Below, piece by piece: positions 1 to 33,469 of a stretch of DNA of 33,469 nucleotides. Each line of letters starts with the position of its first letter. The first letter of the stretch is position 1. Source of the stretch: Deltaproteobacteria bacterium (GTDB lineage: Bacteria > Desulfobacterota > Desulfobacteria > Desulfobacterales > Desulfosalsimonadaceae). The DNA lies in contig JAADHK010000094.1 of assembly GCA_013151835.1 (NCBI GenBank), positions 1 to 33,469 on the forward strand. Direction: 5' to 3'. The translations under genes and the position numbers were made by a program. The notes beneath the pieces are model-generated. The model saw nothing but the letters and a program-made list of their open reading frames with translations. It did not search any database and was not told the DNA's origin.

Positions 1-845
1 TTCCCGTTTTTTCTCCCGATTCCAAAACAATCGCCTACGCATATACCAAAAACCATTCCTGGCACATGGTGATAAACGGTAAAACCAGCGCGGGGTATCA
101 ATCCCTTGGGAAATTTTATTACAGCTTCGACTCCAGGCATTATGCCTACTTTGCAAAAGACAACGATAAATGGTTTTGCGTTGTTGACGGGAAAAAAGAA
201 AAATTAACCTTTAAAGAAGGTATGAATGTCTTTAAATTCAGTCCTGATTCATCACGTTATACTTATGCCGGAATCGATGAAAAGGGCGGAAAAATTATCG
301 TGGGCGGTAAGGCGGGACCTTTGTACAAATCAGTTGGGGAAGCGTATTTCAGCTTGGATTCAAAACATGTTGTATACAGGGCAAGAAGGGAAAAAGACGG
401 CAAATGGCTGACTAACCTGGATGGGGAAATAGTATCAAAGGCATATAACGCCATCGGCAAGTATTATTTCTCCGATGATTCAAGCCACCTCGCATACAAT
501 GCCCTGATCAGTTTAAATAAATCGGTGATGGTGGTCGATGGAACCGAGCAATGTTCACAAAATAATTTTAAAATAATATCCCATCCCTGTTTCAGCCCGG
601 ATTCAAAGCACCTGGTCTATTATATCCGGGTGGGAAAAAATATCTGGAAACTGATGGTGGATGGAAAGATACTGCCTCAGGTCTACGCCGGTTTTATGAA
701 AGGAACGCCTATTATTTTTGATACTCCATCCAAGTTCCACACCCTCGGGTTCAGAATGCCCGGGCCGGAATTCATACGGGTGGAAGTCGAAATTCCAGAG
801 TCCTCGCGTCTGACAACCGAATTAAAACAGGAAATTTCCCGATGA
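1..845 (+). CDS. WD40/TolB-like beta-propeller protein, 5'-truncated
   Basis: The reading frame is open from the left edge of the window (first full codon at 3), so the true start lies outside and at least 281 residues are present. The visible part is a series of repeats of about 40 residues, each with an FSPDSK or FSxDSxH motif, then an aromatic-rich strand, and ending in a VxDGK-like turn. This is the pattern of WD40-like/TolB-type beta-propeller blades. The last ~50 residues (RMPGPEFIRVEVEI and after) no longer follow the repeat. The stop codon overlaps the start of the next gene as ATGA at 842-845, which implies translational coupling. The DNA looks more A/T-rich than the downstream gene, judged by eye only. 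Signal peptide and full blade number cannot be seen. Function is unknown; a binding or scaffold role outside the cytoplasm is inferred from the partner gene. Confidence 0.75.
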   Translation, partial: PVFSPDSKTIAYAYTKNHSWHMVINGKTSAGYQSLGKFYYSFDSRHYAYFAKDNDKWFCVVDGKKEKLTFKEGMNVFKFSPDSSRYTYAGIDEKGGKIIVGGKAGPLYKSVGEAYFSLDSKHVVYRARREKDGKWLTNLDGEIVSKAYNAIGKYYFSDDSSHLAYNALISLNKSVMVVDGTEQCSQNNFKIISHPCFSPDSKHLVYYIRVGKNIWKLMVDGKILPQVYAGFMKGTPIIFDTPSKFHTLGFRMPGPEFIRVEVEIPESSRLTTELKQEISR

Positions 846-2917
846 AAAAAATATTAACTGCGCTGATCATGCTTTTTCTTATGTCTACCGCCGCCTATGC
901 CGCGCCGAAAATCGTCAAATTCGCGGGCCAGTGGCCGTTTCACCCCACGAAAATGGTGACAGTCGATTCTAATTCCGGGATCGTGTTTTGCGGAAACGGC
1001 GATACTCTGGAAATCTTGGATTCGGGGTTAAACCTTATTTCCTCCATGCGCGTCACCGAAAAAGGGGCAATCACATCCCTGTTTTACGATCCCAACCGGC
1101 CCGGCTCACACAAGGAGGTATTTGTCACGTGCAGAAATGACGGACTTCGCGTAATTAACGTGGATGACACCGTGAATCCGTTTAAAAGCGGGGAATACCA
1201 TCCCGATGGATTCGGAGAGTTAAACGGCGTGTGGGTTGCTGGAAACCTTGCCTATGTTGCCGGCCATCTTGCAATCAACAATGACGGCGGCGGGCAGGAT
1301 ATTTTTGATATGCAGATAATCGATCTCGCGGAATCGCCGTTGTCGCCGGTCCTTTCAGTACACCTGGTGGGGGCTTACGGCATCACCTACGGGATTGATG
1401 TCGTGGTATCCGGGACCGGTGATTATGCTTATGTCTCCGACCTGTATACCGGTATCCACGTGATCGACATATCCGATCCCGCAGATACGGCTAAACAGCG
1501 GGACAAAAGGCTCATGGTTCTGCCCGGGGCAAGAGACCTTTTTTTGTCCGGAAACTATCTTTACACTGGATCCGAAGGGGCCGGCATGATGATAGTGGAT
1601 GTCACAGACCCCCTGGATCCAAAGGCGGCCGGGTATGACCCGGAACATCCTGATCTTCAGACCGGAGTCTATGCCCCGGATAACCCGGTGCGGGCCGTGC
1701 GGGTTGATGGTGACAAGGCATATCTCGCCGAAACCGCTGGCGGGCTCGAGGCCATTGATATCTCCGACAAGGGCGCGCCCGTCCCCTATGATCCGCCTGT
1801 AACCTACACGTACACCGGCGTGCGCAGCCTTGCCCTGTATCAGGGCGATAATACGATCTTTATCACCGACTACAAACTGGGACTTCAGAAGATCGACACA
1901 TCGACTCCCGGGGCACTTTCCAGGACGGCGTCCTATGATCTCCCGGCGGACGCGGTTGCCATAGACATGTTAAACGGATACGCCTATGTGATCGACAATA
2001 CCACCGGGAATGATCCCTCGAAAGAAGGATTGCGCATACTCGCAGTCTCGGTATCAAACAAAGTAATGACCCTGGGCCTCACCGGATTTTGCGCGACACC
2101 CGGAACAGCCACCGATGTTGCCGCAACTGACGGAGCGGCATACGTTGCGGACGGCAACCAGGGGCTTCAGATCATAGACACTACCGACAAAGCCGCTCCC
2201 CAAAAGGCCGGAGCGATTTCAACCGGGGGATTTGCCGCCGGAGTGGTCGTAATCGGAAATTATGCGTATGTGGCCGACCGCACGGCAGGCCTTGTTATCG
2301 TGGATGTATCGGATAAAAACAAACCCGTGATCAAAACCACGCTTTCCATTTCCGGAATACCGAACCGACTTGCCATAAACAAAGATCATGCCTTTATCGC
2401 ATCGGGAGATGCGGGCATGGTCAGCGTGGACATATCCGATCCCGAAGCCCCGAAGATCGATGCCACGCTTGATACGGGCGGGACTGCAAACGGGATAGCC
2501 GTAGACGCCTTCCGAAACCTCGTCTTTGTGGCGAACGGCGATAGCGGGCTCGTAACCGTGGACAACAGCGATCCCACGGCGCCCGTGTTCGGCAATCATC
2601 TTGATTTAGGCGCGGACGCAAAAAACGCGATGCTCGGCGGCGGCGGAGCCTTTGTCTACATCAGCGCGGGCGAAAAAGGCATCATTGCCGTTGATACCAC
2701 CAATCCTTCCGCGCCCGTCATTGACACGCTATGGTCCTATGATACGGCAGGATACTGCCGGGACGCAGCATTTTACTCGTCGGGAGACGAGATTTATATT
2801 TTGGCCGCAGATTCCGGCGCAGGCGTGACCGTCATAAACCCGACTTATGACACCAGCCAGGTGACATCCGCGCCAAGCACCAGCAATGCCGGGTGTTTTA
2901 TCTCTGTGGTGCGATAA
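842..2917 (+). CDS. Exported LVIVD-repeat beta-propeller protein
   Basis: A 691-residue protein. Residues 1-20 form a Sec signal peptide: MKK, a hydrophobic core ILTALIMLFLM, and a cleavage-like AYAA site. The rest is built of LVIVD-type repeats (PF08309 family): strands reading VIDISDP, LVIVDVSDK, MVSVDISDPEAP and LVTVDNSDPTAP, each followed by an AYVA/AFIAS strand. Roughly 14 such units are expected to close into one or two beta-propellers. These proteins are typically found at the surface or in the periplasm of bacteria and archaea, with no known activity. The C-terminus ends in NAGCFISVVR, resembling the start of the GCFI motif seen at the ends of many surface proteins (CFI-box), but the chain stops at once. 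The start overlaps the stop of the previous propeller gene (ATGA), with AGGA nine bases upstream. Confidence 0.85.
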   Translation: MKKILTALIMLFLMSTAAYAAPKIVKFAGQWPFHPTKMVTVDSNSGIVFCGNGDTLEILDSGLNLISSMRVTEKGAITSLFYDPNRPGSHKEVFVTCRNDGLRVINVDDTVNPFKSGEYHPDGFGELNGVWVAGNLAYVAGHLAINNDGGGQDIFDMQIIDLAESPLSPVLSVHLVGAYGITYGIDVVVSGTGDYAYVSDLYTGIHVIDISDPADTAKQRDKRLMVLPGARDLFLSGNYLYTGSEGAGMMIVDVTDPLDPKAAGYDPEHPDLQTGVYAPDNPVRAVRVDGDKAYLAETAGGLEAIDISDKGAPVPYDPPVTYTYTGVRSLALYQGDNTIFITDYKLGLQKIDTSTPGALSRTASYDLPADAVAIDMLNGYAYVIDNTTGNDPSKEGLRILAVSVSNKVMTLGLTGFCATPGTATDVAATDGAAYVADGNQGLQIIDTTDKAAPQKAGAISTGGFAAGVVVIGNYAYVADRTAGLVIVDVSDKNKPVIKTTLSISGIPNRLAINKDHAFIASGDAGMVSVDISDPEAPKIDATLDTGGTANGIAVDAFRNLVFVANGDSGLVTVDNSDPTAPVFGNHLDLGADAKNAMLGGGGAFVYISAGEKGIIAVDTTNPSAPVIDTLWSYDTAGYCRDAAFYSSGDEIYILAADSGAGVTVINPTYDTSQVTSAPSTSNAGCFISVVR

Positions 2918-3255
2918 ATAAATCGTGAAAGCGGGCGGGGATAAACCCCGCCCCTACACGTGCCATGCGATATTTTCGTCATGTACCGGATACGGATATC
3001 GGGGAGTATGGCCGGATAAATGTTCCGCAGTATATCAAATCCCGGGAGTAATGTAGGGGTGGGGTTTATCCCCGCCCATGGAAAATTCGCCCATAATGAG
3101 AATATCCGTCTATCCCACATCCCTCTTGTCATATCTCTGTTTTTATACTAACAGACAGAACAGGCATCAACACAATTGGCAGGCGGATCAGGTGTTTCGC
3201 ACGTAGCCACCAGCCTCCGTCCTTTCACAACACCTTAGAGCCCGGGCAAGTAAAA
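2918..3255. other. Intergenic region with a REP/iREP pair
   Basis: This gene-free stretch of 338 bases is dominated by the inverted REP-like pair at 2933-3077, described separately. The remaining part, 3078-3255, has no convincing reading frame. A TATACT sequence near 3144-3149 has no good -35 box at the right distance, so I do not call a promoter for the downstream TPR lipoprotein. Confidence 0.6.
2933..3077. repeat. REP/iREP pair (BIME-like element), copy 1
   Basis: The left arm 2933-2957 and right arm 3053-3077 are 25-base inverted copies with one mismatch. Read from the right arm, each unit is the tetranucleotide GTAG followed by a hairpin: stem GGGYGGGG, five-base loop TTTAT, stem CCCCGCCC. 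A conserved GTAG at the foot of a hairpin is the recognition feature of REP sequences processed by TnpA-REP (RAYT) proteins. The 95-base spacer is unlike that of copy 2 (17117-17200), so only the arms are shared. The element sits just after the stop of the LVIVD gene and could also end transcription or stabilise the transcript. No RAYT gene is in this window. Confidence 0.75.
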
Positions 3256-5544
3256 ATGAAACAAAACCATCTTGTAGTTCCGATTGTTTTTGCCACCCTC
3301 ATAACAACAATCCTTATTGGCTGCATTGGCGAGCACAAACGAAAAACAGACTATATAAGCGAAGCGAAAACCTGCTTTACCAACAGGAATTACATTTGCG
3401 CCAAAAAGGCGCTTACAGCCGCGATCTCGATCGATCCCGATGACGTGGAAGCATATGCCAACCTGGGCGAAACCTGCCTGCGCCTTGGCGATGTCTCCTC
3501 GGCATTTACGGCATTGAAAAAAGCCGCGAAAATCTCTCCTGATGTTACCCCGGTTCAGATCAAGCTCGCCACGCTTTACCTCCTCAAGGGTGAGCCAAAA
3601 TCCGCCGGAAAAATCCTGGAAAAAATCCTGGAAAAATCCCCGGAAAACATCCCCGCACTCTATCTGACTGCGGGGATATATTTCCGTACAAACGATTTCG
3701 ACAATGCAGCCAGAACCTTTAAAAAGATACTTTCAGCCGACCCGAAACAGGAACGCGCCCTCATTGCGCTTGCGGATATAACAGCCAGGAATCGTGATAT
3801 TGCCGGAGCCGTTCGCGTTCTTGAAAACGGCCTTACGCTTAACCCAAACTCAACGAATATACAACTTGCGCTCTACACATTTTACATTAAAGCCCGCCGG
3901 ATCGCCATGGCTGAAAAACTTGTTTCGTCCATGATCGCAAGCCATCCCGGCAGCCCGAGGCTTTATATTATTAAAGGCAATTTCCTTGCGGGCCAGAACC
4001 GATTTCTTGATGCCGAAGCGGCATTTCACAGGGCTATCCGGATCAACCCGGAAAACACGGAGCCATACCTTAGCGCGGCCATGTTTTACGATCAATTAAA
4101 TCGCCCGGACAAGGCACTTTCCATGTACAGATTCGCCCTGTCCCTCCAGCCGGACAACCCCGGTATTTTTCTTAAACTCGGTGATTTTTACCTGCGTCAT
4201 AACAATGTACTCGCTGCGGCAAAATACGCGGATAAAATAAGAAAAATCCGTCCGGACGATCCCTTTGCCATGACACTTACCGCAAGGATTCTGATCGCCA
4301 AAAAAGACTACGCCAAAGCCTTATCCATATTAGCAAGGCTCATTTCAAAACATCCGGAAATGGATCAGCCTCATTATCTGAACGCGCTTGCGTATATCGA
4401 ATCCGGGCAATCCGATGCCGCGAAAACAGCACTTGTAAAAATCAGCCCCAAAAATCGCTTTTTTGCTCGCTCTCACCTATTGCTTGCAGGAATTCTTTTG
4501 CGGGAAAGGAATTTTACCGGGGCAACAGATGCCTGCAACCAGGTTATTTCCCTGTTTCCGAACAATTTACAGGCCCGTAAAATGCTCGGAAGCATTTATA
4601 TGGCAAAACATGACCTTAAATCCGCCGCAAGCCAGTATAAAGACATGGTCCGTATTGACCCGAAAAATTCCGACGGATATTATCTTTCAGGCATGGTCGA
4701 ACAGCTATCCGGCAAATCAGATGACGCGCTTAAAAACTATAAAAAAGCCCTTGCCTTAAATCCGGATCACATGGACGCCTTTTTACATCTTGTCTCGCTG
4801 CTTGCGGCAAAAGGGAACTTTATGGCCGCGCTTAAAATGTGCGATGACCGGATACGGGCCATGAAGGGACGCCCCTCACTTCTCGCCGTTGTGTATCATC
4901 TCAAGGGAAAACTGCTGGTTGCTGAAAAAAAATCCATTCAGGCCGAGCGCGTATTCAAGGAGGCGATGATCTTGAATCCGGATTATCTCCCGCCCTACTA
5001 TTCACTTGCCATGCTCTATATTTCGGAAAAACGGACGCAAAAGGCAATCGACCATTTTCTTATCGCCCTGGACCGGGATGCACACCAGGAAATTCCCAAC
5101 ATGATGCTGGGGCTCCTCTATTCTCTGGAAAACCGGCCAACGGACGCAATCCTTCATTACAAAAAGGCAATTGAGATCAACCCGGGATTCTTTCCCGCAA
5201 CAAACAATCTTGCATACCTTCTTGCCGAAAAAGGCGACGATCTTGCACTGGCTCTCGATCTTGCAAAAAAAGCAAAGGGCCATCTTCCGGATGATCCAAG
5301 GATCGCCGACACTCTGGGCTGGGTATACTTCCGCCTGGGGCTCTATGATGACGCTCTGGGCGAATTTTCACAAAGCCTTTCAAAATTGCCGGAAAACGCC
5401 ACCGTCTACTTTCACCTGGGAATGACCTATTTTAAAAAGAACGATCATATCCGCGCAAAGGACGCGCTTAAAAAAGCGCTTGATCTCAATAACGATTTTA
5501 AACATGCGGATGAGGCGCGGCGGGTATTGTCAACCATGGGATGA
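3256..5544 (+). CDS. TPR-repeat lipoprotein
   Basis: A 762-residue protein. The N-terminus has a lipoprotein signal peptide: a charged start, a hydrophobic stretch at residues 6-21 and the lipobox L20-I-G-C23, so the mature protein should be lipidated at Cys23. From about residue 33 to the end it consists of around 20 consecutive 34-residue tetratricopeptide repeats, recognisable by A/LGxxY...A...F/YxxALxLxP spacing (for example NYKKALALNPDHMDAF and HYKKAIEINPGFFPATNNLAYLL). TPR arrays bind other proteins. The layout resembles the PrsT-type TPR lipoproteins of exosortase (PEP-CTERM) systems, but no exosortase or PEP-CTERM protein is present here, so that remains a guess. The start is ATG with a weak GGGCAAG ribosome site. 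The coiled-coil gene follows after 81 bases on the same strand. Confidence 0.82.
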   Translation: MKQNHLVVPIVFATLITTILIGCIGEHKRKTDYISEAKTCFTNRNYICAKKALTAAISIDPDDVEAYANLGETCLRLGDVSSAFTALKKAAKISPDVTPVQIKLATLYLLKGEPKSAGKILEKILEKSPENIPALYLTAGIYFRTNDFDNAARTFKKILSADPKQERALIALADITARNRDIAGAVRVLENGLTLNPNSTNIQLALYTFYIKARRIAMAEKLVSSMIASHPGSPRLYIIKGNFLAGQNRFLDAEAAFHRAIRINPENTEPYLSAAMFYDQLNRPDKALSMYRFALSLQPDNPGIFLKLGDFYLRHNNVLAAAKYADKIRKIRPDDPFAMTLTARILIAKKDYAKALSILARLISKHPEMDQPHYLNALAYIESGQSDAAKTALVKISPKNRFFARSHLLLAGILLRERNFTGATDACNQVISLFPNNLQARKMLGSIYMAKHDLKSAASQYKDMVRIDPKNSDGYYLSGMVEQLSGKSDDALKNYKKALALNPDHMDAFLHLVSLLAAKGNFMAALKMCDDRIRAMKGRPSLLAVVYHLKGKLLVAEKKSIQAERVFKEAMILNPDYLPPYYSLAMLYISEKRTQKAIDHFLIALDRDAHQEIPNMMLGLLYSLENRPTDAILHYKKAIEINPGFFPATNNLAYLLAEKGDDLALALDLAKKAKGHLPDDPRIADTLGWVYFRLGLYDDALGEFSQSLSKLPENATVYFHLGMTYFKKNDHIRAKDALKKALDLNNDFKHADEARRVLSTMG

Positions 5545-5566
5545 CACGACAATCCGCTCGTATAGA

Positions 5567-5588
5567 GTAGGCCGGGTTTCTTACCCGG
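5567..5588 (+). repeat. GTAG-led short hairpin (REP-like, second family)
   Basis: GTAG at 5567-5570 is followed by one base and then a perfect hairpin: stem CCGGGT 5572-5577, loop TTCTT, stem ACCCGG 5583-5588. It lies in the 81-base gap between the TPR lipoprotein and the coiled-coil gene. There is no T-run after it, so it is not a standard rho-independent terminator. The GTAG leader links it in form to the elements at 2933-3077 and 17117-17200, but the hairpin sequence is different. Confidence 0.5.
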
Positions 5589-5625
5589 AGATTAACATGA
5601 CAATTTATGAGCCCGTCGAACTTAA

Positions 5626-6771
5626 ATGAGATATATTTCCTTTAAAATCATAATAATCTGCATATTTCTTCCACCCGTGCTGTACCTTGCCACGATCAAC
5701 CGGCTGGAGCCTTTTTACAACAGCTATTTTCTTCAGAAAATCAAAAACACCTACCTTGAAGAGTCAAACTCAATATTAAACGGTTCCGTCACCGTTAAAG
5801 ACGCCGTAAACACTTCCATTTCCGAATTTATAAAAAAAAATCCCTTGATCAGGCTCGGCATCCGGACCGACATTATCGTAACCACGCGCGACGGTATCAT
5901 AATCTATCCCTCCATCGGCCCTGATATCGGCGAGCCGGTAACAGAGGCGCCCATTGAGGTGGCCCGCAAAAACTTTCTCATACTTCAAAACGGCCTTAAT
6001 GTTGATGTCAAATCGGCAATCCGGCCGTTTTCCGCCCTTGCCGCCGGTATCATGGGAATATATCTCCTGCTGACGGCAATCCTGTTCTTCATTTACTACA
6101 GGCGCGCAACCAGAAAAATTCATAAGGAAGACAGGGAAAAAGAAGCGGAAATCACGAGGCTCCGTGGCCTTGAAACCGATTATACGAACCGGATAAACCT
6201 TATTTCAACTGAACGGGAATGCCTGCTTTTAGAATACGAAAATTTGAAAACCGCTCTTGATGAACAGAAAAAAAAGGCCGAGAGAAACGAAGAAGACATG
6301 TTCGGGGAAATGGAACATCTGGAGCAAAAGCTTAAGGAAAACCTGTCCGAACAGGAAGAACAGATAATGGAGATCGAGACGTTAAAAGAACAGATCAACG
6401 GACTCGAAAAGATCCATACAATCGCTGATCGTCAGAAGGCAAAAGCCGTGGACCGCATGTCACGCCGGTTTAAAACACTATACAAAAACACGGTAGTATC
6501 GCAAAGGGCCTGCTCCGGGTTTGTCGAGCTTGACGAGGACATGGCCTTAAAGGCCGAGGAGATTATCCACCAGTTAAACGAGGATTCCACCCTTGTGCCG
6601 GTCAAACGAAAAGTCTTTTCAAAAAAGAGCCGCAAAACCATCTTCGAGGTGGTATTTGCCTATCGCGGGCGCCTCTATTTCAGCCGCACGAAGAACCAGA
6701 GAGTCGAAATCGTCACCATCGGCAACAAGAACAGCCAAAACAAGGACCTTGCGTATATCGATACACTGTAG
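5626..6771 (+). CDS. Two-TM membrane protein with long coiled coil and small C-terminal domain
   Basis: Not recognised as a named family. 381 residues: TM helix 1 at about 6-25 (SFKIIIICIFLPPVLYLAT), a loop of ~110 residues likely periplasmic, TM helix 2 at about 135-158 (FSALAAGIMGIYLLLTAILF), a highly charged coiled coil from about 160 to 270 (heptad-like L/E/K pattern, e.g. EMEHLEQKLKENLSEQEEQ), then a compact basic domain at about 280-381. That last domain ends in short strands (TIFEVVFAYRGRLYFSR, VEIVTIGNK, KDLAYID) that resemble RelE/ParE-like or Gp49-like beta-sheets; I give this little weight. With two TMs, the coiled coil and C-terminus should be cytoplasmic. No clear Shine-Dalgarno is visible before the ATG. 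It converges with the TMTC-like gene, leaving only 13 bases between the two stops. Confidence 0.7.
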   Translation: MRYISFKIIIICIFLPPVLYLATINRLEPFYNSYFLQKIKNTYLEESNSILNGSVTVKDAVNTSISEFIKKNPLIRLGIRTDIIVTTRDGIIIYPSIGPDIGEPVTEAPIEVARKNFLILQNGLNVDVKSAIRPFSALAAGIMGIYLLLTAILFFIYYRRATRKIHKEDREKEAEITRLRGLETDYTNRINLISTERECLLLEYENLKTALDEQKKKAERNEEDMFGEMEHLEQKLKENLSEQEEQIMEIETLKEQINGLEKIHTIADRQKAKAVDRMSRRFKTLYKNTVVSQRACSGFVELDEDMALKAEEIIHQLNEDSTLVPVKRKVFSKKSRKTIFEVVFAYRGRLYFSRTKNQRVEIVTIGNKNSQNKDLAYIDTL

Positions 6772-6784
6772 CCCTTGCCGCAGC

Positions 6785-8680
6785 TCACCTCCATGTTAAT
6801 CGTTTCAAACGTTCGATGTTGTTTTTCGCGCTTGCGTATCCGGGAGAAAGCTCAAGCGCCTTTTGAAAAGCCGCCTTTGCGTCGGAAAACCGTTTTTCAT
6901 AAACATACACGGTCCCAAGATTATTGAACGCCTCGGCATTGTGGGGCGCTATCCGGACTGCGGCGAGAAGGTGCTTTTCGGCATCTTTTATCCTGTTCAT
7001 GCGCATGAAAACAGCTCCCAGGTTCACCCGCGCCTCGAGGCTCATGGAGTCGGCTAAAACCGCCTTTTCCAGCACGCCGGCAGCTTCGGCAAACCTGCCC
7101 AGCTTGTAAAGAGTGCTCCCGAGATTTGTCATGGCTTTTATATACCCGGGCGCAAGATCTGTTGCTTTTTTGTAAAACGCGACTGACTGCTCGATGTTTC
7201 CTATGGCTGCAAGTGCGTTTCCCATGTTGTTTAAGGCATCCAGGTTATTGGGCTTTAATTGCAGGGCCAGTTGATACTGACGGATCGCTGCCTTGTATTT
7301 TCCCGAATCATAGAGGGCCACGCCAAGGTCATTGTGGGGCCTGAATTTTGCCGGGGATTTTATTGAATTATCTTGCCATAAGGCCACGCGGTCGGTCCAG
7401 ACACGGTTGCGCTGGAACGTCCAGACCCCACACAATGCCGCGATAATGCAAAGAAAGACGGCTGCCGCTCTCCTTGTTTTAATCCATCCATAAACCAGGT
7501 ACGTAAATAAAAGAAAAACCATAGCCGACGGCAGGTAATTCCGATGCTCGTAGATGATCTCGATGCCGACCACCGACGATTCGATCAACAGGTTGCCCAT
7601 GTACCAGAAGAGGCAGAATGATATGAGCCGGTTTCTCCTTGCCGAATGTAATGCAGCAACAAGAATCGCTATCCACGCGACCAGGCAAAAGATAGTTGTC
7701 GGAGGACTGAACAATGAAAAGGAAAGCGGATAATCATAATCCAATGTCAGGCGGGACGGAGCCGGGAAAAAAATCAGGCTGATGTACCAGACCACCACCC
7801 GCCATTCGGTCATGACCCTTTGTGCCAGAGTAAAATCACGGTGCGCATAGGAGCTTAAAATCCGGTGAAATGGATTTTCACCCAGGTAAAAAAACGCGAT
7901 GCCCCCAAAAAGCACAGCCGCCGCGCCTATCCATAAAAGCCTTTTCTTGATCCATTCCGTGTCCAAGTCCTGGAAAAAGAACCATTCATACAGGAAAATA
8001 AACAGCGGCAACGTCGCGGCATTTTCCTTGCTGATCACGGCAAGCAGGCCTGATGCCGCCGCCCCGGCGTAGCAGAGGATAACCCCCATCCCCCATGGCC
8101 TGCCTGACCTGGCCTTCATCCTTCCTGTCACGTAAAGGAGCATGGACAGAAAGTAGAACAGAGCCACAAGGCTTGTCATGCGCTGGACAACGTATGTGAC
8201 CGCCTGGGAATTTAAGGGATGAACCAGCCAGACAAGGGCCGCGAAAAATGCCGGCCATATCGCATCTATTGTATTGTTTCCGAATGCCGAAGGGTCGCGG
8301 CCGGTGCCGCCATATGTCAGGATAAGAGTATACTTGAAGAGAAAAAAGAGGATAAGTCCGCATGCCAGGTGAATTAAAAGATTTACCACGTGATATCCGA
8401 ACACGTGGTATCGGCCGAAATAATAGTTTAACGCAAAAGTGAGGTTTGGGATCAGGCGGTGCCTTGGTTTGCCGTTTACAGCGGCTGAAATAAGGCTTTC
8501 CGGTGTCAGCGAAGTAATCCGGATGGCCGTATCGCTGGTTATATAACCGTTGTCATCAAAATAAAAGGGGACGTGAAAGGTATTGGAATAGACTAAAAAA
8601 CCTGCGGTCAAAAGAAAAGCCAACATTGCCGCCTGAATTATCCCATGGGGAACCCCGCCAGATGTCCGCTTTTCTGCCAT
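6785..8680 (-). CDS. Polytopic membrane protein with C-terminal TPRs (TMTC-like, putative glycosyltransferase)
   Basis: About 631 residues. The first ~430 contain roughly 11 hydrophobic helices; the last ~200 hold about six TPRs (HNDLGVALYDSGKYKAAIRQ, NMGNALAAIGNIEQSVAFY and so on). The membrane part carries motifs of the common bacterial TMTC-like family: a short luminal segment near the start (YFDDNGYITSD), LTFALNYYFGRYHVFGYHVV, and HPLNSQAVTYVVQRMTSLVA. This family is related to GT-C type (O-mannosyl) transferases that use polyprenyl-phosphate sugars, but the bacterial members are not characterised, so transfer of a sugar to an exported protein or glycan is inference. A GTG 15 bases upstream (8695) is possible, but the GGGAG at 8689-8693 sits eight bases before the ATG at 8680, which I prefer. 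Confidence 0.75.
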   Translation of the reverse strand: MAEKRTSGGVPHGIIQAAMLAFLLTAGFLVYSNTFHVPFYFDDNGYITSDTAIRITSLTPESLISAAVNGKPRHRLIPNLTFALNYYFGRYHVFGYHVVNLLIHLACGLILFFLFKYTLILTYGGTGRDPSAFGNNTIDAIWPAFFAALVWLVHPLNSQAVTYVVQRMTSLVALFYFLSMLLYVTGRMKARSGRPWGMGVILCYAGAAASGLLAVISKENAATLPLFIFLYEWFFFQDLDTEWIKKRLLWIGAAAVLFGGIAFFYLGENPFHRILSSYAHRDFTLAQRVMTEWRVVVWYISLIFFPAPSRLTLDYDYPLSFSLFSPPTTIFCLVAWIAILVAALHSARRNRLISFCLFWYMGNLLIESSVVGIEIIYEHRNYLPSAMVFLLFTYLVYGWIKTRRAAAVFLCIIAALCGVWTFQRNRVWTDRVALWQDNSIKSPAKFRPHNDLGVALYDSGKYKAAIRQYQLALQLKPNNLDALNNMGNALAAIGNIEQSVAFYKKATDLAPGYIKAMTNLGSTLYKLGRFAEAAGVLEKAVLADSMSLEARVNLGAVFMRMNRIKDAEKHLLAAVRIAPHNAEAFNNLGTVYVYEKRFSDAKAAFQKALELSPGYASAKNNIERLKRLTWR

Positions 8681-8723
8681 TACATGTACTCCCACGGTAA
8701 AATATCAGGCGATAACTATTATT

Positions 8724-8753
8724 TTTCACATCGTCGACGTCGACGATGTGAAA
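8724..8753. promoter_or_regulatory. Perfect 30-base palindrome (possible operator)
   Basis: Every base from 8724 to 8753 is self-complementary about a centre between 8738 and 8739, with the core CATCGTCGACGTCGACGATG. There is no loop and no T-run on either side, so it is a poor terminator. It lies between the topA stop and the start of the downstream minus-strand TMTC-like gene, 44 bases upstream of that ATG. A dimeric DNA-binding protein site is the simplest reading; a small repeat is the alternative. Confidence 0.45.
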
Positions 8754-8775
8754 TCCCGGTAATTTTCCAAAACCC

Positions 8776-8805
8776 CTCGTTCCCACACGCCAGCGCGGGA
8801 ACGAG
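8776..8805. repeat. Inverted repeat with 12-base loop
   Basis: CTCGTTCCC at 8776-8784 pairs exactly with GGGAACGAG at 8797-8805, with a 12-base loop. It lies downstream of topA on its transcribed strand. Without a following T-run it may be a dispersed hairpin or a processing/stability element rather than an intrinsic terminator. Sequences of the form CGTTCCCACGC...GCGTGGGAACG are common intergenic hairpins in proteobacterial genomes, from general knowledge. Confidence 0.45.
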
Positions 8806-8842
8806 AAACAGTCCATAGTCCATGGTCCCCAATCACCAGTTT

Positions 8843-11128
8843 CTATTCCGTGGTCACTTGTTTCTTGAACCCGCATGCCTCATTCAAACACTTCAATATC
8901 CTGCCTTCCCGCTTGGTCTCTTTTTCCACCATAAAATCGGCGTCGCATTGCGGGCATTTTTCAGCAACAGGCCTGTCCCAGAGCGCATAGCTGCATTCCG
9001 GATATTTATTGCACCCGTAAAAGACCTTGCCCCGCCGGGATTTTTTTTCAACAATTTCCCCATTGCACCCTTTTTCCGGGCATTTCACGCCCGTGGAAGG
9101 CCCTTTTCCGTTTGACTGCAACGAGCGGGTATTCTTACATTCCGGATAACCGGAACAGGATAAAAACCCGCCGTATTTCCCCTGCCTGACCTGCATGGGC
9201 ATGCCGCACTTTTCGCAAACCTGGCCCTCTGCCTCGGCAACAGCCGGCTCTTCAATCGTAACACGGCCCTTTTCATCCCGGGTATAATTTCTGGTATACC
9301 TGCATTCAGGATACCCCTCGCACGCAAGAAACGGACCGTTTTTGCCTACCTTGATCCTGAGTTTCTTGCCGCATTCGGGACAATCAAGCCCTGAAACAAG
9401 ACCCAGCCCCTTGACGCTCTGCATCTTTTCTGCGGCGGTTTCAATCCGTTTTCCAAACACCTCATAAAATTTGCCCAAAAGCTTTTGTGCATTTATCTTT
9501 CCCGCTTCCACAAAGTCCAGGTCGTTTTCCATATTGGCAGTAAAATCGACATCCAGGATATCCGGAAAATTTTCCACCAGAAGATCCGTCACGATAAAGC
9601 CGAGTTCACTGGGCTTAAAATACGCCTTCACAACCTCCACATAACCCTTTTCGCGGATTGTGGTAAGTATGTTCGCATAGGTGCTTGGCCTGCCTATGCC
9701 ATTTTCCTCCAGGGCCTTGACAAGGGACGCCTCGGAATATCTGGGAGGCGGCTGGGTGAAATGCTGTTTCGGCTCCAGGCGTATGAGGTCAAGCGCCTCG
9801 CCTGTTTCAAGATCGGGAAGTCTGGCTTTATTGTTTTCCCCTTTTGCGGCATCCAGGTCATCGGCGCTCTGGTACAGGGTTAAAAACCCGGGAAAGCGGA
9901 CGGTCGATCCGGTTGCGGAAAAAGTGTATTTTCCGGCCGCGATCAATATGGATTTCTGGTCGATCAGGGCCTGGGCCATCTGGGAGGCCACAAACCGCTT
10001 CCAGATAAGCGTGTACAATGCAAGCTGATCCCTCGACAAAAATGGAGTTACGGATTCCGGGGTATTAAATACCGAAGTGGGCCGTATGGCCTCATGGGCG
10101 TCCTGGGTCCGGTTCTTATTCTTAAAAAACCGGGGCCGTTCCAGGGCGTATTCAGGACCAAACCGCTTGGCAATCAGGTTCTGCGCTTCTCCTGCAGCCT
10201 CGGCTGAAATCCGGATGGAGTCCGTACGCATGTAGGTTATCAGGCCAACGGCCCCCTGTGCGCCCAACTCAACACCTTCATAGAGCTGCTGGGCCACACT
10301 CATGGCCTTTTTGGCGGAAAACCGTAGTTTTCGGATCGCCTCCTGCTGAAGCTTGCTGGTGGTAAACGGTGGATAGGGATTTTTTTTAATGGTTTTTTTA
10401 TTTATCTTTTCAACGATATATTTAGCAACGGACAGGGTTTTAACAATATCGCCGGATTCAGTTCCATTTTTAATCGATATTTTCTTGCCCTTGTGTTTTA
10501 CAAGCTTTGCGGGAAATTGAGGCGGATTTTTTCCGGAAAGCAACGCTGTAATCGACCAGTATTCCTCGGGTTCAAACGCGTAAATGGCCCGCTCCCGGTC
10601 GCAGATCATACGCACGGCAACCGACTGGACCCGGCCTGCGGAAAGACCGTATTTTATCTTTTTCCATAATATCGGCGATATCTGGTAGCCCACGAGCCTG
10701 TCTAAAATCCGCCGTGTCTGCTGTGCGCGATACTTGTTTTCATCCAGATCCATGGACTGTTTAAGTGATGTAAGCACGGCCTTTTTGGTCAGCTCGTGAA
10801 ACAGAACCCGATGGAATTTGCGCCCCTTTTTTTTCAGCACTTCGGCGGTGTGCCATGCAATGGCCTCACCCTCGCGGTCCGGGTCGGGCGCAAGAAAAAT
10901 TTCATCCGCATTGGCCGCAGCTGTCTTCAATGCCCGGATCACCTTCTGCTTGCCCGGCACGGTGACATATTTAGGGGCAAAGCCGTCTTCAATGTCAATT
11001 CCTATTTCCCGCTGGGGGAGATCTTTTATATGGCCCACGGTCGCGGCGACGTTATACCCCGACCCGACGTATTTTTTTATGGTCTTCACCTTGGTGGGTG
11101 ATTCCACCACAATCAAAGGTTTGCTCAC
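8843..11128 (-). CDS. topA: DNA topoisomerase I
   Basis: Type IA topoisomerase, 761 residues, which relaxes negative supercoils through a 5'-phosphotyrosine. The TOPRIM domain is at the N-terminus (PLIVVESPTKVKTIKKYVG, then LAPDPDREGEAIAWH with the acidic metal-binding DPDREG). The central gate domains carry RRILDRLVGYQISPILW and the active-site tyrosine at about residue 299 in LITYMRTDS. The C-terminus has four zinc-ribbon modules between about 595 and 755 (CPECGKKL...CEGYPEC, CEKCGMPM...CSGYPEC, CPEKGCNG...CNKYPEC, CPQCDADF...CLNEACG), all with cysteines intact. The start codon is GTG, overlapping the dprA stop as GTGA at 11125-11128, so the two are translationally coupled. It is the last gene of the rng-yajC-secDF-dprA-topA cluster. 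dprA-topA adjacency is widespread in bacteria. Confidence 0.97.
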   Translation of the reverse strand: MSKPLIVVESPTKVKTIKKYVGSGYNVAATVGHIKDLPQREIGIDIEDGFAPKYVTVPGKQKVIRALKTAAANADEIFLAPDPDREGEAIAWHTAEVLKKKGRKFHRVLFHELTKKAVLTSLKQSMDLDENKYRAQQTRRILDRLVGYQISPILWKKIKYGLSAGRVQSVAVRMICDRERAIYAFEPEEYWSITALLSGKNPPQFPAKLVKHKGKKISIKNGTESGDIVKTLSVAKYIVEKINKKTIKKNPYPPFTTSKLQQEAIRKLRFSAKKAMSVAQQLYEGVELGAQGAVGLITYMRTDSIRISAEAAGEAQNLIAKRFGPEYALERPRFFKNKNRTQDAHEAIRPTSVFNTPESVTPFLSRDQLALYTLIWKRFVASQMAQALIDQKSILIAAGKYTFSATGSTVRFPGFLTLYQSADDLDAAKGENNKARLPDLETGEALDLIRLEPKQHFTQPPPRYSEASLVKALEENGIGRPSTYANILTTIREKGYVEVVKAYFKPSELGFIVTDLLVENFPDILDVDFTANMENDLDFVEAGKINAQKLLGKFYEVFGKRIETAAEKMQSVKGLGLVSGLDCPECGKKLRIKVGKNGPFLACEGYPECRYTRNYTRDEKGRVTIEEPAVAEAEGQVCEKCGMPMQVRQGKYGGFLSCSGYPECKNTRSLQSNGKGPSTGVKCPEKGCNGEIVEKKSRRGKVFYGCNKYPECSYALWDRPVAEKCPQCDADFMVEKETKREGRILKCLNEACGFKKQVTTE

Positions 11129-12288
11129 GCTTTATCTCCGCTTGAAGAAAAATATTTACCGGGCGTCTGGACTGCCAGCCCCTTTAATTCCAGGTCGAAA
11201 AGAAGGGCCGAAAGACCGGCCGTATCCATGGAAAGTTTGCGGCCCAGTTCGTCTATTTGAATCGGATACGGGTCGAGCGCAGCAAGAACCTTTTGTTCGG
11301 ATTCGTTAAGTGCGCTCGTATCGCCCGATTCCTGCCGGTGATCCCGGCCATGATCTTTTGCAGAGCTTACGGAAAATCCGGACGGAAGAAACTGGCCCAG
11401 CTCCTCCATGATGTCCCCTGCCCGCTCAACGAGTTTTGCGCCCTGCTTTAAAAGCAGGTGGGTGCCTGCGCTTTTAAATGAATTAATGTTTCCGGGTACG
11501 GCAAAAACCTCGCGCCCCTGCTCGGCCGCAAGCCTTGCCGTAATAAGGGAACCGCTTCGGACCGCTGCTTCCACCACCACCACGCCCATGCTCATCCCCG
11601 AAATAATCCGGTTCCTGGCCGGGAAATTATAGGAATTGGGCTCCTCTGTGATCGGAAACTCGGACAGCACGGCCCCGCTTTTTGAAATATCTCCGTAGAG
11701 CCCCCTGTTCTCGGGCGGATAAACCACCGAAAGGCCGGAGCCCAGCACCGCAATAGTTTTCCCTTCCGCCGACAGCGCCCCGCCGTGCGCTGCGGAGTCG
11801 ATCCCCCGGGCCATTCCGGAAACAATAGTAATGCCCATTTTCGTAAGATCCGCTGCAAGACGCCGGGCCATGGTTATTCCGTAGCGGGTGGGATTTCGGG
11901 TGCCTACAATGGCCAAAGGGAAAAAATCGGTCGGAAGTTGTCCTGATACATAGAGGAATGGCGGAGGATCGGCAATTTCCCGCAAAAGGGTCGGATAATT
12001 CCGGTCCGTATACGTTATAATCGTAAATCCTTTTTCCGCAGCCGAATCTATTTCTTGGAGTATGTCGTCATGGACCCGGGCCTTTAAAATCCCTGAAACA
12101 ACCCGCAGGCTTATCCCCTCTATGGCGGCAAGCTCGGATTTTTTCGCGTGCAAAACCGCGTCCGGGCTGCCGAAACAATCAATAAGCCGCTTGCAGGCGA
12201 GGTTCCCCGCACCCGGAACACCCTTTAATACAAACCAGGAGCAAAGCCTTTTTCTGTCTTCAGCTCCGATCATCGCCCCGCCCGCCAT
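11125..12288 (-). CDS. dprA: DNA processing protein DprA (Smf)
   Basis: About 387 residues from the chosen ATG. DprA binds incoming single-stranded DNA and loads RecA during natural transformation; it is also kept in species not known to be competent. Visible regions: an N-terminal helix-hairpin-helix/SAM-like part (PGAGNLACKRLIDCFGS), the Rossmann-like DprA core (LAIVGTRNPTRYG, IVSGMARGIDSAAHGGAL, TIAVLGSGLSVVYPPEN, SYNFPARNRIISGMS, LITARLAAEQGREVFAVPG) and a C-terminal winged helix at about 325-385 (LNESEQKVLAAL...IDELGRKL). Start choice: an in-frame TTG at 12357 would overlap secF and has no ribosome site. The ATG at 12288 lies ten bases after the secF stop; a second ATG at 12273, preceded by GGGCGGGG, is equally possible. 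The reading frame overlaps topA by four bases. Confidence 0.93.
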   Translation of the reverse strand: MAGGAMIGAEDRKRLCSWFVLKGVPGAGNLACKRLIDCFGSPDAVLHAKKSELAAIEGISLRVVSGILKARVHDDILQEIDSAAEKGFTIITYTDRNYPTLLREIADPPPFLYVSGQLPTDFFPLAIVGTRNPTRYGITMARRLAADLTKMGITIVSGMARGIDSAAHGGALSAEGKTIAVLGSGLSVVYPPENRGLYGDISKSGAVLSEFPITEEPNSYNFPARNRIISGMSMGVVVVEAAVRSGSLITARLAAEQGREVFAVPGNINSFKSAGTHLLLKQGAKLVERAGDIMEELGQFLPSGFSVSSAKDHGRDHRQESGDTSALNESEQKVLAALDPYPIQIDELGRKLSMDTAGLSALLFDLELKGLAVQTPGKYFSSSGDKA

Positions 12289-12298
12289 GGTTGGAAAA

Positions 12299-13372
12299 TT
12301 ACGTGGAAGCGACCGCCCCGGCCTTTTCAGGCGCAGCGCCAGTTGAAGTCCCCTCAAGAAACAAAAGGACCGGACTGGCCACGTAAACAGAGGAATAGGT
12401 GCCGACCACGATGCCTATAATCAATGCGAATGAAAAGTCGTGAATAATGTCGCCGCCCAGGAAAAAGAGACATATCAACACCACCAGGGTCGTGGCTGAT
12501 GTAAGGATGGTCCGGCTCAGAGTCTCGTTTATGCTCCTGTTGATGTTGACATCAAGGGGCCGCCGGCTATAGCGGTTCGTATTTTCCCTGATACGGTCAA
12601 ACACGATGATGGTGTCGTTTAAGGAATACCCGACAATCGTAAGCAGCGCGGCGATAATCGGCAGAGTGAACTCCTTTCCCAAAAGGGAAAAAATACCCAC
12701 AGTGATGGTCACGTCATGGATCAGGGCGACAATGGCCCCCATGGCGAACTTGAGCCGTAATTGCCAAAAAAGCAAAAGACTCACAAGAAGCGCCACCGCT
12801 ATCAGGAGGGGAATACTCACGGAAAAAAGGGAGAAAAAATAGACCACGCCGATCAAAAGGCCCGCCATGACGGCGCTTACCATCCACTTCTGTTCAAAGC
12901 GGCCTGATATATAGATGGTTATAAAAAGGAGCGCGTAAAAGAGCGCGAAAAGCGCCTTTTCCCTCAGGGTCTGTCCGACCTTTGGGCCCACCATCTCGAT
13001 GCGCCTGATGTCCACTTTCGCGCCGGTTGATTTTGAAATAGCGGACGAGACCTCTTCCTTGAAATTCTCGTCATTGGTGAGCGCCTGATTCGTGCGGATC
13101 AGGTATTCATGATGGGAGGCATCACCGAACTGCTGCACGGCGGATCCTTTGAGCCGGATTGTTTCAAGCCCGTTCTTGATTTTGTCGATGGCCACGGGCT
13201 GTTTGAATTTTACCTGAACAATGGTGCCGCCCTTGAAATCAATACCGAATTTCGGACCGTGATGGATGACAAGCGAGATAATACCCACGAGGATCAGAAT
13301 CAGGGAGCAGGTGATCGCAATATACCGTTTCCCTACAAAATCCAAATCGATTCCTGGTTTTATAAACTCCAT
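12299..13372 (-). CDS. secF: Protein translocase subunit SecF
   Basis: 357 residues. SecF joins SecD to drive late steps of Sec-dependent export using the proton motive force. It shows the family layout: an N-terminal TM (YIAITCSLILILVGIISLVI), the conserved GIDFKGGTIVQVKF strand, a first periplasmic domain of about 110 residues, then five TM helices from about residue 135 including LTIVGYSLNDTIIVFDRIRE and NETLSRTILTSATTLVV. Those two are the SecF signatures in TM4 and TM5. The start is ATG with AAAGGG nine bases upstream. It follows secD after 15 bases in one minus-strand operon. Length is slightly longer than the E. coli protein (323), within the normal range. Confidence 0.96.
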   Translation of the reverse strand: MEFIKPGIDLDFVGKRYIAITCSLILILVGIISLVIHHGPKFGIDFKGGTIVQVKFKQPVAIDKIKNGLETIRLKGSAVQQFGDASHHEYLIRTNQALTNDENFKEEVSSAISKSTGAKVDIRRIEMVGPKVGQTLREKALFALFYALLFITIYISGRFEQKWMVSAVMAGLLIGVVYFFSLFSVSIPLLIAVALLVSLLLFWQLRLKFAMGAIVALIHDVTITVGIFSLLGKEFTLPIIAALLTIVGYSLNDTIIVFDRIRENTNRYSRRPLDVNINRSINETLSRTILTSATTLVVLICLFFLGGDIIHDFSFALIIGIVVGTYSSVYVASPVLLFLEGTSTGAAPEKAGAVAST

Positions 13373-13387
13373 GGAAAAATACCCTTT

Positions 13388-14956
13388 CTATATACTTAAG
13401 GTTTTCATGCCCTTTATATCATAGAGATATTCGAAGATCACCTTGCAAACGACAAGTGCGGTAAAAAGGCTTGCAATCACACCGAGGCTCAAGGTTACCG
13501 CAAAGCCCTTTATCGGGCCGGTGCCGAACTGGTAAAGAACCAGAGCCGCGATCAGGGTCGTGACATTCGCATCCAGAACAGTCACGGTCGCCCGGTCAAA
13601 CCCGGCGGCAATGGAGGCCATGGGGGTCTTGCCCAGCCTCCTCTCCTCTCTTATCCTCTCGAAAATAATTACATTGGCGTCGACCGCCATGCCGATGGTA
13701 AGGATAATACCGGCCATGCCGGGGAGCGTGAGTGTTGCCTGGAATGCCGCAAGTCCGGCCCCGATCAAAACAATGTTAAGCAGTAACGCGATATCCGCGA
13801 TTAAGCCTGCCAGCATGTAATAAACCGCCATAAACACGACCACCAGCACGCCGCCCACGGCCATGGAAATAATCCCCTTGTTTATGGAATCCTTTCCAAG
13901 GGAGGGGCCCACGGTCCGCTCCTCTATGATTTTAACGGGCGCGGGCAATGCGCCCGCCCGCAGGACAATGGCAAGGTCATGGGCCTCGTCCATGGAAAAG
14001 CTGCCTGTGATACGGGCCGAACCACCGGAAATCCGCTCCTGAATAACAGGGGCCGAATAGACCTTTTTATCAAGCACGATTGCCAGCCGCTTTTTTACAT
14101 TCGCTCCCGTGACCTGCTCGAAAATCCTCCCCCCCACCTTGTCGAACTCAATGGAGACATAAGGCTCGTTGTACTGGGACTCAATCGAAACACGGGCGTC
14201 TTTTAAATGCTCGCCTGAAAGCAGGACACGCTTATGTACGAGATATGCCTTTTTTTGGCCTTTTGAACGCTTGTCGCTCTCATAAAGGATCTCGTCCCCG
14301 GGCGGCACATGCCCCTCAAGGGCCTTTTGCAGATCACCGGTTTCGTCTAAAAGCTTGAATTCAAGCTGCGCTGTCTTGCCGATCAGGGCCTTGGCCCTAC
14401 GGGTGTCTTTTACGCCCGGGAGCTGGATGAGAATCCTCCGGTCACCCTGGAGCCTTATATCCGGTTCGCTCACCCCGAACTGGTCGATCCGGTTCCGTAT
14501 GGTTTCAAGGGCCTGCTGTACTGTATCGGCTTCCATTTTCCGCACGGCGCTGTCCTTTAAGGCCGCCTTGATCATGATCTTTCCGTTCTCACGGCTCATG
14601 GACAAAACAGACATGTCCGGATAATTTTTCTCCAATAGCGATTTAAACGTATCCACATCATCTTCGCCGAAAAGCTCGACCGAAATCAAGTTGTTGCCGG
14701 TACCGGTAATCCCGCCGTGCCTGATTTTGTTTTCACGGAGCAGCGTCTTTAACTCGCTGCGGGTCCGGTCCATCGTGTTTAAAACCGCCTTTTCAGCCTG
14801 GACCTCAAGGGCAAGGTGCATCCCTCCCTGGAGATCCAGCCCGAGGTTTATCTGTTTATGCGGCCATAAACCGGGCTTGAACGTCGGGATCACATAGACA
14901 ACAGCGGCTATCACCACTGCGGCCACTATCAGCGCACGCCATACAATACTCTTCAA
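13388..14956 (-). CDS. secD: Protein translocase subunit SecD
   Basis: 522 residues, typical for the shorter non-enteric SecD. One N-terminal TM, then the signature LGLDLQGGMHLALEV, a large periplasmic region (P1) up to about residue 340 with RNRIDQFGVSEPDIRLQG and GRRILIQLPGV-like strands, and a C-terminal bundle of five TMs carrying MAVDANVIIFERIREE and ATVTVLDANVTTLIAA. Function: membrane partner of SecF and YajC in protein export. The frame begins with a TTG codon (MKSIVWRA), with GAGGG eight bases upstream; an overlapping ATG at -7 is out of frame. It is separated from yajC by 121 bases that hold no other gene. Confidence 0.95.
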   Translation of the reverse strand: MKSIVWRALIVAAVVIAAVVYVIPTFKPGLWPHKQINLGLDLQGGMHLALEVQAEKAVLNTMDRTRSELKTLLRENKIRHGGITGTGNNLISVELFGEDDVDTFKSLLEKNYPDMSVLSMSRENGKIMIKAALKDSAVRKMEADTVQQALETIRNRIDQFGVSEPDIRLQGDRRILIQLPGVKDTRRAKALIGKTAQLEFKLLDETGDLQKALEGHVPPGDEILYESDKRSKGQKKAYLVHKRVLLSGEHLKDARVSIESQYNEPYVSIEFDKVGGRIFEQVTGANVKKRLAIVLDKKVYSAPVIQERISGGSARITGSFSMDEAHDLAIVLRAGALPAPVKIIEERTVGPSLGKDSINKGIISMAVGGVLVVVFMAVYYMLAGLIADIALLLNIVLIGAGLAAFQATLTLPGMAGIILTIGMAVDANVIIFERIREERRLGKTPMASIAAGFDRATVTVLDANVTTLIAALVLYQFGTGPIKGFAVTLSLGVIASLFTALVVCKVIFEYLYDIKGMKTLSI

Positions 14957-15077
14957 AACGCATTCCCTCTCATGTCGAAATATATGGTTAATCCGATATT
15001 TTTTACGGGTCGCCCGGTTTGTCCGGATAAAACGGGATTACTTGTAGCATCAGGCATTCCGGTAAATCAAGTGCTAT

Positions 15078-15416
15078 TTATTTTTTCGCCCCTTGCGGCG
15101 GAGCCGGCCGGTTCAGATCGGCGATACTTCCGCGGGTTACCTTGATTTTGACCTTATCCGCCACCTCGATGGTCGCAATTCTTTCGTTTAAATTCGTGAT
15201 CACCCCTATGATCCCGCCGTTTGTGATTACGGGGTCGCCTTTTTTCAGGTTGTTTATCATCTCCTGGTGGTCCTTTGCCTTTTTCTGCTGGGGCCGGATC
15301 AGGAGGAAATAGAAAATCACGAACATCAGGATAATGGGGATAAACGCCTCCAGGCCACCTCCCCCGCCTCCCTGGCCGGGCTGTGTACCCATTGCATGTG
15401 CTAAATCAGAAAACAT
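15078..15416 (-). CDS. yajC: Preprotein translocase subunit YajC
   Basis: 112 residues. A short periplasmic N-terminus with a glycine-rich run (GQGGGGGGLEA), one TM helix at about 26-44 (FIPIILMFVIFYFLLI), the family signature RPQQKKAKDHQEMINNLKKGD immediately after it, and a small cytoplasmic beta domain (VITNGGIIGVITNLNE, IATIEVADKVKIKVTRGSI). YajC associates with SecDF in the holotranslocon. Strong AAGGAG five bases before the ATG. It stands between rng (20 bases upstream) and secD on the minus strand, matching the usual yajC-secD-secF order. Confidence 0.96.
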   Translation of the reverse strand: MFSDLAHAMGTQPGQGGGGGGLEAFIPIILMFVIFYFLLIRPQQKKAKDHQEMINNLKKGDPVITNGGIIGVITNLNERIATIEVADKVKIKVTRGSIADLNRPAPPQGAKK

Positions 15417-15436
15417 AATTTCTCCTTATAAATAAT

Positions 15437-16897
15437 CTATTCATATTCTATCCTGCTCTCGCCCGAAAGAAGCGAGGGATCGGATTCTATGTTCACAGAA
15501 ATCTTTCGCCTGATTTCAAGATCTAAAAGTTCTCTTTTCTTCCGGTTTAAAAGATAGTTTGAAACCTCCGGCGAAAGCCGGCCTTTTACTGCGGTAATTT
15601 CATTTTTAAGCGTTTCAAGCCGAAGCCTGCGCAAAAAGCTCAGGCCCTGTGATTCCACGGACTGAACAACACCCTTGCCATGGCAATAACGGCAGTTTTC
15701 AAAATTAAGGGTCCGTATGGACGGATTGATCCGCTGCCTCGACATCTCAATAAGACCGAAACGGGACAGCCGGCCGACCTTGCTCCTGGCCCGGTCGGGC
15801 TTAAGATTGGCCTTTAACGCCTGTTCCACCTTTATTTTATTTTTACGGTCCCGCATATCAATAAAATCGATGACAATCAACCCCCCGAAATCTCTTAACC
15901 GTAATTGCCGGGCCACCTCCTCGGCAGCCTCGAGATTGGTTGAAAGGGCCGTTTCCTCTATGGATTTTTTCTTTGTGGACCGGCCGGAATTAACGTCAAT
16001 GGAAACCAGCGCCTCGGTCTGTTCAATGACGATGGAACCGCCGGACTTGAGATTCACCCGATTTTCAAAAATGGAGGCGATCTGATCCTCAAGCTGATGT
16101 TTCGTAAAAATGGGCTTGTCGGACTGATATCTCTTGATACGCTTCGCCTGCTGAGGGGATACCAGTTTTACAAATTCGCGCACTTCCTGAAAGACCGCGT
16201 CATCGTCTATGAGCACCTCCGTCACATCCGTGGACAGGGAATCCCGTATGGACCTGACCGAAAGGCTCTTATCCTTATATAAAAGGCAGGGCGCTTTCTC
16301 TTTTACGGCCTTTTGCTTGATACTCTTCCACAGGCGCATCAACGCCTGGAAATCCTTGGATATGGCCGTCTTGGTGGCTCCGGACCCGGCGGTACGGAAA
16401 ATCATCCCGAAGCCTTCCGGAATTTTTAACTTTGCCGCGATATCCTTCAGGCGTTTCCGCTCGGCCTCATCCTCTATCTTGCGCGATACACCAATTGTCT
16501 TGCTGCCCGGCATTAGCACAAGGTGTCGGCCCGGCAGGGAGATAAAAGTGGTCAGTTGGGAACCCTTTTCCATGATCGGATCATTTGTGATCTGGACAAT
16601 GAGTTCCTGGCCCTTGCGCAAAATTGTCTTAAACCGCTGCTCTCCTGAAGGGTCATCCTGAAAATAATCGGGATGAACCTCCTGTTTCTGTAAAAATCCG
16701 TTCCGTTCGGCGCCGTAATCCACGAACAGAGCCTGGAGACTCGGCTCCACCCTGGATACAATCGCCTTGTAAATATTGCCCCGGGTAATCTCCCGTGCCG
16801 TGGTCTCTATATTAAACTCTTCAAGGCGGCCGTCGGTAACTTTTGCGATACGGCATTCATCGCTGTCCACCGCGTTTATCAATATTTTACTGCTCAT
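15437..16897 (-). CDS. rng: Ribonuclease G / E family endoribonuclease
   Basis: 486 residues from ATG 16897, close to RNase G (489 in E. coli) and without the long C-terminal scaffold of RNase E. It cuts single-stranded RNA and matures 16S rRNA 5' ends. The S1 RNA-binding domain is at about 20-120 (RGNIYKAIVSRVEPSLQALF, VDYGAERNGFL). The catalytic DNase-I-like region carries Asp301 (VSIDVNSG) and Asp344 in VIDFIDM, the two acidic metal ligands of the family. The CRYCHG motif at about 395-405 is the zinc-link CxxC used for dimerisation. An earlier in-frame start at 16954 is possible, but AGAGGAACA directly precedes the ATG at 16897, and family alignments begin with this SSKILINA segment. First gene of the cluster running to topA. 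Confidence 0.94.
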   Translation of the reverse strand: MSSKILINAVDSDECRIAKVTDGRLEEFNIETTAREITRGNIYKAIVSRVEPSLQALFVDYGAERNGFLQKQEVHPDYFQDDPSGEQRFKTILRKGQELIVQITNDPIMEKGSQLTTFISLPGRHLVLMPGSKTIGVSRKIEDEAERKRLKDIAAKLKIPEGFGMIFRTAGSGATKTAISKDFQALMRLWKSIKQKAVKEKAPCLLYKDKSLSVRSIRDSLSTDVTEVLIDDDAVFQEVREFVKLVSPQQAKRIKRYQSDKPIFTKHQLEDQIASIFENRVNLKSGGSIVIEQTEALVSIDVNSGRSTKKKSIEETALSTNLEAAEEVARQLRLRDFGGLIVIDFIDMRDRKNKIKVEQALKANLKPDRARSKVGRLSRFGLIEMSRQRINPSIRTLNFENCRYCHGKGVVQSVESQGLSFLRRLRLETLKNEITAVKGRLSPEVSNYLLNRKKRELLDLEIRRKISVNIESDPSLLSGESRIEYE

Positions 16898-17040
16898 TGT
16901 TCCTCTTGTCTTCAAATGAATTTTGCCCGCATTCCTCTCCCGAAAGCCGGACACAGCGCCCGACCGAACAAGCGGCTCTTTGCCAACCCGTCATGGCGAA
17001 AACCATAAGAACAGGATATTACGGAATCTTTTGCTCATGA

Positions 17041-17069
17041 GGTATAGAAAATCAACAAAGACAAGTCAA
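17041..17069 (-). promoter_or_regulatory. Candidate sigma-70 promoter for the rng operon
   Basis: On the minus strand, TTGACT (17069-17064) is followed by a 17-base spacer and TATACC (17046-17041). The -35 box matches the consensus at five of six positions, the -10 at four. Transcription would start near 17034 and give a leader of about 137 bases before the rng ATG. This is a pattern match only. Confidence 0.4.
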
Positions 17070-17116
17070 TCGATTTCTATAACCCGCAATTTTAATTCCG
17101 GGCAAATTTCCACCAC

Positions 17117-17200
17117 GGGCGGGGATAAACCCCGCCCCTACCGCGGAACATTTCCCGGCGGGTGCAATACAAATCGCAGGGGCGGGGGTTATCCCCGCCC
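17117..17200. repeat. REP/iREP pair (BIME-like element), copy 2
   Basis: The left arm 17117-17141 is identical, base for base, to the left arm of copy 1 (2933-2957). The right arm 17176-17200 is its inverted copy with two changes: the leader GTAG has become GCAG, and the loop is GTTAT. The stems GGGCGGGG/CCCCGCCC are intact in both arms. The spacer is 34 bases, against 95 in copy 1. Located in the divergent rng-leuS gap. Confidence 0.75.
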
Positions 17201-17248
17201 ATTTCCGCTTACACTTGATATTTGTTTTTTACTATGACATGAACAACA

Positions 17249-17276
17249 GAAACAAGAGACAAGAAACAAGAGACAA
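17249..17276 (+). repeat. Two tandem copies of a 14-base unit
   Basis: GAAACAAGAGACAA occurs twice without a gap (17249-17262 and 17263-17276), 43 bases before the leuS start and thus probably within or just before its leader. A further partial GACAAG/GATAAA follows. It is purine-rich and weakly structured; function unknown. Confidence 0.5.
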
Positions 17277-17318
17277 GATAAAATTTGATTTTTATAATTC
17301 ATACAGGACACCTTTAAA

Positions 17319-19910
17319 ATGGAAGAACAATACGATCCAAAAAAAATAGAGCCCGGATGGCAGAATGAATGGGCTACGTCCAATCGCTTTGCCGCGAATG
17401 AAACCCCGGACGCTGAAAAATATTACCTGCTTGAAATGTTTCCATACCCTTCCGGTAAAATTCATATCGGTCATGTACGGAACTACACCATCGGCGATGT
17501 TGTGGCCCGGTACAAACGGATGATGGGGTTTAATGTGCTTCATCCCATGGGATGGGACGCATTCGGCCTTCCGGCCGAAAACGCGGCTATTGCCAACAAC
17601 ACCCATCCGGCCAGGTGGACGCGTGAAAACGTAGAGGCCATGAAAAAGCAGCTCAAAAGACTCGGGTTCAGCTATGACTGGGACCGGGAACTTTCCACCT
17701 GCACACCGGAATATTACCGCTGGGAGCAATGGCTCTTTACCAGGATGTTTGCAAAAAAAATGGCCTATCAAAAAGAATCGCATGTCAACTGGTGTGATTC
17801 ATGCCACACCGTTCTTGCAAACGAGCAGGTTGAAAACGGGGCATGCTGGCGATGCGGAAAGCAGGTCCGTCAAAAAAAGCTGAAACAATGGTTCTTTAAG
17901 ATTACCGACTATGCGGAGGATCTTCTTTCCTGGTGTGAGAAAATACCCGGATGGCCCGAAAAGGTCACGACCATGCAGAAAAACTGGATCGGCAAAAGCG
18001 TCGGTGCACAGATCCGCTTTCCCATAGAAGGGTCAACCCGGGTAATCACGGTATTTACCACCCGGCCCGACACCCTTTATGGCGCGACGTTCATGTGTCT
18101 TGCCCCGGAACATCCGCTTGTCCGGTCTTTATCCAAAGGAACTGACCAGGAGGAGGCAATATCGGAATTCACCGAGCGGATGACACACGAGAACCGGTCT
18201 GACCGGTCCATGATAAATTTTGAAAAGGAAGGGGTGTTCACCGGCGCTTTTGCCGTAAACCCGATGAACGGGCGCAGAATGCCGATCTACACCGCGAATT
18301 TCGCGCTCATGGAATATGGGACCGGGGCCGTGATGTCCGTCCCGGCCCACGACCAGCGGGACTTTGAGTTTGCAAAAAAATATGAGCTCCCGATTATCCC
18401 GGTCATACGGCCCGATGGTGTCAGCATCGAGAACGTTGCCCTGACAGAGGCATATACCGGCGATGGGGAAATGATCAATTCAGGCCCGTTTTGCGGGCTT
18501 GAAAACCGGCGCGCAGCCGGCGAGATGGTCGAATATTTTGAAAAAAATAAAATCGGGAAAAAAACGATAAGCTACAGGCTCAGGGACTGGGGCATATCGC
18601 GGCAGCGATACTGGGGGGCGCCCATTCCCATGATTTTCTGCGATAAATGCGGGCCGGTTCCCGTGCCCGACGAAGATCTTCCGGTCCTTTTGCCCGAGGA
18701 TGTGGATCTCCCGGTGGGAGGCGGCTCGCCCCTGCCCAATCTCGAGGAATTCGTCAAGACAACCTGCCCTGCCTGCGGTCTTCCCGCCAGGCGCGAAACC
18801 GACACCATGGATACGTTTGTGGAATCATCCTGGTATTTTGAACGCTATTGCAGCCCGGGATGCGACACGGCAATGTTCGAAAAAAAAGCAGTCGATTACT
18901 GGATGCCCGTTGACCAGTACATCGGCGGTGTCGAGCACGCGGTTCTCCATCTCCTTTATTCACGGTATTTTACCCGGGTACTCCACGACCTGGGGCTTGT
19001 GGAATTCAAAGAACCCTTTACCCGGCTTTTGACCCAGGGGATGGTCTGCAAGGAGACAACCTACTGCCCGGAGCACGGGTTTCTCTTTCCGGAAGAGGCC
19101 CGGAGCCGGAGCGAAAAACAATACTGCACCAAATGCGGCCATGAAGTCGTTGTCGGCCGCGTTGAAAAGATGTCCAAGTCAAAAAAGAACGTGATCGATC
19201 CCAATGCGCTCATAGACGCTTACGGCGCGGACACGGTGAGGCTTTTCTGCCTCTTTGCCGCTCCCCCCGAGCGTGACCTGGAATGGAGCGAACAGGGGGT
19301 TGAAGGCTGCTTCCGGTTCTTAAACCGGATATGGCGGATTGCCGGGCTCTGGATGCCGCTTATAAAAAATGTTGTCCCCTATGACGGCCAGGCCGATGCC
19401 CTTTTGGTTGAAGAACGTCGCCTGTATGTAAAGACTCATCAGACGATTCAAAAGGTTACGGCCGATATTGAGCAGCGCTTCCATTTTAACACGGCCATCA
19501 GCTCGGTGATGGAGCTTGTCAACATGATGACCGCAACGGATGCAAAAAAGGCCGGAGACCTGACTTGCCGGGTCATGCGCAGGGCCATGGATACGGTTAT
19601 CCTCCTGCTTTCGCCCATGGTGCCCCATGTTGCCGAAGAGTTGTGGACCCGCATGGGCAATGGGCGTGAAACCATTTCAAAAATCGCATGGCCGTCATTT
19701 CGTGATGACTGCCTGGCCGAGGACGCCTGGCTTGTGGTGGTGCAGGTGAACGGTAAATTGAGGGGCAGGTTTGAAATCAACCGGGATGCGGATGACGATG
19801 CAATAAAAAACAGGGCCATGTCGGAAACGAATGTGGCCAGATTCATAGGGGATACGCCGATAAAAAAGGTTATCTGTATCAAGAAGAAACTAGTGAATAT
19901 TGTGTTATAA
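17319..19910 (+). CDS. leuS: Leucyl-tRNA synthetase
   Basis: 863 residues, class I synthetase that charges tRNA-Leu. HIGH motif exactly at residues 49-52 ([13 protein letters not shown]), preceded by [13 protein letters not shown] at 617-621 ([14 protein letters not shown]). The CP1 editing domain lies between about 225 and 415 with the threonine-rich [12 protein letters not shown] and the [15 protein letters not shown] segment that includes the conserved editing aspartate. A zinc-binding pattern [12 protein letters not shown]...CWRCG is near 165-190 and a second CDKCG/CPACG near 440-490. The C-terminal anticodon-binding and LeuRS-specific parts are present ([14 protein letters not shown]). 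AGGA is ten bases before the ATG. lptE follows after 32 bases, the same leuS-lptE order as in enterobacteria. Confidence 0.97.
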
Positions 19911-19942
19911 AAAGACATAAAAACATTGTAACACCTGGGCGT

Positions 19943-20488
19943 ATGGAACCTTACTTTCAAAAAACGCAATTGCTTATTGCCACCCTGCTTCTCATCCTTT
20001 GTGCCACAATGATGTCATGCGGTTATCGATTTTCAACCCAGGCAAGCCTTGCGGGCAATGTCAAACGCCTATGCATTGCAACGCTTGAAAACCGGACGGC
20101 AATCTCCGGGCTTGAAACCATAATGACAAACGACCTGATCTATGAATTTACACGTTCCGGGAGCGCGGCCATAACGGATAAAAAAACCGCCGATGCCGTG
20201 CTGACGGGGACGATCCGGTCGGCCACATCCGAGACCATCTCCCACCAGTCGTCCCATACATCTCTTGAACGGCGGATTACTATGGTCATGGACCTGCGCA
20301 TGACGGGAAAAGACGGGAAAATATACTGGGCTGAAAACGGGCTTTCCGATTTCGAGGAATATAGAATGGCGTCAGACAAACTATCAACGGATAAACTCGC
20401 AACTGAACAAAACATAAAATCCGCTGTCAAAACCCTGTCAAAAAGGCTTGCGCAACGGATTTATTATCAAATGACGAATAATTTTTAA
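19943..20488 (+). CDS. lptE: LPS assembly lipoprotein LptE
   Basis: 181 residues. The signal peptide has a hydrophobic core LLIATLLLILC and a cysteine at residue 26 in MMSCGYRFS; CGYRF directly after the lipidation site is the usual start of mature LptE. The region before Cys26 (MMS) is an imperfect lipobox. The body shows LptE strands IATLENRTAISGLETIMTND, LIYEFTRSGSA, ADAVLTGTIRS and the C-terminal paired helices around AVKTLSKRLAQRIYYQM. LptE plugs the LptD barrel in the outer membrane to insert lipopolysaccharide, so the organism should be an LPS-bearing diderm. Located directly after leuS as in E. coli, but the usual following gene holA is not there; rpsT comes next on the other strand. 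Confidence 0.9.
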   Translation: MEPYFQKTQLLIATLLLILCATMMSCGYRFSTQASLAGNVKRLCIATLENRTAISGLETIMTNDLIYEFTRSGSAAITDKKTADAVLTGTIRSATSETISHQSSHTSLERRITMVMDLRMTGKDGKIYWAENGLSDFEEYRMASDKLSTDKLATEQNIKSAVKTLSKRLAQRIYYQMTNNF

Positions 20489-20515
20489 GCTTTTAATCTA
20501 AAGGGGTATTTTGCT

Positions 20516-20779
20516 CTATACCGCAACCGGTTTAGCGGCTCTTTTTACGAGGCGTGATATTTTTCGCGAGGCAGTCCGCCTGTGAATCGTGCCCTTTTTG
20601 GCGGCCTTGTCGATCACGGATTGGGCTTCGAGCAACATGGTCGTCGTATCCTCGCCGTTTTTACGGGCTGTTGCAACCGCATTGATGACGTTTTTAACCC
20701 GGGTCTTGACCGCCCTGTTCCTCATACGGCGGTTGATGCTCTGGGTATTTCTTTTAATTGCTGATTTATGGTTTGCCAA
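20516..20779 (-). CDS. rpsT: 30S ribosomal protein S20
   Basis: 87 residues from the chosen start. The N-terminus ANHKSAIKRNTQSINRRMRNR is the family signature, followed by a helix-rich basic protein ending in RLVKRAAKP. It binds 16S rRNA early in small-subunit assembly. Although an in-frame ATG exists further upstream (20869), AAGGAG lies seven bases before a TTG at 20779, giving the canonical (M)ANHKSA terminus, so I call a UUG start. E. coli rpsT also starts with UUG and this is known to matter for its autoregulation. Divergent from murJ and convergent with lptE (27-base gap, no clear terminator). Confidence 0.95.
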   Translation of the reverse strand: MANHKSAIKRNTQSINRRMRNRAVKTRVKNVINAVATARKNGEDTTTMLLEAQSVIDKAAKKGTIHRRTASRKISRLVKRAAKPVAV

Positions 20780-20828
20780 TGTTCTGCTCCTTTTTCCTTT
20801 TAAGTAAGTCTCCGGCCATGACGCCGGC

Positions 20829-20848
20829 AATGTATCCAATAATGTATC
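20829..20848. repeat. Direct repeat AATGTATC at the rpsT leader
   Basis: Two copies of AATGTATC (20829-20836 and 20841-20848), one per 12 bases, lie where the rpsT transcript would begin if the promoter at 20854-20882 is right. They may be chance; noted because of the position. Confidence 0.3.
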
Positions 20849-20853
20849 AAAGC

Positions 20854-20882
20854 CAGATACCCTTTTCATCTTTGCCTGTCAA
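20854..20882 (-). promoter_or_regulatory. Candidate sigma-70 promoter for rpsT
   Basis: On the minus strand, a full consensus -35 TTGACA (20882-20877) is followed by a 17-base spacer and TATCTG (20859-20854), a weak -10. Transcription would start near 20847, with a leader of about 68 bases to the UUG start. The perfect -35 and spacing support it; the -10 is the weak point. Confidence 0.4.
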
Positions 20883-20954
20883 GGGATTTGTTGGACTGCT
20901 GTGCCAGGCCCGTTCCCTTCTTTTAAAAAAACACCAATCTCCCGCCGCTGCCCC

Positions 20955-22505
20955 ATGAATGAAAACAAAAAAATAACACGGGCCGCCGGCGTCATTGGGA
21001 TTGCAACCCTTGCCAGCCGGATTCTGGGCTTGGTCCGGGACATTGTCATTGCCCGGTTTTTCGGGGCCGGAACGGTTTCAGACGCCTTTTTCGTGGCATT
21101 CAGGATTCCCAACCTTCTGCGCAGGCTCTTTGCCGAAGGCACCCTTTCCATGGCCTTTGTTCCCGTCTTTACAGATTACATGGCAAAAGGCGGAAAAAAA
21201 GAGGCCTTTAAGATGGCCGGGGCGACCGTCCGGATGCTGTCGCTCATACTCGTGGTCATCACCTTAATCGGCATTACAATCGCCCCCGGCCTTATACGGG
21301 TGATCGCCCCCGGCTTTACGGGCGCGCAATTTACCCTGACAGTGACACTTACGCGGATCATGTTCCCATATATCATATTTATCTGCCTGGTGGCACTGTG
21401 TATGGGGATATTAAACGTCCTGGGGCATTTCGCGGCCCCTGCCCTTGCCCCGGTTTTTTTAAACCTTTCCATAATAACCGGCGCGCTCCTGCTCGCCCCT
21501 CATATGCGTCAGCCCGTATACGGGCTTGCGGCGGGTGTATTGATCGGGGGAGTGATCCAGCTCGCCCTTCAACTCCCGTTTCTTGCACAAAAGGGTTTTT
21601 TTTTAAAAAACAATGCCGGAATCTGGCATCCCGGGATCGCAAAGGTGGGACGGCTCATGGGCCCTGCGGTTTTCGGGGCCGCCGTCTACCAGATTAACAT
21701 CCTTGTGGGGACCATGCTGGCATCCCTTCTGCCCAAAGGGAGCATATCGTATCTCTATTATGCCGACAGGCTCGTGCAATTCCCGCTTGGTCTCTTTGCC
21801 ATATCAACTTCCGTTGCCGTACTCCCGAGCCTTGCACGCCAGGCAACCGCCGGGGACAAACAGGGACTTTCCGACACCTTCACCTTTTCCATGGATTTCA
21901 TACTTTTTATTACCACTCCGGCCATGTTCGGCCTGATTCTTTTGCGCGAGCCCATAGTGGCCCTTCTCTTTCACGGAGGCGCCTTTGATGCAAACAGCAC
22001 GCGCCAGACCGCATACGCCCTTTTGTTTTACGGCGTCGGCCTTTGGGCCTTTTCATCGGTGCGGATCGTGGTTTCCTTCTTTTATGCCATCCAGGATACC
22101 GTGACCCCGGTGAAAACCGCGACCATTTCAATTATCGCAAATATCGTTCTCGGCATCGCGCTCATGGGTCCGCTGGGCCACGGCGGGCTGGCGCTGGCCA
22201 CATCCCTTGCCTCCATGCTTAATTTTTTTCTCCTTGCAATTGAGCTTCATTCACGCATCAGGGGGCTGAAATGGAAAAAGATAATTGAATCCGCAGCCAG
22301 ATCCGTGATATGTTCCATAGCAATGGGCGCATTCCTTTTTTGGCTTATAAAGTCGCACCATGTGAGTGGACAGGGCCCGTTTTTTGTGCAAGCATTGCAA
22401 CTGGCCTCCGCCATTTTCGGCGGCGTCCTTGTCTACGGCGTTTCAGCCTTTATTTTTCATAAAAAAGCACTCTTTTCGGTGTTTTCAACATTTAAACGGA
22501 CATGA
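20955..22505 (+). CDS. murJ: Lipid II flippase MurJ (MviN)
   Basis: 516 residues from ATG 20955. MurJ moves lipid II across the inner membrane for peptidoglycan synthesis. The start of the MOP-family fold is clear: ITRAAGVIGIATLASRILGL, then VRDIVIARFFGAG, SDAFFVAFRIPNLLRRLFAEG and LSMAFVPVFTDY, which carry the conserved arginines and acidic residues of the central cavity. About 14 hydrophobic helices follow (e.g. YLYYADRLVQFPLGLFAISTS, TAYALLFYGVGLWAFSS). An upstream in-frame ATG at 20901 would add 18 residues that do not look like MurJ. rpsT next to murJ is a conserved proteobacterial neighbourhood. The FtsB-like gene starts eight bases after the stop. Confidence 0.96.
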   Translation: MNENKKITRAAGVIGIATLASRILGLVRDIVIARFFGAGTVSDAFFVAFRIPNLLRRLFAEGTLSMAFVPVFTDYMAKGGKKEAFKMAGATVRMLSLILVVITLIGITIAPGLIRVIAPGFTGAQFTLTVTLTRIMFPYIIFICLVALCMGILNVLGHFAAPALAPVFLNLSIITGALLLAPHMRQPVYGLAAGVLIGGVIQLALQLPFLAQKGFFLKNNAGIWHPGIAKVGRLMGPAVFGAAVYQINILVGTMLASLLPKGSISYLYYADRLVQFPLGLFAISTSVAVLPSLARQATAGDKQGLSDTFTFSMDFILFITTPAMFGLILLREPIVALLFHGGAFDANSTRQTAYALLFYGVGLWAFSSVRIVVSFFYAIQDTVTPVKTATISIIANIVLGIALMGPLGHGGLALATSLASMLNFFLLAIELHSRIRGLKWKKIIESAARSVICSIAMGAFLFWLIKSHHVSGQGPFFVQALQLASAIFGGVLVYGVSAFIFHKKALFSVFSTFKRT

Positions 22506-22513
22506 CCTGAGAT

Positions 22514-22912
22514 TTGATTTTTGATTTTATTCCAACAGAAAAGCACAAGGCTGTGTGGCTGGGCTTATGCGCCGTATTATGCATGCTGGCACTCTACCTG
22601 ATCATGATCGTCACGGGAAAAAACGGCCTTATTGATCTGGGCGAAAACCGCGCGCGTTTAAAGACCTTAATGGAGAGAAACCAACGTCTTGAGCAGAAAA
22701 ACATCGAATTATACCGGGTCATCGACCGGATGAAAAACGATCCTTCATATATGGAAGACCTGGCCCGGCAAGAATTAAAGATGATAGGCAAAGACGAGGT
22801 CATCTATAAGTTCGAAGGCAAAACAAAACAGGAAAAACATGGTAACAACAACGGCGGGGATAAAAAAAATGCCGGACGGGAAAAGCCAGGAAACAAAAAA
22901 ACCGGAACCTGA
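22514..22912 (+). CDS. FtsB/DivIC-like septum formation protein
   Basis: 132 residues. One TM helix at about 14-34 (AVWLGLCAVLCMLALYLIMIV), then G-E/ENRARLK and a coiled coil of about 45 residues (LKTLMERNQRLEQKNIELYRVIDRM), and the short conserved SYMEDLARQELKMIGKDEVIYKF block that defines the FtsB/DivIC family. The last ~30 residues are a hydrophilic K/N/G-rich tail. FtsB joins FtsQ and FtsL in the divisome. The frame opens with TTG (22514) eight bases after murJ; no strong ribosome site is visible, so translation may be coupled to murJ. A peptidoglycan flippase beside a divisome protein is a sensible pairing. Confidence 0.8.
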   Translation: MIFDFIPTEKHKAVWLGLCAVLCMLALYLIMIVTGKNGLIDLGENRARLKTLMERNQRLEQKNIELYRVIDRMKNDPSYMEDLARQELKMIGKDEVIYKFEGKTKQEKHGNNNGGDKKNAGREKPGNKKTGT

Positions 22913-23204
22913 AAAAATGGAACCGGATAAATTCGCGACTCCGACCCTGGCGAAATTATACGTTCAACAGGGCCACTATGACCGGGCCATGGCCATTTAC
23001 CGTAACCTGGAAGATGAGGGGATGGCCGGTCCCGAGGTCAAAAAGGCAATCAAACGCCTCGGCGCCGTGCTCGGGAACATGGATGCAAAAAAAGAACAAG
23101 ACCTGGCAAACCTTTTTCTTGAGTGGATCAGCCTTGTAAAACGACACCAATACCTGCACGGTTCGCACGGCCCACGTAGCGGAAGGCTTCAGCCTTCCAT
23201 TTAA
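22839..23204 (+). CDS. Small TPR-like protein overlapping the FtsB-like gene
   Basis: 121 residues, beginning inside the end of the preceding gene (74-base overlap in another frame). Two starts are possible: ATG 22839 with AGGA six bases upstream, or ATG 22869 with GGGGA eight bases upstream. The N-terminal ~40 residues are lysine/glutamate/proline-rich. A single TPR-like helix pair follows (TLAKLYVQQGHYDRAMAIYR), and then a helix ending in LANLFLEWISLVK. The family of short proteins with one TPR-type motif after FtsB is common in deltaproteobacteria, but its function is unknown. The last nine codons (RSGRLQPSI) are encoded by a GTAG-led hairpin repeat, so the C-terminus may have been extended by insertion of that element. 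The stop overlaps the stop of the convergent hydrolase gene. Confidence 0.7.
   Translation: MVTTTAGIKKMPDGKSQETKKPEPEKMEPDKFATPTLAKLYVQQGHYDRAMAIYRNLEDEGMAGPEVKKAIKRLGAVLGNMDAKKEQDLANLFLEWISLVKRHQYLHGSHGPRSGRLQPSI
23176..23198 (+). repeat. GTAG-led hairpin inside the end of a coding region
   Basis: GTAG at 23176-23179, one spacer base, then GGAAGGC-TTCA-GCCTTCC at 23181-23198, a perfect seven-base stem (eight if the loop is read as TC). It encodes the last residues of the small TPR-like protein and ends three bases before the stop of the convergent metallo-hydrolase. It may work as a two-way transcription end or as a stabiliser. It shares the GTAG-plus-hairpin form with the elements at 2933, 5567 and 17117, but not their stem sequence. 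Confidence 0.55.
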
Positions 23205-24064
23205 ACATGACATATTGCTTCCGCTATAACAATATGCCCATTGTCGTCTGACTTAACCCTTGCCGCAGCGTTGTCCGGATCATGGCCGAAGCAAATCACC
23301 CAGTCATCGGCTGCCGCGCGGGAAAGGACCGCCTTTTTTTCCGAAATCAGGTCAAGGGGATTATTATCATAGGCCATGTGCCAGATAAGGGGGATGTGAG
23401 CAGAGGTTGGAACCAGATCCGATGCGAAAAAAAGAGCCGAGCCCTTAACCGATTCCAGGCCCGGAAGCAGGACATGCTGCTGGCCGGGGGTATGACCGTG
23501 AGATACCAGGATATCTATTCCGGGAAACAGGCCGTCCACGGGCCCGTCAATCAGGTTCAGCACCCCCGCATTTTCCAGGGGAAGAAAATTTTCCGGCAGA
23601 TAGCTCCCCTCGTCCCGCAGGCACGGGGAGTGTGCAAATTCCCACTGGGCCTTTTGCACATGATAGATTGCATTGGGAAATGCGCAAACCGCGTTTCCGT
23701 CTTTGTCAAACCGGGTTGCCCCGCCGGTGTGATCAAAATGAAGGTGGGTCAGCACAACGTCTGTAATATCAGTAGCATCGATTCCGAGCCCGCCCAAAAG
23801 CTCAGATGGAGATCCTGACCGGGTTATTCCATACCGTTTGACCAGTTTGCCGGAAAGTTTATCCCCTATCCCGGCATCCACCAGGATATTTTTACCATTT
23901 CCCGAGATCAGCAGACAGCGGGTTGTCATTGGAATCCGGTTCTTTTCATCCGCCGGGATCAGCCTTTCCCAGAGAGGCTTGGGAATAATACCGAACATGG
24001 CGCCGCCATCTAAAAAAAACCGCTCAAATACCAGGTCAAAACAATCGTAATCCCCTATGCGCAT
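23201..24064 (-). CDS. Metallo-beta-lactamase-fold hydrolase
   Basis: 287 residues from ATG 24064. The zinc-binding signature HLHFDH is at about 107-112 (VLTHLHFDHTGGATR), with further ligands in ILVSHGHTPGQQHVLLPG (about 180) and CFGHDPDNAA near the end. A strand NILVDAGIGDK precedes the metal site. The DGGAMFGIIPKPLWERL N-terminus matches a common group of MBL hydrolases in deltaproteobacteria annotated as AHL-lactonase-like; substrate unknown, so quorum quenching should not be assumed. A TTG at 24082, one base after the previous stop, is in frame, but the ATG at 24064 has GGATAG just before it and gives the usual (M)KIGDY-like family start. It forms the end of the ParA-small protein-hydrolase set. 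Confidence 0.85.
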   Translation of the reverse strand: MRIGDYDCFDLVFERFFLDGGAMFGIIPKPLWERLIPADEKNRIPMTTRCLLISGNGKNILVDAGIGDKLSGKLVKRYGITRSGSPSELLGGLGIDATDITDVVLTHLHFDHTGGATRFDKDGNAVCAFPNAIYHVQKAQWEFAHSPCLRDEGSYLPENFLPLENAGVLNLIDGPVDGLFPGIDILVSHGHTPGQQHVLLPGLESVKGSALFFASDLVPTSAHIPLIWHMAYDNNPLDLISEKKAVLSRAAADDWVICFGHDPDNAAARVKSDDNGHIVIAEAICHV

Positions 24065-24083
24065 ATCTATCCAATTTGTCAAA

Positions 24084-24515
24084 TTACAGGGGCGATTTTG
24101 CCCGTAATGATTTTAAAATATCACGGATGGATTCAGGATACCCTTGTGCCTGGATTTTCCTGACCATACCCAGGGCCTTTTTCCCCAAAATGGGTATCTT
24201 CCAGACATAGGGGATCGTTATATGGATATCCACAAGCCTGGATTCGCCGGGCTGAAGGTTTTTATCTTTTGCCGCACGGGTATCGCTGGCCGAGATAAGC
24301 GCGTCCAGCCCGAACCTCAGGCGCAGGCCTGAACCTCCGCCCTTTTTTTTGGGACTCCTTTCAGGGCCGGGGGCGGCGCGGCTCTTAGCAGTGCCCTTAT
24401 CCCGGTAGTTGTCCAGGTTTTCAACGATCCTGAAGGCTTCCCGGACCTTTTTGCGCTGCTTTCTTTCCGATGATGCGGCATTCACGGTCTTGTCGTTATC
24501 TTTCTTCTTGCCCAT
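24084..24515 (-). CDS. Small charged protein paired with a ParA-type ATPase
   Basis: No family recognised. 143 residues from ATG 24515, which has a strong GGGAGGGG site six to eight bases upstream; longer starts lack one. Residues 1-75 are lysine/arginine/glutamate-rich and probably disordered (MGKKKDNDK, SERKQRKKVREAFRIVENLD, SPKKKGGGSG). Residues 75-143 look folded: LRFGLDALISASD, a beta-like LVDIHITIPYVWKIPILGKK and a C-terminal helix YPESIRDILKSLRA. The start lies 20 bases inside the end of the ParA gene and the hydrolase starts close after the stop, so the three are one operon. Small proteins beside orphan ParA ATPases often link the ATPase to its cargo; this role is inferred from position only. 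Confidence 0.65.
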   Translation of the reverse strand: MGKKKDNDKTVNAASSERKQRKKVREAFRIVENLDNYRDKGTAKSRAAPGPERSPKKKGGGSGLRLRFGLDALISASDTRAAKDKNLQPGESRLVDIHITIPYVWKIPILGKKALGMVRKIQAQGYPESIRDILKSLRAKSPL

Positions 24516-25230
24516 AAAGCCCCTCCCAGGAATTGATAATGGTTTGCGACAATGCCTCAACGTCATTAACAGCCTTCTCAACCTGCCGTGTCAACTTTTG
24601 GTTGTTTTCAACCATCACGGCGTATTCATTCAGGTTAAGGCCCATCCTGTTGAAATTTTCATAAATCGACCGGCCGGGATAAACCGCCCGCAGGCAGGAT
24701 ACATGAGGGGGAAGTATATCGTCAAAATAGTCATAACAACGTTGATGGTTAGCCAGCGGGTGAACAAATACGGGCAGCACGCGAAAACACCCTCTTTTTT
24801 CAGGAACGGCCCGGATAATATCCCGGATAATCGGATAGAGGTTTTCCATAAATGCCGATTCATCATTTGTCGACATGCGCATGGGAATAATAACAAGGTC
24901 GGAAAAAGCACAGGCAAAGCGTGTATGCAGCTTTCCCGTCCCCTCACCGGGTATGTCCATGACCATGAGTTCGTTATGCCCGGCGATGGCCTCGATACCC
25001 TGCTGGAAAACCTCCTTCTGGGTGCTGGAAATATGATGAAATGAAACATGGCCATTAGCACGCTCCATCTCCTCCCGCTCTTGCCACCAGTTCTTTAAGG
25101 TACCCTGAGGGTCGAGTTCGACTATTGCAATGGAAGAAAACCGGCGATCCATTGCCTTGGAAAATGCGGCGCTGACGGTCAGCGTACTCTTTCCCGTACC
25201 GCCCTTTGTCTGCACGAATCCTATGATCAT
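24496..25230 (-). CDS. ParA/MinD-family ATPase
   Basis: 244 residues. The deviant Walker A is at residues 9-16 (KGGTGKST, with the signature lysine K9 and catalytic K14). A switch-I-like VELDPQGTLKNWW is near 37-49, and a switch-II/Walker B VMDIPGEGTGKLH near 90-102. PLANHQRCYDYF and SIYENFNRMG follow later, as in ParA proteins. The fold makes ATP-dependent dimers that bind DNA or membranes non-specifically and position a cargo. No parS-like sites and no ParB (the partner is a different small protein) are seen, so plasmid or chromosome segregation is less likely than placement of some other structure. The ELDPQG sequence differs from the usual DxDPQG. Upstream is a 120-base repeat element. 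Confidence 0.88.
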   Translation of the reverse strand: MIIGFVQTKGGTGKSTLTVSAAFSKAMDRRFSSIAIVELDPQGTLKNWWQEREEMERANGHVSFHHISSTQKEVFQQGIEAIAGHNELMVMDIPGEGTGKLHTRFACAFSDLVIIPMRMSTNDESAFMENLYPIIRDIIRAVPEKRGCFRVLPVFVHPLANHQRCYDYFDDILPPHVSCLRAVYPGRSIYENFNRMGLNLNEYAVMVENNQKLTRQVEKAVNDVEALSQTIINSWEGLYGQEER

Positions 25231-25246
25231 AGCAGTTTTCCTTGAC

Positions 25247-25374
25247 GACTCCGTAAAAAATCCGTCTGCGGCGTTGCGCTAGTCGTGAAATGGCTCAACG
25301 TACAAAAAGTACGCCTTCGCCATTTCCCGGCGCGCGCGCCTTGCATATGGAGCTTTTTACGAGCCATTAGGCCC
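25247..25374. repeat. Repeat element with imperfect inverted ends
   Basis: The left end GACTCCGTAAAAAATCC (25247-25263) resembles the reverse complement of the right end, GGCTCGTAAAAAGCTCC, within 25344-25374. The right-hand 31 bases recur inverted at 33301-33331 with two mismatches. A small hairpin GTAC-AAAAA-GTAC lies inside. The whole unit fills the gap between the AAR-like gene and the ParA gene. It looks like a miniature mobile or palindromic element, not a gene. Confidence 0.55.
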
Positions 25375-25386
25375 GAGTATTACGCT

Positions 25387-27477
25387 TTAGCTTGCGGCCT
25401 TTTCCAGGTTAAGAACATCCTTACCGGCCCGTGCCTCCCGTGCAAGACGGGCGACCTCAGCAATATCCGCATCCGAAAAAACACCATTTTGACCGGAAAT
25501 CGCGGCGAGCTTCATGCCGTGCTTAAGGCCCATCTGGTAAATTTCCTTAACCTTCTGCCATTCGAGTTTACGACCGATGGTAAAGATTTCAAACCGGCCT
25601 TCAAGGGCAAGCACGATGGTCTCCGCAAGGCAGGCATACGCGACCTTGTTCGGGAGGCCGATATCCTTCATCTCGGGTTCGCCCGGAAGCAGAATTTCAC
25701 CCGATTCGATCACCAGGACATCCGGCCGCTTTGCCACATCCGCAGGAGAGAGGTCCAGGGGTCTCGCCACATCGGTGATAACGCACCCCGGCTTAACGGC
25801 CATTATGTCCAGAACCTTCTTGCCGGCTGCGGACGTTGCGGTTACAATTACATCCATGTCCGCAAGATACTTATCAACACGCGTGGTAATCTCGATATTG
25901 GCATCGGGCGTATCGTCCAGCATCGATTCTCTTAACGCCAGGAGCCTGGAATGGCGGATATCCACCAGGTAAATATCGGTAAAAGCCATGGCCAGCAGGC
26001 GGCAGCATACTGAACCGATTGCGCCCGTGGCCCCGACCACCATGGCCTTTGCCTTTAATTTCTTTCCCTTTTCAACCTTGATAATGCCCATGCGGCGCAC
26101 GGCGTCGGCTGCGGCCCACAGCGCACCGGACGCGCTGTAGCTGTTACCGGTGGTAATGGGGATATCGGCCAGCTTGGCCACGGTCACGCCGGCATCTCCG
26201 ACAACCTTCGTAAAAGCCCCCAGACCCATTATCTGAGCGCCGAGCCTTTTAGACATCTTCGCAGCCTGAAGAAGCCGCTTGTATGTAAACTCGGCGTTGT
26301 GGGCAAGCATCTGCTTTGGCGTACCGCCCACGGTTATGAGCCATCCCTCGACCTCGACGCCGAGCGGGGACTTTATGCCCGTAACCTTTGAATAAATAAA
26401 GGGGGGCGAATATGCTATCGCCTTTTCAACCGCATCCATAAACACCGGCGGAGCAAAACGCGCGGCAAGCTCGATGGAAGGATCCTTTTTCAACTGCTCC
26501 TGGGAAAGCGGATGGATCACAAAGGAAAACCTGTTGATCCTCTTGAACTCTCCGGAAGGATATATCACTCTCGGGTTCATCCTGTATTCGCTGATGACTT
26601 CCAGGATGTCATCCTCGGTGAGTTCATCCAGAGGTATACCAAGAACAGCGCCAATCATGGCTTCGAGCACGTTGAAACCGACAACCTGCTCCATCATCTT
26701 GGGCGTACAGTCGATAATGACATTAACGCCCCTTTCCTTTAAGAACTGGATTCTGTCTTCATAAACCGTGGATGTAATCACCGTTTTTCCGCCCAACTCC
26801 TCTATGCCGCAATCCTTGAGGTATTCGTAAAAACCGGCTGCCGGGACTACAACCACGGGATTTTTCTGGATCGCCTTTCTTATAATAAATTCATTCCACT
26901 TCCTCAGCGGCGCCGCCGAGTCCACTATCCGCCGGCTCGGCACCCATTCGAGCACATCATGCACGCCTTTGGCATAAAGGTTGAAATCACCTAATGAATT
27001 TATAAATTTGGGAATCCCGTTTTCAAATATCGGGTCCGCGAATGTAAGGTTATCGGTGTACTCATTCAAGACCGAGGCAATATTGTAACAAAGCAATCCG
27101 GAGAGGAATAATACCTTATTATAATCAAAATAATTATTACCGTACATAAACTGGATGTGGCGAATAGCCCATTCAAACGACACCCGCCTCAATTTATGCC
27201 CGGTCGTGACCGGAGAGTCGACCTGGGCCCGGAGATTTTTTATTCTCTTCTCCTGTGCCTGGAGTTCACGGCTTGATCCGATTCCATATCTGAAATTCAC
27301 ACCCCCCAGCCCTATGGCATCGGCCTTGTTCTCCCAGTCCTTCAATATCTCCACCGCGACATCCGGGTCGCCGTCCGTGCCCATACGGCGGACATTAAAT
27401 TTGTGCCCCAGAAACTCCGTTTCAAATTCATAGTCATAATCACTCGATCCCAGACTGACGCTCACGATCTGTTTCAC
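25387..27477 (-). CDS. Acyl-ACP reductase-like (COG5322) protein with large extra N-terminal domain
   Basis: 696 residues. The C-terminal half (about 390-670) matches the order of motifs in cyanobacterial long-chain acyl-ACP reductase (AAR): LGAFTKVVGDAGVTVA, ITTGNSYSASGALWAA, the NADP-binding GATGAIG at 482-488, VKPGCVITDVARPLDLS, and VAYACLAETIVLALEG with Cys616 at the place of the cysteine that carries the acyl thioester in AAR. AAR is only about 340 residues, so residues 1 to ~330 are an additional domain I do not recognise (GLGGVNFRYGIGSS, LIDCTPKMMEQVVGF-like, YPSGEFKRINRFSF). Reduction of an acyl thioester to an aldehyde is inferred, not shown; related predicted amino-acid dehydrogenases exist. 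A ferredoxin lies 25 bases upstream in the same direction. Confidence 0.75.
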   Translation of the reverse strand: MKQIVSVSLGSSDYDYEFETEFLGHKFNVRRMGTDGDPDVAVEILKDWENKADAIGLGGVNFRYGIGSSRELQAQEKRIKNLRAQVDSPVTTGHKLRRVSFEWAIRHIQFMYGNNYFDYNKVLFLSGLLCYNIASVLNEYTDNLTFADPIFENGIPKFINSLGDFNLYAKGVHDVLEWVPSRRIVDSAAPLRKWNEFIIRKAIQKNPVVVVPAAGFYEYLKDCGIEELGGKTVITSTVYEDRIQFLKERGVNVIIDCTPKMMEQVVGFNVLEAMIGAVLGIPLDELTEDDILEVISEYRMNPRVIYPSGEFKRINRFSFVIHPLSQEQLKKDPSIELAARFAPPVFMDAVEKAIAYSPPFIYSKVTGIKSPLGVEVEGWLITVGGTPKQMLAHNAEFTYKRLLQAAKMSKRLGAQIMGLGAFTKVVGDAGVTVAKLADIPITTGNSYSASGALWAAADAVRRMGIIKVEKGKKLKAKAMVVGATGAIGSVCCRLLAMAFTDIYLVDIRHSRLLALRESMLDDTPDANIEITTRVDKYLADMDVIVTATSAAGKKVLDIMAVKPGCVITDVARPLDLSPADVAKRPDVLVIESGEILLPGEPEMKDIGLPNKVAYACLAETIVLALEGRFEIFTIGRKLEWQKVKEIYQMGLKHGMKLAAISGQNGVFSDADIAEVARLAREARAGKDVLNLEKAAS

Positions 27478-27502
27478 AGCCTAATCCTCCTTTATCCTTA
27501 TG

Positions 27503-27760
27503 TTAATTCGAATTCTTTAAACCATCATTATAAATAGCGCATGCAGGACAAATATCCATGACCTCCAGGCACAAAGCCTCTTCCTGCTTGTCGGCAGGTT
27601 GCTTTGATACATAACAATGCCCGAAATAAAGGCCCTCATCAAGATTTTCCACGAAATTCTCCGGCGCGATTTCAGCACAAAGATTACAGCCGATACAGAC
27701 ACTGGTCACATAATAACGGCCTTGTACGTTTTTTTCCAATTTTTGATTCACATCCGCCAT
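27503..27760 (-). CDS. 4Fe-4S ferredoxin
   Basis: 85 residues from ATG 27760. It has a single-cluster layout: CIGCNLCAEIAPENF (three cysteines in CxxCxxC) and a distant CPACAIYND with the fourth cysteine and proline before it. The extra cysteines in HCYV and CLEV lie between. Such mono-cluster ferredoxins are low-potential one-electron carriers. A TTG at 27781 is in frame, but AAAAGG six bases before the ATG at 27760 decides the start. It is 25 bases upstream of the AAR-like gene and reads in the same direction, so it may supply electrons to that enzyme or its product pathway. Confidence 0.88.
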   Translation of the reverse strand: MADVNQKLEKNVQGRYYVTSVCIGCNLCAEIAPENFVENLDEGLYFGHCYVSKQPADKQEEALCLEVMDICPACAIYNDGLKNSN

Positions 27761-27871
27761 GCAAAGCCTTTTACGCGGCAAGTAAACGATGTTTATGCCC
27801 GGAACCGGTGTTAATTATGCCTTAAACCATTAGCGGCATTAAAAAGATAAGTCAATACGAGTCCGTCATTC

Positions 27872-29377
27872 CTACGCGCAGCTTTGCTTTATGGCATGCA
27901 GCCACCCATCATAGAGGCGTTTTCTATCGTCTTCGGCCATTCCAGGATTCCACGTCTTGTCGATGGACCAATGGGACGAGAGTTCGGATTCGTCCTCCCA
28001 GTAATCCACGGCAAGCCCGGCGGCATAGGCGGCGCCCAGAACGGAGGTCTCCTTGTTTTTCGGCCGGATCACCGGGAGATCGAGGATGTCCGACTGAAAC
28101 TGCATGAGAAGTTCATTCTTCGTCATCCCGCCGTCCACCTTCAGTGACTTAAGGCTTATGCCGGAGTCCTTTTCCATGGCCTCGAATATCTCCCGCGCCT
28201 GGTATGCGGATGCCTCGAGAACCGCGCGTGCAAAATGGCCTTTATTGATGTAATGGGTCAGCCCGGTAATTATTCCCCTTGCATGGCTTATCCAATGTGG
28301 CGCGAAAAGCCCTGAAAAAGCAGGCACAAAATAAAGACCACCGTTGTCTTCAACGCTTTTTGCCAGGGTTTCAATCTCATCTACGGATGAAATCATGAAA
28401 ATATTGTCACGAAACCACTGGACCAGTGAACCGGCGATTGCGATGGATCCTTCAAGGGCGTACACGGGGTCCTGTTTTCCGATCCTGTAACCGACCGTGG
28501 TTAAAAGACCAAACCGGGACTGGACGGGTTTTGCCCCGGTGTTTAAAAGCATGAAACAACCGGTGCCATAGGTATTCTTGGCCTCGCCCGGCGTGAAACA
28601 GGTCTGGCCGAAAAGCGCGGCCTGCTGGTCCCCCAGATCCCCTGAAACAGGCACCTTTGCCTTGAACACACCATTTTCGGAAGTATACCCGTATATCTCG
28701 CTGGATGAACGAATGGCCGGCAGCATGGACTTACAAATCCCCATGCGGTCCAACATCTGCTCATCCCAGACCAGGGTATTGATATTCATGAGAAGGGTCC
28801 GGCTCGCATTTGTCACGTCAGTCACATGGACCCCGCCGTTCGGGCCGCCCGTAAGCCACCAGATCAGCCAGGTGTCCATGTTGCCGAATATGGCCTCCTT
28901 CGCCTCAACCGCCGCACGAACCCCTTCGACGTTATCCAGTATCCACCTGATCTTGGGGCCTGAAAAATATGTGGCAAGGGGAAGGCCCACACGCTCACGA
29001 AAGCAATTCATGTCGTTGTTTACCGCAAGGTTACGGCAGAGTTCGTCCGTCCGGGTATCCTGCCACACGATTGCATTGTAATATGGTCGGCCGGTTTTAC
29101 GGTTCCACACGACCGTGGTTTCCCGCTGATTGGTGATGCCGATGGCGGCAAGGAGACCGGCGGATATCCCGGCCTTTTCCATGCCGGCGGCAATCACCTC
29201 AAAGGTGCGGTCCCGTATTTCCATGGGATCATGTTCAACCCAGCCGGGCCTTGGAAAAATCTGCCGGTGCTCAAGCTGGTGCATGGCCACCATCTTGGCA
29301 TTATGGTTGAAGATAAAAAAACGTGTGCTGGTCGTACCCTGGTCAATTGCGCCGACATACCGATTTTCAGTGTCCAT
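27872..29377 (-). CDS. glpK: Glycerol kinase
   Basis: 501 residues, FGGY kinase family. Signatures: [14 protein letters not shown] at the N-terminal phosphate-binding loop, [29 protein letters not shown] with the glycerol-contacting residues, [14 protein letters not shown], and the C-terminal FGGY-type [19 protein letters not shown]. It phosphorylates glycerol to sn-glycerol-3-phosphate in the cytoplasm. Length equals the usual ~500. The ATG is preceded by GCGGGGGAC. Neither glycerol facilitator nor glycerol-3-phosphate dehydrogenase genes lie next to it, so it stands as a single gene here. Confidence 0.97.
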
Positions 29378-29410
29378 CCGTCCCCCGCTTTATAAAATGG
29401 TAAGCCTTTT

Positions 29411-29438
29411 TATATACCCATAATTTCTGAAACGTAAA
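29411..29438 (-). promoter_or_regulatory. Possible sigma-70 promoter for glpK
   Basis: On the minus strand, TTTACG (29438-29433), a 16-base spacer and TATATA (29416-29411). Both boxes match the consensus at four of six positions. Transcription would start about 27 bases before the glpK ATG. Confidence 0.3.
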
Positions 29439-29600
29439 GTCTTTTTTAAAGAGCAATCGCTCTATTTTCGCAAAAAACCGGCATGTTCCGACCCTGTGAA
29501 TGCGCAGGAACGCACAAATATGCGGGCCTCACTGCAAAACCGGCACAACATATGGAAAAACCTTTAATTCACGTTAAATACTTCTTCCAAGCTTTGATGA

Positions 29601-29717
29601 GTTACATTTTTTAGGCAAGTTCGTTACATGACCATTGCTTTTTTTTTCGTCAGCTGATAGTGATTTAAAGCTTAGACTCTTTAATTTCGTGTACCGGACA
29701 ATTTCAATCTGTTACAT
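29601..29717 (+). promoter_or_regulatory. Three GTTACAT copies upstream of the lipase-like gene
   Basis: GTTACAT at 29601-29607, 29623-29629 and 29711-29717, the last 22 bases before the ATG. The intervals are 22 and 88 bases, i.e. multiples of 22, which places all copies on the same helix face (about two and eight turns). They could be binding sites of a regulator; chance cannot be excluded. Confidence 0.3.
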
Positions 29718-29738
29718 CAATTAATTAACCGGGGGGTT

Positions 29739-31625
29739 ATGTTTACCGCAAACATTGTCATAAACAGGGGCGAAATGAACGATAACAGCGCAGAGGCCAG
29801 GAAAATAAAAACACAGTCGCCGTCGCGGGAAAACAACAGCGCCCGCTTTTCAGGCCTGTTGCACCGGGTTTCGCCCCGGCGTGTCAAAGTGCCGCATCCC
29901 GACTTGAGAACCCTTACGAATATATACAACCGGGGCCGGATGGTGCGTAAAAACGCCGTCCGATTCATGTTAAACGACCTGATCGCAAAATTTATCAACG
30001 TAAGCTATAATTCTTACAGCAGGTTTTACGAAGGACAGCTCCGCATCGGTCTTCCCGTGTCAAAGGAACTTATCCAGAGCCGCGAGGAAATCCGTTCCAT
30101 TGCCGCAGGCAAGCTTGCACTGACGCTTTACCATATTTTTCTCGGCATAACCGGCATCCGGATTCCAAGGCATAAAATCAAAAACCTGTTGCTCGCCGAG
30201 CTGGAGGCCGGAACCATACGGCTGACGGAAAATGTTATTATCTTAAACAAAAAACAGCTCAAGGAGATGTCCTTAAGCCGCATGAAAATCCCGGCTTATT
30301 TCTATTCGGGGATATATGAGGAGGCGACGCGCAGGAGGATATTAAAAGAAACCCTGAAACAAAGCCGCGTACCGGCATATTTTGACAGCGAAATAGAAGA
30401 AAGCATTCAAAACGGTCGCGGAGATTATGAAACCGTATATTATCAGGACTATACTGAAGAAGGCAAGGACATCAAGTTCCGGAGGCTTGTGAGCATAGAG
30501 GATGTCACCGCCGGAGATAACCGGCCGTCGGTCATCATGCTCCCGGGTTTTGCCAATAACAGCAATTGCTTTGATCTTTCCAACCAACAGTCGTTTGCAA
30601 AGGACCTGGCCGATAACGGATGCTGGACATACCTTTTCGACCCGCGCGGCATGGGAATCAACAAGGGAAAATTCGATCCCATGTATACGGTCGATACATT
30701 AATCGATTATGACCTGCCCACGGTCCTCCACTTTATTTTCCAGCGGAGCGGTCATAAACCGTCCATCCTCATGGGCCATAGCATGGGCGGCATTATAGCG
30801 GAAAACATGGTTTTGACCTGGAATCTGCGCCGGCATCTGAACAGCCTTACCTCTCTTACCCCGGAACAGAAGGCCCATTTGAACCGAAAGCTCCCCAGCT
30901 CAGCCAAGGCCGACAAATATCTTAAGGAGGTCAGGGGCATAATAACCTTTGGGGCTCCCAAATTTTTTAAAAAACTTTCCCATGCCTTTTTCCCGGCTGT
31001 CCTCTGGCTCAACCACCTGTCCCGGATGCTCAGGCTTCGCCAGGTCCCGGTCAAGGATTCCCTGGAATTTATCATGCAGTTTCCGATCGTAAGCGACCTG
31101 ATCCACTATCTGGCTTTCAGTAATGTCGCGGACCTGAATGTTTTGATGTGCCCTGAAAACCAGAAATTTTCAAAGGAATTCACAAATTTATACATTGAGA
31201 GAGTGATTGAATCGGTCCCCCTGGGGCTTGGTTTCCAGTTTTTAAAGGCAATATATAATGGTGAGGGTTTCAAGCGGATGGACGAAACACGGTTAAACTA
31301 CACGGCCCATGTCGATTGTTTCCCGGAGGATATACCTGTTTTCCATTTCTGGGGTTCCAAGGACCCGCTGGCCCCTGCCGACAACCTTAATTTCAGCAAG
31401 CACTACCCACACCGGGTAAAACGGGTGTACCACATTGAAAACGGGCATGATGCGGAACGTATAAACATAACCGATGAACGCAGCCAGCTCGTTGATATCG
31501 TTGTTGAAGGGGCAAATCATCTTGACCTGCTCTACGGCAGGCTGGCCGAGGAAATTGTCAAACCCATGACCAGTCGGATAATTGAAAAAATATGGGGAGA
31601 CTGGTCTTATAACTCCGGGGAATAG
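29739..31625 (+). CDS. Alpha/beta hydrolase, acid-lipase-like
   Basis: 628 residues. The C-terminal ~370 form an alpha/beta-hydrolase: an oxyanion-loop strand VIMLPGFANNSN, YLFDPRGMGINKGKF, the nucleophile elbow GHSMGG with Ser348, and likely Asp542 (FWGSKDPLAPADN) and His594 (VEGANHLDLLYG) completing the triad. The DPRGMG and NHLDLLYG motifs are like those of acid-lipase-type hydrolases (LNFRGRG, NHLDFIWG). The first ~230 residues are an added basic, helical region I do not recognise. No signal peptide is present, so it is probably cytosolic or membrane-associated. Two starts are possible, ATG 29739 (after a G-run) and ATG 29775 (after AGGGGC). The DUF2804 gene begins three bases after the stop. 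Substrate unknown; a lipid ester is the natural guess. Confidence 0.78.
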   Translation: MFTANIVINRGEMNDNSAEARKIKTQSPSRENNSARFSGLLHRVSPRRVKVPHPDLRTLTNIYNRGRMVRKNAVRFMLNDLIAKFINVSYNSYSRFYEGQLRIGLPVSKELIQSREEIRSIAAGKLALTLYHIFLGITGIRIPRHKIKNLLLAELEAGTIRLTENVIILNKKQLKEMSLSRMKIPAYFYSGIYEEATRRRILKETLKQSRVPAYFDSEIEESIQNGRGDYETVYYQDYTEEGKDIKFRRLVSIEDVTAGDNRPSVIMLPGFANNSNCFDLSNQQSFAKDLADNGCWTYLFDPRGMGINKGKFDPMYTVDTLIDYDLPTVLHFIFQRSGHKPSILMGHSMGGIIAENMVLTWNLRRHLNSLTSLTPEQKAHLNRKLPSSAKADKYLKEVRGIITFGAPKFFKKLSHAFFPAVLWLNHLSRMLRLRQVPVKDSLEFIMQFPIVSDLIHYLAFSNVADLNVLMCPENQKFSKEFTNLYIERVIESVPLGLGFQFLKAIYNGEGFKRMDETRLNYTAHVDCFPEDIPVFHFWGSKDPLAPADNLNFSKHYPHRVKRVYHIENGHDAERINITDERSQLVDIVVEGANHLDLLYGRLAEEIVKPMTSRIIEKIWGDWSYNSGE

Positions 31626-31628
31626 AAA

Positions 31629-32624
31629 ATGGAACATATAATTTCCGGAAACGGCCGTATCCGGTTTGGCCGCTTTGACACACCGGTTGCTCCCATCGAC
31701 ATACGGCCATATTCCCTGAAGACGGCCATGGGAAAAAACCGGTCGAATTTCATCAAGAAACTTTCGTTCAAACAATTCGTCTTTATAGGCATCATAGGGC
31801 CGGACATCATTTTCGGCTCGGCCGTGGTAAACCTCAAATACATCACAAGCGGTTTTGTTTACGCATACGACCGCAGCACCCGCGCCCTTTACGACATCGA
31901 AAAGACAGGGCTCCCTTTGCCGGGAAAATGCCGCATATCAATAGACCCTGAAAACCCATCGGCACGGATTTCCACACGCGGCCTTCAAATTGAAATCAAT
32001 AAAGACCGGCTGCAGGCCGAATCCGGCGATGTATCAATAGACGTCCGGCTTGACCGATCAAAAACGACCCCTTTGCGACTCTGTTCAAGGGCCGGATACA
32101 CAGGATGGGTTTATACCCAGAAAACGACTCCTATCCCGGTTACCGGGGTAATAAAAATACCGGGAAAGGAAATAAAACTCGCCTTCGACAAACACATGGC
32201 CCTGATGGACTGGACTGCGGGATTCATGCGGCGTGAAACCTTCTGGAACTGGGCCGCATCGGCCGCTGTTTTAAACGACGGCCGACGCTTTGGCCTGAAC
32301 CTGTCCGCCGGGGTGAACGAAACCGGTTTTACCGAAAACGCATTCTGGGTTGATGAAAAAATGACCAAGATAGATACGATCGAATTCCGTTTCGACCCGG
32401 ACGACCTTTTAGCGCCCTGGCATATCCGGTCCTCGGACGCTCATGCCGACCTCACCTTCCAACCGGATTGTCAGCGGAATCAGCAAATAAACGCCGGCAT
32501 CATCGCCAGCCGATTCACCCAGATGATCGGCCGGTTTTCAGGTACGCTTAAAACCGATGCCGGAGAAACGATCACAATCAAAGACATCCCCGGCTGGGCC
32601 GAAGACCATTTCGCCCGCTGGTAA
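31629..32624 (+). CDS. DUF2804 family protein
   Basis: 331 residues matching the DUF2804 pattern: LMDWTAGFMRRETFWNWA, GLNLSAGVNETGFTENAFWV, EFRFDPDDLLAPWHIRS, SDAHADLTFQPDCQR, SRFTQMIGRFSGTLKTDAGE and the C-terminal GWAEDHFARW. The conserved aromatic and acidic pairs are all present. The family is uncharacterised; its repeated beta pattern recalls lipocalin-like hydrolase/hydratase folds such as AttH/CrtC, which is only a suggestion. There is no signal peptide. It lies three bases after the hydrolase gene, so the two are probably co-translated and may act on the same lipid. Confidence 0.82.
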   Translation: MEHIISGNGRIRFGRFDTPVAPIDIRPYSLKTAMGKNRSNFIKKLSFKQFVFIGIIGPDIIFGSAVVNLKYITSGFVYAYDRSTRALYDIEKTGLPLPGKCRISIDPENPSARISTRGLQIEINKDRLQAESGDVSIDVRLDRSKTTPLRLCSRAGYTGWVYTQKTTPIPVTGVIKIPGKEIKLAFDKHMALMDWTAGFMRRETFWNWAASAAVLNDGRRFGLNLSAGVNETGFTENAFWVDEKMTKIDTIEFRFDPDDLLAPWHIRSSDAHADLTFQPDCQRNQQINAGIIASRFTQMIGRFSGTLKTDAGETITIKDIPGWAEDHFARW

Positions 32625-32629
32625 ATAGT

Positions 32630-32765
32630 GCCGAACGAAAACCGCCAATTTTCCCAATTTCTGTGTTGGGCTCAAATTTTAAGCCTCAAAATACCATATG
32701 TATTCCTGCGGTTAAAATTTTCGCCCGCCTTGAACTTGAAAAAATTTTCAGGTTTTCGTTCAGGC
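32630..32765. repeat. MITE-like element with long inverted ends
   Basis: The ends GAACGAAAACC (32633-32643) and GGTTTTCGTTC (32751-32761) are perfect inverted copies; with one added base they extend to GCC...GGC at 32630 and 32765. Inside them, AATTTTCCCAATTTC near 32647 resembles the reverse complement of the inner right arm (12 of 15). The unit is about 136 bases, has no reading frame, and fills the gap between the DUF2804 and Rid genes. Confidence 0.55.
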
Positions 32766-32782
32766 AATAAATAAATAAGGAT

Positions 32783-33217
32783 ATGAATACAATGGCAGGC
32801 AATACGCAAAAAGTCCTGATCAACCCGGGTGAAACAAAATCAATCTATAAAACCATGCAATTCTCCCAGGCCGTTCGGGTCGGCAACACCCTGTGGGTCT
32901 CCGGACAGGTGGGCATAAATGAAAATGGCGTGATGGGCGAGGATATCGAGGCCCAGGCGCGCATGGCCTTTCAAAACCTAAAACGTGTGCTGACCGAAGC
33001 CGGCGGGTCCATGGACGATGTGGTTGAACTTGTAACCTATCACAGATCCATGGCTGATATCAGGGGATTTGCAAAAGTAAAATCTGAATTTATCACACAT
33101 GATTACCCGGCCTGGACAGCTGTCGGCGTAACTGAACTGCTCCTTCCGAATCTCATGGTTGAGATGAAGGCAACCGCAATTATCGGCAGCGGTAAAGCCG
33201 ACGATAAAACCAGGTGA
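32783..33217 (+). CDS. Rid-family (YjgF/YER057c/UK114) protein without the catalytic arginine
   Basis: 144 residues. Family features: FSQAVRVGNTLWVSGQVGIN near 28-47, EAQARMAFQNLKRVLTEAGGSMDDVVELVTYH, and the C-terminal LLLPNLMVEMKATAII. RidA proper hydrolyses reactive enamines/imines and needs an arginine (Arg105 in E. coli) in a conserved P-A-R-[ST] context. Here the same place reads YPAWTAVGV, so Trp111 replaces it. Rid subfamilies without this arginine are not imine deaminases, and their roles are unknown. Start: ATG 32783 with AAGGA two bases upstream, or ATG 32792 about ten bases from it. Confidence 0.9.
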   Translation: MNTMAGNTQKVLINPGETKSIYKTMQFSQAVRVGNTLWVSGQVGINENGVMGEDIEAQARMAFQNLKRVLTEAGGSMDDVVELVTYHRSMADIRGFAKVKSEFITHDYPAWTAVGVTELLLPNLMVEMKATAIIGSGKADDKTR

Positions 33218-33300
33218 TTGGTGTTTACACAATAATCATTCACTATTTTGTACGGGCTCGTAATAAGTCGAATATTTTGCCGTTTTTCCGGCAAAGACGT

Positions 33301-33331
33301 GGGCCTGAGGGCTCGTAAAAAGCTCCATATG
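33301..33331 (-). repeat. Dispersed repeat, inverted copy of 25344-25374
   Basis: 31 bases matching the reverse complement of 25344-25374 at 29 positions. It is preceded at 33254-33270 by a similar GGGCTCGTAATAAGTCG and by a hairpin TTGCCG-TTTTTC-CGGCAA (33277-33294), which suggests that the two GGCTCGTA sequences bracket a small element downstream of the Rid gene. Confidence 0.55.
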
Positions 33332-33396
33332 TGAAGATAATCTTCTGAATGCGTCCCGCATTTCACACACAATTCATATTGCGGTTTTTGGATTGA

Positions 33397-33469
33397 TTAT
33401 TCGCCAGGCGGGGATTGATAGACACCATACTTTTCCCTGACCAACTCGCCATCCCCGCTTCTTTTGAAG
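33397..33469 (-). CDS. Possible C-terminus of a minus-strand gene, cut by the window edge
   Basis: On the minus strand the frame is open from the right edge to a TAA at 33399-33397 and reads FKRSGDGELVREKYGVYQSPPGE. The composition looks protein-like, but 24 codons are too few to be sure. No family recognised. Confidence 0.3.
   Translation of the reverse strand, partial: FKRSGDGELVREKYGVYQSPPGE

Follow-up and report, generated by a model that had tools for sequence, protein, structure and literature searches.

The locus analyzed here raises the question of what an acyl-ACP reductase (AAR)-type thioester reductase, fused to a second domain and accompanied by its own ferredoxin, does in an anaerobe. 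This description of the protein, put forward in the original prediction, is supported by the present analysis of the window (the whole 33,469-nucleotide stretch of DNA) and its relatives. Computation established the fold, the conservation of the cysteine and nucleotide loop, the gene linkage, and the co-occurrence described below; the activity, substrate, direction, and product we infer, and the protein is likely to reduce fatty acyl thioesters with NAD(P)H in support of wax-ester synthesis.

The gene for the predicted two-module acyl (thioester) reductase of 696 aa (25387..27477, minus strand), identified by profile, PDB, and structure-model matches, starts with GTG, 8 nt downstream of an AGGAGG ribosome-binding site (27486-27491). 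The ferredoxin gene (27503..27760, minus strand) runs from an ATG at 27760 to a stop at 27503, ending 25 bp upstream of the reductase reading frame, and encodes an 85-aa protein with a single [4Fe-4S] cluster (Fer4_13, 6.8e-12), confirming the mono-cluster ferredoxin that had been noted directly upstream. The next upstream gene, kept in the closest relatives, encodes glycerol kinase GlpK (27872..29377, minus strand), and beyond it lies an alpha/beta hydrolase, possibly a lipid hydrolase (29739..31625, plus strand), of the same protein cluster as the hydrolase found after the tandem reductases of other Desulfobacterales. A DUF2804 protein is encoded at 31629-32624, immediately downstream of this hydrolase. 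Downstream of the reductase are a ParA-like ATPase (24496..25230, minus strand), conserved in the closest relatives, and its small conserved partner protein (24084..24581, minus strand), whose true start is probably inside the ORF.

The C-terminal half of the protein constitutes the catalytic AAR module (residues 316-696; 25390..26532, minus strand), with the AAR hallmarks TTGNSYSASG, GATGAIG at residues 482-488, and Cys616 all located where they had been predicted. Residues 316-683 match the profiles of PigE (NF053554; 1e-51, 176.3 bits, cut-off 850) and AAR (TIGR04058; 1.8e-18, 66.9 bits, curated cut-off 449.7 bits), both below the curated cut-offs; the PigE match covers the reductase part only and does not include the aminotransferase domain. 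Among PDB sequences, the C-half matched PigE 4PPM (2.2e-23) and AAR 6JZQ (4.6e-13). In an AlphaFold2 model of the full protein built from 60 family members (pLDDT 85.1, pTM 0.84), residues 316-674 superpose on AAR 6JZQ with a VIA Z score of 30.6 (rmsd 4.0, 327 residues aligned, 25% identity), and Foldseek matched the module to AAR 6JZZ with an E value of 1.2e-19. The GATGAIG loop (26014..26034, minus strand), the NAD(P)H loop, aligns with 162-GATGDIG-168 of AAR and is near-invariant across the family, apart from a T/S exchange. Cys616, in YACLAETI (25630..25632, minus strand), aligns with AAR Cys294 and PigE Cys296, the residues to which the acyl group is bound prior to its reduction by hydride (PMC7089970; PMC8341465).

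The N-terminal half (residues 1-312; 26542..27477, minus strand) had been described as an unrecognized new domain. In sequence searches, residues 1-320 indeed yielded no convincing Pfam or PHROG family and no PDB match; the predicted fold, however, is recognizable and closest to AAR itself. When the N-domain was modeled alone with AlphaFold2 (pLDDT 87.5), its nine best VIA matches (Z 12.8 to 14.1) were without exception to AAR or to the AAR-like domain of carmabin synthetase, led by 6JZQ (Z 14.1, rmsd 4.7, 253 residues aligned, 11% identity), and the best non-AAR fold was malic enzyme (Z 10.6). A trimmed comparison of the N- and C-half profiles, which aligns SPVTTGHKLRRVSFEW of the N-half with IPITTGNSYSASGALW of the C-half, scored 29.9. 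The highest of 20 shuffles reached 23.1 and the reversed profile 21.1; the match is suggestive but not significant by itself. By eye, the N-half has SGxxxYxIA in place of the GATGAIG of the C-half, with no full GxxGxxG, and it has no Cys at the catalytic place, no conserved Cys elsewhere, and no flavin motif. The N-half is therefore best explained, from its modeled fold and with modest-to-weak sequence support, as a second, degenerate AAR-like module, and its role is probably structural, docking, or regulatory. One related genus encodes the N-module on its own, as proteins of 316-333 aa (L122:6503-7459, L123:2125-3126, and L126:1947-2897); these genes adjoin that for cysteinyl-tRNA synthetase and a pair of small conserved genes.

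At least 494 related stretches were recovered when 84,980 species genomes were scanned; nearly all of the best 80 belong to Desulfobacterales or to deltaproteobacterial MAGs, and one belongs to an Acidobacteria MAG. The fusion architecture is kept across hundreds of relatives and, since Cys616 and the upstream ferredoxin are likewise kept in many of them, this arrangement reflects more than chance. Three types are distinguished by the residue at position 616: Cys (77 members, including the window), Gly (25), and Ser (6), with a single change on the tree being enough for each. The cysteine is kept in all 77 members of its own clade and lost in two paralogous clades, such that the predicted conservation of Cys616 holds only within the former. 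Genes of the Gly type immediately follow a Cys-type gene as its tandem partner, and neither the Gly nor the Ser type is probably a reductase by the AAR mechanism. In-frame stops at the 3′ ends of the tandem partners look like the alignment overrunning a natural stop. One catalytic-type copy, from an Olavius endosymbiont (L068:7001-9007, identical to L019), is missing 13 residues right after ACLAE, either through a true deletion or an assembly error. In one relative, a single-module AAR-like gene (386 aa; L124:4603-7798) adjoins a likely acyl-carrier protein and a probable AMP-ligase, as part of a separate biosynthetic cluster. In a phylum-wide sample of 297 genomes, the full two-module protein was found only in the window genome and one other, and single-module relatives were found in six.

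Across relatives, the conserved neighbors of the reductase include wax-ester synthase (WS/DGAT), an Fe-alcohol dehydrogenase (Fe-ADH)-SCP2 fusion, phasins, PhaR, and patatin, as well as an alpha/beta hydrolase, a UbiB-type kinase, and an acyl-CoA ligase. For tandem loci of at least 9 kb, 24 of 25 carry at least one of WS/DGAT, Fe-ADH-SCP2, and phasin/PhaR (21 of 25 carry WS/DGAT), and 9 of 30 single Cys-type loci likewise carry one or more of these. The window clade has a setting of its own, consisting of glycerol kinase, ferredoxin, reductase, ParA-like ATPase, small protein, and metallo-hydrolase, and the alpha/beta hydrolase is divergently oriented. Both settings are united in a single stretch of a genome from the same family (L125), in the order ligase, two WS/DGAT, phasin, PhaR, Fe-ADH-SCP2, ferredoxin, reductase, ParA, small protein, ligase. 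The ParA-like ATPase and small protein adjoin the reductase or a lipid hydrolase in the window (24084-25230), in L125 (14423-15527), and in L039 and L055. By analogy, this pair could serve in positioning lipid granules; ParA-type systems position other cargo.

The association with WS/DGAT extends to gene content. When the class was sampled at a completeness of 90% or more (146 genomes), 32 genomes carried the fusion (E <= 1e-30) and 32 carried WS/DGAT (above the Pfam cut-off); the two sets were identical, with no discordant genome. By random placement, identical sets would arise with a chance of ~10^-32, although the true figure is larger and the 32 co-occurrences are not independent events, because related sequences share ancestry. 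Four families (f1, f11, f25, and f29) each contain both-gene and neither-gene genomes and are always concordant. Of 39 sampled relatives, 16 carry both genes, and only two are discordant, at a completeness of 60% and 77%. Presence in exactly the sampled genomes that bear WS/DGAT suggests that the doubled reductase is probably the missing fatty-alcohol-forming enzyme (via aldehydes) for wax storage. Other candidates for a class-wide reductase were discarded: FcrA/HMGR is present in 11 of 146 genomes and just 5 of the 32 with WS/DGAT, a PF07993 thioester-reductase-like SDR (L113) in 10 of 146, all from the window's own family, and Fe-ADH homologs (86 of 146) are too widespread to discriminate by themselves.

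In the window's own genome, the reductase is not beside WS/DGAT, which is present as a single gene on a different contig (C96), has HHCIADG as its HHxxxDG motif, and adjoins PhaR, phasin, and patatin. An Fe-ADH-SCP2-like gene is located on contig C77, and the one PF07993 SDR in the genome is a possible second source of alcohol in this family. HMGR/FcrA (HMG-CoA_red, PF00368) was found neither in the genome nor among the Pfam hits of the 696-aa protein. The genome has three copies of the reductase family, the third of which (L003; L120:8139-10205, contig C134) is of the Ser type (YGSLAEA); with one of three paralogs altered in this manner, their roles may have diverged. A patatin-like gene lies upstream of the Ser-type copy.

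In the proposed pathway, an acyl group from acyl-CoA or acyl-ACP would be taken by Cys616 as a thioester, and a long-chain aldehyde would be released by hydride transfer from NAD(P)H in the GATGAIG loop. Conversion of this aldehyde to a fatty alcohol would fall to an alcohol dehydrogenase (the Fe-ADH-SCP2 fusion in many relatives), and the alcohol is what WS/DGAT would esterify to a wax ester for storage in phasin-coated granules, with the N-half acting as a degenerate second AAR-like module and the ferredoxin as a linked partner. Triacylglycerol is the other possible product of WS/DGAT and needs no alcohol, which counts against the wax-ester reading.

The choice of electron donor bears on how the ferredoxin is to be understood. 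A ferredoxin gene immediately precedes 50 of the 76 Cys-type relatives and none of the 31 Gly or Ser types, giving the gene order ferredoxin, catalytic subunit, dead subunit. From this linkage, a ferredoxin-dependent acyl reductase could be imagined, in which the upstream ferredoxin supplies electrons via the N-domain. This reading is very unlikely, given that the complete nucleotide loop argues against replacement of NAD(P)H, that the N-domain resembles a degenerate AAR module with neither conserved Cys nor flavin motif, and that no ferredoxin was found in the 700 nt preceding 26 of the 76 Cys-type relatives, a few of which lie at contig ends. In AAR, the NADPH phosphate is contacted by Arg189, Arg193, and Arg314 (PMC7089970), which correspond in the PDB alignment to Ile507, Arg511, and Arg636 of the window protein. 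The presence of two of these three arginines, together with the intact loop, further disfavors the original proposal that ferredoxin is used instead of NADPH. Residues 506-508 are GRN in most other Cys-type members (compare ARN in AAR) and D-I/V-R in the window clade; this sequence pattern suggests NADPH as the cofactor for most of the family and, because Asp506 precedes Ile507, a preference for NADH in the window copy. A wax-ester reductase complex, in which the Cys-type two-module subunit, a dead Gly-type two-module subunit, and the dedicated ferredoxin would together carry out low-potential acyl reduction, is conceivable but improbable; the same doubt applies to its assembly from up to four AAR-like modules with a catalytic Cys in just one.

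Alternatives that accept the chemistry and redirect its use can be judged by the same genomic setting. The hydrocarbon formation raised in the original prediction lost ground, since no ADO gene was noticed within the window and both the linkage to WS/DGAT and the co-occurrence in all 32 genomes point to a neutral lipid (wax ester) instead. The enzyme might also run in reverse, as an acylating aldehyde dehydrogenase converting long-chain aldehydes derived from stored wax, alcohols, or alkanes to acyl-CoA. In favor of this are the reversibility of the reaction, the linked genes for hydrolase, patatin, acyl-CoA ligase, and ADH, and the oxidation of long-chain substrates by many Desulfobacterales, but the strict linkage with a wax-forming WS/DGAT and granule proteins, along with the operation of the AAR and PigE homologs as reductases, renders this direction decidedly unlikely. 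Nor is it at all probable that the fatty alcohols or aldehydes go into alkyl-ether lipids of the membrane instead of wax esters. Sulfate reducers are known to contain alkylglycerol ether lipids (PMC11150832; PMC5552659), and ether lipids can be served by FarA-type reductases (PMC11948995), yet the perfect co-occurrence with WS/DGAT and the phasin linkage favor storage, and no ether-lipid gene was recognized in the general survey of the neighbors.

The two-module reductases form a family common in Desulfobacterales, whose setting is that of neutral-lipid storage. According to a 2023 survey, synthesis or accumulation of wax esters or triacylglycerol was unreported in Deltaproteobacteria, though WS/DGAT genes occur there (PMC10351704), and a search of the open-access literature on wax esters in sulfate reducers returned no paper on this protein. 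If correct, the proposed function would fill a missing step and make the gene a marker by which oil storage could be tested for in the main marine-sediment sulfate reducers. The family also represents a case of an enzyme retaining degenerate copies of itself, both fused and in tandem.

The known reductases for wax esters, namely FarA, AcrB, Acr1, and FcrA (PMC11948995), are not of the AAR type. They share with the window protein the proposed pathway step, supply of fatty aldehyde or alcohol to WS/DGAT, but belong to different protein families, FcrA being HMGR-like and FarA and AcrB being matched by SDR/NAD_binding_4-type profiles. The route proposed here would be distinct from all four and, if true, would add a fifth reductase type. 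With cyanobacterial AAR (TIGR04058; 6JZQ, 6JZU), the protein shares the fold of residues 316-674, the GATGxIG loop, the catalytic Cys, and the equivalents of Arg193 and Arg314. Unlike AAR, a single module of about 340 aa, it comprises two modules in 696 aa, scores far below the TIGR04058 cut-off, has Ile507 preceded by Asp506 at the position of Arg189, and belongs to a family whose genomic partners are WS/DGAT and ferredoxin instead of ADO. The AAR-like domain of carmabin synthetase, termed "TAD" (9E4S, 9E4U), has the same fold (Z 29.4), binds NADH, and has a reactive Cys, but is the terminal domain of an assembly line. The best sequence match is the thioester-reductase domain of PigE/TamH (NF053554; 4PPM), likewise an AAR-like module with the same Cys within a larger fusion; there, the module is fused to an aminotransferase and the protein yields an amine, whereas in the window protein the partner is a degenerate AAR-like module.
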